From Thermoleptolyngbya sichuanensis A183 (lineage in GTDB: Bacteria > Cyanobacteriota > Cyanobacteriia > Elainellales > Elainellaceae): a DNA stretch of 64,000 nucleotides. The stretch spans positions 62,001 to 126,000 of the forward strand of contig NZ_CP053661.1 in NCBI RefSeq assembly GCF_013177315.1, written 5' to 3'. The notes under the pieces are model-generated. The model did not search any database, had not been told where the DNA came from, and worked only from the letters and a program-made list of their open reading frames with translations. Positions 1-64,000 of the stretch are shown here, one piece after another. A program made the position numbers and the translations under genes. Each line of letters starts with the position of its first letter. The first letter of the stretch is position 1.

Positions 1-111
1 GAACTTCAGCAATTTCGCCAAACGTTGTATGCCAGCTTGGGAAACGCCAGAGATGCCCTGTTTGATCTGATGGATGCCGTGTTAGTGAGTGCGTGCATCG
101 TGTCGTTTGTG
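1..111 (+). repeat. Left arm of a 111-bp inverted repeat
   Basis: Bases 1-111 are the exact reverse complement of 1417-1527. The arm is the 5' coding end of the transposase. It probably extends left of the window, since the other copy continues through the start codon. Confidence 0.9.
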
Positions 112-1302
112 AGGCTATCGCAGAGTCCTGTCTTTCGTCGCCAGTGGTCGAGCACCTATGAAGCGTTGCGCGATAGCCGCCTACCCCGATCAAAGGTGCT
201 GAAGCTGTTGGTGCAGCAGATACCGACTCAGCAGCAACCGTTGTTGGCAGGTGATGCGAGTCGGTGGAACCGTCCTGCTGCCAGGCGTTTGAAAGACCGC
301 ACCTTATCAGGCAGAACAGGACATGCCCCGATAGCCGGACAAAACTACAGTACCTTAGCCTGGATTGCTGAAGACAGGGGCAGTTGGGCATTACCATTGC
401 GGCATGAGCGCATCACCAGCTTTGAAACACCCGCCAGTAAAGCGGCATTCCAACTCAAACAAGTGACTCGGCAGTTAGCGGTGCGTCCGTTGGCGATCTA
501 CGACCGAGGGTACGGCAATGCCAGTTTTGTCAACCAAACGGCAGGGATTGAGGCAGACTTGCTGCTGCGGGTTACATCCAATCGATGTGTCTATGGCGCG
601 CCCCCAGCGTATCGAGGGCGAGGCGCACCTGCCAAGCATGGACATAAGATGAAACTCAATGACCCTGACACTTGGAGTGTCCCGGTCGAAACCGTTGAAG
701 TCGATGATCCCAACTGGGGACGAGTGCGGGTCAGTCGTTGGAGTGCATACCATTTCCGCAAATCCCCCAAACGGGCAATGGAAGTGTTGCGCGTGGAGGT
801 GCTGGAGACACAGAGCAGCACGCGACGCTTGGCTCCTTTGTGGTTAGTTTGGCTGGGTGAGCAGATGCCTCCGTTAGAAACCCTGTGGTTGCACTACCTC
901 CGTCGCTTTGCCATTGAACACTGGTATCGCTTTGCCAAGCAGAGGCTATATTGGACACATCCCCAGTTCAGTTCTGTATCGGCAACCGAACAGTGGAGCA
1001 GCCTGATGCCGTTGCTCAGTTGGCAGTTGTGGTTAGCGCGAAAGGACTGTACTGACCACCCCTTGCCCTGGCAGGCACCGCAAGAAACGTTGACTCCGGG
1101 TCGGGTCGCACAAGCGTTTGCAGGCATTTTGGCAGCGATTGGCACCCCTGCTCCTGCGCCTAAACCTCGTGGTAAATCGCCAGGACGAGGCAAGGGGCAC
1201 AAGCCAACTCCTCGTCCCTGCTATCCGATGGTCAAAAAACGAGCCTCGAAACGCAAGACATCCGAACAATCCCTGAACAGTCCGGTTGCAACAGCAGCTT
1301 AA
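1..1302 (+). CDS. DDE transposase (NF041680-like), 5' end outside window
   Basis: This is a cut-and-paste type DDE transposase of a family common in cyanobacteria. The frame is already open at base 1. The inverted copy at 1342-1539 shows that the native start (M-I-F-N) lies four codons upstream, outside the window; a TTG at 25 is only an internal codon. Candidate catalytic residues, numbered from base 1, are D85 (AGDASRW), D168 (IYDRGYG) and E306 (IEHWYRF), in the usual D-D-E order. The C-terminal 60 residues are rich in Lys, Arg and Pro, as expected for a DNA-binding tail. No stop or frameshift is visible, so it may be active. The exact IS family (IS4/IS701-like) is inferred. Confidence 0.85.
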   Translation, partial: ELQQFRQTLYASLGNARDALFDLMDAVLVSACIVSFVRLSQSPVFRRQWSSTYEALRDSRLPRSKVLKLLVQQIPTQQQPLLAGDASRWNRPAARRLKDRTLSGRTGHAPIAGQNYSTLAWIAEDRGSWALPLRHERITSFETPASKAAFQLKQVTRQLAVRPLAIYDRGYGNASFVNQTAGIEADLLLRVTSNRCVYGAPPAYRGRGAPAKHGHKMKLNDPDTWSVPVETVEVDDPNWGRVRVSRWSAYHFRKSPKRAMEVLRVEVLETQSSTRRLAPLWLVWLGEQMPPLETLWLHYLRRFAIEHWYRFAKQRLYWTHPQFSSVSATEQWSSLMPLLSWQLWLARKDCTDHPLPWQAPQETLTPGRVAQAFAGILAAIGTPAPAPKPRGKSPGRGKGHKPTPRPCYPMVKKRASKRKTSEQSLNSPVATAA

Positions 1303-1341
1303 CTGCGAGCAGGATTGTATCCAATTCCTTAAGTTCAACTG

Positions 1342-1539
1342 TTATGAACGGTTGAGCAGATTCTTTATGGCATCCTGTTGAGCATTATTGTGATGCCAGT
1401 TAGTCCAAACTAAAGTCACAAACGACACGATGCACGCACTCACTAACACGGCATCCATCAGATCAAACAGGGCATCTCTGGCGTTTCCCAAGCTGGCATA
1501 CAACGTTTGGCGAAATTGCTGAAGTTCGTTGAAAATCAT
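1342..1539 (-). pseudogene. Inverted 5' fragment of the neighbouring transposase
   Basis: The first 41 residues of this 65-codon frame (starting M-I-F-N-E-L-Q-Q) are identical to the N-terminus of the transposase at the window start. The remaining 24 residues are unrelated and run to a stop. It is therefore a truncated, inverted copy of the 5' end and not a functional gene. Its value is that it shows the true start of the transposase family. It lies within a segment bounded by two 17-bp direct repeats (1400-1416 and 1614-1630). Confidence 0.8.
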
Positions 1540-1630
1540 GGGGTCAATGTTGGTTGTACTTCATTGACCTTACGGCAGTCGGTGCTTCTCATTGACTGCC
1601 TTCCTCTTCACCATTAGTCCAAACTAAAGT
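1400..1630. mobile_element. Short IS derivative bounded by 17-bp direct repeats
   Basis: The motif ttagtccaaactaaagt occurs at 1400-1416 and 1614-1630 in the same orientation. Each copy contains a near-palindrome (ttagt/actaa). Between them lie the transposase start codon, about 75 bp of its leader and the 111-bp inverted arm. The segment looks like an IS left end that was copied or deleted, with the repeats marking the break. Right after it is a 16-bp tandem repeat. Which base pairs are the true IS ends cannot be decided from this window. Confidence 0.5.
1417..1527 (-). repeat. Right arm of a 111-bp inverted repeat
   Basis: This is the reverse complement of 1-111 over the full 111 bp as read by eye. 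The identity stops abruptly at 1416/1417, where a 17-bp motif (ttagtccaaactaaagt) begins. That marks a clean recombination or transposition junction. Confidence 0.9.
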
Positions 1631-1678
1631 AAACTACTGTTTGCCTAAACTACTGTTTGCCTAAACTACTGTTTGCCT
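1631..1678. repeat. Tandem repeat, 3 x 16 bp
   Basis: Three perfect units of aaactactgtttgcct follow directly after the 17-bp motif ending at 1630. The next bases (gcctgccttctgcttgcctgcc) look like decayed units. It sits between the IS remnant and the stop of the VOC gene. Confidence 0.9.
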
Positions 1679-1697
1679 GCCTTCTGCTTGCCTGCCT

Positions 1698-2132
1698 TCA
1701 GCCTGCGGTATCTCCAATCTGGGCAAACGCTGCCTGCCCAAAAATCGCGCTGGCATGGCGATAAAACTTAAACTCCATCAGGTTATAGAACGGATCTTCC
1801 AGGAAAAATGTGCGGTGTTCTAGCGGCGTGCCAACAAAGCGCTCCTTGGGCGGCTGATAAAAGCGAAGTCCCAATCGCTGCGATCGCTCTAAAAGGGCTT
1901 CCCAATCGGCCTCGTCGATAAAAATTACGCCAAAATGCCGGGGATACACGCCGCGCTGGGGCATCAGCGGTTCATGGGCCAGGTGCGCTACAATCTGATG
2001 TCCGTAGAGGTTCATAATCACCGAGCTGGCGTTTTCGCGGCCGATCTCGCAGCCCAGCCCATCGGCATAATAGGCTTTGGCTTCGGCCAGATCACTCACG
2101 GGAAACGCCAGGTGAAAGAGAGTGGTTGCCAT
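1698..2132 (-). CDS. VOC-fold (glyoxalase/dioxygenase superfamily) protein
   Basis: A 144-residue protein with one VOC repeat pair. The first beta strand is seen in HLAFPVSDL near residues 6-14, followed by the helix AEAKAYYADGLGCEIG. The last strand is DPFYNLMEFKFY near 118-129, where the Glu is a typical metal ligand. The start chosen is ATG at 2132 (MATTLFH), because the family begins just before the first beta strand. An upstream ATG at 2204 would add 24 residues without family character. The substrate is unknown; relatives include bleomycin-resistance proteins and dioxygenases. It stands alone, downstream of a transposon remnant. Confidence 0.75.
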   Translation of the reverse strand: MATTLFHLAFPVSDLAEAKAYYADGLGCEIGRENASSVIMNLYGHQIVAHLAHEPLMPQRGVYPRHFGVIFIDEADWEALLERSQRLGLRFYQPPKERFVGTPLEHRTFFLEDPFYNLMEFKFYRHASAIFGQAAFAQIGDTAG

Positions 2133-2502
2133 AGTGCTTTGCGGGGGAGTTGCAAACGGTAGGAGACAGCGCCAGGGTTGGAACGCAATCACTGATGCGA
2201 TCACTGACGCTGAGACACTGAACTTTAATCTCAGATGCTAAATTAACATCTTGCTCAAAGCTCCGTCCGGTTAGCGCTTTACCATAACCCCACTGCTTTT
2301 ATCTTTCCAATACGGAAAGGCGATCGCCCCTTGGCTGTTGGCAATCTCAACGCAGATTGAAAGCGCGGTTGAAATTGCCAACACTCGGAGCCAACTGCAA
2401 AACGCCTCGTTCGCCCCACCCACAGCACACGTCAAACTCAGCCTGATCAAGGCGCAGACATACTAAAGCGCGCTCACTATAGGCTTAATCTTGGCGATCG
2501 CT
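2133..2502. other. Intergenic region
   Basis: About 370 bp between the VOC gene start and the epimerase stop. It contains one HIP1-type site near 2320 (ggcgatcgcc) but no open frame, tRNA or strong hairpin that I can support. It must hold the VOC promoter on the minus strand. Confidence 0.5.
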
Positions 2503-4041
2503 TCAACGAGTGCTGAGACTGCCGCTGTGACCAACACTATGACTGGCGCTGTTTCGATACTTGGCAGATAGGCTTTCAATAAACAAGCGAATCGTGGGCT
2601 GATGGCTATCTAGCGTTGCCCCGTCCAACTGAAGGTACTCAGGATCAGTGCCCCAGTTCAGCACCTTCGAGAGCAACTCAATCGGTGCTTGAGAATAGAT
2701 GGAGCAAGCAACCTTCATAATGCATTCAGCAAGGGCTTGCTTGATTTGGCTATCGGCACTTGTAGGATCATTGAGAACCTTCCGCACAGCCGCCAACTCA
2801 GCTTCTAGACGCTCAAAACAGCAGGGCAAAACAGGCGTAACGATAAAGTCGCCGGACGCATCAACTCGACTTGAAACTTTTTCGATCGCGTTGACTAATA
2901 AGTTAAACGCCGACGGATCATCCCAGTCTACATTGCCCCGAAAGAAACCCTCTTCATAGCCAACCGGCGAACCCTGAAAATAAATTGGGATGTTCTTTCC
3001 AGATTGCAGGATCTTGTATAAAGCAACCTCTAGGGTTTCAACCGGCCAGCCCAGATTTCGACAGACCAAAAATTCTAGCTCTCCGGGTTTGGAGACGACG
3101 AGACTATTCAGCAGCAGGCTGACGGCTTCATGAACATTTTGACCACAAACATACTTATCAGGAGCATGAATGTTGACAATTTTCCCGTGCCTGACCTTTT
3201 GATCAAACTGTTCACAGGCGGCGCTATTGTCCAGCATGTGGGTAAATCTCACCATGCCATACACGGTTAAGCCTGACCGAGCCGCCTGATCAAAGAGCCA
3301 CTCACACACCTTTTTGGTGGCTGCATAGACTTCTCCAGTAACATAGCGCGATGCCTTCCCTGTTGAGGAGAATATGCACTTTTTGACCCCATATTTTTCG
3401 CAGAATCGAATCACATTATGAGTTCCCATAATATTCGTCAAAACAGCATCTCTAACGCGCTGCTCTGCCATTCCAGGAAGGCGTATGGCTGCCAGATGAA
3501 ATACGAGGTCGGGCTTTTCTTGGAGGAAAACCTTCTCTAGTTCATTCTGATCTCTGATGTCGATGTTATAGAATGTGAATTGCTCAACCGAATCATGATC
3601 TTCGTTCAGAGAAGACGATTCATCTAGCCATAAGTCCAGGCAAATAATCTTCTCAGGCTCAAAGGTCTTCAATTCCTGAATCAGTTGACTGCCGACGCAA
3701 CCATTTCCACCCGTCACCAGAATACGCCGACCCTTGACCTGCTCTGCGACCAAATCTCGGTAGCAGTGAACCCGACGGTTCCAGGCATCTGCAAAGGGAT
3801 CTTCCCTCAGTTGTCCAGCCGCTTGATAGACCTTCGTGAGTTCCTGGGTCAAGTTTGCTAGCTGGCTCAAGACTTGTTCATCCTCTGGCTCAGGAGAACC
3901 AGCAGGGACAAGCATCTTAATGTCATGGATAATCTCAATTCTTGATCTTAAAGAAGGTTTTGTATTGTTGCCTGAATTCGGGCATTTTTCGGGTGCTTCA
4001 TTCGTTCCCAAAGCGAAACCCTGATCTACCGATGTCAGCAT
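2503..4041 (-). CDS. NAD(P)-dependent nucleotide-sugar epimerase/dehydratase (CapD-like SDR)
   Basis: A 512-residue protein of the extended SDR superfamily, probably acting on a UDP- or other nucleotide sugar in surface polysaccharide synthesis. Residues 111-117 are the dinucleotide-binding GGNGCVG. LDLWLD near 135-140 ends the second strand, FHLAAI near 181-186 is the family motif, and Y239/K243 (YAATK) is the catalytic pair. A roughly 100-residue N-terminal extension is not part of the SDR fold. ATG 4041 is the first plausible start; the frame stays open upstream to 4251, inside the neighbouring IS element. The ISKra4 insertion sits about 76 bp upstream of this start, so the native promoter may be displaced. 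A 216-bp piece of this gene is duplicated at 26496-26711. Confidence 0.8.
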   Translation of the reverse strand: MLTSVDQGFALGTNEAPEKCPNSGNNTKPSLRSRIEIIHDIKMLVPAGSPEPEDEQVLSQLANLTQELTKVYQAAGQLREDPFADAWNRRVHCYRDLVAEQVKGRRILVTGGNGCVGSQLIQELKTFEPEKIICLDLWLDESSSLNEDHDSVEQFTFYNIDIRDQNELEKVFLQEKPDLVFHLAAIRLPGMAEQRVRDAVLTNIMGTHNVIRFCEKYGVKKCIFSSTGKASRYVTGEVYAATKKVCEWLFDQAARSGLTVYGMVRFTHMLDNSAACEQFDQKVRHGKIVNIHAPDKYVCGQNVHEAVSLLLNSLVVSKPGELEFLVCRNLGWPVETLEVALYKILQSGKNIPIYFQGSPVGYEEGFFRGNVDWDDPSAFNLLVNAIEKVSSRVDASGDFIVTPVLPCCFERLEAELAAVRKVLNDPTSADSQIKQALAECIMKVACSIYSQAPIELLSKVLNWGTDPEYLQLDGATLDSHQPTIRLFIESLSAKYRNSASHSVGHSGSLSTR

Positions 4042-4116
4042 GGTCAAAGAGTTCCTTGAATGAGTGGTTAAGCGTAGATTCCCTGTCTTCTTGACCTCGG
4101 ACGTTCCTCGCAACAG

Positions 4117-4125
4117 ACATGCCGC
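4117..4125. repeat. Left 9-bp target site duplication of the ISKra4-type element
   Basis: The sequence acatgccgc directly precedes the left terminal repeat and is repeated exactly at 5308-5316, directly after the right terminal repeat. A perfect pair means a recent insertion. Confidence 0.9.
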
Positions 4126-4222
4126 GGGTGCATCCCAGTTATGCAATGAGTAGAAGTGCTTAGTGCAGATTAAGGGCAGACGCCGTAGGCTCAGAGCAGT
4201 TGCTCTAAGGATAGTTGAAGCG

Positions 4223-4453
4223 ATGGATGCCACCAAGGAAGCCCAAATCAAAGCCCATGCACTGGCGTTAGCGGAGTTGCTTTACGACGAGACAGACCCT
4301 GAACAAGTCAAAACATTGGCCGGGATCGAAGTCGCCGTTCGTGACCACCTACTGGAGTATGTGGGGCCTGAGATCGGAAATTTTTTATCTGCACAAGCAG
4401 CGGCACAAGCTCTGGGCGAAAGCGGCACATCCAGAGTATCGTCGGACGCTTAA
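4223..4453 (+). CDS. ISKra4-family transposase, upstream frame (orfA)
   Basis: A 76-residue N-terminal frame beginning MDATKEAQIKAHALALAELL, typical of ISKra4-family transposases; the ATG at 4223 matches the usual family start. Its normal stop is at 4453. The tail after residue ~53 (SAQAAAQALG...) is an out-of-frame extension. The real continuation lies in the -1 frame through the slippery T_TTT_TTA at 4381-4387. The product by itself would lack all catalytic residues. Confidence 0.8.
   Translation: MDATKEAQIKAHALALAELLYDETDPEQVKTLAGIEVAVRDHLLEYVGPEIGNFLSAQAAAQALGESGTSRVSSDA
4381..4387 (+). promoter_or_regulatory. Programmed -1 frameshift site T_TTT_TTA
   Basis: In the orfA frame the codons read GGA AAT TTT TTA TCT. 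The heptamer TTTTTTA fits the X_XXY_YYZ rule for tandem -1 slippage. After slipping, the reading continues as F-F-I-C-T-S-S-G into orfB with no stop. I did not model a downstream stimulatory structure. Confidence 0.7.
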
Positions 4454-5283
4454 GTCTGAGTCAGCGCCAGAGCCAGCGGCTTAAGGTCAAGGCCCGCACC
4501 CAGTGGAGTCCTCAGGTTGAGACGTGCTGCTTGCTGCTGAGTGCCAACGAAGCCTATGCGCGAGCTGCCGACGATATCGCTGTGCTCACCGGGGTGTGCG
4601 TGTCAGGGAGTACCCAGCAACGGCTGGTGCATCGTCAAGACCTAGAGCCACCAGCGGTGGACAGCGGGGTTAAGGAAATGAGCTTAGACGGGGGCAAAGT
4701 CCGTCTGCGGACTCCTCAGGGGCAGCCCTGCCAGTGGCGCGATTACAAGGGGGTAAACCTGCATCAGTGCAGCATTAGCGCCTTCTACAAAGACAACGAC
4801 AGCTTGGTCAACTGGCTCAACCAGCAGCCCTTAGCGCATCCCCTCGTTTGTCTTGGGGATGGTCACGACGGCATCTGGAACCTGTTTTCACAGATCGGGC
4901 ATCGCAGCGAGCGCCTTGAGATCTTGGACTGGTACCACCTGATGGAGAATTTGGGTAACGTGGGTGGGTCTCAACAGCGTCTTGATGCCGTCGAAGCCTG
5001 CTTGTGGCAAGGGGATGTGGATGGGGCGGTTAGGCTATTCGACGACTGGTCCCATGAGCGGGTAGACCAGTTTATCGGCTATCTGGCTAAGCATCGGCTC
5101 CGTATCGTTAACTACAGCTACTACCAAGCTGAGGGGATTTCAATTGGCTCGGGTGCCGTGGAGTCGACTATCAAGCAAATTGGTAGGCGGGTGAAAATTT
5201 CAGGCGCTCAGTGGAAGGAAGACAACGTTCCACAAGTCCTTCGCCATCGCTGCGCTTATCTCAATGGTCAATTCTCATCCTGA
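4384..5283 (+). CDS. ISKra4-family transposase, catalytic frame (orfB, reached by -1 frameshift)
   Basis: This frame has no good start of its own before 4531, yet it reads meaningful family sequence from 4384 (FFICTSSGTSSGRKR). That fits expression as an orfA-orfB fusion of about 353 residues. Motifs include MSLDGGKVR, CLGDGHDGIWN, LDWYHLMENL and GSGAVESTIKQIGRR, which supply the acidic residues expected of a DDE-type catalytic core. No internal stop or deletion is seen, so the element may still be active. The last codon lies 24 bp before the inner boundary of the right terminal repeat. Confidence 0.85.
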   Translation, partial: FICTSSGTSSGRKRHIQSIVGRLSLSQRQSQRLKVKARTQWSPQVETCCLLLSANEAYARAADDIAVLTGVCVSGSTQQRLVHRQDLEPPAVDSGVKEMSLDGGKVRLRTPQGQPCQWRDYKGVNLHQCSISAFYKDNDSLVNWLNQQPLAHPLVCLGDGHDGIWNLFSQIGHRSERLEILDWYHLMENLGNVGGSQQRLDAVEACLWQGDVDGAVRLFDDWSHERVDQFIGYLAKHRLRIVNYSYYQAEGISIGSGAVESTIKQIGRRVKISGAQWKEDNVPQVLRHRCAYLNGQFSS

Positions 5284-5307
5284 GTCTTGTAAGACTGGGA
5301 TGCACCC

Positions 5308-5316
5308 ACATGCCGC
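5308..5316. repeat. Right 9-bp target site duplication
   Basis: An exact copy of acatgccgc (4117-4125), directly after the right terminal repeat of the ISKra4-type element. Confidence 0.9.
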
Positions 5317-5365
5317 CGTCCGACGACGCAGATCCGATAACTTAGATCTGACAATATAAAAATGA

Positions 5366-5457
5366 GCACCTCGAAAAATTCAGATCCTCTTGAATGGCTA
5401 CGAGAAAACAAAGGTTTCAGGCTCCTAAAATTCTCAATAAGGCAATTAATCGAAGTG
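5366..5457 (-). repeat. Dispersed repeat, copy A (about 92 bp)
   Basis: The reverse complement matches 22679-22773 with a few substitutions and short indels (roughly 93% by eye). The outer ends form short imperfect inverted repeats (gcacctc... on both ends when read inward), so it resembles a MITE. The small frames across it on either strand are shadows of the repeat and not genes. Confidence 0.8.
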
Positions 5458-5714
5458 ACCAAATGTAATTCTGAAGATGCTTATCTAATAAAGAGGCATC
5501 GTGGAGATACTTTGAGGAGTGAGAACAAAGCTCCTTGTTCAAAAATTATTAGCTTCACTATTTGCTAAACGCATCCGTGTGGTGCAAGTGAATGCGAATC
5601 TTTACGGAGAAAACTGAAATTATGAAGCTTCAGTGATTGCCTGTCTTAACAAAAATTCATGTAATACAAGTAAATAAAAGGCTGAAAAAAGCCGGAATCA
5701 TAAAGCTTTTACAA
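5458..5714. other. AT-rich intergenic DNA
   Basis: About 260 bp, clearly more AT-rich than the chromosome around it, between the dispersed repeat and the IS5-like remnant. The 68-codon frame at 5362-5568 has no family resemblance and starts inside a repeat, so I do not call it. No RNA gene or terminator was recognised. Confidence 0.4.
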
Positions 5715-6475
5715 TTGGGTAGCACCTGCTCAATCGCCTCGCTGCGTGGGCGCGCTGTCTGCCCATAAGCTATCTGCCTCATTGTCGTCGTCCAATAAAT
5801 GTCCCAACACTTGCGAATCATGCACTGCTGCATCGGTGACTTGATACTGCCGGATCAAACCATACTCAGCATCGATACTGACGTGGTTTTTGTACCCAAA
5901 ATGGTACACACCTCGTTTCTTCGTCCATCGAGCGTCCGTGTCTTTTTGCGCCAATCGATGCGGCTTGTCCTGCCAATCTTGAGGGATTTCGCCCTGCTTG
6001 AGTTGCTGGTTCTCTGAGTCGCTGTTGTGTTGCTGGGGCACAGGAATTAAGGTCGCATCTACAATCTGCCCTCCTTTGGCAGCATAGCCCTGCTTGATTA
6101 AGTAACCATCGAATTGCTCGAATAACGCCTCAATCAACCCCTGCTCAATCAGTTGTTTGCGAAATAACCAGACGGTTGTTGCATCAGGCACTTCATCGGA
6201 CAAACTAAACCCCGTGAACTGCATGAACGACAGACGGTCACTGACTTGATCTTCCAGTTCCTCATCGCTGATGTTGCACAACTGTTACACAACCAGGCGT
6301 TTGAACATCACCACGACATCGATTGCTTTGCGTCCCGCATTGCTCTTTCGAGCTTTGTTATGGATTTGCTCCAATGTGGGTCGAAAGTTCTCCCAAGGAA
6401 CAATTTGGTTGAGCCGCACCAGTTGAGCCGCACCAATAGATCTTTAGATCTTTTTTCTGCCTCAGTTTGGCTTGG
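5715..6475 (-). pseudogene. Degenerate IS5-family transposase
   Basis: On the minus strand the reading starts near 6475 with Q-I-V-P-W-E-N-F-R-P-T-L-E-Q-I-H-N-K, the typical IS5 N-terminus, and continues through DVVVMFKRLVV. It then hits an in-frame TAA where relatives have Gln (V-V-stop-Q-L-C-N). After this stop the frame is open from about 6281 to 5745, with LSFMQFTGFSLSDEVPD and VDATLIPVPQQ, the first catalytic Asp. Near 5745 a frameshift follows D-S-A; the sister frame continues R-S-E-A-I-E-Q-V-L and homology ends at about 5720. The C-terminal third, with the remaining catalytic residues, is missing. The element is dead. Confidence 0.85.
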
Positions 6476-6693
6476 CGTTCTTCCCCCTCCCAAAATCCGG
6501 CTTGGCTTATCAGTCGTCACCCTCACTCCCTCTCTGACTATGACCTCATGCCTGTCTCAACTCAAGACACTACTTAACCAATTTTTCGAGGTTCCCGCTT
6601 TAAACTTGTGTTCTTGCATTGTCTTCTCCTGTAAGTCATCTGAGCAATATCATCCAGGACATACTGCAATAGCGGCTTTCACTAGCCCATATT

Positions 6694-7890
6694 CTAAAGC
6701 CGATCAAAAAGGAGGGGCTGAACACTGCCGTCGGGCAGGATTTCCGGCAGCCACGCATCACCGTGGGGTTCTGTGCCGTCCCACTTGTCGGGGTATGTGC
6801 CCGCTGCGATCAGTTCTTCAATCCGTGTCAGTTCCTCATCGTTAATGAGGCTAAGGGTCGGTCGCCCCAGTCGTTCTGCGGTCTGGTTCACCTCAGCCTG
6901 AATGCCAAGCACCTGCGCCAGCATCCAGCGTCGCGCCTCTAGCGTCAGTGGCCCCAGCCGATTTTGCTTGGCCGCCAGCGACCCGTCTTTGTTGACCTCC
7001 CCATGCTTACGATGGCGATATTGCGGCTTTTTGATTTCCCAATACAGGGGGCGGAGCCGTTGCAGGGGGGCGAGATAGGCCCATTCCGGCTGGGCCACCA
7101 CGCGGTCGAGGGCGGCATCCTTTTGCACCAGTGGACAGCCAATACAGCCCGTACGGGCATTGATCGGCTCCTCGCCATCACTCACATCTTGCCCATACAC
7201 CTTGGCAATTTCAAACGTGGGAAAGCCTAGCTCGACATCTGCCTTCACCAGCCAGTCCCAAACGTGGCAGACGCGCCAGTGAACAATGGGAGCCAGCATA
7301 TCGGCGATCGCCTCTGACGTACTCTGCTGAAACCAGCCCTGTCCGCACTCACCACCATCTTTGGTGCAGCTAAGGGCGATGCGTTGGTCACGGGCGGCGC
7401 TCTCGCCAATCCGCACTCCCGTCATCATTAGGAACTTTTCGCCCCGTTCCTGTCGCAGCACCTCTAGCTCCCGCTCCATGCTCATCACCTTGAGCTTGGG
7501 CGTACACCAGCGGAACGTGTTCGACGGCGGTGGCACTCCCCGACCCAGCATATAGACAAAGTAGCGATAGTCTAGAGCCGGCAAGACCACGCGAGTCGCG
7601 AACCCGCGCCGCTCCAGTTCCTTCAGAATTTCCAGTGCCGCCAAGTGTAATGGCGGTAGCTCTTGGCGCGTGTCGGCGTAGAGGATGGTGAGGGTTTTGG
7701 GGCGAGGGATTTGCCCTGTCTCTATCAGGTGGGCGATCAGGGTGACGGTTGCAGAAGAATCTTTGCCGCCCGAAAAAGATACTGCCCAGTGCTTGTACAG
7801 CGAACCGCAATGACACAGCGACTCTACCGATAGCGCAATGCTTTTCGACAGGGTCAGGCGTTCTTCTTCAAATAGACTCAGGGGGTTCAT
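6694..7890 (-). CDS. DndC-like PP-loop ATPase / iron-sulfur protein (PAPS-reductase superfamily)
   Basis: A 398-residue member of the PAPS-reductase/ATP-pyrophosphatase superfamily, most like DndC, which activates DNA for sulfur incorporation in phosphorothioation. The PP-loop is SGGKDSS at residues 40-46; LYADTRQELPP (70-80) follows. GVRIGESAARDQR (158-170) resembles the DndC GVR-x2-ES-x2-R motif. Cysteines C129 (RWCTPKL), C175, C182, C249 and C252 (TGCIGC) are candidate Fe-S ligands. ATG 7890 (MNPLSLFEEE) is the likely start; an ATG 12 codons upstream looks weaker. It is transcribed divergently from a phosphorothioation-associated methyltransferase, which supports the Dnd reading. No dndB, dndD or dndE lies nearby. 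A plain PAPS/adenylylsulfate reductase is a less likely alternative. Confidence 0.75.
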   Translation of the reverse strand: MNPLSLFEEERLTLSKSIALSVESLCHCGSLYKHWAVSFSGGKDSSATVTLIAHLIETGQIPRPKTLTILYADTRQELPPLHLAALEILKELERRGFATRVVLPALDYRYFVYMLGRGVPPPSNTFRWCTPKLKVMSMERELEVLRQERGEKFLMMTGVRIGESAARDQRIALSCTKDGGECGQGWFQQSTSEAIADMLAPIVHWRVCHVWDWLVKADVELGFPTFEIAKVYGQDVSDGEEPINARTGCIGCPLVQKDAALDRVVAQPEWAYLAPLQRLRPLYWEIKKPQYRHRKHGEVNKDGSLAAKQNRLGPLTLEARRWMLAQVLGIQAEVNQTAERLGRPTLSLINDEELTRIEELIAAGTYPDKWDGTEPHGDAWLPEILPDGSVQPLLFDRL

Positions 7891-8246
7891 CAACCACGCT
7901 TTTGCATCCTCTGTCCCCCTAACCATAGCAAAAACTGGAAGCTTTGCGCTAGATATAGAGTCCGGAAGACTAAATATGAATTCTGAAGCGCTAGAGGAGT
8001 CTGAACGTTTTAAGTATAAGTATACTCAAATTCATCGTGCATTTCAAGTGCCTTCCAACTCATTCGCCAGTTATTCGCTGCAAGCACTGCGCCTCAAGTT
8101 AAGAGCTAATTTATGAAGCAAATCTTAAGAAGCCTGAAACTCTTGGCATGTGTGGCTTTGAGGTCATGTTTGCCCAGGAAAAGCGGTTTCTCGGAAATCC
8201 TTGATTAACAAGGCTTTCAGGCTCCTTTACAAATTAGCTCTAAGGA
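7891..8246. other. Divergent promoter region of the Dnd-like pair
   Basis: About 355 bp between two divergent starts. The right 140 bp (8102-8241) are an inverted-repeat-bounded element. A 46-codon frame starting at 7976 on the plus strand (MNSEALEESERF...) has no recognised relatives and is not called. Promoters for both genes should lie here, but I see no clear -35/-10 pair. Confidence 0.4.
8102..8241. repeat. Inverted-repeat-bounded 140-bp element (MITE-like)
   Basis: The ends agagctaattt (8102-8112) and aaattagctct (8231-8241) are perfect 11-bp inverted repeats. A second, imperfect inner match follows (agcctgaaactctt near 8130 and aaggctttcaggctcc near 8210). The inner motif resembles the agcctgaaaccct core of the dispersed repeats at 5366 and 22679. 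The right arm ends just before the aagga that precedes the methyltransferase ATG. Confidence 0.6.
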
Positions 8247-10415
8247 ATGCCCTATGCTGGGTTTAGCGACTGGGTGAGCTTCATGAACCGCTTAGAGTCA
8301 GCACTATACCCCCCAAAGTCAAACGCCCCAAAGCCAAACGTTTCAAAGCCAGCAGATCAGGCGATTGCTTCAGATTTTGCCGAAATTGTGAATTGCGTAA
8401 ATCGCAGCCCAATTGGCAAGCGGCTTCCGACTTCGCTCTACGTTCATCTCTCGGCGCTCCCAGCCCTAGAGCGATCGCTCCAAAATTATGAAACCCTGGC
8501 GCGTCAGCAGGTGCAACCCCAAACTCAGCTAGACGGGGCAACGCTCGTCAAGTTCAATACTGACCAACCCAAGGTATCTTATCTGGCTTACCCTGAGTTT
8601 GAGACCGATGCCCATCCCGCCTTATCCTGGAGCATTCAGGTTGATCTAGCTACAGCGCAAGTCACGATTCGTAACTATAGCCGCACTGATAACCCGCCAG
8701 TGCTGCATCGCAAGGAGACTTTTGTCACCGCTGACTATCCGCTGTACGAGCGTTTTGTAGAACTGACTCGTCAGGAAGAGGCACTCGGGCTACTCAATCA
8801 ATCGCGGGAAATTGGCACCCGTGAGGGCTGGGCAAAGCGTCTGCTGGACTGCCGGATCGAGATTCATGGCCATGTCCTAGCTTGTCCGGTTGCTCAAATC
8901 CCTGGAGTTGCTCAGCCCAAAATCGAGCGCCACAAAGCTGCCCTCGTCCGCAACGAGCTTTCCAAGCCCGTGAGGATTGCGCTAGAGGCGGGATTATTTA
9001 CCCCTGGCGCGACCTTCTTTGACTATGGCTGTGGGCATGGGAGCGACGTAGAGCGCGTGGGCGATCGCGGCTACACCAGTTCTGGCTGGGACCCCTACTA
9101 TCGTCCTGATTCTGCCTGTACATCGGCTGATATCGTCAACCTGGGTTATGTCATCAACGTCATCGAAGACCCGGCAGAACGACGAGAGGCATTGCTCAAA
9201 GCCTGGGAACTGACCAGGAAGGTGCTGATTGTCGCCGCGCAAGTGCTGATTGAAGACTCGACACGCGGCATGATGGCCTACGGGGATGGGGTGATTACCC
9301 GCCGCAATACGTTCCAGAAGAATTACAGTCAGGAGGAACTGAAAAGTTATATCGACCAGGTGCTGGGCGTGGACGCAATCCCGGTTGCGCTGGGCATCTA
9401 CCTGGTGTTTCGGGACGAGGCTCAGGCGCAGACGTTCCGGGTTTCCCGATGGCGATCGCGTGCCACGACTCCCAGAGTCAAAGCCAGCGTCAAGCGATTT
9501 GAGCAGTATAAGGAAATGCTGGCTCCCCTGATGGCATTTTTCACCGACCGGGGACGGTTGCCCATTGAGGAGGAACTTCAGGAGTTTGCGGCGCTGCAAT
9601 CGGAATTTGGAACGCTACGACGCGCCTTCCAGTTGGTTCTTCAGGCAACAGAGCGTCAGGAATGGGATGCCATCAGCGAGAAGCGCCGCCAGGATTTGCT
9701 GGTTTATCTTGCCCTCAGTCATTTTGGCACGCGCCCAAAACTGCGCCATCTCGCCCCCATCGTTCAGCACGATATTAAGGCATTATTTGGCAGCTACCAG
9801 CAAGCCTGTACCGCAGCAGATTTGATGCTGCTGCGCTTGGGGAATTGGGAAGTGATGGCAGAGCGGTGTCAGTCCAGCGCGATTGGCAAAAAGCTATCGA
9901 ACTCCCTCTGGGTTCATGTCTCTGCCTTGGATGCGCTCGATCCCCTGCTTCGGCTTTACGAGGGCTGTGCCTCTCGCACGATTGGTCGCCCCGAAGAAGC
10001 AACATTGGTCAAGTTTCATACTCGCAAGCCCAAAATTTCTTACCTGTTCTATCCAGACTTCGATCGCGACCCGCACCCCTGTCTCCGCACCAGTATGCAG
10101 ATTGACTTGCAAGATCTACACGTCAGCTATCGGGATTACGATCCAGAAGATAACCCACCTGTGTTGCATCAAAAGGAGTTGCTGGTGCAGCCCGACTATC
10201 CGCTCTATGAAAAGTTTGCCAAACTGAGTCAGCAGGAGGCAGATTGGGGGCTATTGGATGATTTGAGTAAGATCCGAGATCGCTGGGGATGGCAGAAATG
10301 CCTGGAAGAACACTGTGCGGCGTTGAAGGGTCATCGGGTCGTGTGGCGGAAGGATGCTGATCCATATCGGGTGAAGCTGATGCAGTCTGCTAGACGGCAA
10401 TTCCGCGAAGTATGA
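8247..10415 (+). CDS. DNA phosphorothioation-associated putative methyltransferase
   Basis: A 722-residue protein with the architecture of the TIGR04096-type methyltransferase found in Dnd islands. A central Rossmann domain carries the SAM motif FDYGCGHGSD at about 257-266, and a later conserved run reads YVINVIEDPAERREAL. On both sides lies the same roughly 120-residue module. The N-terminal copy starts SPIGKRLPTSLYVHLSAL (about 50) and the C-terminal copy SAIGKKLSNSLWVHVSAL (about 548). Both contain TLVKF-x-T-x2-PK-x-SYL, NPPVLH-x-KE and DYPLYE. The start is uncertain: ATG 8247 directly follows aagga, while ATG 8283 (MNRLESAL) has a ggtgag upstream. It probably acts on or near phosphorothioated DNA together with the divergent DndC-like gene. 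Its target base is unknown. Confidence 0.8.
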   Translation: MPYAGFSDWVSFMNRLESALYPPKSNAPKPNVSKPADQAIASDFAEIVNCVNRSPIGKRLPTSLYVHLSALPALERSLQNYETLARQQVQPQTQLDGATLVKFNTDQPKVSYLAYPEFETDAHPALSWSIQVDLATAQVTIRNYSRTDNPPVLHRKETFVTADYPLYERFVELTRQEEALGLLNQSREIGTREGWAKRLLDCRIEIHGHVLACPVAQIPGVAQPKIERHKAALVRNELSKPVRIALEAGLFTPGATFFDYGCGHGSDVERVGDRGYTSSGWDPYYRPDSACTSADIVNLGYVINVIEDPAERREALLKAWELTRKVLIVAAQVLIEDSTRGMMAYGDGVITRRNTFQKNYSQEELKSYIDQVLGVDAIPVALGIYLVFRDEAQAQTFRVSRWRSRATTPRVKASVKRFEQYKEMLAPLMAFFTDRGRLPIEEELQEFAALQSEFGTLRRAFQLVLQATERQEWDAISEKRRQDLLVYLALSHFGTRPKLRHLAPIVQHDIKALFGSYQQACTAADLMLLRLGNWEVMAERCQSSAIGKKLSNSLWVHVSALDALDPLLRLYEGCASRTIGRPEEATLVKFHTRKPKISYLFYPDFDRDPHPCLRTSMQIDLQDLHVSYRDYDPEDNPPVLHQKELLVQPDYPLYEKFAKLSQQEADWGLLDDLSKIRDRWGWQKCLEEHCAALKGHRVVWRKDADPYRVKLMQSARRQFREV

Positions 10416-10584
10416 TCAATTGGAACAGAGGACGGAGCAAGTGGAGCGCATTCTCATGTCTAGAGTCAGGCGATCGCAGTCGCATGGCAAATTCTAGCCT
10501 GACTTACGATCGCAATCACAAAGCTCAGATCTAAGCGACCAACACCCCAAAAAACCGCACTAATCGCCCTCGGCGCAGTAGACG

Positions 10585-12843
10585 ATGGACTTGTTTGAGC
10601 AGCATCGACAGCAGATCACCGCCGCCGAAGCGCCCCTAGCGGCTCGAATGCGGCCGCGCACCCTAGCAGAATACATTGGGCAGGAGCATATCTTGGGCGA
10701 GGGGCGACTGCTGCGCCGTGCTATTCAGGCAGACCAGCTTTCGTCGCTGATTTTCTACGGGCCGCCGGGAACGGGTAAAACGACGCTGGCGATGGTGATT
10801 GCTAACACGACCCGCGCCCGCTTTCTGTCGATTAACGCAGTGCTAGCGGGGGTGAAGGAGATTCGAGAGGCGATCGCCCTTGCCCAGGAGACCCGTGGCA
10901 TGTACGGTCAGCGCACGATTCTGTTTGTGGACGAGGTGCATCGATTTAACAAATCTCAGCAAGATGCGCTGCTACCTTGGGTGGAAAACGGCACGGTGAT
11001 CCTGATCGGCGCAACGACCGAGAATCCCTACTTTGAGGTGAATAAGGCGCTAGTCAGCCGTTCGCGGGTGTTTCAACTCAAGCCGCTAACGGAACAGGAC
11101 TTGGAACGAGTGCTGGATCAGGCATTACAGGAGGGCGATCGCGGCTATGGAACGCGACAGGTTCAGATTGATCCAGACGCTCGCACGCATCTGATCAACG
11201 TTGCCAATGGCGATGCTCGCACATTGCTGAACGCGCTGGAACTCGCCGTTGAAACCACGCCTGCGAATTCAGAGGGGACGATTCACGTCACGCTGGAGGT
11301 TGCTGAAGAATCGATTCAGAAACGGGCGGTTTTATACGATAAGGAAGGCGATGCCCACTTCGACACCATCAGTGCCTTTATCAAAAGCCTGCGCGGTTCC
11401 GACCCGGACGCGGCCCTCTATTGGCTGGCCCGCATGGTCTACGCAGGCGAAGATCCGCGCTTTATCTTTCGGCGGATGCTGATCCTGGCGGGCGAAGATG
11501 TGGGCATGGCCGACCCCAATGCCGTGGTCGTTGTCCATGCCTGCGCCGAAGCCTTTGACCGGGTGGGGATGCCGGAGGGTCGCTATCCGCTGGCCCAGGC
11601 GGCGTTGTATCTGGCGACCTGCCCCAAATCCAACAGCGTCATGGCGTTTTTTGATGCGCTGGCGGCGGTGGAACGCGAACGCGAAGCCGAAGTGCCGACC
11701 CACCTGCGCGATGCCAACCGAGACAAAGACGGTTTTGGACATGGCAAGGGCTATCTCTATCCCCATTCCTATCGGGAGCATTGGGTGGCGCAGCAGTATC
11801 TTCCAGGCAGCTTGCAGGGGCAAGTCTTCTATCAACCGTCGGAGCAGGGCTACGAGGGGCGCATTCAGCAGGACGTGGCGCGGCGGCGCGAGGCGCAATT
11901 GGCGGCGCTGGTGGAGGGTGTGGGCGTGGCGCTGCCGGAGGTGCTGACCTTTGGCCCGGCCGATGCGGGCGTAGAGCGGTGGCTGCAACGGACGCTGAGC
12001 CAGTCTGGGGAACGGCTGGCCCAGGTGCGCGATCGCCTCTTTGCGCTGGCTCCGCCCCAGCGGCATCACCTGATTCTCGACCTGAATGCGGGCAGTGGCT
12101 TGTTGACGTGGGAGGCAGTGCGGCTCGTTCCCGAAGGCGGAGTCTACGCCTGTGCGCCCCAGCAGCAGGATGCAGCCGCGCTGCAAGAACAGTCGGCCGC
12201 GCTGCCGGAACTGCTGCGTCCCGTTGTGCTGCACAGCGCGATCGCCGATTTACCCGCTGTGCTACACGCCGAGTGTCCAAGCCTGCGTTTCGAGCGGCTC
12301 ATGGGTCGGAACGTGTTTTTGAATGCGATCGCCCCTCCCGACACCTGGCTCCAAGCCTGGAAATTGCTGCTGCAACCTGAAGGGTATCTGCTCCTGGCAG
12401 AGACAATACCTCGTCATACGCAGCGCCTGCACCAGCTCATTCCCTCAGACCGCATTCCATCCAGGCTACTGAATCGCTGGCGCAAGGCGGAGGAACAGCT
12501 TTACGAAAGCGCCGCGGTCTGGAGCATGACCTGGAATGTACAAGACCTGGAAACGCTATTTGATCAAGCAGGGTTCACCGCAGAGATTGCGCTGGAACAC
12601 ACGCAAACGGAACTGCTGATTTCACCCGCGCTGATTGACCGCTGGTTTGCATCTGCCAGTGCCAAGCCCACCTATGCGGAACAGATCCGCGAATTCCTCT
12701 CGGATGCAGATCTGAACCAAATTCAGACGCTATTACGCCAATGCTTGAGCCACCAGACAGTGCAGTGGCAGGGAGCGATCGCCTTCGTCAAAGCCCAGTC
12801 AAAGCCCAGCCCAAGCCCTGCCCAAGTCCAGCCCAAGCCCTAA
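10585..12843 (+). CDS. rarA: RarA/MgsA-type AAA ATPase fused to a methyltransferase-like domain
   Basis: Residues 1-430 are a replication-associated recombination protein A, a clamp-loader-like AAA+ ATPase that acts at stalled replication forks. Walker A is GPPGTGKT at 59-66, Walker B ILFVDEVHRF at 112-121 (D116, E117), sensor 1 GATTENP, and the C-terminal RarA part includes GEDVGMADPNA. Residues from about 440 to 745 are an added domain with HLILDLNAGSGLLTWEA near 492, which looks like SAM-binding motif I. Stand-alone RarA is usually near 430-450 residues, so this is a fusion; similar long forms are familiar in cyanobacteria. The final 20 residues are a P/K/Q-rich tail. It is probably independent of the Dnd-like pair 170 bp upstream. 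Confidence 0.88.
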   Translation: MDLFEQHRQQITAAEAPLAARMRPRTLAEYIGQEHILGEGRLLRRAIQADQLSSLIFYGPPGTGKTTLAMVIANTTRARFLSINAVLAGVKEIREAIALAQETRGMYGQRTILFVDEVHRFNKSQQDALLPWVENGTVILIGATTENPYFEVNKALVSRSRVFQLKPLTEQDLERVLDQALQEGDRGYGTRQVQIDPDARTHLINVANGDARTLLNALELAVETTPANSEGTIHVTLEVAEESIQKRAVLYDKEGDAHFDTISAFIKSLRGSDPDAALYWLARMVYAGEDPRFIFRRMLILAGEDVGMADPNAVVVVHACAEAFDRVGMPEGRYPLAQAALYLATCPKSNSVMAFFDALAAVEREREAEVPTHLRDANRDKDGFGHGKGYLYPHSYREHWVAQQYLPGSLQGQVFYQPSEQGYEGRIQQDVARRREAQLAALVEGVGVALPEVLTFGPADAGVERWLQRTLSQSGERLAQVRDRLFALAPPQRHHLILDLNAGSGLLTWEAVRLVPEGGVYACAPQQQDAAALQEQSAALPELLRPVVLHSAIADLPAVLHAECPSLRFERLMGRNVFLNAIAPPDTWLQAWKLLLQPEGYLLLAETIPRHTQRLHQLIPSDRIPSRLLNRWRKAEEQLYESAAVWSMTWNVQDLETLFDQAGFTAEIALEHTQTELLISPALIDRWFASASAKPTYAEQIREFLSDADLNQIQTLLRQCLSHQTVQWQGAIAFVKAQSKPSPSPAQVQPKP

Positions 12844-12884
12844 TCTAAACATTTAAAGTGTATTTAAAGTGTCTAGGGCTAAAT

Positions 12885-13556
12885 CTAGGGCTGACCCGCA
12901 GGCGGTAGCGTCGGAGTGCGAGGAGTGGTCTGACCTGCGCCAGCGCCACCCGGTTGGGCAGGACCGCCGCCATTGCTGCGGGGCAGCGGTGCAGCAGGCG
13001 TTCCCAGCGGATCACCCGGCACGGTCGGCAAGCCAAAGGGATCGAGCGGCGTTCCTGGATTTCCCAGACCAGGATTATTCAACCCTGACGCTCCACCGGG
13101 CGTTGAAAAGCCAGGTTGACCCGGTGCAAACTGGTCGGTTGGCTCTTGGGTACTGGGCGTGACGGCCAGCGCCACGCGATCGCCCCCCACGGCCCGCAGC
13201 AAGTCCAGCACCCGCACCACGCTGTCGTAGCTGGCGTAGGGCGGCGCATTCAGCACGATCGTTCCATCGGGCGACTCTTGCTGAAACTGCTGCACCAACT
13301 GCACCAAGCGCGCCTCGTCCACCGGGTCTTCATCCCAGTACAGCGTGCCCACTGGGTCGATCGTCACAATTTTGGTTTGTCGCATCTGGGCGACACCCGT
13401 AGAAGCCCTGGGCAAATCGGTGTTAATCGCAAACTGGCGCGTCAGCGACACCGCCGCCAAGATAAAGAAAGTGAGGATACAAAAGATCACGTCGATCAGC
13501 GGAATTAGCTCGATCCGCACGTCGTCTTGCTGCGATCCGGGGTTGAGGATTTTCAT
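12885..13556 (-). CDS. exbD: ExbD/TolR-family biopolymer transport protein
   Basis: A 223-residue partner of the ExbB/TolQ proton channel. The N-terminal segment DDVRIELIPLIDVIFCILTFFI (about 11-32) has the conserved membrane helix with the proton-bearing Asp in PLIDV. A periplasmic domain follows to about residue 140 (VVRVLDLLRAVGGDRVALAV). The last 75 residues are Pro/Gly/Asn-rich and probably disordered, longer than in E. coli ExbD (about 141 residues). It lies 74 bp downstream of exbB in the same direction, so the two form an operon. They should energise an outer-membrane TonB or Tol-like process; no tonB gene is in the window. Confidence 0.88.
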   Translation of the reverse strand: MKILNPGSQQDDVRIELIPLIDVIFCILTFFILAAVSLTRQFAINTDLPRASTGVAQMRQTKIVTIDPVGTLYWDEDPVDEARLVQLVQQFQQESPDGTIVLNAPPYASYDSVVRVLDLLRAVGGDRVALAVTPSTQEPTDQFAPGQPGFSTPGGASGLNNPGLGNPGTPLDPFGLPTVPGDPLGTPAAPLPRSNGGGPAQPGGAGAGQTTPRTPTLPPAGQP

Positions 13557-13630
13557 AGCCAGCGGTTTGGAGAAACGTTAGGGAGATGGGGTGAGACAGC
13601 CCCTGTGCTGAAACGGGCGGGCTAAAACCC

Positions 13631-14344
13631 TCAGGACGGCTCTGCGGCTTCGGCGCTGGTGCCCGAAGGGTCTGGGGCGATCGCGCTGGAGTTGACCCGT
13701 TTGGCGATGCGTCCGGCATCCTGACTACTCCAGGTTTTGCGATAGAGCAGTTCTAGCTCGTTGCCCGCCTTTTGGAAAATCTTGGCCTGTTGAGCAATCA
13801 GCCCTTGAAACACGCGATAGAAAGCCAGCGACAGAATCGCGATAATCAGCCCCGTGGCGGTGGTAATCAGCGCTTCAGAAATGCCCAGCGTCACGTTTTC
13901 TGTCGCCGTCGTGCCCAGATCGCCCAGCCGAATCGAGCCGAGGGAGTTGATCAGCCCCAGCACCGTTCCCAGCAGACCCAGCAGCGGGGCGATCGCAATC
14001 ACGGCTTCCAAAATCTTGTCGCCCTTGTGCATGGCGGCGAGTTCTTCCTGGGCGCTGGCTTCCATCGCCAACTGCACCACGTCCGGCTCCTGGTCTTTTA
14101 GCTCCAGACCCGCATTCAAAAAGCGCCCAATCGGCTGATCGATGGCGCTGCGGGCCAAATCTCCCGCCGATCGCCAGTCGCGCTGGGCTGCTTCTAGCAC
14201 CCGTCCGGCAGTTTCTCGTTCACGGGTCAAAATTTTCCACCAAAAGAGGACGCGCTCGATCACCACCGTTAGCGACAGGATCGAGAGCAGCAGCAGCGGC
14301 CACATCACAAAGCCGCCCTTAGAAAAAAGCTCACCAATGTTCAC
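13631..14344 (-). CDS. exbB: MotA/TolQ/ExbB proton channel family protein
   Basis: A 237-residue inner-membrane protein. The first helix is at about 12-34 (MWPLLLLSILSLTVVIERVLFWW). The second and third are near 114-135 (IAIAPLLGLLGTVLGLINS) and 150-175 (ISEALITTATGLIIAILSLAFYRVF), matching ExbB/TolQ topology. APLLGLLGTVLG and the Thr-rich EALITTATGL are the family's channel motifs. With ExbD it forms a proton-driven motor complex. It is first in the operon with exbD. The C-terminal 35 residues are Ser/Ala/Pro-rich and not conserved. Confidence 0.9.
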   Translation of the reverse strand: MNIGELFSKGGFVMWPLLLLSILSLTVVIERVLFWWKILTRERETAGRVLEAAQRDWRSAGDLARSAIDQPIGRFLNAGLELKDQEPDVVQLAMEASAQEELAAMHKGDKILEAVIAIAPLLGLLGTVLGLINSLGSIRLGDLGTTATENVTLGISEALITTATGLIIAILSLAFYRVFQGLIAQQAKIFQKAGNELELLYRKTWSSQDAGRIAKRVNSSAIAPDPSGTSAEAAEPS

Positions 14345-14660
14345 AGTATTTTTTGTCCTCCATCCATGACTGGTGGGTACGCGAATCGGGAGGGGTTCTG
14401 GCTTAAAATCCGGTATCCGCTCCAGGCCGTCTCAATTTTAGAGAATTTTTAGCAACCTTTCCCAATCCGGTTTCAAGAGAGTCGATGAAAAGCGCTGAAG
14501 GGCTTGATTTTCCAGAGATTTTCTCAGTCTGGCATCCTTCAAAGATGGCTTTCGACCGCTCCCTTTTGCCCCCTCCTGGCAGCAAGACGTAACGCAAGGG
14601 GCTTGAGTTCTGGGTTAGACGACCCTTTAAGATTTTGGGCAAAGCTGGGCACTCTGGAGA

Positions 14661-14726
14661 AAACTTTGGGCAGAAGGCTTTGGGCAGAAGCTTTGGGCAG
14701 AAACTTTGGGCAGAAACTTTGGGCAG
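14661..14726. repeat. Tandem repeat, 5 x 13-14 bp
   Basis: Five units of consensus aaactttgggcag with one-base length differences, followed by a degenerate unit. It lies in the exbB/TPR divergent spacer. Confidence 0.9.
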
Positions 14727-14760
14727 AAAACTTGGGGTATGGGTGCAGCCTGACTGAATT

Positions 14761-14830
14761 TGACCATTCCTGCTTAACCATTTCTGCCTCACAATTTCTG
14801 CCTGACCATTCCTGCCTGACCATTTCTGCT
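14761..14830. repeat. Tandem repeat, 5 x 14 bp
   Basis: Five units of consensus tgaccatttctgcc with small differences, then a partial unit. It starts only 34 bp after the preceding, unrelated array. Confidence 0.85.
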
Positions 14831-14923
14831 TCTGCTTGACAATTGCCAGACCGGAAGCGGTAATTTGCTCACTGGACTCGCTCCTGAACTGAACTCGCCA
14901 CTACTGAATCATGGGGAAATATC

Positions 14924-16435
14924 ATGGGGAAAACCGCGATGCATCGAGCGCAACGACTTTATCCTGCTCATCTACCGTCCCAACCTCTCCCGTCTCAGCC
15001 TCGATTCTTCCAACCAGCTTTGACGCGATCGCCCCATCGAAGCTGCCCTTCCACCCAGCGGTCAGGGGTGCGCGGTTCTCTGGTTGCAGGGCTGGCGGCG
15101 CTGTGGCTGGGCGGACTGGGACTGGCAGGGGCGATCGCCCAACCCGTGCCCCAGGCGGCGCAGCGGGCCTACGACAGCGGCGTTGCCAAGCTCAACAATC
15201 GCGACTACAGCGGCAGCATCGCCGACTTTACCCAGGCCCTCAGCTTTAGCCCCAGCAGCGCCGCCATCTATGCCATGCGGGGCGCGGCCTACGCTGGGTT
15301 GGGTCAGTTTGAACCGGCGATCGCCGACTACACCACTGCCCTACAACTCAACCCCACCTACGCCGATGTCTATTTCAATCGCGGCGTGGCATATTACAGC
15401 GTCGGCAATGCCAGCGCCGCCCTCAGCGACTTTAACCAGGCAGCCCAGCTTACGCCAAACCGGGCTGAGGTATCTCTCTTCCAGGGGCGGGCCCGGGCGG
15501 CAACGGGCGACCTCGACGGGGCGATCGCCGCCTTGAATCAGGCCATCGCGCTCCAGGCAAATTATCCCGAAGCCTACCTGAATCGCGGCGTGGTGCGGGC
15601 GCGACAGGGCAACCACGATGCCGCGATCGCCGACTATGACCAGGCGATCCGCCAGCGCTCGAACTATGCCGATGCCTACCTCAACCGGGGCAGTTCCCGC
15701 TTTGCCCAGGGCGACCTAGAAGCGGCCCTGCGGGACTTTAACGAGGCCGTCGCCAAAGACAATACCTCCGCCGTGGCCTATTTCAACCGGGGCTATGCGG
15801 CGGGAACCCTGGGCGATCGCCGCGCTGCCCTGTCCGACTTTAACCAGGCAATTCGGCTTGATCCGGGCTATACGGCTGCCTATATGAACCGGGGCGTGCT
15901 GCGGGCTGCAGGTGGCGACCTGGACGGAGCCATGAGCGACCTCAACCAGGCCGTGTCGCTGTCGCCAGACTATGCCCCCGCCTACAAAGCCCGCGCCGAC
16001 GTGCTGATGCAGATGGGCGAACCGCAGCGGGCGATCGCCGACTATACCCGCGCCATCGAGCGTCAGCCCAACAGTGCCAGCCTGATGATGGCCCGCGCCG
16101 AGGCCCGTCTGTCCCAGAGCGATTTTGCTGGGGCCGCCCAAGACTTGACTCAGGCGATCGCCCTCGAACCCAATAACGCCCAGGTCTATGGCAAACGCGG
16201 CGCAGTGCGGCTGCGGCTAGGCGATGCCCGCAGTGCCCTCAACGACCTCAACCAGGCAACCCGGCTCAACCCGCAAGATGCCGACAGTTTCTATCACCGG
16301 GGGATTGCCAAACGGCGGCTGGGCGATCGCGCTGGGGCACTGGCCGACCTGCGCCAGTCTGCCGAGCTATATCGCCAGCAGAGCCGCGCCGAGGGCTACC
16401 GAAATGCGATCGCCGAAATGTCAGCTCTCCAATGA
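14924..16435 (+). CDS. Exported TPR-repeat protein
   Basis: A 503-residue protein made almost entirely of tetratricopeptide repeats. A Lys/Arg-rich leader precedes a hydrophobic segment near 50-72 (GSLVAGLAALWLGGLGLAGAIA), which is a late signal peptide or anchor. From about residue 80 there are roughly 12 repeats of 34 residues with the signature A-x-x-D-[FY]-[NDT]-Q-A-[IL]-x-L-x-P and YxNRGxxR. Such repeats form a protein-binding superhelix; no catalytic domain is present. The start is ambiguous: ATG 14924 or ATG 14939 (MHRAQRL) give nearly the same protein. The partner is unknown. The gene converges with the TraX-like gene. Confidence 0.85.
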   Translation: MGKTAMHRAQRLYPAHLPSQPLPSQPRFFQPALTRSPHRSCPSTQRSGVRGSLVAGLAALWLGGLGLAGAIAQPVPQAAQRAYDSGVAKLNNRDYSGSIADFTQALSFSPSSAAIYAMRGAAYAGLGQFEPAIADYTTALQLNPTYADVYFNRGVAYYSVGNASAALSDFNQAAQLTPNRAEVSLFQGRARAATGDLDGAIAALNQAIALQANYPEAYLNRGVVRARQGNHDAAIADYDQAIRQRSNYADAYLNRGSSRFAQGDLEAALRDFNEAVAKDNTSAVAYFNRGYAAGTLGDRRAALSDFNQAIRLDPGYTAAYMNRGVLRAAGGDLDGAMSDLNQAVSLSPDYAPAYKARADVLMQMGEPQRAIADYTRAIERQPNSASLMMARAEARLSQSDFAGAAQDLTQAIALEPNNAQVYGKRGAVRLRLGDARSALNDLNQATRLNPQDADSFYHRGIAKRRLGDRAGALADLRQSAELYRQQSRAEGYRNAIAEMSALQ

Positions 16436-16468
16436 GCTGGGTCTGGGGTGGAGGCGATGGGCTGGGGG

Positions 16469-17236
16469 CTAGCCTGCTGGACGGTTCAGCCCAAACGCAG
16501 CTAGCCCAATCAGTCCAATATGGGCGGGATAAAACCAGTAAAACCATCGCGCCTTGGGGCCGCGCTCGTGGTTCGCACAGGCGAAGATCAGGGCAGCAAA
16601 CCCCGCGAGAAACTGAAGATTTCCCGGCATGACCACCACCGTCAGGGCGGTGAAAATGCACCACACCGTCCACCACAGCGGCGTTGGCTTGTAGTTGCCG
16701 AGCAGCGCAATCAAAGCAATGCCATAGGCATCGTAGTTAAAGGTCGCCAACTCAGCGGCGATCGCCCCCACCAGCCAGATCAGCACTGCCCAACGGGGCC
16801 ACTGCCGCGCCGCCCGCAAACACAGCAAGCCCAGCAGCAGCGTAAATAAAATATTGAAATCCTCAAATAGCGCAATCCCAAAGGTGAGTTGATAAATCGG
16901 CTGCGACAGGATTGCCATCCCCAGCAGCCGCAGCGCATACTGGCGAAAATTTTGCGTGTGGGACTCGCCCTGCACCAGCAGCCATGCAAACAGCGGAAAA
17001 CTGAGCCGTCCCAAGCCATAGCAGAGCATGGCCCAGTCCGTCTCGCGCAAAAAGACGTAACCGACGTGATCGATCACCATCAGCCCCGCCGCCAGCAGCT
17101 TGATCTGGTAATTGGTCAGCGTTGCAAAACGTGCCGAAAGGTCTGAAGACACAGTGCTAAATCTAGATTTACCTGAGAGTTTCCAATCTGAAAGTCTGGC
17201 CAGGAAATTAGGGGTTTCGCTACTAGGCAACCTCAA
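16469..17236 (-). CDS. TraX-family integral membrane protein
   Basis: A 255-residue polytopic membrane protein with the TraX family opening, LTNYQIKLLAAGLMVIDHVG near residue 40, and LGRLSFPLFAWLLVQG near 73-88. Six to eight hydrophobic segments follow. F-plasmid TraX acetylates pilin, and the wider family is related to acyltransferase-3-type membrane proteins. Chromosomal cyanobacterial copies have no conjugation genes around them, as here. The job is therefore unknown, perhaps acylation of an exported substrate. The first 37 residues are polar and not part of the fold. Confidence 0.75.
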   Translation of the reverse strand: MRLPSSETPNFLARLSDWKLSGKSRFSTVSSDLSARFATLTNYQIKLLAAGLMVIDHVGYVFLRETDWAMLCYGLGRLSFPLFAWLLVQGESHTQNFRQYALRLLGMAILSQPIYQLTFGIALFEDFNILFTLLLGLLCLRAARQWPRWAVLIWLVGAIAAELATFNYDAYGIALIALLGNYKPTPLWWTVWCIFTALTVVVMPGNLQFLAGFAALIFACANHERGPKARWFYWFYPAHIGLIGLAAFGLNRPAG

Positions 17237-17400
17237 ACAAGGCTGCTAGTGTATACGTGGACTTGAGGAGCGATAGTGAAACCCTATAAACCCTAAGTTA
17301 GGGGAGACCCTAAGTTCGACCCGATTTTGACCTGAACGCACCCTTCTGTCTGACCCCTTCTGGTTTGACAATGCGCCCTTAATGCGCCCCTAGAGCAATC

Positions 17401-17904
17401 ATGAGCAAACAACTTTCTAATCAGGCTAACAAACTCTGGACGTTGATTACGGAACCCAGCACCGCAAAAACCTATCGAGAAGCCCTAGAGGTTTCCTGGA
17501 AAATTTTAAGGGAAACTGGGAATTTTCTTTGGCTAGTGTTGTGCCTAGCGCTAGTCGGCACTGATTGGTTTTTGGAGAATTCCATCGCGGCTGGTCGCAA
17601 AACTCGCGCCTGGGTGAACGACCTAACCGCCGAAAAACCCTCGCCAGAGCAGCTTTTGACCCCTGAGACAGGCAAAAAACTGCTGGATTCGGGCAAATCA
17701 ACGCTGGATTCAGTGGTCGCCGCAGCCCGCAAGCAGTTGGGGTTGTCCGAAAAGCCGCCCGAACCTGTAGCGCCGCCTAGCCCGCCTGTTGCTGAGTCTA
17801 GTGGGCCCTCGGTGGTTGCTCCGTCGCCTGTTGTGGTTTCGGCTGAGAGTGTCGCCTCTGCCGAAAGTAAGCCACCTGCGGCGATCGCCTCTACCGAAGA
17901 GTAG
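17401..17904 (+). CDS. Single-pass membrane protein, unknown function
   Basis: A 167-residue protein I do not recognise by name. A polar N-terminus (residues 1-38) is followed by one hydrophobic segment near 39-58 (NFLWLVLCLALVGTDWFLEN). Then comes a charged stretch and, from about 110, a Pro/Ser/Val/Ala-rich tail that is likely disordered. ATG 17401 is a clear start. It lies 100 bp upstream of rpsN in the same direction, but the spacer contains a separate promoter-like stretch, so co-transcription is uncertain. Confidence 0.6.
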   Translation: MSKQLSNQANKLWTLITEPSTAKTYREALEVSWKILRETGNFLWLVLCLALVGTDWFLENSIAAGRKTRAWVNDLTAEKPSPEQLLTPETGKKLLDSGKSTLDSVVAAARKQLGLSEKPPEPVAPPSPPVAESSGPSVVAPSPVVVSAESVASAESKPPAAIASTEE

Positions 17905-18007
17905 GGCATCAGAATCGCTTGCTGCTTCAAATTTTTCTGGCAGGACTGGGATTTAAGCTGTTACAATGGAGAACGCTGTCTAAATCAAAAGGTGAATGTG
18001 AGTATTC

Positions 18008-18310
18008 ATGGCTAAGAAGAGCATGATCGAGCGTGAGAAAAGGCGTGAAAAGCTAGCGGCAAAGTATGCTGCTAAGCGGGAAGCCCTTTTGGAAGAATTT
18101 TCAAAGGCTGAATCGCAGCAAGAAAAGCTCGAAATTCACCGGAAGATCCAGCAGCTTCCTCGCAACAGCGCCCCCACCCGCCAGCGCAACCGCTGCTGGA
18201 TGACCGGCCGGCCCCGGGGCTACTACCGTGACTTTGGCTTGTCGCGTCACGTCATTCGAGAAATGGCGCACCAGGGTTTGCTCCCTGGCGTGGTGAAGTC
18301 TAGCTGGTAG
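18008..18310 (+). CDS. rpsN: 30S ribosomal protein S14
   Basis: A 100-residue S14 of the long, zinc-free type used by cyanobacteria and plastids. It begins [16 protein letters not shown] and ends with the highly conserved [20 protein letters not shown], then [20 protein letters not shown]. The length matches the family exactly. It is located outside the main ribosomal protein operon, as usual in cyanobacteria. It binds 16S rRNA in the head of the small subunit. Confidence 0.97.
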
Positions 18311-18434
18311 AGCATTTGGGAATATTTCCCGGACAACTCTTTCTAGCTTGACTGCTTCACTGAACTGTTTGGCTTAATAGCTGGCGGCTCGTTGCCGTCA
18401 GGTTACACGACATTAAGATTTCGTCGCACAAGTC

Positions 18435-18812
18435 TTGAATCAGCATCCACTCCAGCCCGGACAAGTCTTTTCGAGTCCGGGCTGTTGCTATACCTATCGC
18501 ATTCTGGGGCCCTGCTGTCGCCTGTTTGACCGGGAAGAGTTGCCCTACCCCTGTTGTCGGCTAGAGTGGCGCGGCAAAGAGCCAAGCTGGCGGCGCATTG
18601 GTCGGCGGCTAGTGCCCGACGTGGGGGCCCGCTCTTCGCCCTCCTACGTGGTGGAAATCCTGGGTCAGGAACACGCCAATGAACCGTTTGTGGTGACCTT
18701 GTACTGGCTTAAGCTGTCGCCGGAGCAGCGCGAGTGGTGGTATTCGCGAAAGTTAAAATCTCCAAATCCTGAGGAATTGGCGGCGCAAAACAATCTCTCT
18801 GGCTCTCCCTAG
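18435..18812 (+). CDS. Small Cys-rich conserved-type protein, unknown function
   Basis: A 125-residue frame starting with TTG at 18435. It is rich in Cys, Trp and Arg at the front (GCCYTYRILGPCC, then LPYPCC), with a globular-looking C-terminal half (PSYVVEILGQEHANEPFVVTLYWLKLSPEQREWWYSRKL). It is likely a real cyanobacterial gene of unknown role. The Cys-Cys pairs could bind metal, which is inference. A 10-bp hairpin at 18453-18484 overlaps the first codons. It converges with the MMADHC-like gene. Confidence 0.6.
   Translation: MNQHPLQPGQVFSSPGCCYTYRILGPCCRLFDREELPYPCCRLEWRGKEPSWRRIGRRLVPDVGARSSPSYVVEILGQEHANEPFVVTLYWLKLSPEQREWWYSRKLKSPNPEELAAQNNLSGSP
18453..18484. promoter_or_regulatory. 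Strong hairpin at the start of the small Cys-rich gene
   Basis: The arms cagcccggac (18453-18462) and gtccgggctg (18475-18484) are perfect 10-bp complements around a 12-nt loop. There is no T-run after it, so it is not a standard terminator. Since it begins 18 nt after the TTG start, it could affect initiation. Confidence 0.45.
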
Positions 18813-18831
18813 CTGCGAGTCTCCCCTCGTG

Positions 18832-19308
18832 CTAGCGCTGTGGAGCCGTAATTCCCAAGACCTGCTGGGCGATCGCCCCTAGCACCTCTACCGGAGCCGA
18901 CGACACCAACGTAGAGGGATAAACTGCTGTCCCCAGGCAGGGATGCAAAATCACGCGACAGTTGCCGCAGCGATCCGTCGAGTAGCCCAGGGCCGCTCGC
19001 ACTACGGCCACATCGTCCAGCGGCAGTGTGCCCCTGGCAGAGAGAATCGGCCAGCCCGTACGCGGGTCGAACAGGTCTGCCAGGTACCCCTGCTGCTGGA
19101 GTGCCAGGGCGATCGCCCTCCCTTGGTTCAGGAAGTGCGATCGCAGCTTTTCCTTTTCTTGCTCTGTGTCGAGCGTCCGCGCTAGCAGCGCAAACTGGCT
19201 GGGTTGCAGCATTACTAGCACCGACGCAATCGCCTGCGGCCAGGCAGGCAGCAGCCGCGACTGGTGCTGCAAAATATAGTCGCTGGGCGGATGGATGGAA
19301 TACTGCAC
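18832..19308 (-). CDS. MMADHC-like (methylmalonic aciduria and homocystinuria type D) protein
   Basis: A 158-residue homologue of the C-terminal domain of human MMADHC, which receives cobalamin from MMACHC and passes it to methionine synthase or methylmalonyl-CoA mutase. The alignable stretches are EKEKLRSHFLNQGRAIALAL, GYLADLFDPRTGWPIL, then LGYSTDRCGNCRVILHPCLGTAVYPSTLVSSAP. The Cys in G-N-C-R-V-I-x-H corresponds to the GCCKVIRH Cys of the human protein. The long mitochondrial leader is absent, as expected for a bacterium. No MMACHC-like partner or B12 gene is nearby. Function is inferred from family. Confidence 0.7.
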   Translation of the reverse strand: MQYSIHPPSDYILQHQSRLLPAWPQAIASVLVMLQPSQFALLARTLDTEQEKEKLRSHFLNQGRAIALALQQQGYLADLFDPRTGWPILSARGTLPLDDVAVVRAALGYSTDRCGNCRVILHPCLGTAVYPSTLVSSAPVEVLGAIAQQVLGITAPQR

Positions 19309-19497
19309 AAGACTTTCTTAAACCCGTCTTTACCAAAAGGGTCAGACAAACCCGTTAGGATTCAGAACGCTGGGCTACGCCATTTTAGGCGAATCACTCA
19401 CCCTATTGCACGGGTCCCCCAAAAGCACGGGCTGAGCCTCCTTAACGGCCAGAGAACAAGCTACCAAGCTACCAAGCTACAAGTGAACTACTAACTT

Positions 19498-19941
19498 ATG
19501 AGCGAATTAATTGTCGTGGTGTTTGACCAAAAGCTGGCAGCCGACCATGCGCTGCTGGATCTGCTGGGGCGCGAGCAGTCCCATCTGGCAGATTTTGAAG
19601 ATGCGGTGGTCGTAACCAAAAATGCACAGGGAAAAATCCGGGTCAAAGCCTACCACGACCTGCTGGAGCCTGTGGGCGAACTGAGCAACGACCTGTGGGG
19701 CGGCATCCTGAGCGCAGTGGTGTTTCATCGCTCGCTGACGATCGCCCAGGAAATCTTTAACCCCGATTTCCTCATCCAGGTTGAAGAGGCACTCCAACCC
19801 AATTCGTCTGCGCTGCTGGTACTGGTTCACGCCGAAGCCGCAGAGCGTGTCGTCGAAGAACTGTTTGCGTTCAGCCCCATCGTTATCAGAACGCCGCTGC
19901 CGGATGCCAAACGCGAAGCCCTCAAGCAGGCAGTGTCCTAA
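19498..19941 (+). CDS. DUF1269-type protein
   Basis: A 147-residue soluble protein with an alternating alpha/beta pattern. It opens SELIVVVFDQKLAADHALLDL, has DAVVVTKNAQGKIRVKAYHD near 40-58, and ends with SSALLVLVHAEAAERVVEEL near 100-120. This matches DUF1269, a family often induced by stress but without known activity. Many DUF1269 members have a central glycine-zipper membrane segment; here that region (SNDLWGGILSAVVFHR) is short, so the protein is probably soluble or only membrane-associated. The start ATG 19498 is good. Confidence 0.65.
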   Translation: MSELIVVVFDQKLAADHALLDLLGREQSHLADFEDAVVVTKNAQGKIRVKAYHDLLEPVGELSNDLWGGILSAVVFHRSLTIAQEIFNPDFLIQVEEALQPNSSALLVLVHAEAAERVVEELFAFSPIVIRTPLPDAKREALKQAVS

Positions 19942-20022
19942 GGGTTTTATCTCTAGAAACCCCGTAGACGCTTGACGAGCCATCCAACATCGCCAATCCA
20001 AAATCCAAAATCCCAAAATCGA

Positions 20023-20115
20023 TAGGACTGACGCACTTTCGATTAAGTTTTCTGGGTTTTGGATGATTTCTCGCGGGCGCAGCCCGCGAGAAATCATCCA
20101 ACTGCGTAAGTCCTA
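20023..20115. mobile_element. 92-bp palindromic MITE, copy 1
   Basis: Terminal repeats taggactgacgca / tgcgtaagtccta enclose a near-perfect internal hairpin (arms gatgatttctcgcgggc and gcccgcgagaaatcatc). Perfect 5-bp target duplications atcga lie at 20018-20022 and 20116-20120. It ends 6 bp past the stop codon of the 20122-22320 gene on the minus strand, so its hairpin may serve as that gene's terminator. Confidence 0.88.
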
Positions 20116-20121
20116 ATCGAT

Positions 20122-22320
20122 TTACTTGGGGAAGTTAGGCAGGTCAATGGCGGCCAGGGACGACAGTTTCTTGGATGGGCGCGTGGGGTAAACCACGGGC
20201 GCGAGGTTCGCTGCGGCTTCGGAACCTGTCGCTTCAGGATTGCTGCGATCCGGGCGAGCCGGAGCCGCAGACTCTGCTGCCGTAGCAGCCCAGCGATGGG
20301 CTTCAAAGGGCATGGTCAGCAATTTGGGCTGCACGGGCACCGGTCGGGGCGGCATGGGGGGAATCGGTGCCGAAGCAGCAGATCGAGATACCGAATTGTC
20401 CGACGGGGGCTGGAGTTGGGATTCCTCAGCGCCATGCAGCGCGGGGGGTGGCGTGTTTGGGGAGGGGTCGCCTGCTGGCTGCGTGGGGTGAATTTCGCCA
20501 TCGGGGGCGATCGCCTCGGTCGAAAGCGCCGCCAACTGGTCGATCAGCCCTGCTTGCACCAGGTCTTCGGCAGAGACTTCCACCAGCTTTGCCAGGTCTT
20601 GCCAGAGGCTCGTTTCTGCATTTGGGTCAGTGCTGGGAGCGCTGCCGACTTCGTTTACCAGGTCGGTGAACTCTCGGAACAGAGAGCGCACATTGTCCGC
20701 AACCGAAAGTTCAGCCGCCGAAAGTTCAGCCGCCGAAAGGTCAGCCGCCCGCAGTTCCGCACTGGCTTGTGGGTTCAGTTCCAAAGCAGCCGCGTTCGTG
20801 GGGTCTAGCGCTGGCGACGCACCGGCCGCCGCTGGCCTTGAGTGGCTTGCTCCTGCTCCAAATTGAAACGCAATGACGTTCGTCGTCACCGTTGCAGCAT
20901 CGCTACCTTCGTCCAGAGGAGCGACAGATTCCGTCCCCTCGGCATTAATCAGGTCTGGATCAGTCCCCTCTTGAGCAATCCCTCCTTGAGCAAGGCTAGA
21001 ACCTGGCAGGGACACACGGCCCTGTTCCGCTTCGTTAGACAAAAGGGCATTGGGCAAAAGGGCATCTGCGGAAACCACATCACCCAGCCACGCCGCCGTT
21101 TCCTCCGCATTTTCAGGCTGGTTGGCTAATACATTGACCAGCTTGGGGGGAACCGTTGACTCAGCGGATTCTGCTGACCACGGGCGGATCGTCGCCGCTT
21201 TGGGCAACAGCGACGGAGCCGAGAGCAGTTCGGCGGCAGGAGGGGACTGCCAGGGCTGGGGCGTGGACTGTGGCGTGGGCTGGGCGATCGCCTCGCCGGG
21301 TGTATCCAGCAGGGCTGCCGGAACCTCCAAACAACGCTCCAACGCCGCCTTGAACTGGAGCGTATAGCGCTGTTGCCGCTGGAGCCGCGTTTGCAAATCT
21401 CGTACCAGAGCCTCGCTATGAGCCAGCCGCTGCGCCTGCTCTTCGTAGCGCTGCTGGGCTAGCTGATTCTCTTGCTCAAGCTGCATAATTCGCTCTCGGC
21501 TCAGCGCTAGCTCCTGGGTTACGGTTTCTGCCAACACCTGCTGTCGATGGCTAAGCTGCTGGGTCGCTTCCAGTTGCTCCGTAAGCTGAACAATTTGCTG
21601 CTCCAAGGGCTGAATGGTGGTCTGCACCTGATCAGCGGCGATCGCCGTTGCCGCACGAGCCTGCTGCTGCTCCAGGGCATCCTCCAGCATCGACACGCGA
21701 TCCAGCAGCGCGTTGTTGCACTGGTTCAGTTCTTGAATCAGGCTAATCAAATCGGCAACGCTGGGAGAAGCGGCCTCCGGTTCGCTGGCGGCTGGAGCCA
21801 CTACATCCCAACTGGGGCGCTCTGGAACAATGCGGCGCGTGGTCGGCGGCACTGATTGACCCGATTGAGGCGCTGCATTGGGCGAAGTATTGGGCGAACT
21901 AGGATTGCGCGATTCGGTATTGCGCTGGGGCTGGATAAAATGCGATCGCCCCGGCTGCGATCGCCCCGACTGCGGCTGACCCACCTGCGGACTCGCTGCC
22001 TCGCCGTATGCCGCCTCGCAGTACACAGACTGCCGCTCGATCGCGTCTGCGCTGATAGCGTTTGGAAAATTCACAGGCTGCCACTCTTCCCAAGACCCGA
22101 CCGGGGATGATGCCGCCTCAGGGTTAGAAACAGTCGGAACATTACTCGGAACATGATGAACACGATTCGGAACGTCCGGGTCTGCGGGCACGGATTCCGG
22201 TGCGGCTTCTACGGGCGGATCCGTCGAAAACTCTGCCCAGCCCGCAAACCAGCTCGAAGGGGAGGGCGGATTTACCGAGTTTTGGGCTTGTTCGTTTTGA
22301 GAAGAGTTTGGCTCGCTCAT
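20122..22320 (-). CDS. Large low-complexity protein with central coiled coil
   Basis: A 732-residue protein of unknown function. The first 190 residues are Pro/Ser/Asn/Gln-rich and probably disordered. Residues about 190-340 form a long coiled coil (SLIQELNQCNNALLDRVSML onward, with Q/E-rich heptads). The remainder is Ala/Pro/Glu-rich, with a short tandem of SAAEL units near 545-560 encoded by 15-bp repeats (about 20705-20750). Similar proteins with the LIQELNQCN coiled coil occur across cyanobacteria. There is no enzyme motif. A scaffold or cell-shape role would be speculation. Confidence 0.65.
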   Translation of the reverse strand: MSEPNSSQNEQAQNSVNPPSPSSWFAGWAEFSTDPPVEAAPESVPADPDVPNRVHHVPSNVPTVSNPEAASSPVGSWEEWQPVNFPNAISADAIERQSVYCEAAYGEAASPQVGQPQSGRSQPGRSHFIQPQRNTESRNPSSPNTSPNAAPQSGQSVPPTTRRIVPERPSWDVVAPAASEPEAASPSVADLISLIQELNQCNNALLDRVSMLEDALEQQQARAATAIAADQVQTTIQPLEQQIVQLTEQLEATQQLSHRQQVLAETVTQELALSRERIMQLEQENQLAQQRYEEQAQRLAHSEALVRDLQTRLQRQQRYTLQFKAALERCLEVPAALLDTPGEAIAQPTPQSTPQPWQSPPAAELLSAPSLLPKAATIRPWSAESAESTVPPKLVNVLANQPENAEETAAWLGDVVSADALLPNALLSNEAEQGRVSLPGSSLAQGGIAQEGTDPDLINAEGTESVAPLDEGSDAATVTTNVIAFQFGAGASHSRPAAAGASPALDPTNAAALELNPQASAELRAADLSAAELSAAELSVADNVRSLFREFTDLVNEVGSAPSTDPNAETSLWQDLAKLVEVSAEDLVQAGLIDQLAALSTEAIAPDGEIHPTQPAGDPSPNTPPPALHGAEESQLQPPSDNSVSRSAASAPIPPMPPRPVPVQPKLLTMPFEAHRWAATAAESAAPARPDRSNPEATGSEAAANLAPVVYPTRPSKKLSSLAAIDLPNFPK

Positions 22321-22483
22321 CGATTTGACCTGGCAGGGCGGGAGGCATTAAGTCAGACTTACTCTTGTTAACACAGAAATCGGAGTTGAGAACGATTTTT
22401 TTTACCAGGTTAGCGCCAGAATACTTCCCTGGAGTGATATCGCTGGAATCCGAGATATCATTGTTCACCAATATGACCGAATT

Positions 22484-22624
22484 GGGCGCATCCCAGTTAT
22501 GCACGTTTGCCCTCATCCCCCAGCCCCTTCTCCCAAAAAAGGGAGAAGGGGAGCCGGATTGGAAGTCCCTCTCCCGCTTTGGGAGAGGGATTTAGGGTGA
22601 GGGTTACAAAAGTGGGATACACCC
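22484..22624. mobile_element. 141-bp MITE with ISKra4-type ends
   Basis: The ends gggcgcatcccagt (22484-22497) and agtgggatacaccc (22611-22624) differ from the 14-bp ends of the complete ISKra4-type element (4126-5307) by only one and two bases. An exact 8-bp duplication accgaatt flanks it (22476-22483 and 22625-22632). The inside has the widespread ccctcatcccccag / gggtgaggg palindromic repeat, including a hairpin with arms ccccttctccc and gggagaagggg. There is no coding capacity. It is probably mobilised in trans. Confidence 0.85.
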
Positions 22625-22678
22625 ACCGAATTGACCTAGACACTATCTTTCAAGTAGTTCAACGAAACGTTCCTGAGA

Positions 22679-22773
22679 GCACCTCAATTAATTGCCTTAT
22701 TGAGAATTTTAGGAGCCTGAAACCCTTGTTTTCTCCTAGCCATTCTCAAGAGGATCTGAATTTTTCGAGGTGC
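22679..22773 (+). repeat. Dispersed repeat, copy B (95 bp)
   Basis: It matches the reverse complement of 5366-5457. Short imperfect inverted ends (gcacctca... and ...tcgaggtgc) are visible. No clear target duplication is seen. Confidence 0.8.
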
Positions 22774-22868
22774 CCTCTATCGAGAGTAAGGAGCATGTCA
22801 TTTTTGCAAATTGCCCTCATCCCCCAGACTCTCCTTTCGTAGGAGAAGGAGAGACAAATCGAACATTG

Positions 22869-23123
22869 CTATGTCTTGTTTGGTCTGGAATCGTCGGGTT
22901 CGTAAACCATGAGATCACCAGGCTGACACTGGAGCGCTTCGCAGAGAGCGTTCAGGGTTGGTTCGTCAATGCGGGTGAACTGGCGTCGAGTTTTCATGCG
23001 AGAAATAGATGTTGGATGCATCCCCAGCATCTCAGCCAATTCATTGTTGCTGATATTCCGTTCAGCCATGATGACTGCTAACCGCCAATGAATCACGCCC
23101 TTTACCGCTTTGCCCAAACACAC
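22869..23123 (-). CDS. Xre/Cro-type HTH regulator
   Basis: An 84-residue protein that is essentially a single lambda-repressor-like helix-turn-helix. NNELAEMLGMHPTSISRMK (about 26-44) contains the two DNA-contact helices, and LNALCEALQCQPGDLMVYEP is the typical end of the YozG-like small Xre family. The native start may be nearer the family start (V-I-H-W-R-L, about residue 10) than the ATG at 23123. Small stand-alone Xre proteins often belong to toxin-antitoxin or phage-related loci, but no toxin is visible here. A second Xre gene lies 200 bp upstream on the same strand. Confidence 0.75.
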   Translation of the reverse strand: MCLGKAVKGVIHWRLAVIMAERNISNNELAEMLGMHPTSISRMKTRRQFTRIDEPTLNALCEALQCQPGDLMVYEPDDSRPNKT

Positions 23124-23320
23124 GCTGTCTGCGGTGATGCTATCACTCGGTTTCGTCCGGCACTGCTTTCTTGGCTTTAGAATCTATTTTAATAGCGTTA
23201 GCGGTTTACTTTCTAAAAGACTTGCTCTACACTCAGACAAACCTGAAACGCGATCGCCCCTACGGATCTACAACCTGAAGGGCGATCGCCAAGCGGATGA
23301 GGTGTGCCGTCCCAGCGACT

Positions 23321-23560
23321 CTAAAGCTGATCTGGCAAATCCAGAATCGTCTTACCAATGGTCTGGAGCAACCGCTCTAGTGCCTTCATCTGCTGCACCG
23401 TAAAGGTGGGGACATTTTTCCTGAGTTCCCAGCGGCTAACGGTTTGTCCAGAGATGCCCAAAGCGCGAGCAAAATCTTCTTGACTCATTCCCAACTCTTC
23501 CCGGAGTTGTTTTAGGGGTGAAATCTCTGTAGGGGATGGGGGGTCTGGCTTTTTGGGCAT
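23321..23560 (-). CDS. Xre-type HTH protein
   Basis: A 79-residue protein with a clear HTH core: LKQLREELGMSQEDFARALG (about 16-35) then ISGQTVSRWE as recognition helix. The C-terminal KALERLLQTIGKTILDLPDQL resembles small cyanobacterial Xre proteins. The ATG 23560 start is well placed. The next gene on this strand is the other Xre protein, with about 200 bp between them including two HIP1 sites, so they need not be an operon. Targets are unknown. Confidence 0.75.
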   Translation of the reverse strand: MPKKPDPPSPTEISPLKQLREELGMSQEDFARALGISGQTVSRWELRKNVPTFTVQQMKALERLLQTIGKTILDLPDQL

Positions 23561-23743
23561 GGACGAAAGCTAAACAAGTTGTTTAGACATCTTGACCGGC
23601 CTCTTTCTAAACAATATGATTAGTCACATTGCTTAATTCAAGAGTTCCAGCGTCGCTCTGGGGAAAAGGACTGCCTTTTCCTTCAGTTTGTCATTTCACT
23701 AGTCATTTCAATTGACACGCAGAAACAATCTTAGTGAGAAACC

Positions 23744-23983
23744 ATGATGATGAAAAACAAAAACACCGTTCCCGATCTCATTCGTGCGCCTATCCCCAAC
23801 GCGCCTGCGGATCGGATCCCCATTCGCCTGCTGATCTGCGGCGCTCCGGCGGGCGTAAACCGGATTGTGCATGAGCTACATGTCCTGCGCTTTGCCCAAG
23901 CGGGCGAGTGGAGTCCGCCGCTGCCGTCGCCTGTGGAGGGTGAGGTGATTCGGATTTTGGTGCGATACTTCAAGCCGGAATGA
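23744..23983 (+). CDS. Small conserved-type protein, unknown function
   Basis: A 79-residue frame with a compact middle, IRLLICGAPAGVNRIVHELHVLRFAQAGEWSPPLPSP, and an end EVIRILVRYFKPE. It resembles small cyanobacterial hypotheticals with the pattern GxPxxVxxxIHxLHxLGFAExxxWSP, which I recall but could not check. Its codon use fits real coding. It is divergent from the Xre gene at 23560. The function is not known. Confidence 0.55.
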   Translation: MMMKNKNTVPDLIRAPIPNAPADRIPIRLLICGAPAGVNRIVHELHVLRFAQAGEWSPPLPSPVEGEVIRILVRYFKPE

Positions 23984-24300
23984 GACAAGCCGGAATGAGA
24001 CTGGAATGAGAAGCGCGATCGCCCCTCCCACGCTCCGCCCCCTAGTCCCTGCAACCGCAACGGGCGAAAACCTGCCCAAATCTTCTTGCAATCTTCAGGG
24101 TTTACCCCCTGGAATCCTGATGATCCCCATTGCACACTATTGATGATGTGTGAATGATGTGTGCTGCCTGCTGGAAAAACGCTTTCTACAAACGCTTTCT
24201 ACAACAGATTTCGAGCCATGATGGGTTTCGAGTTTGGCTAGGAGGCATAGCATAGCAGGCTCCAGGAGACTCAAGGAGACTCAATAGGAGGCTCAGACTT

Positions 24301-24918
24301 TTGAATACTCTTCCCTTTTCGGACTCGATGGCTGGGCTAGCGGCTACCAACTTCCAACATCTCCCCAAGACCGAGCGCGATCGCCTGCTGCGAGGCGAGA
24401 TTTTGATTACGCCGCATCCCATTGACCTGTGGGGCACGGGCGTGACGGCACAGATGCACCTGCCCCTGTCGCCCGACTGCGCCTGGAGCCAGTTGACCCA
24501 ATATCCCCGCTGGGTAGAGTACTTTCCAGACATCTCCCAGAGCCAGGTCTTGCACGAATGTGCCGAGTCGCGCATGAAAACGCTGTTTCAGGCGGCCAGC
24601 AAGACGTTTCTGATGCTGTCGGTGCAGGTGGAGGTGTATTTGAACGTGATCGAGCGGATGCAGGGCGATCGCCGTCAGATTCGCTTTCAGAAGGAACGGG
24701 GCAGTTTTAAGCACTTTCTGGCGGAGTTGGTGATCGAGCCGCTGGGCTTTGGCGCGCTGCTTTCCTATAGCGTTGAGGCCGCGCCCTCGCTCCCCATTCC
24801 GGCCCCGCTGATTCAGGAGGCCGTGCGTCTCGACCTGCCGCGCAATATGCAGCAAATGCGGCGGGTGCTGTGTGGCGATGTCCGGGGCGGGGCGTTGGGC
24901 GATCGCCCGGCCGCCTAG
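24301..24918 (+). CDS. SRPBCC / polyketide-cyclase-type protein
   Basis: A 205-residue protein with the START-like SRPBCC fold, a hydrophobic-ligand pocket family. The N-terminal strand-helix VTAQMHLPLSPDCAWSQLTQYPRWVEYFPDI (about 48-79) is the family signature, and ISQSQVLHE follows. The TTG at 24301 is favoured as start, because aggagg at 24286-24291 sits at good spacing; an internal ATG at 24328 is the alternative. Several near-identical aggagactca units precede it. It is the first of a possible same-strand group with the secreted protein at 25012 and surE. The ligand is unknown. Confidence 0.7.
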   Translation: MNTLPFSDSMAGLAATNFQHLPKTERDRLLRGEILITPHPIDLWGTGVTAQMHLPLSPDCAWSQLTQYPRWVEYFPDISQSQVLHECAESRMKTLFQAASKTFLMLSVQVEVYLNVIERMQGDRRQIRFQKERGSFKHFLAELVIEPLGFGALLSYSVEAAPSLPIPAPLIQEAVRLDLPRNMQQMRRVLCGDVRGGALGDRPAA

Positions 24919-25011
24919 CTCTAGCCCATGTGCTACGTTTGGGAAGTTGGATATGAAACAGTTCCCGCACAGACCCCAATATTCCTAGATATTTCTCAAC
25001 CTTCCTGAACC

Positions 25012-25731
25012 ATGCCCTGGACTCTTCCCAAGATTTTCCCCGCACTGACGGTTTTGAGCGCCCTCGCGCTGCCCAGTCTGGCTCTCCGACCCGGATTTGC
25101 AGCCGATCCGCCCTCGCCCCAGCGCAGCAACGCCCTGCAACGCCTGGAGCAAATGTTTTCGCCGGAAATCCAGTCCACCATTGGAGCCTGTCTGGAGCAG
25201 GGCAAGGTCGATGTGGCCGCCGGGCCGACCAGCAGCGGCGCGGTGCGCTGTGGCGATGGGTCAACAACCAGCGTTCCCTATGCTGCCTATGTCGCCACCG
25301 TGTCGGACGTGCTGACGGCCAGCAGCCTGGTTGGGTTTCGGGCAGTTTTGCAGTCCAATTCGGGCGTGTCTCCGGAGATGCTGCGGATGTTTGTGAACAG
25401 CCCCCAGGGTGGAATCGTGCTGCGTCAGGCCGTGCAAACTGCAATTACCCAGAGCGAACTGCTGCCTGCCACGGCGACCGCATCTACCGACATCCTCACC
25501 GATGCCGTCCTGACGCGGCTATTGCCCAGCCTGCAAGACCCCACAACGCTTGACACGCTGCTGGGCACCCCAGAGCAATATAGCCAGGTGGTGCGGGAGT
25601 TTTGCACGGCTCCGGGGATGTCGGTCGAACAGGCGAAATCGCGCTTGCCGCTGAATGAACTCCAGCTTTATGCCATTTGCATTCAGGAGTCGGGCGTGGC
25701 CGACGAAGTGCTGCGGCTTGGCGGCCGATAG
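25012..25731 (+). CDS. Secreted protein, unknown function
   Basis: A 239-residue protein with a signal peptide: TLPKIFPALTVLSALALPSLALRPGFAA, with likely cleavage near residue 31. The mature part is mostly helical by composition (EMLRMFVNSPQGGIVLRQAV, LNELQLYAICIQESGVADEVL) and has four Cys in the mature part, possibly forming disulfides in the periplasm. I do not recognise a named family. It ends 25 bp before surE and probably shares its transcript. Confidence 0.65.
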   Translation: MPWTLPKIFPALTVLSALALPSLALRPGFAADPPSPQRSNALQRLEQMFSPEIQSTIGACLEQGKVDVAAGPTSSGAVRCGDGSTTSVPYAAYVATVSDVLTASSLVGFRAVLQSNSGVSPEMLRMFVNSPQGGIVLRQAVQTAITQSELLPATATASTDILTDAVLTRLLPSLQDPTTLDTLLGTPEQYSQVVREFCTAPGMSVEQAKSRLPLNELQLYAICIQESGVADEVLRLGGR

Positions 25732-25755
25732 GGCTTGGAGGCTGGGTAGACAAGC

Positions 25756-26442
25756 ATGACGGTGGTGTTGACCAATGACGACGGGATTGACGCACCGGGG
25801 CTGTTGGCATTGCAGCGGGCGCTGGATCAGAAGTGCGTGATTGTCGCACCGCAGCAGCCCTATTCAGGCTGTAGCCATCAGGTGACGAGCGATCGCCCAA
25901 TTTCGGTGGAGAGGCGATCGCCCCACGCCTTTGCCGTCGGCGGTACGCCCGCAGATTGCACCCGTCTTGCCCTGCGGCATCTCTGCCCAGAGGGATCGCT
26001 GGTGCTATCAGGGGTGAATGCAGGTGGCAACTTGGGCGCAGATATCTATGTATCGGGGACGGTGGCAGCCGTACGCGAGGCGGCGCTGCATCGCGTTCCG
26101 GGCATTGCCTTTTCGCAATACAAGCGGCGCGGGCTGGAGATCGACTGGGAGATGTCTACGCGACTGGTGCGGCTGGTGCTGGATCGCTTGCTAAATGCTC
26201 GCACGCTGCCGGGAACGTTTTGGAATGTGAACCTGCCCCACCTGGAACCGGGCGCACCCGACCCCACGCTAGTATTTTGCCCGCTCTGTACACAGCCCTT
26301 GCCGACGGATTATCGCATAGAGGGCGACACGTTCATTTACGCAGGTAACTACAACCAGCGCCAGCGCGATACAGGTGCAGATGTGGACGTGTGCTTTGCA
26401 GGCAATATCGCCATTACGCAGCTCCGGCTGTGGGAAGGGTGA
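25756..26442 (+). CDS. surE: 5'/3'-nucleotidase SurE
   Basis: A 228-residue SurE, a metal-dependent phosphatase of nucleoside monophosphates linked to stress survival. The N-terminal VVLTNDDGIDAPGL has the D-D metal pair (about residues 8-9), CVIVAPQQPYSGCSHQVT follows (Ser is a ligand), and SGVNAGGNLGADIYVSGTVAAVREA (about 84-108) is the conserved loop with the Asn ligand. The length is slightly under the usual 250. The ATG at 25756 starts 25 bp after the upstream secreted-protein gene. Confidence 0.93.
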   Translation: MTVVLTNDDGIDAPGLLALQRALDQKCVIVAPQQPYSGCSHQVTSDRPISVERRSPHAFAVGGTPADCTRLALRHLCPEGSLVLSGVNAGGNLGADIYVSGTVAAVREAALHRVPGIAFSQYKRRGLEIDWEMSTRLVRLVLDRLLNARTLPGTFWNVNLPHLEPGAPDPTLVFCPLCTQPLPTDYRIEGDTFIYAGNYNQRQRDTGADVDVCFAGNIAITQLRLWEG

Positions 26443-26495
26443 TGGCGATTTTAGAATTTAGATTGGCGATTTTGGATTGGGACAGGATGCAGGCT

Positions 26496-26711
26496 AATTG
26501 GAATGTTCTTTCCAGATTGCAGGATCTTGTATAAAGCAACCTCCAGGGTTTCAACCGGCCAGCCCAGATTTCGACAGACCAAAAATTCTAGCTTTCCGGG
26601 TTTGGAGACGACGAGACTATTCAGCAGCAGGCTGACGGCTTCATGAACATTTTGACCAAAAACATACTTATCGGGAGCATGAATGTTGACAATTTTCCCG
26701 TGCTTGACCTT
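26496..26711 (-). pseudogene. Duplicated internal fragment of the epimerase gene
   Basis: These 216 bp align without gaps to 2983-3198 inside the CapD-like gene, with about six to eight differences. They correspond to residues ~281-352 of that protein (HGKIVNIHAPDKYVCGQ through LYKILQSGKNIP). Both ends stop abruptly. It cannot make a protein on its own. The left break is in anonymous DNA and the right break joins a transposase fragment. Confidence 0.9.
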
Positions 26712-26899
26712 CGGCGAAACCGGCGTTGGTGGGATTGAGCCATTTGAGCGCGACTACTCACATACACCCCAAATCCATTGAGATGAACGTTTTGGCTTCC
26801 AATCATGCCAATGATCATCCAGCAAAGTGTTTGCAGATGGCGAGCATCCTGCCACTGAATGTCACATAGACGCAGAAAATCACTCAACGCATCATACAT
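26712..26899 (-). pseudogene. N-terminal fragment of an IS4/IS5-like transposase
   Basis: Read on the minus strand it gives WQDARHLQTLCWMIIGMIGS and SSRAQMAQSHQRRFRR. This is the helical N-terminal domain common to a DDE transposase family of cyanobacteria that is distinct from the element at 1-1302. The frame then runs directly into the duplicated epimerase DNA, so this is a truncated chimeric frame. No terminal repeat was identified. Confidence 0.7.
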
Positions 26900-27170
26900 T
26901 CAACGCATCATAAAGACGGGAAGTAGGTGACATTGATTTGACTATTTTGTAGTTACTTCTCAGCTAAATCAAGCTCTGCTTCCCTCCTGGCTTTCGTTCC
27001 AGCTTTAACCTGTTTTGTCAGTCAAGCAGGTCCAATGTCTTTGCTTTTTGACATAGAGTTATCTTATCTTTCGGGATTGTGGGGCGATCGCGCTGGAGAT
27101 CTGCATGAAAGGGTTCATCGCTGGCTAGCGCTCTCTTTTTACGCAATCTCTCTGGAGGAAACAAGCCCCC

Positions 27171-28970
27171 ATGTTTACCATCCGCTTTAGAACCGTCAAC
27201 TATCGCCCCGATCGCCTGGTCACGTTGCGAAATAACATCGACGGCTGGGACAAAGACCTCCCTGGCATCTACGACGGCGGCGAATGGCGGTTTGAACTGC
27301 CCGAAGCCCGGTATCCCAACGGTCTCACGTTCAAGTTTGTGCTGGAGCGCACCTACTGGATGACCGGAGCCGATCGGTTTATTCAGCCCCAAGCAGGCAG
27401 CAACTTTTTCTATCAAGAGCCGGATATCCAGTTTCCGCCGATTCAGGAAATGGTGGTGGAAAATGGGCACGTCCAGCAGATGTTCTTTCCGCCCAACCTG
27501 GACGAGGCGCACCTGTTTGACGTGATTGTGATTGGCTCTGGCATTGGCGGCGGCATCCTAGCGGATCAGCTTTCAAACCGGGGAATGGACGTGCTGGTGC
27601 TGGAGGCGGGCAGCTACCTATTTCCCACCCACACCGCCAACCTGCCGCGCCAGCACCGCATTGGTCAGTTTGACAAGCACGTCTGGAGCCTCTACGACGA
27701 ATTCAAAGTCACCAATTACGCCAACGGCTATGGCTCTCAGTTCGACGGTGGGCAAGCCTTTAGCCTGGGTGGGCGATCGCTCTTTTGGGGCGGGCTGATT
27801 CCGCGCATGACCACCTGGGAAATGGAGTCCTGGCCCCGTAGCGTCCGCTGGTTCCTAGAAGACGGCGGCTATCAAAAGGCCGAAGACCTGATGAACCGCG
27901 TGCCCTTGCCCCCCACGCCCTATCGCCGCCGGGTCAAGCGCTTTTTGCAGCAGACCCTCGACCAATTCAACCACTTCGATGCGCCAATGGCGGTGCAATA
28001 TTCCAACACGCAAGACCTAAGCACCATTCCCACGGGCATGTTTTCCACGGCGGATTTGCTGATGGAGTCGATGCTGACCAATGGCCCCCAAGGCAACCAA
28101 AACCTTTCGATCAACCTCAACCATCCCGTGGTGCGGGTGGAAACGGCGGGCACATCGGTGACGCAGGTGGTTGCCTACGACCTGATTGCTCAGCAAGAGC
28201 GCCGCTATCAGGCAAAGCAGGTGGTGCTTGCCGCAGGGACGATCGAAAGCGCCAAAATCGCCCAACTCAGCAGGCTCAGCGACCCAAACGGCAAAATCGG
28301 CGTTGGCATCACCGACCATCCCATTTTCTTCACGCATTTTGTCCTGCCTGCCACCGCAGAACTTTACGACCCCACGTCTTCCAGCAAGGTGCTGTGTCAG
28401 TATCGCGAAGGGCCCAATCCGTTCAACATTGTTCTGGAGTTTGGGGCCGACTTTAACCAGGGGCGCTATGTAGATCTGGAACTGCTGGAGCGACATCGGC
28501 GCGAGCGGGGCAACGTCATGCTCTGCGAAATCGTGTTTTTGCTGGATGCGCCGCTGATGGAGCAAAATACTGTGCAGCAGTTGGGCCCGTCCTACGTCAG
28601 ACCTGTGGTGCAGATGCAGCCCTGCCCGGTGGAGGGGGCGCTGTTTGCCGAGATGAATCGGCTCAAAGATCAGCTGATTGCCGCGCTGGGAGGACAGCCG
28701 CTAGTGGGCAACGACCTCAGCCTCAAGCCCGCCGGACTGGGCGGCGTTGCCCATGAAGTTGGCACGCTGCGAATGAGTGGCGAAACACAGGATGGTATAG
28801 CGCTCAACGATGGCGTGGTGGATACCAACCTCAAGTTTCTGGGGTACGACAATCTCTATGTTTGCGATCTGTCGGTGTTTCCCTCATCGCCCGCCGCCAA
28901 CCCAACGCTGACGCTGGCAGCAATGGCCATCCGTTTGGCGGAGCATCTGAAGCAGGTGACGCTGGTTTAG
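27171..28970 (+). CDS. GMC-family FAD-dependent oxidoreductase
   Basis: A 599-residue glucose-methanol-choline oxidoreductase. After a 115-residue N-terminal beta-rich domain (TVNYRPDRLVTLRNNIDGWD, like a CBM20/starch-binding-type fold by pattern) comes the FAD fold VIVIGSGIGGGILADQL (about 118-134) and VLVLEAGSYLF. The GMC C-terminal region HEVGTLRM ... NLYVCDLSVFPSSPAANPTLTLAAMAIRLAEHL (about 526-593) includes the usual His and Asn active-site positions. ATG 27171 follows ggaggaaa at good distance. There is no signal peptide. The substrate is unknown. An inverted repeat about 35 bp downstream may terminate it. Confidence 0.85.
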   Translation: MFTIRFRTVNYRPDRLVTLRNNIDGWDKDLPGIYDGGEWRFELPEARYPNGLTFKFVLERTYWMTGADRFIQPQAGSNFFYQEPDIQFPPIQEMVVENGHVQQMFFPPNLDEAHLFDVIVIGSGIGGGILADQLSNRGMDVLVLEAGSYLFPTHTANLPRQHRIGQFDKHVWSLYDEFKVTNYANGYGSQFDGGQAFSLGGRSLFWGGLIPRMTTWEMESWPRSVRWFLEDGGYQKAEDLMNRVPLPPTPYRRRVKRFLQQTLDQFNHFDAPMAVQYSNTQDLSTIPTGMFSTADLLMESMLTNGPQGNQNLSINLNHPVVRVETAGTSVTQVVAYDLIAQQERRYQAKQVVLAAGTIESAKIAQLSRLSDPNGKIGVGITDHPIFFTHFVLPATAELYDPTSSSKVLCQYREGPNPFNIVLEFGADFNQGRYVDLELLERHRRERGNVMLCEIVFLLDAPLMEQNTVQQLGPSYVRPVVQMQPCPVEGALFAEMNRLKDQLIAALGGQPLVGNDLSLKPAGLGGVAHEVGTLRMSGETQDGIALNDGVVDTNLKFLGYDNLYVCDLSVFPSSPAANPTLTLAAMAIRLAEHLKQVTLV

Positions 28971-29005
28971 CGATTCGAGTTGGAGACTTAATACAGTTGG
29001 GAACG

Positions 29006-29050
29006 AAAAGCGGGACAGCCAGGCACAGCGCCTCAAACCATCCCGCTTTT
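29006..29050. terminator. Inverted repeat after the GMC oxidoreductase
   Basis: The arms aaaagcggga (29006-29015) and tcccgctttt (29041-29050) pair perfectly around a 25-nt loop. The right arm ends in TTTT and the complementary strand also ends in TTTT, so it could work in both directions. It lies between the convergent GMC gene and the holin-like gene. Confidence 0.55.
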
Positions 29051-29135
29051 CAGCTTTATCGCGAATCCTCGAATTGGGGAGGCAGGGAGGGCGATCGCCC
29101 CCACTCATCGCTTCACCCCTTGCCAGAACAGCAGT

Positions 29136-29555
29136 CTAGCTTGCCTTCTCAACTTCTTTCGTTTCCAGCTTCACCGCAGGCGTAGAGCCAGCATTCAGCG
29201 TCTTAGCAGCTTCCTTCTCAGCAAAGTAGCGGTTTAGGAAGGTGCTGGCGAAGGTGAGTACCACGGGCCCCAGCAGGAAGGCCAGCAGCCCACTGACCGC
29301 AAATCCAGGCACAAACAGCGATGCCAGCCAGAAGCAGAACCCATTGACCACAAAGCCAAATAGGCCCAGCGTCAGGAAGTTAATCGGCAGCGACAGCAGC
29401 GACAGCACAGGCTTTACCAGCGTATTCACCACACCAATCGACACCCCAGCGAGTAGGGCAGCGGGAAAGTTCGCCAAAGTCACCCCTGGCACTACGATGT
29501 CTACCACCAGCAGGCTCAGGGCTGTAATCAGAGTCGTCAACAAGTATCCCAACAT
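29136..29555 (-). CDS. Phage-holin-family-4-type (YvlD-like) membrane protein
   Basis: A 139-residue polytopic membrane protein of the phage_holin_4_2/YvlD type. Four hydrophobic segments lie at about 3-22, 28-50, 54-78 and 82-108. The family motifs include VVPGVTLANFPAALLAGV and LSLPINFLTLGLFGFVVNG. The name comes from weak holin resemblance; chromosomal members are widespread and no phage genes are nearby, so a lysis role is not implied. The C-terminal 30 residues are charged and soluble. Confidence 0.8.
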   Translation of the reverse strand: MLGYLLTTLITALSLLVVDIVVPGVTLANFPAALLAGVSIGVVNTLVKPVLSLLSLPINFLTLGLFGFVVNGFCFWLASLFVPGFAVSGLLAFLLGPVVLTFASTFLNRYFAEKEAAKTLNAGSTPAVKLETKEVEKAS

Positions 29556-30397
29556 AGCAGTTCCATCCAGGTTGAATCAAAACAACTTGAAGCCTTCATC
29601 GAATCTGTGAACCGTCGTTTCACTAATGCTTTTTGTTATCTCATACATCCTGCGATCGCAATAGTTCAACAGGATGAATCACTAAACAGATAACTGGCGT
29701 AGATAACCATTGACTAGTGAACGTTTGATTCACTCCATTCACGTCACTTCATCCCATAGATTCAGTATAGTACCGATTAATTTCACACTAAAGCACCTGT
29801 CTTTATGGACATCTCTACTCAACTGATTTAGAAAATACGACCTGTTTTAAATTACACGCGGTCAAAATTTATGCTTATCGCCCTTAACTCTCTGCGCTCC
29901 GCCTGTCGAGCAAAGCTCAAAAAGCTTTCCAGTCAAGCAGTTTAGAGTTTTTTGGGCGATCGCTCGATGAATCTCGACAGATATTAAAACCCCACTTAAA
30001 ACTCCACAATGTAAAACTCAGCACATTCATCATTCGCAGCCGAACTGCCAAAAAGGGTAATTTCCGACCTTCGACATACCTTTGACATAAGAGAATACTG
30101 ACCTTCTATTTCTTGTCCATTTCTAAAGAAATAGAAAAGAAATAGAAACGAATAAGCACGAAATCAATGAATGTGATCTCCGTAACATTCAGGTTCGGAT
30201 TTTACCCACTAAATCTACTTTTGGAATCGTTTCCAAAGATAATAGTTCGCTACTATAGAAAAGTACAGTTCACTGCACCTGTTGTTCAAAGTTCTTTAGA
30301 TTTCTGAAGTCTTGAACTTGGCTCTAAAATCATGGGCCACAGGTTCATACAACTGCTCTAGCAACGTTCCCGTTTCCCTTGATTGAGTAGGTGGCTT
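29556..30397. other. AT-rich intergenic region
   Basis: About 840 bp between divergent genes, markedly AT-rich compared with the surrounding DNA. It has two HIP1 sites (near 29653 and 29958) but no supported ORF, tRNA or terminator. It is long for a spacer and could hold regulatory sites or an unannotated small RNA. I see nothing specific. Confidence 0.4.
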
Positions 30398-30580
30398 ATG
30401 AAATTAGTACGCATTCTCCTATCGGTTCTGCTGCCCCCCGTCGGCGTGTATCTGACCTATGGCTTCAGCTCCACGCTACTGATCAATATCCTGTTGACGC
30501 TTCTAGGCTTTGTGCCGGGTGCAATTCACGGACTCTGGGCCGTGATGAAGCATGAGGAAAAGCTAAATCAGGAAGTGTAG
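30398..30580 (+). CDS. YqaE/Pmp3-family small membrane protein
   Basis: A 60-residue proteolipid of the YqaE/Pmp3 family: two hydrophobic helices (LVRILLSVLLPPVGVYLTYG and LLINILLTLLGFVPGAIHGL) with the PPVG motif between polar ends. Family members protect membrane potential under salt or cold stress in yeast and plants. The ATG at 30398 is preferred over the TTG at 30383, because aggtgg lies just upstream and the family starts at M-K-L-x-R-I. Confidence 0.85.
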   Translation: MKLVRILLSVLLPPVGVYLTYGFSSTLLINILLTLLGFVPGAIHGLWAVMKHEEKLNQEV

Positions 30581-30789
30581 TCGAACGCAAGAGTAGCGTT
30601 GGGTGATTGGAGTGATTGGAGTGTTGGAGGGCTAGAGCAAGTTGCTGAAGCGATTTTGCGCCTCCGTCACTCCGTCGCTTTCTAGCTGCACTTTACTAAT
30701 CGCACCGAATTGCACCGAATTGCACCGTCTGCCTGCATCTCGTCTGATTGCAACTTCTGATCGCCCCAGTTAATTACTCCAGTTCGCGC

Positions 30790-33486
30790 TCATCCCAGCA
30801 GTTCGCGCTCTGCGATGACGGTTTCGGCGCGGGCGATCGCCCATTGCACGCTGCGGGCTGCACCGGGCGCAACGCAGAGCGCGGTGATTCCGCAGCGCAC
30901 CCATTCTTCTACCAAATCAAGGTGCTGACCGGGCAATTCGCCGCAGAGGGTGCAGGGAATGCCGAGGTGGCGAGCCGTCTGAACCAAGTGCCGGATAGCA
31001 CGCTGCACAGCAGGGTGGCGCGGCGGAAACGCCTCGGAGAAGTGCGGCAGGTCGCGATCGGCCGCCAGCAGCAGTTGCGCTAGGTCATTGCTGCCAATGG
31101 CGATGCCCTGCACCCCTGCTTGCACTAGCTCCGGCAGCAAGAACAGCACCGATGGCACCTCTGCCATGATCCAAAGCTGAAAGTCGGGGGTATCCCCTAG
31201 CCCGGTCGCCAGCGCCCGCTGACGGCAAAAGCGCACCTCTTCGACCCCGCGCACAAAGGGCAAAATGAGTCGAAGATTGACATAGCCAGCTTGCTGCACC
31301 TGTCGCAGCGCCAAAAGCTCCGCGTCAAACCAGGCGGGGCTGTTTTTGTAGCTAAAGGCACCGTGCATTCCCAGGGTTGGGTTTGGCTCCGGAGAACCGG
31401 GCTGGGAACTGGAGAAAGCACCCAGCAAGTCCTGCGATCGCACGTCGAGCGACCGATAAAACACCGGGCGGGGCGCAAAGGCGGCGGCAACGGGAAGGAT
31501 TTTTTGGGCGATCGCCTCTGCCACTTCCTTGGCCGCTTCCTTGCCGAATTCTGCCGGAAACGGGCCAGTCCAGTTTGCGGATATCGCGGATATCTCAGCT
31601 ATCTCTATCTCAGCTTGAGGAATCGGCGGAATCGTTCTCCCGCGGTTGGTCTGGCTCGCCAATTGATGCAACAGCGGCATCAGCAGATGCTCTGCCCGCA
31701 GCAGCCCAACCCCCTCGCTGGGCAAGTTTGCGATCGCATCGAGATCGGCAGCCTGCCCCAACGCCAGCAGCAGTTGCGTGCGGGTGCGGGGCGGCGGGGG
31801 GTCGGTCGCTGGAGAATCCAGTCCAACCCTAGACACTGGAGCCATGTCTGGGGCAATTTCTGGAACCCTGTCTAGGGATATTTCTGGAGATATTCCTGGG
31901 GATACTTCTGGGGATACTTCTGGGGATATTTCTGGATGGAGTGCCCCCCGCCCCCCCTCTGGCGAAGTTCGCAGGCGATGCACCAAGCCGCGATCGCCAT
32001 CTACCGTTACCCATTCGCCTGTCCGCAAGATCTGCGTCGCCCCCGCTACGCCCACCACTGCCGGAATCCCCATTTCCCGCGCCAAAATTGCGCCGTGACT
32101 GGTCATGCCACCCTGCTCTGTCACAATGCCACCCGCCCGCTGCACCAGCCCCAGCCACCTCGGTGGCACATGCGACATCACCAGCAGTTGCCCTGCTGGA
32201 AAGTCTGGCGGCACCTGGCTCAGATCCTCCACCACCCAGACCTGAGCCGAAACCTGACCCGTTGCTGCTGCCAGCCCACGCAATGGCAATGGTTCAGTCG
32301 CCGGAGCATTATTCGCCGGAGCGTTATTCGCCGGAGCATTATTCGCTGGAGCGTTATTCACCGGAACCGTTGCGATAGCGGATGACCCCGGAGCCGCCGC
32401 CACCGAACGAGGAAACAGCACATTGAGCTGAGTCAGTTGAAACTGAGGCGGTTCACTGGACTCAAGCGGCCCCAGCATCCACTCTAGATCGACGCTGCTG
32501 CCAAGGGTTTGCTGAACCTGGCGCGACAGTGCGAGCAATGTCTGAAGTTGCGCTTCGCTCAGGCTGGGCTGCTGCTGTTGGGACGGTTCTAGCAGTTCGA
32601 TCCGCAAACCCGAAACAGAACTCCGCAGGCCATTGTGGGCAGAAGCAGACGACTCCTGACACAGCCGATAGCAATAGGGCTTGGGATGCACCTGCCGAAC
32701 CACCGGAAGCAGGTTTCGAGGGGCAGGCTCCGCTGCGGCAGGTTCCTGGCTGGCTGGAGGCATGTGGATGGCAGGGGGATGAGTGAACAAAAAGCGGTCG
32801 GGAGCCAGTTCTCCCCACGCTAGAGCGGCCCCCAGCCCCCAAATCGACTGAGTTTCGCAGCTTGTTGGACTCACGCAAGCCGTTCCCGCAGCGATCGCAT
32901 CCTGAATCGGCTGCACCAGCACGCCCAGATGAAGCTGATGAAGCTGGAGGCGCGATCGCTGCCAGACGAATAGGCTTTTGGCCCGAAACAAATCTGCCCA
33001 CACCAGCCGCAACGCCAGGGCGATCGCCCCTCGACTTGCCTCACAAATTTGCGACCCCAATAGCCCCCGCATCCGCCCGCTAAAGGTCGGGTCGAGTCCT
33101 GCCGCCAGACCGAGCGACGGTCGCAAAACGACCATCGGCGACTGCCACTGCTGCGCTCGCGCCTCGACCTCCGCCAGCCAGTCGTCCCAGAGCGGCCCAG
33201 AGAGGATGGACTGACGGATCTTTTGGGCGATCGCCTGAAGCTGCTGCGGCCGATCGACATCCACATGCAGCGACGAATCCGGCAAATCCGCAAATAGCGG
33301 CTCCTGCCAGTCCAAACTTGACAGAAACTGCCGCAGCACTCGCGCCCCTACCACAAACCCCGGCACGACAGGAAATCCCCGCTGCTCCAGCAGTCCTAAA
33401 TAATAGGCTTTGTCTCCGACCTCTGTTCGGTCAGCCGGCTGGATCTGCCCCAACCCGTAGAGGTCTTTGAGTGCGTCCCCATGCAT
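30790..33486 (-). CDS. PEP-synthase/PPDK-like multidomain protein
   Basis: An 898-residue protein with the three parts of PEP-utilising enzymes. An ATP-grasp-like N-terminal domain opens GDKAYYLGLLEQRGFPVVPGFVV at about 23-45. A swivelling phosphohistidine domain has QGGMTSHGAILAREMGIPAVVG, where His is the expected phosphoryl carrier. A TIM-barrel PEP-binding domain shows LILPFVRGVEEV, SNDLAQLLL and LCGELPGQ. Two linkers are low-complexity: tandem N-N-A-P-A (15-bp repeats at about 32303-32367) and E-I-S-P-E-V-S-P (12-bp repeats at about 31870-31935). Several PPDK catalytic positions look altered, so the activity is uncertain; it may be a regulatory or divergent enzyme. Normal PpsA is about 800 residues. 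Confidence 0.75.
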   Translation of the reverse strand: MHGDALKDLYGLGQIQPADRTEVGDKAYYLGLLEQRGFPVVPGFVVGARVLRQFLSSLDWQEPLFADLPDSSLHVDVDRPQQLQAIAQKIRQSILSGPLWDDWLAEVEARAQQWQSPMVVLRPSLGLAAGLDPTFSGRMRGLLGSQICEASRGAIALALRLVWADLFRAKSLFVWQRSRLQLHQLHLGVLVQPIQDAIAAGTACVSPTSCETQSIWGLGAALAWGELAPDRFLFTHPPAIHMPPASQEPAAAEPAPRNLLPVVRQVHPKPYCYRLCQESSASAHNGLRSSVSGLRIELLEPSQQQQPSLSEAQLQTLLALSRQVQQTLGSSVDLEWMLGPLESSEPPQFQLTQLNVLFPRSVAAAPGSSAIATVPVNNAPANNAPANNAPANNAPATEPLPLRGLAAATGQVSAQVWVVEDLSQVPPDFPAGQLLVMSHVPPRWLGLVQRAGGIVTEQGGMTSHGAILAREMGIPAVVGVAGATQILRTGEWVTVDGDRGLVHRLRTSPEGGRGALHPEISPEVSPEVSPGISPEISLDRVPEIAPDMAPVSRVGLDSPATDPPPPRTRTQLLLALGQAADLDAIANLPSEGVGLLRAEHLLMPLLHQLASQTNRGRTIPPIPQAEIEIAEISAISANWTGPFPAEFGKEAAKEVAEAIAQKILPVAAAFAPRPVFYRSLDVRSQDLLGAFSSSQPGSPEPNPTLGMHGAFSYKNSPAWFDAELLALRQVQQAGYVNLRLILPFVRGVEEVRFCRQRALATGLGDTPDFQLWIMAEVPSVLFLLPELVQAGVQGIAIGSNDLAQLLLAADRDLPHFSEAFPPRHPAVQRAIRHLVQTARHLGIPCTLCGELPGQHLDLVEEWVRCGITALCVAPGAARSVQWAIARAETVIAERELLG

Positions 33487-33870
33487 ACGCCGTCGCCATT
33501 TGAGATGAGTAGTTGCGAAAAAGGCTTGGTAGAGGGGTCTGTCAACCTATTTAAGACGGGTTACTTAAGACGGGTTACTTAAGCGAGTGATTTAAGACAA
33601 GTGATTTAAGACGGGTGATCTAGAACGCGGATGAGACTGCGTTCCCGTGTTTCTTAACATCTTTTCATCATACGCTCTGAATTCGCTCTGGATAGACTGG
33701 TGCAAAAATTCTCGCAATCCCTTAACTTTCAGACAGGAATAGGGCGCATGGGTCGGGCTAAAATTGATAAGCACAAATCCATTGATAAATACTACGTTTA
33801 ATCCAAGTCCCGGTTTAATCCAAGTCCCGAACGCTAACCCCGGCGGCGGTTCGCAGTCCCATCGCATCCC
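33487..33870. other. Divergent intergenic region upstream of ilvN
   Basis: About 380 bp between divergent genes. Apart from the 14-bp tandem array it has a small hairpin (gaacgc/gcgttc near 33622-33643) and a duplicated 16-bp gtttaatccaagtccc near 33797-33829, just before ilvN. No leader peptide typical of attenuation could be supported. Confidence 0.45.
33551..33619. repeat. Tandem repeat, 5 x 14 bp
   Basis: Five units of consensus ttaagacgggttac/gat, one of them 13 bp, lie upstream of the minus-strand PEP-synthase-like gene and the plus-strand ilvN. Confidence 0.85.
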
Positions 33871-34395
33871 ATGAAGCATACTATCTCTGTGTTGGTCGAA
33901 GATGAAGCGGGCGTGTTGACCCGGATTGCGGGCCTGTTTGCCCGACGGGGGTTCAACATCGAAAGTTTGGCGGTTGGCCCGGCGGAACAGTCTGGCATTT
34001 CGCGGATCACGATGGTCGTCCCCGGAGACGACTCGATTATCGAGCAGTTGACCAAGCAGCTATACAAGCTGGTCAATGTCCTCAAAGTGCAGGATATTAC
34101 CGAAACGCCCTGCGTCGAGCGAGAGCTAATGCTGCTCAAGGTCAACGCCACTAGCGTCACCCGGTCAGAAATTATTGAACTGTCGCAGATTTTCCGAGCG
34201 CGGGTGGTGGACGTGGGCGAAGACTCGCTGACGCTAGAAGTGGTGGGCGATCCCGGCAAAATGGTGGCGATCGTGCAGCAGCTTGGTCGTTTTGGCATCC
34301 GCGAAGTGGCCCGCACGGGCAAGATTGCGCTGGTGCGCGAGTCGGGTGTGAATACCGAGTTTCTCAAGCTCCAGTCGATGGAAGCGCGGGTCTAG
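33871..34395 (+). CDS. ilvN: Acetolactate synthase small (regulatory) subunit
   Basis: A 174-residue IlvN/IlvH. The N-terminal ACT domain reads [31 protein letters not shown] (about 2-32) and binds valine for feedback control in this family. RITMVVPGD and the C-terminal domain [14 protein letters not shown] (about 145-160) match the family and its usual length near 165-175. It regulates the large subunit IlvB, which is not in the window, in branched-chain amino-acid synthesis. mnmD follows 26 bp downstream. Confidence 0.95.
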
Positions 34396-34421
34396 CGGTC
34401 GTTTTGCTAGGTTGACGAGCG

Positions 34422-35348
34422 TTGCAGCCGAATGACAGACTGCCAAACGAACTAGCTTGGGTGCCCCAGCGCACCGAAGACGGTTCTTTTACTTTTTTTT
34501 CGGAAGCGTTTGGCGAAGCGTTTCACAGTCGGCTGGGGGCACGAGCCGAGGCGTTTGAAAAGTTTGCCCAGGTGACGCGGCTGGCGGCGTTGGCCCGGCA
34601 GTTTACGGAATCCGATTCGCCGCCGATCCGCCTGCTCGACGTGTGCTACGGGCTGGGGTACAACACGGCCGCTGCGCTGGAAACGGTGTGGGCAGAAAAT
34701 CCGACCTGTCGAGTGGAGGCGATCGCCCTAGAGCTAGACCCGACTGTTCCCCAGGCAGCGATCGCCCCGGATCTACTCGCCGCCTGGTCGCCCCCGGTGC
34801 AAAACGTGCTGAGGGCGATCGCCCAAAAGTCCGAATTCCAAGATTTCCAACTCAGCGCCCGCCTGCTGATCGGCGACGCACGACAGACCATTCGGCAGGT
34901 GGTGGCACAACACTTCCAGGCGGACGCAATCTTCTTTGACCCGTTTTCGCCGCGCCGCTGCCCCCAGTTGTGGACGGTGGAGTTTTTCGCGCAGGTGGCG
35001 ACATGCCTCAGTCCGACGGGAGTTCTAGCCACCTATTCGCGTTCGGCCTCGGTGCGGGCGGCAATGCAGGCAGCGGGACTACACCTTGGCAATATTCCTC
35101 TGCCCGCCGGAGCCGCACGCCGACCCCACGAATGGTCCCAGGGCACGGTGGCCGCCTGGTCGTCCGATGGCTTGCTGCCCCTCTCGCCAATGGAGCAAGA
35201 GCATCTGCACACCCGCGCCGCCGTGCCCTACCGCGACCCCAGCCTCAGCGACAGCGCCGCCGCCATCCTGACGCGACATCAGCAAGAGCAACAGCAGGCT
35301 CCGCTGGAATCAACCACAAGCTGGCGGCGGCGATGGGGCATTGTCTAG
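34422..35348 (+). CDS. mnmD: MnmD-like tRNA 5-methylaminomethyl-2-thiouridine methyltransferase
   Basis: A 308-residue protein like the methyltransferase half of MnmC (DUF752). WVPQRTEDGSFTFFSEAFGEAFHSRLGA (about 13-40) is the conserved opening, LLDVCYGLGYNTAAALE the SAM-binding motif I, and DAIFFDPFSPRRCPQLWT the motif IV region. The start is a TTG; other starts nearby are possible but none has a clear advantage. There is no FAD oxidase domain, as in other bacteria with stand-alone MnmD, which methylates the wobble U34. It probably lies in the ilvN transcript. Confidence 0.85.
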   Translation: MQPNDRLPNELAWVPQRTEDGSFTFFSEAFGEAFHSRLGARAEAFEKFAQVTRLAALARQFTESDSPPIRLLDVCYGLGYNTAAALETVWAENPTCRVEAIALELDPTVPQAAIAPDLLAAWSPPVQNVLRAIAQKSEFQDFQLSARLLIGDARQTIRQVVAQHFQADAIFFDPFSPRRCPQLWTVEFFAQVATCLSPTGVLATYSRSASVRAAMQAAGLHLGNIPLPAGAARRPHEWSQGTVAAWSSDGLLPLSPMEQEHLHTRAAVPYRDPSLSDSAAAILTRHQQEQQQAPLESTTSWRRRWGIV

Positions 35349-35350
35349 GA

Positions 35351-35394
35351 ATTTTCCAGGCATCTTCCAGGCATTTTCCAGGCATTTTTCAGGC
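35351..35394. repeat. Tandem repeat, 4 x 11 bp
   Basis: Four near-identical units of attttccaggc lie between the convergent stops of mnmD and eno. Confidence 0.85.
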
Positions 35395-35423
35395 GTGTCA
35401 CACCCGAAAAATGCCCCTTTTGC

Positions 35424-37110
<1,687 letters not shown>

Positions 37111-38553
37111 CTAGAGCGTGAAGGTAAAGTCCTCCACCAGCGCACCGGGAACCCACATTCCGCCGAGGCGACGGCGCTCATAGGTGTCCACAGTGGCGAT
37201 AAATTCAATTTGCTGCGTCAGGGCAATCAGGTTGTCGCCGAGGCAGCGATAGAGGCTTTCGTCAAAGCGGAGGTTTTCAATCGGGGCCACAATCTCGCCT
37301 TGCTCCACCCAAAAGCAGGCGTAGCGGGTCATGCCCGTGATGCGGCCGGTTGGGCGATCGCTCCAGTTCAGGTAATGCAGATTAGACAGGTACAGCCCCG
37401 TCTCCAGCGCCGTCAGCACGTCGGCAGCAGGCAGACTGCCGGGACACACTTCGGGCGATCGCAGCGATTCGGCGCTGTTTGCCCCATTGGCGGTTTTGCC
37501 ATATTCCTTAGCGGTGCGCGAGTTGACCAGCGTGTTAACAAGCTTGCCCTGGTCGATAATCGTCAACTCCATTGGGGCAATTTCGCCCAGGTGGTTGAAC
37601 CGGGGCACCAGACCAGAGGCAAAGTTTTCGCGCAGGGTGAATTGAGAAGACAGCGTGCGATCGCCCCGCTGCAACGCGCCCAGGGCACTTTCGCCCTGCT
37701 GGAGCGATGCCTCACTGACCCCGCCCCAGGAGAACATCGCCACAATATCAGCCAGCGCCGCCGGAGCCAGATAAACCCGATAGCCGCCTTTGGGAATGGG
37801 TTTGGGGGTGAGGGCGAGGCGCTCAAGCTGCTGTTTGGAATCCGCCAGTTTGGCGGCGTAGGCAGCCGCATCCCACTCGCTGCCTGCTAGGGTGCCCTTC
37901 ACAGCCTGCCCGTCGGCGGTAAACAGCGAATAATCCAGCGAGAAGGAGTCCGTGGCGAACCAGTGCCGCTGCCCCACCGAGTCGGCGTAGGCTTGCAGCA
38001 TTCGCCCACCCGCGTAGATGCCCGTAAAGTCCAGCCCATCGACCTCCGGCAGCACAGCATCCACCACGGCATTTGGATCGAGCAGGCAACCGTGATGCAC
38101 GTCGCGGCTGGTGGCATCGCCCGACGGCAACACTTGATAGGGATCGATCGGCAAATGAGGCAGGTCGGCCCGCAGGTCGGCCAGCGCATCGGCGGCGATC
38201 GCCCAGTCTGTGTCCCAATTGCCCGTCAGCGGAAACCGCCAGGACGCAGTGCGCTGGTTTGCCATCAGCGTCAGCCCCACTTGGCAATCCACAATGCCGC
38301 CCGTCTGCCGCACGCGGGCGTGGTTAAACCGCACAAATTGGCTCTGTTCAGCATTTAGCCCCAGCGTGAACTGTTCCTCTGGCAATAGCCGCTCGGCGAT
38401 CGCCGCTGCTAGGTCAGAAAACTCAGCTTCTAACGCATCTAGGGCGATCGCCGCTCCAGTTTCAGGTGTGGTTTCAGGTGTGGTTTCAAGGTTGAGATGC
38501 GTCACGTTAACCTCTAGCGTAGTACCGTCCAAGTTTGACCGTTTAACAGCCAT
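37111..38553 (-). CDS. pmbA: TldD/PmbA family protein (PmbA/TldE-like subunit)
   Basis: A 480-residue protein like the non-catalytic partner of the TldD/TldE metalloprotease, which trims peptides in some bacteria. Motifs include RFNHARVRQTGGIVDCQVGLTLMANQRTASW (about 71-101) and LTIIDQGKLVNTLVNSRTAKEYG. It lacks the HExxxH zinc motif. It follows the tldD-like gene by 74 bp on the same strand, the usual operon order for this heterodimer. The Thr/Glu/Ala-rich N-terminus (about 15-40) contains a small in-frame repeat (PETTPET). Confidence 0.9.
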   Translation of the reverse strand: MAVKRSNLDGTTLEVNVTHLNLETTPETTPETGAAIALDALEAEFSDLAAAIAERLLPEEQFTLGLNAEQSQFVRFNHARVRQTGGIVDCQVGLTLMANQRTASWRFPLTGNWDTDWAIAADALADLRADLPHLPIDPYQVLPSGDATSRDVHHGCLLDPNAVVDAVLPEVDGLDFTGIYAGGRMLQAYADSVGQRHWFATDSFSLDYSLFTADGQAVKGTLAGSEWDAAAYAAKLADSKQQLERLALTPKPIPKGGYRVYLAPAALADIVAMFSWGGVSEASLQQGESALGALQRGDRTLSSQFTLRENFASGLVPRFNHLGEIAPMELTIIDQGKLVNTLVNSRTAKEYGKTANGANSAESLRSPEVCPGSLPAADVLTALETGLYLSNLHYLNWSDRPTGRITGMTRYACFWVEQGEIVAPIENLRFDESLYRCLGDNLIALTQQIEFIATVDTYERRRLGGMWVPGALVEDFTFTL

Positions 38554-38627
38554 TCAAAAGCCATCTAAAGGCCAACTGTTCAAAAGCCCTGCAAAATTGC
38601 TCATTCACGAAACTGTCCAACGTCAAA

Positions 38628-40064
38628 TCAGCCACCGCCAAACACTTCCACCTCTTCAAAGGCACATACCGGAGAGCCGTGACCCACGCGAATCGCTTGG
38701 TTGGGTTCTCCTTTGCCGCAATAGGGCGTGCCGTAGATTTCCCAGGTTTCTGAATTACCAATGCGGCTCAGCCGATGCCAGAAGTCGAGCGTCGTGCCGC
38801 GATAGTTGGGATTTCGCAGCGTTTTGGTCAGCTTGCCGTTTTCGATGCGCTTGGCATATTCGCAGCCAAACTGAAACTTGTAGCGCTGATCGTCGATAGA
38901 CCAGGAGCGGTTTGCCTCCATATACACGCCCTCTTCGATGTCGGCGATAATCGCGGCGGGCGAATCTTCTCCTGGCTCTAGGTTCAAATTGGCCATGCGG
39001 TCGATGGGTGGGCGGTTCCAGGACGAGGCACGGGCACAAGACACCCCCGGAACCCCCAGCCGCGCCTGACTTTCCAGGCTGCCTAGCCCCCGCTGCAACA
39101 CGCCTTCACGAATCAGGTATTCCCGACTGGCGGGTGCGCCCGTGTCGTCAAATCGGTAGCTGGCAAATTCATTCGGCACGGCAGGGTTAAAGGTAACATT
39201 CATCAGCCGGGAGCCATAGGAGAGGCTGCCAAAGTCTGACGGCTTCACGAAGCTGCCGCCCGCGTAGTTGCGCTCATCCCCCAGAATGCGGTCTAGCTCT
39301 AGCGGATGGCCAACGCTTTCGTGAATTTGCAACATCATCTGGTCGGGAGCGAGGACGAGCGTGGTGCGGGTGGTGGGGCATTCCTCGGCCGTCAGCAGTT
39401 CGACCGTCTGCTGGCCAATGTGCTGGGCGCGGCTCCAAAGCTGGTCATCTAGAAATAGCTCCCAGCCGCCCTGATAGCAGTGCGCCAGGTGGCCGTTGTT
39501 GCTGCGCTGCTGCACGATGGGGCCGTCTTGGGCGATCGCCCCATAGTGCGTTTCAATCAGTGACAACTGCTGATACACCTCAGAGCCGTTGCTGCTGACA
39601 AACCAGGAATCCACGGTTTCGTGACGGGCAACGGCGAGCGTCTGCACAATTTGCTCCGAAACCTTCAGCGTCTTGCAGAGGCGCACAAGCAGCTCGTTGA
39701 TCTCTCCTGGCGAGAGGGCATTCAGCGGCTTTTGAAACGGCGAGGCATATTGCCCCACCACTTTGGGACGAATGGCGGGCGTAGCGGGATAAATGCCCCA
39801 GCGGCTGGCGACGATCGCCTGCTGATAGGCGGTTTTAGCGGCCGCGCGGATCTGTTCCGGCTGAAAGGAATTGACTGCTCCATAGCCAATCTGCCCCTGC
39901 GCCATGACCTCCACCATCACGCCCTGATTCAGCGACTTGGCATTGCCCTCTGGCAGCCCATCGCGGACATAGCAACTGGCAGCGGTTTCCCTGACTGCCC
40001 GGAGTCCAATCCAGTCTGCATCCAGGTCTAGGGTAGAGAGCAGATGTTGCAGATCAGAAATCAT
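38628..40064 (-). CDS. tldD: TldD-type metalloprotease subunit
   Basis: A 478-residue TldD. The zinc site is the HExxxH in LQIHESVGHPLELDRILGDERNYAG (about 233-260). EGVYMEANRSWSIDDQRYKFQFGCEYA (about 380-410) and the C-terminal PNYRGTTLDFWHRLSRIGN region are conserved. In the E. coli complex TldD provides the zinc and TldE helps form the substrate tunnel. It is the first gene of the pair with the PmbA-like gene. The cognate peptide is unknown and no RiPP precursor is evident nearby. Confidence 0.92.
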   Translation of the reverse strand: MISDLQHLLSTLDLDADWIGLRAVRETAASCYVRDGLPEGNAKSLNQGVMVEVMAQGQIGYGAVNSFQPEQIRAAAKTAYQQAIVASRWGIYPATPAIRPKVVGQYASPFQKPLNALSPGEINELLVRLCKTLKVSEQIVQTLAVARHETVDSWFVSSNGSEVYQQLSLIETHYGAIAQDGPIVQQRSNNGHLAHCYQGGWELFLDDQLWSRAQHIGQQTVELLTAEECPTTRTTLVLAPDQMMLQIHESVGHPLELDRILGDERNYAGGSFVKPSDFGSLSYGSRLMNVTFNPAVPNEFASYRFDDTGAPASREYLIREGVLQRGLGSLESQARLGVPGVSCARASSWNRPPIDRMANLNLEPGEDSPAAIIADIEEGVYMEANRSWSIDDQRYKFQFGCEYAKRIENGKLTKTLRNPNYRGTTLDFWHRLSRIGNSETWEIYGTPYCGKGEPNQAIRVGHGSPVCAFEEVEVFGGG

Positions 40065-40636
40065 AGAATTGTCAGGGTTTCAGGATTCATTAGGATTGAT
40101 GCAGTCAAGGGACAGAAGGCTCGACCCGCGCCGAAATGCCCCGCTGCCCAGCGAACCATTTAGACAGCCTAGAGGGGAAGGAAAGCGTCTGGCTGCATAT
40201 CTGACAGCATATCTGACTGCATAGTAGCTGAATTTTCTAGCTGAATGTTTCTCAGCCCACACCTGGGTTCAGCACAGCAAGATTCATGTAATTTCTCGCA
40301 CCAGCATGGCTCGATTCGTCAAGCCCTTACGAAGAACCTTAAGGTCTTCTGCGGATTTCACCCTGCCACCTCAGTATAAGATGTAGAAACACGTGAGAAA
40401 TTGATACTCACAAGCCTCTCTCGACTACAGAGTTTGGTTAGGGCAACAACCCTGGAGCCAGCCAAGTCCTGAGGTCAAACCAGCAGATTAAGGCTGTTTT
40501 GACCAGTCGCACACAGCTATTCAAGGTTCGATGCCGAGTTCGGTTTGGGTGCTTCTACTGGTGGCAGAGCGATGGCTCTGATCATCTGTTGTAAATGACC
40601 GCGATTTGGGATTGAAGATTATCAAGGAAGCAGCCC
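40065..40636. other. Divergent intergenic region
   Basis: About 570 bp between tldD (minus) and the cyclic-nucleotide-binding gene (plus). No ORF was supported. A stretch with ggttcgatgccgagttcgg near 40528 recalls tRNA or 5S motifs but does not fold as either. Promoters for both genes must lie here. Confidence 0.4.
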
Positions 40637-41173
40637 ATGCAAAAGGTTCTGTGTATTCTGGGTGAGTTGAGCGATCGCGATATTGACTGGCTCGTGCAGG
40701 TCGGTCGCAAGCAACAGGTGCCCGCGGGCAGCGTCCTGATTTACGAGGGGCATCCGGTAGACACGCTCTATATCTTGTTGGATGGGACGCTGGTGGTGTC
40801 GATTTCGGCGCTGGACGGCCGACAGATCGCTCGCCTATCGAGTGGCGAGCTGGTGGGAGAAATGTCGTTTATCGACTCGCGCCCACCTTCGGCGACGGTG
40901 CAAACGCTGGAAGATTCTACGGTGCTGGCGATTCCTCGCGCCCAACTCGCCGAAAAGCTCCAGCAGGATGAAGGCTTTGGCTGCCGTTTTTATCGAGCGC
41001 TGGCGATTTTGCTGTCGCAGCGACTGCGGGGCACGGTGAAGCAGCTAGGCGACGAGGGCGCAAAACCCACCGCCAACGGTCATGTTTCCCAGGAAGACGG
41101 CGTGGCGATCGCCCAACTGCGGTTCGAGCGCCTGCTGAATCAGCTTCAGGTTCAGTCAGCGGGGCAGACCTAA
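40637..41173 (+). CDS. Cyclic nucleotide-binding domain protein
   Basis: A 178-residue protein that is one CAP-type cyclic nucleotide-binding domain with short ends. Strands run from VPAGSVLIYEGHPVDTLYILLDGTLVVSI to the phosphate-binding cassette SSGELVGEMSFIDSRPPSATVQTLE (about 71-95), where GE and the following R-x2-S/T-A pattern fit nucleotide binding. There is no DNA-binding HTH, so it is not a transcription factor by itself. It is paralogous to the gene at 42053-42586. Its last 4 bp overlap the stop of the convergent SirB1 gene. Confidence 0.85.
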   Translation: MQKVLCILGELSDRDIDWLVQVGRKQQVPAGSVLIYEGHPVDTLYILLDGTLVVSISALDGRQIARLSSGELVGEMSFIDSRPPSATVQTLEDSTVLAIPRAQLAEKLQQDEGFGCRFYRALAILLSQRLRGTVKQLGDEGAKPTANGHVSQEDGVAIAQLRFERLLNQLQVQSAGQT

Positions 41174-41991
41174 GAACCGCTCATTTGCGCCAGCAGATTA
41201 CGAATCAACTTGGCATCTCTGGCGGTGGGAACCTGGTCAAGATAGGCTTCTAGATCCAGCGATGCCTCCGGCCAGCGACCCAGGTGATAGTACAAAATGC
41301 CGCGATCGCGCTGTTCTTGGGGCGCATCGGGAAACAGCATCAGGATACGTTCGACCATAGAGAGCGATCGCGGCAGATCTTCCTGGTTCAAATAAATCAT
41401 CTTTAGATTGGTCAGCATCCGCGCCAAAAACTGACGATTGCTGACTGGCTGCAAAAACTCTGGGCGCAGTTCCACAGACCGCCCATACACCTGGCTCAGC
41501 CGCTCCTGACAGTCCTCAGCAAACATCACTGCACCCTGATGAAATGGGTCGATCAGTATATCCATATCTGCCACGGTCGGGCGAATTAGAAAGTGACCGG
41601 GCATCCCCACACCCGCCATCGGGAAGCCAACTCGTTTTGCAACTTCCAGATACACCAGCGACAGCGTAATCGGAATGCCCCGCCGCCGCTCAATTACGTC
41701 ATTCAGGTAGCTGTTGCGCGGGTCATAATATTGCGCGGCATTGCCCACATAGCCCAGGTCTTCGTATAGATAGCGGTTCAGCGCTTGGATGACCCGCAGC
41801 GGATAGCGTTCGGGTGGCAAGCGCTCTTCAACCTCTGCGGCCATCACGTCCAGCGCGTTGAGATATTCTTCCGGGTCGAGCGGGGGATATTCTTCTTGTG
41901 CGATATACAGTGCGGCCCGTGCCAAGTCGATGGCTTCATCGGGCTGGTGAATCTCTTGGTAGAACCGCTGTCGCGCTGGCGGGAAATCCAT
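41170..41991 (-). CDS. SirB1-type transglutaminase-like TPR protein
   Basis: A 273-residue SirB1-family protein. The core is YLNDVIERRRGIPITLSLVYLEVAKRVGFPMAGVGMPGHFLIRP (about 93-137), the transglutaminase-like fold characteristic of the family. It ends with TPR-like helices (LMLFPDAPQEQRDRGILYYHLGRWPEASLDLEAYL). Some catalytic Cys-type positions of true transglutaminases are not evident, and no enzyme activity is established for SirB1. ATG 41991 (MDFPPARQRFYQEI) is the family-like start. Confidence 0.85.
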   Translation of the reverse strand: MDFPPARQRFYQEIHQPDEAIDLARAALYIAQEEYPPLDPEEYLNALDVMAAEVEERLPPERYPLRVIQALNRYLYEDLGYVGNAAQYYDPRNSYLNDVIERRRGIPITLSLVYLEVAKRVGFPMAGVGMPGHFLIRPTVADMDILIDPFHQGAVMFAEDCQERLSQVYGRSVELRPEFLQPVSNRQFLARMLTNLKMIYLNQEDLPRSLSMVERILMLFPDAPQEQRDRGILYYHLGRWPEASLDLEAYLDQVPTARDAKLIRNLLAQMSGS

Positions 41992-42016
41992 AGGGCAACG
42001 CCGGGAAGGTCACATT

Positions 42017-42064
42017 TGGGCTAATGCGTCACTGGGCTAATGCATCACTGGGCTAATGCGTCAC
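42017..42064. repeat. Tandem repeat, 3 x 16 bp
   Basis: Three units of tgggctaatgcgtcac, one with a single change. The first unit in the gene's direction (42049-42064) overlaps the end of the minus-strand gene and encodes its V-T-H-stop. Confidence 0.9.
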
Positions 42065-42586
42065 TAGCCACTCTAGGCGGGCTTTTGCCAGATCCAGGTT
42101 ATCGAACACCTGGGGATTGTGGTGGTCGGGCGATTCATCATCGGGCACGTTGGGCGAGTCGCCCCCATAGCCCAATCGGCTGACCGTCGTTCGCAGGCGA
42201 TCGCTCAAAAAGGCCGCCAGCGCCCGATAGAAGTTAGACGAAAAGGCGACATCTTGCGACAGTTTAGCCGTCAACTGCATCCGGGGAATTGACCAAACCA
42301 CCGAATTTTCAACCGCTCTCACCGTCGCTGTGGGCGGGCGCGAGTCGATGAAGGAAATTTCCCCCAACACCTCACCAGAGGACAGCACAGCAATGGGGCG
42401 ATCGCCATCTGGCGAAGCCACCGACACCACAAATCGCCCACTCAGCACCACATACAGCGCGTCGATCGGCTGTCCTTCAGAAATCAGCACCGATCCCTTG
42501 GGCACGCCCTGCCGCTTCCCTGCCTGCAATAGCCACTCAAAGTCGCGATCGCTAATTGCCGCCAGTAGATATAACGCTTTTTTCAT
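42053..42586 (-). CDS. Cyclic nucleotide-binding domain protein (paralogue)
   Basis: A 177-residue paralogue of the 40637-41173 protein. The two share the opening (SDRDFEWLLQAGKRQGVPKGSVLI), GE-x-SFIDSRPP-T/S-ATV and FYRALA-x-FLS-x-RLR. The ligand cassette is SSGEVLGEISFIDSRPPTATV (about 71-91). Again there is no output domain. The two paralogues flank the SirB1 gene in opposite orientations, which suggests an old inverted duplication. A MITE (copy 3) lies 41 bp upstream of its ATG. Confidence 0.85.
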   Translation of the reverse strand: MKKALYLLAAISDRDFEWLLQAGKRQGVPKGSVLISEGQPIDALYVVLSGRFVVSVASPDGDRPIAVLSSGEVLGEISFIDSRPPTATVRAVENSVVWSIPRMQLTAKLSQDVAFSSNFYRALAAFLSDRLRTTVSRLGYGGDSPNVPDDESPDHHNPQVFDNLDLAKARLEWLVTH

Positions 42587-42626
42587 ACCCTTCAGTTTCT
42601 AATAGAATCCTGTTAAAAATTAACCT

Positions 42627-42717
42627 CAGGACTTACGCACTTGCGATAAGTTTTTTGGATTTTGAACGATTTTTCACGGGCGACACCTCGAAAAATCGTT
42701 CCACTTCGTGAGTCCTA
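42627..42717. mobile_element. 92-bp palindromic MITE, copy 3
   Basis: The ends caggacttacgca and tcgtgagtccta surround an internal hairpin with arms gaacgatttttc and gaaaaatcgttc. Perfect 5-bp duplications aacct are at 42622-42626 and 42718-42722. The stem sequence differs from other copies but still pairs fully. Confidence 0.88.
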
Positions 42718-42877
42718 AACCTGTTGAACGAACGAATAAACCCGTTTTCAGCCATATTCCCTCAGCATAGCGACTTTGGGGAATTTCTTTGGGGAATTTC
42801 TTCGGGGAATTTTTCTGGAGATTTTCTTTGGGCGATTCCCTAATGCGATGCCGAATATCGCTGAATATCGCCGAATA

Positions 42878-44530
42878 TCATAGGGGCGGCGTTTGCACAG
42901 GCGGGCGCACCCGCTGCACCAGCGTAAATCCCTCTGCCTGCCCCAAAACCCGTTTCTGGGGCAATTCCAAAGACTTCAGCGCCGCCTCGTCTAGCAGTAG
43001 ATAAACCTGCGGTTCGTTCGTCCATAGCTTTTGCAGCCGCTCGGCATTGGCCGGCAAAACCCGGCGATCGCTATAAAACTCCAAAGACGGGCGGCGATCG
43101 CCATAGGAGCTATAAACCGTTTCTCCAGCCGGGGTGTGCGATCGCACCAGCGCCGCCACAGGCTGAACCGGAAACGCCTCCGCCAACTCCCATAGCCAGT
43201 GGGGAGTCAGCATGAGCAGCAGCAGCGACAGGTACATCCCCCAGATCAGCACGCCGATAAACTGCGGATTTTGCCGCCTTACCAGCATCGCCGCCACCGT
43301 GAGCGCCGCCGCCAGCGTAGCCATCACAATCCCCACATCCACCTCGCGCGGCTGCTGAATCCATCCCAGATACACCGCCCCAATCCAGCCCAACAGCCCC
43401 AGCCCGCCCAAAACTTGCCACCAGAGAGGCGAATAGCCCTCTCCTGGCATTTGCCGCACGCCCACCTGCCGTCCCTCCCGCCACAGGTCAGCCAGTTTGC
43501 CCCCCACCAGCAGCGCCAGCGCCGGATACAGCGGCAGCACGTACCACGGCAGCTTAGTAGACATGAGGGAAATGGCGGCAAAATAGAGACCGCTCCACAC
43601 CAGCGCCAGCTTTGCCCAGCCAAAAATCAGATTATTCTGCGCTAGGCGAATCCCCGCTGGCAAAAACACCACCCACGGCACGCCATACTTCACAATTTCT
43701 AGGAGGTAATACCAGGGCGGGCCGTCATTTTGCTCGACGGGCTTCCAGATGCGGCTGGCGGACTGCTGCACCAGGTTTCGCCCCAGAAACTCCCTGCCAT
43801 AGTGCCCCCACTGGGCTGCATACCAGAAGGCGACCGGAGCGCTGCCCAGGGCAATACCCGCCCACAGATAGGGCTGCTGCAACAGACGCGGCGTGTCCCA
43901 AATCAAGAAAACGAGCAGAATACTCCCCAGCAGCAGCCCTAGCATCAGTCCTTTGGTCAGGCAAATCAGCCCCAAGCTGAGGCCGATCCCCAGGGCAAAG
44001 CGCGTGTCTCGACGCGATCGCAGTCCGCACCACACCAGCAGCAGCAGCCAGCACAGCACCGCCCCGTCCAGCATTGCCAGCCGACCGTTGCGAACAACGG
44101 GCAGCCAGGTAAGATACACCAGCGCCGACAGCAGCGAGGGCAAGCGACCAGGAAACAGTTCGCGCCCAATGGCGTACAGCAGCGGAACCGAAAGCGCGGT
44201 CAGGATCGCCCCCGGCAGCCGAGAAGTCCACTCATTAACCCCGCCGATGCCATAGGCGATCGCCATCAGGCAGTGCATCAGCGGCGGCTTATTCAGGTAG
44301 GGTTCACCGCCCAGAGTCGGAAACAGCCAGGCCCGCGCTTCTGGGGGCGATCGCCAAATCTCCCGCGCCACTTGTGCGACGGTGCCTTCGTCCCAATCGC
44401 GCAGCGGCACGCTACCCAGGTTGACCGTCATCAGCAGCAGCGCCACAATGAGCAGCGCAGTTATCCATACCCAATCTTGCCGGATGGGATAGGCACTGGC
44501 TTTGGCACCGGAGTGGCTCAGAATAGACAT
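42878..44530 (-). CDS. GT39/ArnT-like membrane glycosyltransferase
   Basis: A 550-residue integral membrane glycosyltransferase of the ArnT/PMT-type superfamily, which uses lipid-linked sugars. After a first hydrophobic helix (WITALLIVALLLMTVNLG, about 16-33) comes PLRDWDEGTVAQVAREI, with the conserved Asp-Glu pair of the family's first loop. About ten more hydrophobic helices follow, and a soluble C-terminal domain from about residue 465. ATG 44530 (MSILSHSG) is preferred to the ATG 24 codons upstream, whose extension is Cys/Arg-rich and unlike the family. The acceptor is unknown; lipid A or protein are possibilities. Confidence 0.85.
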   Translation of the reverse strand: MSILSHSGAKASAYPIRQDWVWITALLIVALLLMTVNLGSVPLRDWDEGTVAQVAREIWRSPPEARAWLFPTLGGEPYLNKPPLMHCLMAIAYGIGGVNEWTSRLPGAILTALSVPLLYAIGRELFPGRLPSLLSALVYLTWLPVVRNGRLAMLDGAVLCWLLLLVWCGLRSRRDTRFALGIGLSLGLICLTKGLMLGLLLGSILLVFLIWDTPRLLQQPYLWAGIALGSAPVAFWYAAQWGHYGREFLGRNLVQQSASRIWKPVEQNDGPPWYYLLEIVKYGVPWVVFLPAGIRLAQNNLIFGWAKLALVWSGLYFAAISLMSTKLPWYVLPLYPALALLVGGKLADLWREGRQVGVRQMPGEGYSPLWWQVLGGLGLLGWIGAVYLGWIQQPREVDVGIVMATLAAALTVAAMLVRRQNPQFIGVLIWGMYLSLLLLMLTPHWLWELAEAFPVQPVAALVRSHTPAGETVYSSYGDRRPSLEFYSDRRVLPANAERLQKLWTNEPQVYLLLDEAALKSLELPQKRVLGQAEGFTLVQRVRPPVQTPPL

Positions 44531-44588
44531 GCCAGCATTATCGCAACATTGGCACGCCCTCGGACACCGAGATTGTCCCAAATCGGAA

Positions 44589-44680
44589 CAGGACTTACGC
44601 ACTTGCGATAAGCTCTCTGGGTGTTGGGCAATTTCTCGCGGGCTGCGCCCGCGAGAAATTGCCCAACTGCGTAAGTCCTA
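44589..44680. mobile_element. 92-bp palindromic MITE, copy 4
   Basis: The ends caggacttacgca and tgcgtaagtccta surround a hairpin with arms gggcaatttctcgcggg and cccgcgagaaattgccc. Perfect 5-bp duplications cggaa are at 44584-44588 and 44681-44685. It lies 58 bp upstream of the GT39 ATG. Confidence 0.9.
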
Positions 44681-44762
44681 CGGAAATTCCAGACAGGCGG
44701 GGCTTGCAAAACGCTGCTGGCTCCGGGTTACAAACGGGTTACAAACGGACTACACAACGGCG

Positions 44763-45575
44763 CTATACAGGCTTAGTCAGCGCCTCCAGGGTCATCGGCT
44801 GGCGGCGGCGAGCCATCACGCGGGCTGGGTCAATTTGCACAGAGGCTTCTGCTAGGGGCAGCACTCGCGATTCCTGAGTTTGCACGTTCACCTGGTACAC
44901 CCGCTGGTGGGTATGGTCCAGCCCGGTGAGCCAGCCGCTGCGGGGATGGTAGGCTCCAGTGTCGATATCAAGCCAGCCCTGCCCTTGGGCGATCGCCCCT
45001 GGCGGCACGTTGGGCAACGTAAAGGTAATCGTGTGCCCAGTAATAATGAGCTTGTCGGGGAAATAGGGACGGGTCATGCTATGAAACTCGTCGCGCACCC
45101 AGCAATATTCTTGGGCAGTATGGTCGGCGACGGACAGGGCGGGGTGCATTCCTGCATGAGACAGCCAGATGTCGCCCAAGTCGAGGTGGGTGGGGAGCGA
45201 TCGCATCCAGGTCACATGTTCCATCAGCAGGTCGTCAGATTTGCCATAGCTCTGCATCGTGGTCTGTCCACCGCTAAATAGCCACGCCTGTAGCGCCTGA
45301 TAGGAGAGCTTGCCGTGGGGCATGACCTCTAGCAGCATTTGCTCGTGGTTTCCCAGCAGCGAAACGTAGCCCTGCCGCCGCACAAAGGAAACCACCTGCG
45401 CGCTTTTGGGCCCTCGATCGATCAGATCTCCAAGAAAGTAGACCTGATCCCTTGCGTCTGGGGCGATCACCTCTAGCAGGCGCATCAAGCCATCATAGTG
45501 CCCGTGTACGTCTCCAATAAAAATGCGCCGATTGCCCACCGCAAACCTTCCTAATCTATTGGCTAGACCACCCAA
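44763..45575 (-). CDS. PPP-type serine/threonine phosphatase (metallophosphoesterase)
   Basis: A 270-residue phosphoesterase with all PPP signatures: RIFIGDVHGHYDGL (about 18-31, GDxHG), YFLGDLIDRGPKSAQVV (about 47-63, GDxxDRG) and VSLLGNHEQMLLE (about 72-84, GNHE). The two-metal site is therefore complete. Bacterial relatives act as PrpA-type protein phosphatases or as nucleotide hydrolases. ATG 45575 starts 17 residues before the first motif. Targets are unknown. Confidence 0.9.
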   Translation of the reverse strand: MGGLANRLGRFAVGNRRIFIGDVHGHYDGLMRLLEVIAPDARDQVYFLGDLIDRGPKSAQVVSFVRRQGYVSLLGNHEQMLLEVMPHGKLSYQALQAWLFSGGQTTMQSYGKSDDLLMEHVTWMRSLPTHLDLGDIWLSHAGMHPALSVADHTAQEYCWVRDEFHSMTRPYFPDKLIITGHTITFTLPNVPPGAIAQGQGWLDIDTGAYHPRSGWLTGLDHTHQRVYQVNVQTQESRVLPLAEASVQIDPARVMARRRQPMTLEALTKPV

Positions 45576-46047
45576 AGCTCAAACCAAAGCTCGAATTTGC
45601 CTGATACGCCCTGACACACCCTGATGGCAATGCTGAACGCGCTGAACGCTAAGAACTCTTCGTTTTGACTCAGCATTCATCTGAATCCAAGCGATCAGCG
45701 AGGCAAAGCAAGGACTTCTAAAAACGCTCCATAAAGACAGATACAGCCTAAACCGATCTTCCTCCGGAGCCAGAAACACGCTCAGCAGATCAGCACTCCG
45801 CCCAGCCTTCGTACCACAGCGATTCACAGACTTAAACTAAACCAGAACTGAACCAGAGATGGGCAAGGAATTTTTGACCCGCTCTGATGAGTGAGGCTGC
45901 TATCAGAGCGATACCCAGCGCATCCCAAATGGGTGGAAAATGGGGGTATTTCTTTCATTATGCCCAGAGAGGCTAATCTTTCGCCGCGATCGCCCGTGAA
46001 TTTTTTGACAAGTTCCCATGAAGCTTGCCCAGTGATTTCCAGAGGCG
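45576..46047. other. Intergenic region
   Basis: About 470 bp between two minus-strand genes. An 82-codon minus-strand frame (45579-45827) has Arg/Cys/Trp-rich composition unlike a folded protein and is not called. No repeats or RNA genes were recognised. Confidence 0.4.
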
Positions 46048-46758
46048 CTACTGACTCAGGGCCCGCAAAAACCGCTGCAACTCCGCAAACAACCCCCGAT
46101 TGGGGACGGGCGAACTGGGTTCCTGCCCCATCGCTCGCAGCAGAATCGTATCTAGCGCTTCTCCAGCAGGGCGCTGCGCCTCTTCAGCCACAAGCTGATA
46201 CGTCTCGTCCTGCTCTAGCCAAACCTGCCACAGTGCGGGATACGCGCGAAACACGGCGGCGTTCTCTAGCGGACGAATCGAGTAGCAGGGCTGGAACTGG
46301 TTCAGGAATCGCTCCCGGAGTTGCCGTCCGGCATAGCCAATGCCGATGGTTGCTACATCCTCTAGCCGGGGGTTGAAGAACACCACCGGGCGATCGCCCG
46401 CCTGCTGACACAGCGCCTCGACCTTCCCCACCTCCACCGAAGACGGCTGAATAAAGAGAATCAGCGTTTCCTCCGGCTGAATCTCGGTTTTTACATCCTC
46501 AATGCCACGAACCGCGTAGGGCACCTCGCCCCAGTCGCGCCGGGCCAGGGCAGCCGCCCCTGCATCGGGGAAAAACACCCGTAGCCCGCTGCCTCGTTCT
46601 GCAAAACCGGCCACAAACGCTTGCGCCACAGGCATCATAGGCAATTCGGGAAACAATAGCTCTACCTGAAGGCGAGTCAGCCCATCGGCGATCGCGGCTT
46701 CGGTCGATTGCACCGCTTGGGCGATCGCCTCGTCTAGAGAATCTGGAAGCTGGGTCAT
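46048..46758 (-). CDS. DUF1995 family protein
   Basis: A 236-residue protein of the DUF1995 family, found in cyanobacteria and plastids and sometimes linked to photosynthesis or chloroplast gene expression. It starts TQLPDSLDEAIAQAVQSTEAAIADG and has RLQVELLFPEL, where a conserved substrate-free fold is expected, and VVFFNPRLED near 125-134. ATG 46758 is favoured; an ATG six codons upstream falls in a 20-bp tandem duplication. There is no known activity. Confidence 0.75.
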   Translation of the reverse strand: MTQLPDSLDEAIAQAVQSTEAAIADGLTRLQVELLFPELPMMPVAQAFVAGFAERGSGLRVFFPDAGAAALARRDWGEVPYAVRGIEDVKTEIQPEETLILFIQPSSVEVGKVEALCQQAGDRPVVFFNPRLEDVATIGIGYAGRQLRERFLNQFQPCYSIRPLENAAVFRAYPALWQVWLEQDETYQLVAEEAQRPAGEALDTILLRAMGQEPSSPVPNRGLFAELQRFLRALSQ

Positions 46759-46796
46759 AGGTTGCTTTAGAAACAAGTCGGTTGCTTTAGAAACAC

Positions 46797-46959
46797 AATG
46801 TGCGACTTTCTAATCTACCCTCATCCCCCACCCCCTTCTCCCAAGTCAGGAGAAGGGGAGCAAAAGAGGCTCGAAGCCCCTCTCCCGCTCTGGGAGCAGG
46901 CTTAAAGCCTTCGGCATACCAGAAAAGGGTGAGGAGGACGGCAAAGTTGCACATCCCGC
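46797..46959. repeat. ccctcatccccc-type repeat element, second copy
   Basis: The core has the same palindromic motifs as the 22484 MITE: ctcatcccccac, ccccttctccca / ggagaagggg and cccctctcccgct / ggg...aggg. The outer parts include an imperfect inverted match (aatgtgcgacttt and aaagttgcacatc). The motif ttagaaaca lies on both sides. The boundaries are less certain than for the 22484 copy. Confidence 0.6.
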
Positions 46960-48005
46960 CTTAGAAACAAGTTCAGATCAACGCAGGAACGATCTAGCGA
47001 ATCAAAGCCAATCAATGCCGATCCAAGCCAATCAACAAAATGAACATATACGAAAATTCACAAAATCGTTGGCAGAAGCCCCAGTGTATAGCGAAAGCGA
47101 TGGCAAGTGGTAGTCAGCGGACGGTGAAAGATCTGTCCCTGTCCCGTCCCGAAATCTCTCCTAAGCTGATGAAAAGGTAACTGAAGGGATGGGCATTCTC
47201 CGTCTGGCGACAGTTTTATTGAGTCTTAAGGCTTCTTTAAGATTTACGTGGTGGAGGATGTGTGCGCCAAGGCTATTCAACACAATCGGTTTGTAGGAGG
47301 GCTGGAACCCAGTTCTAGCAGACCGTGCGGCTGGAATAGCCAGGCGGATTTTTGCTGCGATCGCACGAAAACAAGTATCCACTTGTGAACTTCTGTGACG
47401 TGGGAGATTCCTCCAGTGATGTGGGAACGCTTAAAGTATGCAACGCTCAATCACCAGATAGGCACCAGATAGGCACCAGATAGGCAATTGTTTGCTGCCC
47501 TAGAACCGCTAGACCGTCGCGGTTCCAGTGTTGGCAACAGCTTGCCGAATGAGGTCTGGTGAACTTTCCCTCGGTGACGTTATTCCCTGACGTTTCTCCA
47601 TTCGTCTGCTAAACCCCTAGTTCTTTTAGCTGTTTGCTGACCTATGACTTCCAGATCTTTCTTCTCCTCCGTTCTCTGGCATTACCTGAATCAGCGCGTA
47701 TTCGATCGGAATAGCCCTATTATCTTAGACATTCATCGATTCTCACGCTTTTATCGAGTGCAGCATCTAGAGCGATGCCTTTGTCGGCAATATCAGCCAG
47801 AAGAACGCTATCGAAACCAGGGTTAGGACAGGCTCTAGCATCTTTTTTCCAGGTTTCGCACCAGGAAAAAGCCTCCCTTCAGTCAGCCTAAAAGCACATC
47901 CTGGAGTGTAAAACCCTCTCAAGCATCGGTCAGAACTTGTAGAGATTATCGGCTGCCCTGAAAGCAGATTTTTGGATAGCCGATCGCGATGGCTAGAATA
48001 CGGCG

Positions 48006-48093
48006 ATCGCAGGCATAGTTGCATGACTAGTGAGGTCATTATAGTTTTGAAGATGCGCGGCGTGGGAGGGTGACTCTCACGCCTTCGTTTTTT
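48006..48093 (+). ncRNA. Candidate small RNA or attenuated leader upstream of the cystine lyase
   Basis: A sigma-70-like promoter TTGGAT (47972-47977), 16-bp spacer, TAGAAT (47994-47999), would start a transcript near 48006. That transcript contains one hairpin (atgac/gtcat near 48023-48039) and ends in a strong terminator at 48059-48093. This gives an RNA of about 88 nt. Alternatively the same structure controls read-through into the lyase gene, 40 bp on. It matches no RNA family I could recognise. Confidence 0.4.
48059..48093 (+). terminator. Strong intrinsic terminator before the cystine lyase gene
   Basis: The arms ggcgtgggag (48059-48068) and ctctcacgcc (48074-48083) pair over 10 bp with one G-T pair and a 5-nt loop, followed by ttcgtttttt. 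It stops only 40 bp before the ATG at 48134. Confidence 0.8.
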
Positions 48094-48133
48094 CCAGTCC
48101 TAGTCTTTACAAAAGGCTCTCAACACAACTGAA

Positions 48134-49318
48134 ATGCTGAATCTGGACTCATCCCTAGCACAACATCGGCAGCAGTTTCCGGCATTGTCTACCCAGTGCT
48201 ATTTCAACTATGGCGGACAGGGCCCGATGCCTCAGGGGGCGATCGCCGAAATTTCGTCTGGGCATGAATATATGCAAACCCACGGGCCGTTTTCCAACAC
48301 GGTCAATGCCTGGGCTCATCAGCAGATGCAGCAGGTGCGGGGGGCGATCGCCGCTGAACTCCAGATTTCCCCCACCACGCTCACGCTGACTGAAAATGTG
48401 ACCGTCGGCTGCAACATTGCCCTGTGGGGGCTGGACTGGCAGGCAGGCGACCACATCTTGCTGTCGGACTGTGAGCATCCCGGCGTGGTGGGTATTGTGC
48501 GGGAACTGGCCCGACGGTTTGACCTGGCAGTGTCGATCTGCCCGCTGTTGTCCACCCTCAATCATGGCGATCCGGTGCAGGCGATCGCCCAACACCTCCG
48601 CCCCGAAACCCGGCTGGTTGTGATCAGCCACATTTTGTGGAACACGGGTCAGGTGTTACCACTGGCAGAGATTGTGGCCCTGTGTCATGGCTATGCAGGG
48701 CGGCGCGGGCAGGTGCGCGTGCTGGTGGATGCGGCGCAGTCCGTCGGTGTGTTGCCGCTGGATTTGGGGGCGATCGCCGCTGATTTTTACGCCTTTACGG
48801 GGCACAAGTGGCTGTGCGGCCCAGCAGGGATAGGAGGGCTATACGTTTCACCCAACGCGCTGGCCGACCTGCGCCCCACCTTCATCGGCTGGCGCGGCGT
48901 GACGAAAGATGCACAGGGCAACCCCATCGACTGGCTGCCGGACGGGCGGCGGTTTGAAGTGGCGACTTCGGATGTTCCCCTGTACGGAGCGATGAGTGAG
49001 GCGATCGCCACTCATCAACGCTGGGGCAGCACTGCTGATCGCTATCGTCGCATCTGTCATCTCAGTCGGCTCCTGTGGGAAGGTCTGGCCAAACTGCCGC
49101 AGGTTTCCTGCCTGCGGACTGCCCCCCCAGAAGCAGGTCTGGTTTCGTTCCAGCTTGCAGATGGTGGCCATGCTCAGGCAGTTCAGACTTTGGAGCAAAA
49201 TGGATTCCTGCTGAGAATGCTGCTGTATCCGGATTGCATTCGCGCCTGCGTTCACTATTTCACGCTAGAGTCGGAAATTGAGCGGCTGTTAGGGGCGATC
49301 GCCCATCTAGTTCGCTAA
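48134..49318 (+). CDS. Class-V aminotransferase fold; cysteine/cystine lyase-like (C-DES type)
   Basis: A 394-residue PLP enzyme of the class V aminotransferase family. It resembles the cyanobacterial L-cysteine/cystine C-S lyase C-DES, which releases persulfide sulfur for Fe-S cluster assembly. The PLP lysine is in FYAFTGHKWLCGPAGIGGLYV (about 217-237). The Asp-Ala motif LVDAAQSVGVLPLDL and SHILWNTGQVLPLAEI match the family. It lacks the C-terminal Cys loop of IscS/SufS desulfurases, which supports a lyase. A strong terminator lies just upstream. Confidence 0.8.
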   Translation: MLNLDSSLAQHRQQFPALSTQCYFNYGGQGPMPQGAIAEISSGHEYMQTHGPFSNTVNAWAHQQMQQVRGAIAAELQISPTTLTLTENVTVGCNIALWGLDWQAGDHILLSDCEHPGVVGIVRELARRFDLAVSICPLLSTLNHGDPVQAIAQHLRPETRLVVISHILWNTGQVLPLAEIVALCHGYAGRRGQVRVLVDAAQSVGVLPLDLGAIAADFYAFTGHKWLCGPAGIGGLYVSPNALADLRPTFIGWRGVTKDAQGNPIDWLPDGRRFEVATSDVPLYGAMSEAIATHQRWGSTADRYRRICHLSRLLWEGLAKLPQVSCLRTAPPEAGLVSFQLADGGHAQAVQTLEQNGFLLRMLLYPDCIRACVHYFTLESEIERLLGAIAHLVR

Positions 49319-49476
49319 TTCCCAAGCTCATTCCCAGGGGATCTATTACATCTATTACAAATGCTGTAGTTCAGTCCGGGGGCACACCAGCCAGAATAGA
49401 GGGCGTGCTATCCTAGCCATGCTCCAGTTCTAATGCCCCAGAGCCTTGAAATTGCTCGATTTCCCGGAGATTTGCC

Positions 49477-50559
49477 ATGCAGCAGAATCGTCCTCTGCGT
49501 GCCCTGTTATTGACCACTGCCCTGCTTTTGGTCGTTAGTGTCGCCTTTCTCTACAGCGTTAGCCGTCCCCATCCGCGCTATGCCCACAGTCAGATACTCC
49601 ACCCGCCTGCGCTGAGTCAGGTGGAATCGAGCGGGTCGGCGCTGACTGCAGAGGCACTCATGGAAGGAGCCGTGGCAGGTGGACGGGCCCGGGGTGGCGG
49701 ATTTGGGTCGTCACCTGCCCCTTCTGCCCCTCGCCCCATGCCGCGATCGCCCTCTGGTGGCGGCTACTATCCCACGCCTATTCCGGGGCCCGTGTTCGTG
49801 CCGATTCCCGACTATGGCTACCGCCCATCGCCAACGGTGGTCGTGCCTGTGGGCGGCGGCGGGTTTGATCTGGGCTTTGTGTTTATTCTGGCGATCGTCG
49901 GGTTTGCGCTGCTGCCTGTGGTGCTGAACTACGTGCGGGCAGGGTCGAGCGGCAACAGCACAGCCGCCCCAGCCGGGTCAACCCGTGAGCTATACAACGA
50001 CATCGTAACGGTGTCCCAAATTCAAATCGGGCTGCTGGCGGGGGCACGGGACTTGCAGCGAGACCTAAATGCGCTGGCGCAACAGGCCAACTGGGGCAAT
50101 CAGGAGAGCTTGTCAGAACTGCTGCGAGAAACGGTGCTGGCGCTGCTGCGATCGCCCGAATATTGGACGCACGTTCGCGCCACCTCTCAAACCGTCCAGA
50201 GCCGAGAAGCGGGGTCGCGCCTGTTTGAGCAACTGTCGCTGGCTGAGCGCAGCAAGCTGAGCGCCGAAACGCTGGTGAACATTGGCGGGCGGGTGCGCCA
50301 GCAGGCCACGTCTCAGCCGCTTGATAGCGATCCCGCTGCCTATATCGTGGTGACGCTGCTGGTGGGCACAGCAGACGATCGCCCCCTGTTTGGCGAAATC
50401 CGCTCGACCGAAGCCCTAGCGGCTGCACTACGCCGCCTGGGTAGCCTGCCGCCCAGTTACCTGCTGATCTATGAGTTGCTATGGGCCCCGCAGGACGAGT
50501 CTTCTAGTCTCAGCCGCGATGAACTTGTGGCTAGCTATCCTGATCTGATGCAGATTTAG
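49477..50559 (+). CDS. DUF1517 membrane protein
   Basis: A 360-residue protein. An N-terminal hydrophobic segment (ALLLTTALLLVVSVAFLYSV, about 9-28) is followed by a Gly/Pro/Ser-rich stretch GGGFGSSPAPSAPRPM with YPTPIPGPVFVPIPDYGY. Then comes a second membrane helix (FDLGFVFILAIVGFALLPVVL, about 128-148) and a soluble DUF1517 domain (QIGLLAGARDLQRDLNALA ... SYLLIYELLWAPQ). The family is conserved in cyanobacteria and plastids with no established function. The start is at ATG 49477. Confidence 0.85.
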   Translation: MQQNRPLRALLLTTALLLVVSVAFLYSVSRPHPRYAHSQILHPPALSQVESSGSALTAEALMEGAVAGGRARGGGFGSSPAPSAPRPMPRSPSGGGYYPTPIPGPVFVPIPDYGYRPSPTVVVPVGGGGFDLGFVFILAIVGFALLPVVLNYVRAGSSGNSTAAPAGSTRELYNDIVTVSQIQIGLLAGARDLQRDLNALAQQANWGNQESLSELLRETVLALLRSPEYWTHVRATSQTVQSREAGSRLFEQLSLAERSKLSAETLVNIGGRVRQQATSQPLDSDPAAYIVVTLLVGTADDRPLFGEIRSTEALAAALRRLGSLPPSYLLIYELLWAPQDESSSLSRDELVASYPDLMQI

Positions 50560-51102
50560 GAGGGAGATAAGACAATAACAAGTAAGACAGTAACAAGACA
50601 GTGGCAGAAAAGGCGATCGCTCACCCGAACGCCTAGCTAGGTTAGCCGAGCGGAAAAACTAGGAAACGGGGTTGAAGCTGGGTTCTAAGATTACATCGCT
50701 CGACAAAGAATCAGCCCTGATTTGTCAAGCAGCCTCCAAAGTTTGACGGTTTTTAATGTTGCCTAGAATACAAAATGCGATCGCCCAATTTGGCACAGAA
50801 AAACTTTCTGTAACATCTTCATCAGCCCTACTGATAGAGGACTGTAGCCAATGCAGGGCAAGCCCGACCCAACTCCTAGAGTCTGATAAAAACAAAGTGG
50901 TGTTGTACTCATAGCACCCATTAGGAATTTTTGGCAAAAGATATATACGTTTTGCTGACATGCTACTGCCATTTACTAATAGATCAGCTATGATGACAGC
51001 GAAGTAGCGTTCGATTAATGGAAGACTAAGGCGTGTCAGCTTTGCTGTTGCGGGTTTATCCATCGAACGAGCCCCCCCGCGTTATTAGGTTTGGAGAGGA
51101 TT
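50560..51102. other. Intergenic region upstream of the RNA-binding protein
   Basis: About 540 bp. A 112-codon minus frame (50725-51063) has no family features and would overlap the promoter region of the next gene, so it is not called. The RNA-binding protein family often has a long cold-responsive leader; this spacer is long enough but no conserved element was recognised. Confidence 0.4.
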
Positions 51103-51390
51103 GTGACTATTTACGTTGGAAACCTGTCTTTTCAGGCTACCGAAGAAGATTTGCGTGAAGTGTTTGCCGAGTATGGGAAGGTGAGTCGCGTGAGCTTGCC
51201 GACCGACCGCGAAACTGGCAGAAAAAGAGGTTTTGCTTTTGTAGAAATGGAAGACGAGGAACAGGAAGACAAGGCGATCGCCGATCTAGACGGTGCTGAG
51301 TGGCTCGGTCGTGAGATTCGAGTCAACAAGGCCAAGCCTCGCGAAGGCGGCGGTGGCGGTGGCGGACGACCCCGCAACGGTGGAATGTAG
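51103..51390 (+). CDS. Glycine-rich RRM RNA-binding protein (Rbp type)
   Basis: A 95-residue protein: one RRM followed by a short Gly-rich tail. RNP2 is IYVGNL (about 3-8) and RNP1 RKRGFAFVEM (about 39-48). It is typical of the cyanobacterial Rbp family, often cold-induced and able to bind mRNA. The GTG at 51103 is chosen because ggagagga lies just upstream and the family begins M-[ST]-I-Y-V-G-N-L; a TTG four codons earlier would fall inside that ribosome-binding site. A strong terminator follows 45 nt after the stop. Confidence 0.93.
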   Translation: MTIYVGNLSFQATEEDLREVFAEYGKVSRVSLPTDRETGRKRGFAFVEMEDEEQEDKAIADLDGAEWLGREIRVNKAKPREGGGGGGGRPRNGGM

Positions 51391-51435
51391 GTTCTTCTAA
51401 TTCTTAATTCTCTCTATACCTATAGATCGGTTTTC

Positions 51436-51460
51436 AACTTCAGGTCTTCTGGAGTTTTTT
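51436..51460 (+). terminator. Intrinsic terminator of the Rbp gene
   Basis: The arms aacttcag and ctggagtt (8 bp, one G-T pair) with a 5-nt loop are followed by a T-run to 51460. Confidence 0.75.
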
Positions 51461-51641
51461 CATAGGTGTAGTCTGTTTCCGTCAGCCTAGAGCTTTGAGT
51501 CTTTGGCTTTTGAAAGACTTGGGCACTGGTTTGCTGCAATGGCTTCAGACACCTTTGCCAAGAGGCTACTCTCCGTCCGGTGAAGGCTCTGTCGGCAACT
51601 TGAATTCGGGCTTGGTTTCATGAGTGTTTCATAGGTATAGC

Positions 51642-51675
51642 TTGCTGCATGGCAATGCCATGCAGCAATTTTTTT
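51642..51675 (+). terminator. Second strong terminator downstream of the Rbp gene
   Basis: The arms ttgctgcatggc and gccatgcagcaa pair perfectly over 12 bp with a 3-nt loop, followed by seven T. It is stronger than the Rbp terminator 180 bp upstream, so a separate transcript may end here. Confidence 0.85.
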
Positions 51676-51836
51676 GCCGGGCTTAACCCACGCCTTGGCG
51701 TTGCTCGTTTGCCATTTGCCGTTTCCTCGCTGCACCTCCCCGGAGGCTAGAATCAAGACACCCTGAATGGTCTACCGGGCGCAATTTTCGCCACTTCGCT
51801 CAATTCTCCGCTGCTGTCTCTCTTGCACTGGCTGCC

Positions 51837-53345
51837 ATGACGCGATCGCGCTTGTTGCTCATCATTCTTGCCCTCTTGATAGGGCTGGGGTTTGCGCTGT
51901 GGCTGGTCACGTCGCTGACGCAGCTTTACACCCAGCTTGCGGCAGTGTCGGCGACGTTGGCAAATCTGGTGGTGGGGAGCGTGGTAGCGCTGCTGGTGGG
52001 GCTGCTGGTGGCGTTGGGCTATTATGCTTACCTATTCTTGCGTCCGGCAAAAACGGTGCGATCGCACGTCAAAGTGCCCCTCGACCGCACCGAAGCTGCC
52101 GAAGTAAACCTGCAAGCCGTGCAGCAACAAGTCGAGCAGATTCAGGATGAGGTAACTCGTCAAGCGCTGATCGACCGCTCTCGCGAAATCGCGCAAAATA
52201 TGGCGCGAGGCGAATTTCGGGTGGTGGTCTTTGGGACAGGATCTGCGGGCAAAACGTCGCTGATCAACGCAATTTTGGGGCTGGGCGTGGGGGATATCGG
52301 GGCAGCCATGGGCACTACGACCCAGGAAAAGACGGCTCGATTTTTGCTGCGGGGGGTCGATCGAGAAATTTGGATCACCGACACCCCAGGCATTTTGGAA
52401 GCAGGCATCGCGGGCACGGCGCGTGAACAGCAGGCGCGACAACTGGCAGCCAGCGCCGACCTGCTGCTGTTTGTCATCGACGGCGACCTGCGCCGCTCGG
52501 AATATGACCCGCTGCGATCGCTCTCCAGCATTGGCAAGCGGTCGATCCTAGTATTGAACAAAGCAGATTTGTACAGCGATGCAGATTTGCAGGCGATTTT
52601 GCAGCAGTTGCGCGATCGCCTCCGGTCGGTGCTGTCGCCTGCCGATATCGTAGCGGTAGCCGCCAGCCCGCAGCCGTTTACCCTGCCCAACGGCGAACGA
52701 GTGCAGCCCCAGCCTGATATCTTGCCGCTGCTGCGCCGTCTGTCGGCCGTGCTGCGCGAAGAGGGCGAAGACCTGATTGCCGACAATATCCTGCTGCAAT
52801 CTCAGCAGTTGGGCGACGAAGCCCGCCAGATTCTCGACCAGCAGCGGCTGCGCCAGGCAGAAAAAGTGGTGGAACGCTTCCAGTGGATTAGTGCAGGAGT
52901 GGTGTCGGTCACGCCGTTGCCAATGGTGGACTTGCTGGCCGCCGCCGCTGTCAACGCGCAAATGGTGGTGGAACTAGGTCGGGTCTATGGCTGTGAGATG
53001 AATCTTGACCAGGGCAAAGAACTGGCGCGATCGCTCGCCAAAACGCTCATCAGCTTGGGCGTGGTGCGGGGCACAGTGGAAATTTTTTCGCTGGCGCTGC
53101 AAACCAATGCCGGAACCTTTGTCATTGGCCGCGCCATCCAGGGAGCGACTGCCGCCTACCTGACTCGCATCGCAGGCAAAAGCTTTATCGAATACTTTCG
53201 CCGCAATCAGACCTGGGGCGACGGCGGCATCAGCGAAGTCGTGCAGGAACAGTTCCAGCTTAACCGCCGCGACGAGTTTATGAAGGGCTTCGTCAAAGAG
53301 GCGATCGCCCGTGTGGTAGAGCCGCTGCAAAACAAGGAGGGCTAG
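51837..53345 (+). CDS. Membrane-anchored GTPase with DUF697-like domain
   Basis: A 502-residue protein. Two hydrophobic segments lie near 5-30 and 41-66, then an Era/Der-like G domain with G1 GTGSAGKTSL (about 129-138), G3 DTPG (about 181-184) and G4 NKAD (about 241-244). The C-terminal part (WISAGVVSVTPLPMVDLLAAAAVNAQMVVELGRVYG, about 350-385) resembles DUF697/YcjF domains. Such proteins are common in cyanobacteria; a role in membrane or stress homeostasis is inference. ATG 51837 is preferred. It ends 38 bp before the convergent ABC gene. Confidence 0.85.
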   Translation: MTRSRLLLIILALLIGLGFALWLVTSLTQLYTQLAAVSATLANLVVGSVVALLVGLLVALGYYAYLFLRPAKTVRSHVKVPLDRTEAAEVNLQAVQQQVEQIQDEVTRQALIDRSREIAQNMARGEFRVVVFGTGSAGKTSLINAILGLGVGDIGAAMGTTTQEKTARFLLRGVDREIWITDTPGILEAGIAGTAREQQARQLAASADLLLFVIDGDLRRSEYDPLRSLSSIGKRSILVLNKADLYSDADLQAILQQLRDRLRSVLSPADIVAVAASPQPFTLPNGERVQPQPDILPLLRRLSAVLREEGEDLIADNILLQSQQLGDEARQILDQQRLRQAEKVVERFQWISAGVVSVTPLPMVDLLAAAAVNAQMVVELGRVYGCEMNLDQGKELARSLAKTLISLGVVRGTVEIFSLALQTNAGTFVIGRAIQGATAAYLTRIAGKSFIEYFRRNQTWGDGGISEVVQEQFQLNRRDEFMKGFVKEAIARVVEPLQNKEG

Positions 53346-53382
53346 ACCCCCTGAAAGCCAGTCAACCTCTTATCGCAAACCC

Positions 53383-55239
53383 TCACTCCGCGACTCCTGC
53401 GTAGCTCGAGGCTTGCAGCCGAAACATCTGGGCATACTTCCCGCCCATCTCCATCAGTTCTGCATGGCTGCCCAGTTCCGCAATTTGCCCATGCTCTAGC
53501 ACCACAATGCGGTCGGCCATGCGGACGGTGGAAAAGCGGTGGCTGACCAGGAAGGTCATTTTGTCCTGCGTCAGCTGGCGGAAGCGCTGGAAAAGATCAT
53601 ATTCGGCGATCGCATCTAGCGCCGCCGTCGGCTCATCCAGGATCAGGACTTGGGCAGGAGTCATGAATGCTCTGGCCAGTCCCAGTTTTTGCCATTGCCC
53701 GCCCGAAAGCTCTGCGCTATCGGAAAAGGTTTTACCTAAAATCGTTTCATAGCCCCGTTCGAGGTCAGCAATCACGCCCGTCGCGCCTGCGTTTTGGGCA
53801 GCTCGCTCGATCTGGTCCAGGTCATCGCGGTGGCGCAGGTCGCCAAAGCCGATATTGTCTTGCACGCTCAGGTGATAGCGCGAAAAGTCCTGAAACACCA
53901 CACCCACATTCCGCCGCAGATCTTCCAGGTCGAAGGCAGTCAGCGGAATGCCGTCAATCGTGATTTCCCCCGATTCCACATCATAAAAGCGAGTCAGCAG
54001 CTTTAGCAGCGTTGTCTTGCCAGCGCCGTTCATGCCCACCAGCGCAATGCTCTCCCCTGGCTTCACGGTCAGATTAATGCGGTGCAGCGTGGGTTCACTC
54101 GCGCCGGGATAGCGAAAGCTCACGTCCCTTAATTCCAGCCCCCGACGCATTGGATTGGGAAACGCAATCGGGTCGGATGGACTCACAACCTGGGGCTGCA
54201 AGTTCAGAAATTCAAAATATTGGGACACGTATAGATTGAATTCATAAATCAATGCAATCTGGAACAAAATGCCCTGGATCAGGCCCTGCGCCTGCTGAAA
54301 CGCACCCGAGTACATGGTCAGATCGCCCAGAGAAATCGCACCCTGAACCGTCCGCACAATAACCCAGGCGTAGGCGGCGTAAAAGCCCGAATTGGCAATC
54401 AGCCCCACGCCAAAGCGGAGCCACGCATTTCGCGCCAGCACTTCGGCCATTTCCCGATTGAACTGGAGACGAATACTTTGCCACTGGCGCAGCAGGTAAT
54501 CGCCCAAGTTAAACAGGCGCACCTCTTTGACAAATTCCTGCGTGGTCAATACCTGCTGCAAATATTCCGCCAAACGGCCGCTCTCGGTCTGGCGACGCTT
54601 CAGCCAAAAGCGCACTCCCGAAAAGCGAATGCCGACCCAGAGCGCAGGCATAGAGGTCAGCAGCAGCAGCAACAGCAGCAGCGGATTAAATGCCACCAGC
54701 AGCGATAGCAAACCCGCAAAGGTGATGGACTGACCCGCCAGATCAATCAGCGTTTCAAACACGCGCACGGGGTAGGCGCTGCCGCTTTGCTGGGCGCGGT
54801 TGAGCGTGTCGTAAAACTCTGGCAGTTCGTAGTGGGCCAGATCGAGCCGAATTGCCTGTTTTAGCAAGATTTGGTTGGCATACAGCGTGAAGCGGTCATT
54901 CAAAACCTGGGTGGTGTAGGTTTCAGCCTGATTAAGACCAACTTGCGCCAGCGTAATGCCCAGCCCCAGCCCAACCAAGCGACCTAAAACCGTCCAATCG
55001 ACTCCGGGCTGCGATAGCTCCAAGACCACCTGATCGACGATGAGCTTGCTGATGTAAAGCTGGGCGACGGGGATGAGGGCGTTGCTCAGCGTGATCCCCA
55101 GTTGCAGCAGCAGCAGCCGGGGTGCCGCTTGCCAAACCAACTGAACCAGGCGGGGCGTATTTGCCAGGACGGCCCAGAAGCGATCGCGCGGAGAAGGTTT
55201 TTCGGGGTTGCGGGAGAGGAACTTGGTACGTTTTGGCAT
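53383..55239 (-). CDS. ABC transporter half, fused permease-ATPase
   Basis: A 618-residue type I ABC exporter. About six membrane helices lie within residues 30-335, then the nucleotide-binding domain: Walker A GMNGAGKTT (about 405-413), signature LSGGQWQKLGLARA (about 510-523), Walker B VLILDEPTAALD (about 531-542), and the switch His in FLVSHRFSTVRMADRI. A homodimer would export a lipid, peptide or drug; the substrate is unknown and no partner half is nearby. The start ATG 55239 begins with a basic MPKRTKFLSRNPEK. Confidence 0.92.
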   Translation of the reverse strand: MPKRTKFLSRNPEKPSPRDRFWAVLANTPRLVQLVWQAAPRLLLLQLGITLSNALIPVAQLYISKLIVDQVVLELSQPGVDWTVLGRLVGLGLGITLAQVGLNQAETYTTQVLNDRFTLYANQILLKQAIRLDLAHYELPEFYDTLNRAQQSGSAYPVRVFETLIDLAGQSITFAGLLSLLVAFNPLLLLLLLLTSMPALWVGIRFSGVRFWLKRRQTESGRLAEYLQQVLTTQEFVKEVRLFNLGDYLLRQWQSIRLQFNREMAEVLARNAWLRFGVGLIANSGFYAAYAWVIVRTVQGAISLGDLTMYSGAFQQAQGLIQGILFQIALIYEFNLYVSQYFEFLNLQPQVVSPSDPIAFPNPMRRGLELRDVSFRYPGASEPTLHRINLTVKPGESIALVGMNGAGKTTLLKLLTRFYDVESGEITIDGIPLTAFDLEDLRRNVGVVFQDFSRYHLSVQDNIGFGDLRHRDDLDQIERAAQNAGATGVIADLERGYETILGKTFSDSAELSGGQWQKLGLARAFMTPAQVLILDEPTAALDAIAEYDLFQRFRQLTQDKMTFLVSHRFSTVRMADRIVVLEHGQIAELGSHAELMEMGGKYAQMFRLQASSYAGVAE

Positions 55240-55934
55240 AACACCCAGGAATGTGATACCATACTATGATAGCTTTAGTCTTTTGATATCGAATAAAGTG
55301 GCATCAGGTACAGCTAGAGGACAACAGACTGAACGCAAAAATCCTCTCTTCCTCTTCACTGCACTTTGCATTACCCCATAGATTGCCTGAGAGACACTGC
55401 AAGTTTGGATTGCTCGGTTCAACGGAACAAAGCTGAGGTTGAAAGGCCGAAACTGGAAGGCTGAAATTGACGGGAGAAAAGTCTAAGAAAAACAAAAATT
55501 ATATAAAGTTTCCGTGAAGTAAGTTTGCGGAAGAAAAACCTAAAATACGCTTGGGACGAAGGATTTACCCGATAAATCCGTATGAAGCTTGTGTAAAGTT
55601 TTCCACGCATGTTGGGGAACCCTGATCCCCAGGCAAAATTTCCTATGCTAGGCTAAGTCAGTTCCACAGCCATAAGTTGAACACGAAATGAGTACGAGTT
55701 GAGCGGTCAGCCGTTAGGCGACTCAAAGATTTTCTGCCTGGTGCAGATTTTTTGAGGTGCTTTGCGGATGGTCTGCTTCGATTGAACCCGATACGGCGCT
55801 GACTTACTACTGGTCAATGCGTCTGTGCTTAGTGTGCTTGGCGTGATGGACGGCCGTCAGAGTATTTTTGCGGCGATCGCCATCCCAAAGCTGGTTCAAG
55901 GTCTCGGCTCACCATGTCCTTCACTATGGAGTGT
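55240..55934. other. Long leader region of rlpA
   Basis: About 700 bp between divergent genes. Two minus-strand frames of 63 codons are not protein-like. The 300 bp before rlpA include structured-looking GC stretches, but I could not match a known riboswitch consensus. No terminator was found. Confidence 0.4.
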
Positions 55935-57173
55935 ATGTCTCAGAAACTTTGGAGCGGCCTCACGACTGCCGCCTTCCTGTTCACTGCTCTAGCACCTGTC
56001 TCGGCTGCCTTTGCAGACGCACAGACAGATCTCGCTAGCGAGGGTGACGAGGTTTCCCAGGAAAAGGTTCCCTCCCTGGATGCCTCAGCCGAGCTAGGTT
56101 CCCCTGAGCCACTGTCTGCAACCGTGGGTAGCGCCTCGGAAACAGATACAGTCCAGCCCGGAGCTATTTCGGAAACCCCGTCCACTCGTCGGATTGCTGC
56201 CGCCCTCGGCGAAGTCCGCAAGGTGGGCGAGTATCAAGACCAGGAAGAAACAGATACCGCTGAAGACTTGACGGTCACCATCATTCCGCATGAGGTGAAC
56301 AACCGCTCATCAGCCACGCTCCGTATTCAGAGCATTCCTGTCTTCACGTTTTTGGGTGCCGTCACCCAGCCCGATCCATCATCGGTTTCTACAGCAGGCG
56401 CTTTAGACAACGCGGCTGAAGGTAGGGCGACTGGCGAATCGGAAACGGTCAAGCGCCCAACCCCACCCGAAGCAGATGCGTCTGCGGTGGTGCCTGGGCA
56501 GCCCGATTCCGGCTCAAGTGCAACGGCGGATGCCTCGGCCGACCCGATGCAGCGAGCTGGGGCGATCGCCGCTCGATTGCGCCAGATCCACCGAGATGGC
56601 ACCAGCGCCGAAACGATTACTGTCCGCTGGGATGCCCAGCGCGAGCGCTACGTCATCCAGGTTGGCAGTGAAGAGCTAATCGAGATGAACGCCGACATCA
56701 TCTTGCCGGACACTACGCGCAACCCAGCCGAAGACGCGCTGCAAGCCACCAATCGTCTTCGTCGCTTGTTGGGCAGCGCCCCCCCGCTGCAAGATATCCA
56801 AGATCGTCCCCGTCCTGCGGTTCGAGTGTCAGTGTCTCCTGCGAACCGAACAGGCAGTACGCGAGTTGCATCAGGCATTGCATCCTGGTATGGCCCCGGA
56901 TTCCACGGCAACCGCAGCGCCAGCGGCGAAGTGTTTAACCAAAACGCCATGACCGCTGCCCACCGCTATTTGCCCTTTGGAACCCAGGTGCGCGTGACCA
57001 ACCTCAACACCGGACAATCGGTGGTGGTTCGCATCAACGATCGGGGCCCATTCTCACGGGGTCGAGTGATTGACCTATCGGCGGGAGCTGCCCGCGCCAT
57101 CGGCATGATCGGCAGCGGCATCGCACCTGTCAGTCTGGAGGTTATCGGTCGCAGCCAAACGGCATCGCGCTAA
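55935..57173 (+). CDS. rlpA: RlpA-like septal-ring protein with DPBB domain
   Basis: A 412-residue exported protein. The signal peptide is [26 protein letters not shown], with cleavage near 27. A long acidic, Ser/Pro-rich linker follows. The C-terminal double-psi beta-barrel includes [19 protein letters not shown] (about 318-336), [16 protein letters not shown] and [16 protein letters not shown], including the conserved Asp of RlpA lytic transglycosylases. There is no SPOR domain, unlike E. coli RlpA. ATG 55935 is preferred since it places the signal peptide at the N-terminus; two other in-frame ATGs lie up to 21 bp upstream. Confidence 0.85.
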
Positions 57174-57370
57174 TGCCAAAGGATGTAGCACTGCTTTGCT
57201 AGCGTCTATATAAGCATAAGTAAGCGCAGTTTGGAAAGCCCCTTTTGGTACGCATGTTTGAAGCAACGATTTGAAGCAACAGACTGTCGCTGAAGCGATA
57301 TCTCGCGATCAGAACTGTCCCGGTGTCAGCAATACGGCTGTGGAACGCATCGGCTAGATGTTGCTACCAA

Positions 57371-57405
57371 AACCCAAAGAGCTTATCGCAAGTGCGTAAG
57401 TCCTG
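57371..57405 (-). repeat. Truncated MITE, left half only
   Basis: The reverse complement of this 35-bp stretch matches the left end of MITE copy 4 (caggacttacgcacttgcg...). The hairpin and right end are missing, so it is a decayed copy. Confidence 0.7.
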
Positions 57406-57410
57406 TAACT

Positions 57411-57449
57411 AAAGCTGGGAGCGATTCACCAATCAACTCCCAGCTTTTT
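57411..57449 (+). terminator. Intrinsic terminator downstream of rlpA
   Basis: The arms aaagctgggag (57411-57421) and ctcccagcttt (57437-57447) pair perfectly over 11 bp around a 15-nt loop, followed by TT and a T-rich stretch. It is 240 bp after the rlpA stop. Confidence 0.75.
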
Positions 57450-57508
57450 GTTTAGCCTTGAGCAGGGGCTATGAAGCTACGAAATCAAGGCTCAAGGAGC
57501 GCAGGTTC

Positions 57509-58204
57509 CTATATAGGTGCAGGCGTTGTCGCCAGTGCAGCTTTTGTCGGGTCGGCGGAGGGGCAGAGATCGACCAACTGGCAGCGATCGCACGCCGGGT
57601 TCCGCGCATTGCACACAGCCCGCCCGTGATAAATCAGGCGAATCGACCAGTTTTCCCAGTCGGGCTGAGGCAACAGCTTCATCAGGTCGCGCTCAATTTG
57701 CACGGGTTCCGTGTGCGTCGTCAGCCCAAGTCGCTGGCTCAGCCGCTTGACGTGAGTATCCACCGTCACGCCCGCATTAATCCCAAAGGCATGAGCCAGC
57801 ACCACGTTTCCAGTCTTGCGGGCCACACCCGGCAGCGTCAGCAGTTCCTCCATCGTCTGCGGCACCTGTCCCCCAAAATCAGTGACGATTTTGCGACAGG
57901 CTCCCTGGATATTTTTTGCCTTATTGCGATAAAACCCTGTAGAGCGCACCAGCTCTTCAAGCTCTGCCAGGTCTGCACTCGCCATTGATGCTGCATCCGG
58001 GAAGCGGCGAAATAGCTCCGGTGTTACCTTATTCACCCGCTCATCCGTACACTGGGCCGACAGGATTGTAGCCACGAGCAATTGGACGGGCGTTTCATAA
58101 TCTAGCGAACAGGTCGCATCCGGGTAGAGCCGCCTCAGCCGATCCAAGATCTCCAGCGCCCGAGTTTCCAAAGCTCGCTGCTTCTGTCCCGCCCGTCTTG
58201 GCAC
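57509..58204 (-). CDS. nth: Endonuclease III (DNA glycosylase/AP lyase)
   Basis: A 231-residue Nth that removes oxidised pyrimidines. The helix-hairpin-helix LLTLPGVARKTGNVVLA (about 117-133) contains the catalytic Lys. VTVDTHVKRLSQRLGL has the catalytic Asp. The C-terminal C-x6-C-x2-C-x5-C Fe-S site (CNARNPACDRCQLVDLC) is complete. ATG 58204 gives a basic N-terminus. It lies 64 bp downstream of rseP in the same direction and may share its transcript. Confidence 0.96.
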   Translation of the reverse strand: MPRRAGQKQRALETRALEILDRLRRLYPDATCSLDYETPVQLLVATILSAQCTDERVNKVTPELFRRFPDAASMASADLAELEELVRSTGFYRNKAKNIQGACRKIVTDFGGQVPQTMEELLTLPGVARKTGNVVLAHAFGINAGVTVDTHVKRLSQRLGLTTHTEPVQIERDLMKLLPQPDWENWSIRLIYHGRAVCNARNPACDRCQLVDLCPSADPTKAALATTPAPI

Positions 58205-58267
58205 GCAATCTCTTCCTTGTCTAGAGCTTATCTAAAGCACGTTCCCGACGCAGGTCACTGAAGCAAA

Positions 58268-59359
58268 TTACTGAAGCAAATTTCTGAAAAAGGACAGTTG
58301 GGTAGTGTCTCGCACAATCAGAAACACGCCCAGCCCCAGCAGCAGCATCAATCCCGTCTGCATGACGCTCTCCTGGAAGCGAGTGGGCAGTGGTTTCCCG
58401 CGCAACGCCTCGATCAGCAGAAACGCCAACTGTCCGCCATCCAGCGCAGGCAGCGGCAGAATATTAATAATTGCCAGATTGATGCTGATGATGGCCGTGA
58501 ACGGGAACAGGTTAATCCAGTCATTTGCCGCTAGGTTTGCGCCCTGCTCCACAATCTTGACCGGGCCAGCCACCTGCCCTGACACCGACGAGAAGTTCGT
58601 AATCAGCGAGACAAAGCCCTGAACCGTCCGCGAGAACATATCCTGAAACTCTCTGGCAGCAAGGCTGAACACCTCGAAGAGTCCATTTGGACGGCGAAAC
58701 TCAACCTTGCCATTCGGGTTCAGCACTACGCCAATCTTGCCTACGCCTTCGGCATCTGGCTTTGGCGTAACGCTGAGATTGACCTGACCCGAATTGCGCT
58801 GAACGGTCAGATTAATGGGGCGATTTGGACTTGTAGTAATCGCCTCCATCAGCGCTTTCTGAGCGGCTTCGCCTTCGCCCAGGCTTTGCCCATTGACCGC
58901 CAGCACAATGTCGCCATCCTGCACACCTGCCAGCGCAGCCGGCGAATCGGTGGACACTACCTGCGGGATCAGCACGCCCGGTTCATAGTTAAACGCCTGT
59001 GGCACGCCAACAACTGCCACTTGCGTAACGAATACCAGATAGGCAAACAGCAGATTCGCAATTACCCCGGCGCTGATCACGATCGCCCGATCGAGTACGC
59101 CGCGATTCCGCATCAGGTTGGGGTCGTTGGGCGGAATGTCGCTGTCGGGGTCGTCGTCGGGAAAACCCACGAAACCGCCTAGCGGAATGGCGCGAATCGC
59201 ATACTCCGTTTCGGGGCCCTGATACTTCCACAAAATCGGTCCAAAGCCCAGGGAAAACCGATTGACATGAATCCCCTGGAGCCGCGCCGCCAGGAAGTGC
59301 CCCAGCTCGTGAACAAAGATTAGGAGTGCAAGAACTGCGATCGCCGCCAAAACCGACAT
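58268..59359 (-). CDS. rseP: RseP-type site-2 metalloprotease
   Basis: A 363-residue M50 intramembrane protease. The first helix has HELGH (H17, E18, H21). The PDZ domain is near 120-205 (PAALAGVQDGDIVLAVNGQS), and INILPLPALDGGQLAFLLIEA (about 300-320) supplies the second zinc-site motif with LDG. The last helix is at the C-terminus. One PDZ is typical of cyanobacterial copies. It probably cleaves a membrane-bound anti-sigma factor or signal peptides. gcvH is 107 bp upstream. Confidence 0.92.
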   Translation of the reverse strand: MSVLAAIAVLALLIFVHELGHFLAARLQGIHVNRFSLGFGPILWKYQGPETEYAIRAIPLGGFVGFPDDDPDSDIPPNDPNLMRNRGVLDRAIVISAGVIANLLFAYLVFVTQVAVVGVPQAFNYEPGVLIPQVVSTDSPAALAGVQDGDIVLAVNGQSLGEGEAAQKALMEAITTSPNRPINLTVQRNSGQVNLSVTPKPDAEGVGKIGVVLNPNGKVEFRRPNGLFEVFSLAAREFQDMFSRTVQGFVSLITNFSSVSGQVAGPVKIVEQGANLAANDWINLFPFTAIISINLAIINILPLPALDGGQLAFLLIEALRGKPLPTRFQESVMQTGLMLLLGLGVFLIVRDTTQLSFFRNLLQ

Positions 59360-59466
59360 AAGCTAGCCTGAGTTACTACTTTACAGTGCGTGCTTACGAC
59401 GCATCTTTACAATGCGCGTTTACAACGCATATTTGTTCATTCTAAAGGGATTCCCGGATTGATGGG

Positions 59467-59862
59467 TTACCCCTCCTCTCCCTCCACCAGCGCTACATAC
59501 TCTTCCATCGACAGCGCATCGTCTAGCTCGGCTCCATCGCTGACCTCCACTTTGAGCAGCCAGGCCGTGCCGTAGGGGTCGTCGGCAAGCTGCTCTGGCG
59601 CGTCAAGCAGGGGGTCATTGCGCTCGATCACCTTGCCAGAGAGGGGCGCTTTTAGGTCTTCGACAGCCTTGACCGATTCCACAGTGCCAAAGGTTTCGCC
59701 CCTTTCCAGCGCGTCGCCAACTTCGGGCAGTTCTAAAAACACGATGTCGCCAAGCTGATCAACCGCAAAAGCCGTGATGCCTATCGTGGCGGTATCTCCA
59801 TCCAGGCGGATGTACTCGTGAGAATCTGTGTATTTCAGATCTTCGGGATATTCCAGGCTCAT
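59467..59862 (-). CDS. gcvH: Glycine cleavage system H protein
   Basis: A 131-residue lipoyl carrier of the glycine cleavage system. The lipoylation site is the Lys in [20 protein letters not shown] (about 58-77, ESVKA). The family's length is normal, with [22 protein letters not shown] at the start. It accepts the aminomethyl group from GcvP and passes it to GcvT, encoded 137 bp upstream in the same direction. gcvP is not in the window. Confidence 0.97.
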
Positions 59863-59999
59863 AGGTTTGGGCGCAATGAAGCGTACAGGAAAAGATTACC
59901 GTAATTTTCGGCGTTGGTCGGTCTGATTTCCGACAGGGCTGGGGCTTGATCAGCGCTCACAAATCAGCGTTTTTGCAAGTCAGCGTTTTCAGAGTCTTT

Positions 60000-61088
60000 T
60001 CAGCGTTTATAGAAGGGGCGCTTGACGACGGTGGCCGGGTAGCTCTTGCCGCGAATTTCGACTTCCAGGATTTGCCCGATTTTGGCAAGGTCGGCGAGGA
60101 CAGAGGCCAGGGCGATGGGGTAGCCCAGCGTGGGCGAGAGCGTGCCGCTGGTAATTTTGCCGATGGGTTCGCCGCTGTGCAGCACGGGGTAATCGTGGCG
60201 GGCGATGTTGCGACCTGTAAGCTGTAAGCCGATGAGCCTGCGAGAAACGCCGTCCTGCTTTTGCTGCACAAGGACATCCCGCCCGATGAACTCTGGCACT
60301 TTGTCGAGATGCACTAGCCAGCCGAGGCCGGCTTCGAGGGGCGTGGTGGTGTCGTCGATGTCCTGGCCGTAGAGCGCCATCGCCGCCTCTAGCCGCAGCG
60401 TATCGCGGGCCCCCAGTCCGCAGGGCACTGCGCCTGCATCGAGGAGCGATCGCCACAATTCGCGTCCTGTTTCTGGCTCCACCATCACCTCAAAGCCGTC
60501 TTCGCCCGTATAGCCTGTCCGCGCCATAAACCCTGGTTTTCCTAAAACATGGCCTTCGAGATGCCCGAATTTCGGCACGTTCGATAAATCTTCTTCGACA
60601 AACTTTTGCAGCGTGACGACGGCATCGGGCCCCTGGACGGCCAGTAAAGCGCGATCGCCCGACCAATCCTCCAATTCCACCCCTGAAAGATGTGCCAATA
60701 GCCACGTCTTGTCTTTCTCAGTCGTCGCCGCGTTCACAATCAGGTCTGCCCGGTCTGTCCCCTGGGCATAAATAATGAAGTCGTCCACAATGCCGCCCTG
60801 CGGATTCAGCAGCACGGTGTATTGCGCCATGCCCGGTTGCAGCCCGCCCAGATCTGTGGGCACTAGCCGCTGAAGCTGGGTCAAGATTGCCTCGCCACGC
60901 AGCACAAACTTGCCCATGTGGGAAATGTCGAACACGCCGACGCTCTGCCGCACGGCCTGATGCTCCTGTGTGATGCCGCCAAACTGCACGGGCATCTCCC
61001 AGCCCGAAAACGAAGTCATGCGGGCTTTTTGGGCGATCGCCAAATCATACAGCGGCGTTCTGCGGAGCGCGTCAGTCATAGAAGACAT
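60000..61088 (-). CDS. gcvT: Glycine cleavage system T protein (aminomethyltransferase)
   Basis: A 362-residue GcvT that moves the one-carbon unit from the H protein to tetrahydrofolate. [35 protein letters not shown] (about 14-48), [28 protein letters not shown] and [20 protein letters not shown] with a conserved Asp all match. ATG 61088 begins [15 protein letters not shown]. It is probably the first gene of a gcvT-gcvH-rseP-nth run. Confidence 0.97.
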
Positions 61089-61278
61089 TACCGAAATGGG
61101 TCAAATATTAGCTGACTGTAGCCTGAGTATAGAAGGCGGGGCAAGGTGGTGCGAGTGGGGCGAGTGGACGAATCAGAGAATTAGCGCTAGACCCCGTTCT
61201 CCCAAAGCCGCGTCACGCCAAAACCCTGCCCTAGAATTAGGAGGGAACACAGCAACGGAGACACAAGAGGCGAACGCT

Positions 61279-61704
61279 ATGAGAATGCTGCATACGATGC
61301 TGCGCGTGGGCAACCTGGAAAAGTCGCTGGCGTTTTATTGCAATGTGCTGGGAATGAAGCTGCTGCGCCAGAAAGATTATCCCGGTGGCGAGTTTACGCT
61401 GGCGTTTGTGGGCTACGGCGACGAGGCAGATCACACCGTGCTGGAGTTGACCTACAACTGGGGCACGGACAAGTATGACCTGGGCAATGGCTATGGCCAC
61501 ATTGCGCTGGGCGTGGAAGATATTTACAAGACGTGCGATCGTATTCGAGAACTCGGCGGCAAGGTGACGCGAGAGCCTGGCCCCATGAAGCACGGCTCGA
61601 CGGTAATCGCCTTTGTGGAAGATCCCGACGGCTATAAGGTGGAGCTGATTCAACTGGGCACCCAGGGATCGGCGCAAAAGCAGGAAACGGCCGCAACGGC
61701 ATAG
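61279..61704 (+). CDS. gloA: Lactoylglutathione lyase (glyoxalase I)
   Basis: A 141-residue glyoxalase I detoxifying methylglyoxal. The four metal ligands are at the E. coli positions: H5 (MRMLH), E56 (VLELTYN), H74 (YGHIAL) and E122 (KVELIQ). ATG 61279 is the family start; the long open stretch upstream of it is not coding. aggagg lies at about 61238, too far to be its ribosome-binding site. The gene converges with the cupin gene across a clear inverted repeat. Confidence 0.96.
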
Positions 61705-61711
61705 CGAAAAG

Positions 61712-61760
61712 GGGGGCAGGAAGCCGCGTGCATTCCTCGCTCAGCCGAGCTCCTGCCCCC
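61712..61760. terminator. Inverted repeat between the convergent gloA and cupin genes
   Basis: The arms gggggcagga (61712-61721) and tcctgccccc (61751-61760) are perfect 10-bp complements with a 29-nt loop. There is no long T-run, but the position between two convergent stops fits a shared terminator. Confidence 0.55.
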
Positions 61761-61778
61761 GTGCAGCAGCCTGAATCC

Positions 61779-62225
61779 TTAGCTTGCGATCCCAATGGGA
61801 TACTCCAACTCCGCTAGCGCGGCGCGAGCCTTCACAAAATCAAACGGCATCGGCGGTTTCATCGGACGATAGTCTTTGGGGTGGGCATCGCCATGTCTCA
61901 GCACTGCGTTCACCAAAAAGCACGGCTCGGAACCCAGATGGATCGCGGCGTGTGGAATGCCGGGGGGAATCGTGACCACCGTGGGGTGGCGATCGCTCAA
62001 GGGAATATATTGATACTCGCGGTTTTGTAGCACCACCAGCACAAAACTGCCGCGCACCACCAGAAGCTGGTCGGTCTGGAAGTGGTGGACGAATAAATCA
62101 TCAATCATGCCCGCCGGAATACTGACCAGCATCGTTTCATTGCTGGACTGGGGGGTATAAAACTCAGCCATGCCGCCCTTGATCGAGGTCAACGGGCGAA
62201 TTTCAACGCGACCTTTCAGACCCAT
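61779..62225 (-). CDS. Cupin-type protein (sugar-epimerase-like)
   Basis: A 148-residue single-domain cupin. SIPAGMIDDLFVHHFQTDQLLVVRGSFVLVVL (about 34-65) carries motif 1 with its His pair, and TIPPGIPHAAIHLG (about 83-96) motif 2. It resembles dTDP-4-dehydrorhamnose-epimerase-related cupins, but catalytic identity is unclear. The start is ATG 62225. It stands alone and its substrate is unknown. Confidence 0.75.
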   Translation of the reverse strand: MGLKGRVEIRPLTSIKGGMAEFYTPQSSNETMLVSIPAGMIDDLFVHHFQTDQLLVVRGSFVLVVLQNREYQYIPLSDRHPTVVTIPPGIPHAAIHLGSEPCFLVNAVLRHGDAHPKDYRPMKPPMPFDFVKARAALAELEYPIGIAS

Positions 62226-62446
62226 ATCAGCACCTCATCTGTGAGCGTACAGTTTTAGCCTATACGTCCACTATAAAAAGATTGTTACTGAAATGGCAAA
62301 ACTGGCACGTTTCGTGATAGAAAACCTCTTCTTTTTTACCAGGCGTGATCCTGCATAGGCAGGGGCAGAGCGCCAAACTCCCCACCCCTGCCAAACGGGT
62401 TGATCTGTCGCACCGATCGCGCCGGAGACTCAAGCCACAAACCCGA

Positions 62447-64000
62447 CTAGCGGCCAGAAACCGTCAGGCTGCTGGGCTTGCCCAGATCTCCGGCCAGCGT
62501 AATGCCGCGACTATTGGCGCTGAGATGGCGGACGATGAGATAAACCGTTTCTACCTGGTCAGATGCGCCGATCTTGTCCGCCAGTTCTGCCAGCGAGAGG
62601 GGTTGCCCGGTGGCCTTGAGGGTAGCGACGATTTGCCGCTGCAACTCCAGCACCGAGGCCGCTGCCTTTTTGCCTGCTTCTACACCGGGCTGGTGGTAGG
62701 CGTTGATATTCACCAGCGAGGCATAGAGGCTAACGGCCCGCTCGTATAGCGCGATCAGTGCGCCGACGATGCGCGGCGTGACTTGGGGAACCGTCACCGT
62801 GATCGAGTCGCGCTGGTTTTCGTAGAGCGCCTGACGAGTGCCTTGTAGCAGCCCCGATAGAAAATCGCCGCTGGTGGCTCCGGGTTCCACCTCGATCGAG
62901 TCGCCCTGGCGATCGCCCAGCACCTCAATAAACGTGACAAAGAAATTGGGCACACCCTCCCGAAGCTGCTGCACATAGGCGTGTTGGTCAGTAGATCCCT
63001 TGTTGCCGTAGACCGCAATGCCCTGATAGACCTTATTGCCGTCGAGATCGGTTTCTTTGCCCAGCGACTCCATCACCAGCTGCTGCAAATAGCGTGAAAA
63101 CAGCAGCAGGCTGTCTTTGTAGGGCAGCATCACCATGTCTTTTTCGCCCTTGCCGTTGCCCGCGTAATACCAGCACAGCGCTAGGAGGGCGGCAGGATTG
63201 TTGCGAAGATCGGGGACGCGGGTGGCTTCGTCCATTTCCTTTGCGCCGTCCAGCATGGCCTGGATATCAATACCTTGCAGCGCCGCAGGCAGCAAGCCCA
63301 CGCTGGAGAGTTCGGAGGTGCGACCGCCCACCCAGTCTTGCATGGGAAAAGTGGCCAGCCAGCCCTCGGACTTGGCAATGCCATCCATCTTGCTACCGGG
63401 CATGGTGACAGCGACGGCATGTTGCCCAAAGTTTAGCCCGTGCTTTTCGTAAAACTGCTTGACTTCCAACATGCCATTGCGGGTTTCGGGCGTGCCGCCG
63501 GATTTGCTGGTAACCAGAACCAGCGTGCTGTTCAGCCGGTCTTTGAGCCGATTTAGCACGCGATCCATGCCTGCGGGGTCGGTGTTGTCAATGAAGTGAA
63601 TTTTGAGCGGCGCGGGTTCTGGGCCGAGCGCTTCGGCGACAAACTGCGGACCGAGGGCAGATCCACCGATGCCGACCGATAGCAGGTCGGTAAATTTCGT
63701 GGCTTGGGGCGGGCGAATTTCGCCTGCATGAATTTTGGCAACAAACTCTTTGATGCTGGCCAGGGTATCCACGATTTCGGCTTTGATCTCCGGACTGGGC
63801 GAGAGGTCGGGGTTTCGCAGCCAGTAGTGGCCGACCATGCGGTTTTCGTCGGGGTTGGCGATCGCCCCTGCTTCCAGCGCCGCCACGTCCTTAAACGCTT
63901 TCTCAAACTTGGGTTTCATGCGCTCCACAAAGTCATCGGCAAAGCGCATCCGGCTAATATCGAGATACAGACCCAGCCCTTCATGAAAGTAAAGCCAGTC
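62447..64000 (-). CDS. pgi: Glucose-6-phosphate isomerase, N-terminus outside window
   Basis: At least 517 codons of a Pgi, the isomerase linking glucose-6-P and fructose-6-P. The frame is open to base 64000 and the reading [19 protein letters not shown] upstream of the internal Met at 63949 is family sequence. The native start is therefore to the right of the window. Motifs are [18 protein letters not shown], the signature-like [20 protein letters not shown], and [12 protein letters not shown]. The last 80 residues are a C-terminal region usual in cyanobacterial copies. Confidence 0.95.

What the first reader, a model, noticed from the sequence alone, without database searches (positions are those of the whole stretch)
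6694..10415. Two-gene divergent DndC-like / phosphorothioation-associated methyltransferase locus without DndB, D or E
A DndC-like PP-loop/Fe-S protein and the TIGR04096-type methyltransferase stand back to back, with no dndB, dndD or dndE within the window. On one side is a dead IS5-like transposase, on the other the rarA fusion. This is either a decayed phosphorothioation island or a minimal system in which sulfur activation is coupled to methylation. DndC alone is not known to modify DNA; DndA can be replaced by a chromosomal desulfurase, but DndD/E are normally needed.
Basis: partly seen in the sequence, partly recalled or inferred. Interest (0 to 1): 0.72.

Follow-up and report, generated by a model that had tools for sequence, protein, structure and literature searches.

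The report
Phage-type DndC relative beside a methyltransferase
A cyanobacterium carries two back-to-back genes, a virus-type relative of a DNA-sulfur-adding enzyme and a methyltransferase, that most likely remain from a larger DNA-sulfur defence island whose core genes this genome has lost.

Summary
In detail: both ORFs are intact and back to back, and the one-contig genome shows no DndB, DndD, DndE or canonical DndC. The 6694-7890 protein is not DndC proper. It belongs to a sister family found in phages, plasmids and bacterial contigs (phrog_12882), with the PP-loop motif but without DndC's extra cysteine pair and C-terminal DndD-docking part. Its partner is a TIGR04096 methyltransferase, tied in cyanobacteria to phosphorothioation genes (72 of 82 genomes also have DndD; 6 of the other 10, this one included, have an SspB-like gene). 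The divergent pair with both genes full length was found in 10 cyanobacterial genomes or loci; in 8 the island also holds dndE and dndD. The window's genome and one relative (G304) have no DndD. The genome's SspBCD island is broken by an IS identical to one beside the pair. Best reading: remnant of a dnd island that lost dndCDE. Against recent death, both genes show constraint like that in dnd-bearing relatives. A self-sufficient two-gene system is not excluded, but methylases were not enriched next to phage members.

The parts
6694..7890 (-). phage-type DndC-like PP-loop protein, 398 aa (ORF open from 7926)
7891..8246 (.). 356-bp divergent intergenic region, similar by eye to that of genome G058
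8247..10415 (+). TIGR04096 phosphorothioation-associated putative methyltransferase, 722 aa, with an N-terminal stretch that matches the C-terminal part of the model a second time
5730..6281 (-). truncated IS5-family transposase, on the side where relatives carry dndE-dndD
4125..5307 (+). ISKra4-family element, 100% identical over 1182-1183 bp to two copies in the genome's broken Ssp island
10585..12843 (+). rarA-type AAA ATPase fusion (NF009881): neighbour, edge of the remnant

Best explanation
The two genes are what is left of a cyanobacterial DNA-phosphorothioation (dnd) island. Related genomes carry the island as TIGR04096 methyltransferase <- -> DndC-like, then dndE and dndD and, in 5 of 8, a canonical dndC (full in three, cut by a contig end in one, with an in-frame stop in one); HARE-HTH, HNH and helicase genes occur in several. 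SHOWN: gene content, intact ORFs, absence of DndB/D/E and canonical DndC in this genome, recurrence of the pair inside dnd islands, family assignment, cysteine and C-terminal differences. INFERRED: in complete islands the DndC-like protein takes sulfur from a cysteine desulfurase onto an Fe-S/cysteine centre, activates its target with ATP as PP-loop enzymes do, and hands sulfur to DNA located by DndD/DndE, as a second or substitute DndC; the methyltransferase marks DNA or a partner in the same pathway. In this genome, without DndD/E and with SspC interrupted, phosphorothioation is probably not made, and the pair is a residue with intact enzymes but no known DNA-handling partner.
For: Full-length back-to-back pair in 10 genomes or loci (G000, G169, G301, G304, G306, G319, G320, L159, L160, L161); dndE and dndD in the island in 8 (the DndD of L161 has one in-frame stop), no DndD in G000 and G304 (the genome of L160 is not held, so it is judged on its 17-kb locus). 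G058 shows a further stage: DndC-like cut to 344 aa beside a transposase, plus a stub of a CxC-type ABC ATPase. G304 has no dndE, dndD or dndC in its locus and no DndD or canonical DndC in the genome (DndE not searched genome-wide), but keeps HNH and helicase genes beside the pair. TIGR04096 tracks phosphorothioation genes: 72 of 82 genomes with DndD, 6 of the other 10 with DUF4007/SspB, G000 being one of the 6. In the window genome the other island is IS-broken: SspC split by ISKra4, copies 100% identical to the one beside the pair. In G169, L160 and L161 the DndC-like protein stands with dndE/dndD and without a full canonical DndC; between G169 and L160 DndD, DndC-like and MTase show dN/dS 0.17, 0.08 and 0.10. 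A HARE-HTH gene follows the DndC-like gene in 5 loci: G301, G306, G319, G320, L158 (Pfam checked for two of them).
Against: Both genes are intact. The DndC-like protein departs from conserved columns at 0 of 75. Branch ratios (dN over raw pS) on the G000 branch are 0.15-0.20 for DndC-like and 0.19-0.29 for MTase, like those of the dnd-bearing relatives G306, G319 and G320, so there is no sign of relaxed constraint. No fragment of dndC, D or E was found in the window (tblastn to 1e-3), so the loss is inferred from relatives. In L159, G301 and G319 the DndC-like gene sits beside a full canonical DndC, so it is not simply a replacement. L158 has the DndC-like gene without the MTase.
Confidence: 0.6

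Rival explanations
1. A self-sufficient two-gene DNA (or RNA) modification system: the DndC-like enzyme thiolates a base or backbone without DndD/E, and the methyltransferase methylates the thio group or the same site.
For: Intact, constrained pair without DndD in G000 and G304. No DndD/E was labelled beside the non-cyanobacterial members in the loci examined. The model's nearest folds include [4Fe-4S] tRNA thiolases NcsA and TtuA among other PP-loop enzymes.
Against: 8 of 10 full-length pairs sit in islands with dndE and dndD. Methylases are not enriched next to non-cyanobacterial members (12 matches in 88 vs 8 in 93, Fisher p 0.35). The window's TIGR04096 protein has no Pfam DNA-methylase hit.
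Confidence: 0.15
2. Split DndC: in some relatives the phage-type protein supplies the catalytic half and a leftover C-terminal piece of canonical DndC supplies the DndD-docking half.
For: G169 and L160 keep open frames of 141 and 138 codons covering about the last 100-130 residues of DndC. By position these include the modelled DndD-docking region of DndC (residues 433-482 and the C-terminal helix of the 540-aa E. coli B7A protein; PMC12193691, passages). The phage-type protein lacks this region.
Against: The piece evolves loosely (dN/dS 0.41 over 98 codons against 0.08-0.17 for its neighbours) and is frameshifted in L202. It was not found in G000, where there is no DndD either.
Confidence: 0.12
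3. The pair works in trans with the genome's SspBCD genes, supplying sulfur or methyl groups to that system.
For: The window MTase lies in a clade of 9 that includes Ssp-linked MTases of G169, G278 and G195. SspB and SspD ORFs are open in this genome.
Against: SspC is interrupted by an IS near residue 965 and lies 1.5 Mb away; no cysteine desulfurase matched in the 20 kb fetched.
Confidence: 0.08
4. The 6694-7890 protein is an ordinary assimilatory PAPS reductase that happens to lie beside an unrelated methyltransferase.
For: PF01507 label.
Against: Clade 100/99 sister to DndC and apart from CysH (with a long-branch warning); SGGKDS PP motif; no NCBIfam hit named CysH; the genome has another PF01507 protein that groups with E. 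coli CysH; the pair recurs in 10 genomes or loci.
Confidence: 0.01

Closest known systems
DndC (TIGR03183), sulfurtransferase of DndABCDE
   Same: PP-loop SGGKDS motif; three shared cysteines (RWC and GCxxC); found in dnd islands
   Different: The two further cysteines of DndC are present in 0 of 25 DndC-like rows; own cysteines 175, 182, 208 (25 of 25, against 0 of 21 in DndC); no C-terminal region; median 400 against 521 aa; score far below the cut-off
phrog_12882 phage 'PAPS reductase'
   Same: Full-length match, 485.5 bits; 49-54% identity to phage and plasmid proteins over 90-98% of the length
   Different: In cyanobacteria it is divergent to TIGR04096, in or left from a dnd island
TIGR04096 dnd_rel_methyl
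   Same: 886.6 bits over the whole model
   Different: Long form with a second, N-terminal match to part of the model; no DndD/E in this genome
SspBCD / BREX type 4 PP-loop proteins (SspD, BrxP)
   Same: PP-loop sulfur enzymes; some Ssp-linked MTases are near kin of the window MTase
   Different: SspD rows form a separate clade; weak PADLOC scores: SspD 33, BrxP 41 bits; BrxP was not in the tree

Membership tests
DndC (TIGR03183) | curated score of at least 290.4 bits | tested here: not met
   135.4 bits for the protein, 134.4 in the genome search
DndC (TIGR03183) | PP-loop ATP-pyrophosphatase motif | tested here: met
   SGGKDS present; 24 of 25 DndC-like and 20 of 21 DndC rows
DndC (TIGR03183) | five invariant cysteines incl. 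the DndC-only dyad | tested here: not met
   three shared; the dyad is present in 0 of 25 DndC-like rows, three other cysteines instead
DndC (TIGR03183) | C-terminal DndD-docking region | tested here: not met
   match to the DndC model ends at profile 358 of 447; 398 aa long (docking region from PMC12193691, passages)
DndABCDE modification system | DndD and DndE in the genome | tested here: not met
   none found in the one-contig genome
DndABCDE modification system | phosphorothioate in DNA | not testable with these tools
   needs iodine cleavage or LC-MS
phrog_12882 | full-length profile match | tested here: met
   residues 21-407, profile 10-403 of 404, E 2e-145
Assimilatory PAPS reductase (CysH) | groups with CysH | tested here: not met
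   separate clade, 100/99; CysH rows sit on long branches
TIGR04096 dnd_rel_methyl | curated score of at least 150 bits | tested here: met
   886.6 bits
TIGR04096 dnd_rel_methyl | methyltransferase activity | not testable with these tools
   an FDYGCGHG motif, taken as SAM-binding from recall, is seen in the alignment; the model of this domain is poor
SspABCD | intact SspB, SspC, SspD in the genome | tested here: not met
   SspC split by ISKra4; SspB and SspD open

The most novel reading that the evidence does not exclude
The phage-type DndC relatives are a separate DNA-sulfur enzyme family that can act without DndD/E, and the back-to-back DndC-like/TIGR04096 pair kept in this genome and in G304 is a compact sulfur-plus-methyl modification system that cyanobacterial dnd islands captured and can shed their dndCDE core around.
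Probability: 0.15. Interest if true: 0.85.

Novelty: new variant of a known kind. Interest (0 to 1): 0.5.

Why it matters
It sets apart a phage-type sister family of DndC with a different cysteine set and no DndD-docking end, and shows it settled inside cyanobacterial phosphorothioation islands, sometimes beside canonical DndC and sometimes with canonical DndC missing. Rakesh et al. [quoted passage not shown] these islands make that testable. It also ties the TIGR04096 methyltransferase, for which I found no study under that name, to both Dnd and Ssp systems in numbers.

Tried and rejected
PP-loop plus methylase module: the first nine phage and plasmid neighbourhoods suggested it. I tested it on 54 loci (of 100 with a focal score over 300, 94 are outside the cyanobacterial clade; rows over 80% identical were dropped; a neighbour could be called in 44 upstream and 44 downstream). 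Summing three DNA-methylase families of Pfam among the 25 most frequent listed, there are 12 matches in 88 immediate neighbours and 8 in 93 genes three or four steps away, p 0.35. My simple gene calling may miss neighbours, and a protein matching two families would count twice. I dropped the claim.

Simple displacement of DndC by the phage-type protein: first read from G169; L159, G301 and G319 carry both, G306 has canonical DndC cut by the contig end, G320 has it with a stop. Downgraded.

Relaxed selection in this genome as proof of death: not found.

Fold of the methyltransferase: alignment too shallow (5 rows), pLDDT 62, no Foldseek match under E 0.001, best VIA-align Z 6.0. Solved relatives by sequence: none for the DndC-like protein alone at E 0.1, one weak FAD synthase hit by profile.

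Pair as one inherited unit: MTase identity G000-G058 is 85% against 62-64% to G169; DndC-like 79% against 76%, so partners were probably exchanged; the G058 DndC-like gene differs in GC3, so I make no firm claim. Fisher values ignore kinship of the genomes.

Print: TIGR04096 by name gave one incidental listing; 'DndC-like', 'DndC family', 'DndC paralog' gave none; broader searches are. Only open-access PMC papers are held; of the eight papers opened I saw passages, and of one also the outline.
Full report
What is there. On the minus strand at 6694-7890 is a 398-aa PP-loop protein (the ORF is open to 7926, but its two nearest relatives aligned begin at or one residue before the methionine at 7890). 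On the plus strand at 8247-10415 is a 722-aa protein. They stand back to back across 356 bp. The first matches PF01507 (35.7 bits), the DndC model below its cut-off (135.4 against 290.4) and the phage family phrog_12882 over its full length (485.5 bits). The second matches TIGR04096 at 886.6 bits. The flanks are a truncated IS5 transposase and an ISKra4 on one side, and a rarA-type fusion on the other.

The genome. The window is part of a one-contig 5.53-Mb cyanobacterial genome. Searches found no DndD, DndE, DndB or canonical DndC. The PF01507 search finds three PP-loop proteins: one that groups with CysH, this one, and an SspD at 1.575 Mb. The last lies in an SspB-SspC-SspD island (best PADLOC scores 410, 1302 and 391 bits) where SspC is split near residue 965 by an ISKra4. 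The ISKra4 copies there and beside the pair are 100% identical over 1182-1183 bp, so that IS moved recently. The only two DUF4007/SspB matches in the genome are in that island. No complete phosphorothioate writer was found.

What the PP-loop protein is. In a tree of 61 PP-loop proteins the 25 DndC-like rows form one clade (100/99) beside DndC, apart from SspD and CysH/CysD; the CysH branches are long and the program warns of it. Against 21 canonical DndC rows it shares three cysteines (129, 249, 252), lacks two that all 21 have (0 of 25) and has three of its own (175, 182, 208; 25 of 25 against 0 of 21). Median length is 400 against 521 aa. This fits what is printed for DndC: Cys146, 280 and 283 shared with APS reductase, Cys262 and 273 conserved in DndC only, and, in a predicted model, DndD docked by residues 433-482 and the last helix (PMC12193691, passages). 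The phage-type proteins lack both special features. Named phages and plasmids hold relatives at 49-54% identity over 90-98% of the length. Beyond the cyanobacterial clade the best bacterial contig is 59% (a Ktedonobacteraceae MAG) and the best IMG/VR contigs 71% and 58%; 64 viral loci and the best 80 of 398 genome loci were fetched, distant ones included. Whether the bacterial ones are prophages was not tested. The model (pLDDT 85.5) has the PP-loop ATPase fold: ATP sulfurylase chain 1zun_A Z 15.4 (rmsd 6.5 over 181), yeast PAPS reductase Z 14.0 (3.2 over 198), NcsA thiolase Z 13.1 (4.5 over 203).

What the partner is. TIGR04096 exceeds its cut-off in 82 of 291 cyanobacterial genomes, DndD in 73; 72 genomes have both, and one DndD genome lacks TIGR04096. 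Of the 10 with TIGR04096 but no DndD over the cut-off, 6 have DUF4007/SspB, the window's genome among them, and 4 do not (G015, G056, G058, G157). In a tree of 56 MTase rows (three duplicates dropped) the window's MTase is sister to that of G058 and lies in a clade of nine with the other five DndC-like-linked MTases of that tree and the Ssp-linked ones of G169, G278 and G195 (G195 by coordinates). In Trinickia mobilis a relative is fused to a domain whose homologue is a separate gene near the MTase in several cyanobacteria. No Pfam family names that domain at its cut-off.

Islands in relatives. In G169 the order is MTase(-), DndC-like(+), DndE(-), DndD(-), with no canonical DndC in the genome but a C-terminal leftover of it. 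Nodosilinea FACHB-131 (L159) has the same order plus a full canonical DndC. L160 and L161 have dndE and dndD without a full canonical dndC; the DndD of L161 has one in-frame stop. In the window's own family, G301 and G319 carry the pair with dndE, dndD and full dndC; G306 has dndC cut by the contig end and G320 has it with a stop. G304 has the intact pair with no DndD in the genome, HNH and helicase genes still beside it. G058 has a shortened DndC-like protein and a stub of a CxC ATPase. So the full-length pair was seen in 10 genomes or loci, 8 of them with dndE and dndD in the island. Others are broken or cut by contig ends (L195, L202, G337, G340), G309 has a broken DndC-like gene and its MTase on another contig, and some hold only fragments of the DndC-like gene (L163, G307, G308, G325). 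L158 has the full gene but no MTase in its locus. The one other genome of the genus that was searched has neither gene (85% complete).

Dead or alive. The window's DndC-like protein departs from conserved columns at 0 of 75. On the G000 branch the ratio of dN to raw pS is 0.15-0.20 for DndC-like and 0.19-0.29 for MTase, as in dnd-bearing relatives. So there is no sign of decay, but the date of the dndCDE loss is unknown and may be recent. These are simple counting estimates, with synonymous sites near saturation in many pairs.

How it probably works. Inferred from the family: a cysteine desulfurase loads sulfur; the PP-loop enzyme activates the target with ATP and transfers sulfur, DndD/E or another factor choosing the DNA. 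A HARE-HTH gene follows the DndC-like gene in 5 loci (two checked with Pfam); Rakesh et al. propose a modification-discriminating role for HARE-HTH fused to restriction domains (PMC10853773, passages). In the window's genome the DNA-handling partners are missing, so I read the pair as a residue, with a self-sufficient function as the bold alternative.

Evidence against the bold alternative. Methylases are no more common right beside the non-cyanobacterial members than three or four genes away (12 matches in 88 against 8 in 93).

Verdict. Observation confirmed; interpretation partly supported; new variant of a known kind.

Noticed in passing
L081 (G000:C1:1565500-1585499), 7628-16812: SspB-SspC-SspD island of the same genome, SspC split by ISKra4, further transposases, a second DUF4007 protein and, beyond it, split helicase-like pieces.
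   Followed up: partly
L074 about 12.0-12.4 kb (-) and L160 about 14.0-14.5 kb (-): Leftover C-terminal piece of canonical DndC as an open frame of 141 and 138 codons (stop to stop), just after a small upstream ORF.
   Followed up: partly
L235:4106-6679 (Trinickia mobilis); L074:4433-5056; L075:6420-7031; L076:3360-3974; L028-L031, L033, L249, L263: TIGR04096-like MTase fused to a domain of about 200 aa that is a separate gene near or next to the MTase in cyanobacteria; peptidase M15-like by eye only, no Pfam match at cut-off.
   Followed up: partly
L285:7426-8172, L284:13613-14359, L283:13051-13794, L286:7342-8061: A 248-aa protein without a Pfam match (one of the four scanned) lies between MTase and DndC-like in four genomes (G306, G304, G301, G319).
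   Followed up: no
L075 (G169:C2:84000-103999): Second TIGR04096 MTase of G169 stands divergently beside SspB-SspC-SspD, DGQHR and cysteine desulfurase genes.
   Followed up: partly
L094:1811-7203: An IMG/VR contig with two DndC-like genes, one 71% identical to the window's, next to a protein resembling by eye the radical-SAM protein near the G058 pair.
   Followed up: no
window 1-1416: Second IS (425-aa transposase ORF at 25-1302), 99.9-100% identical over 1416 bp to two copies in the Ssp island: another recent mover.
   Followed up: partly
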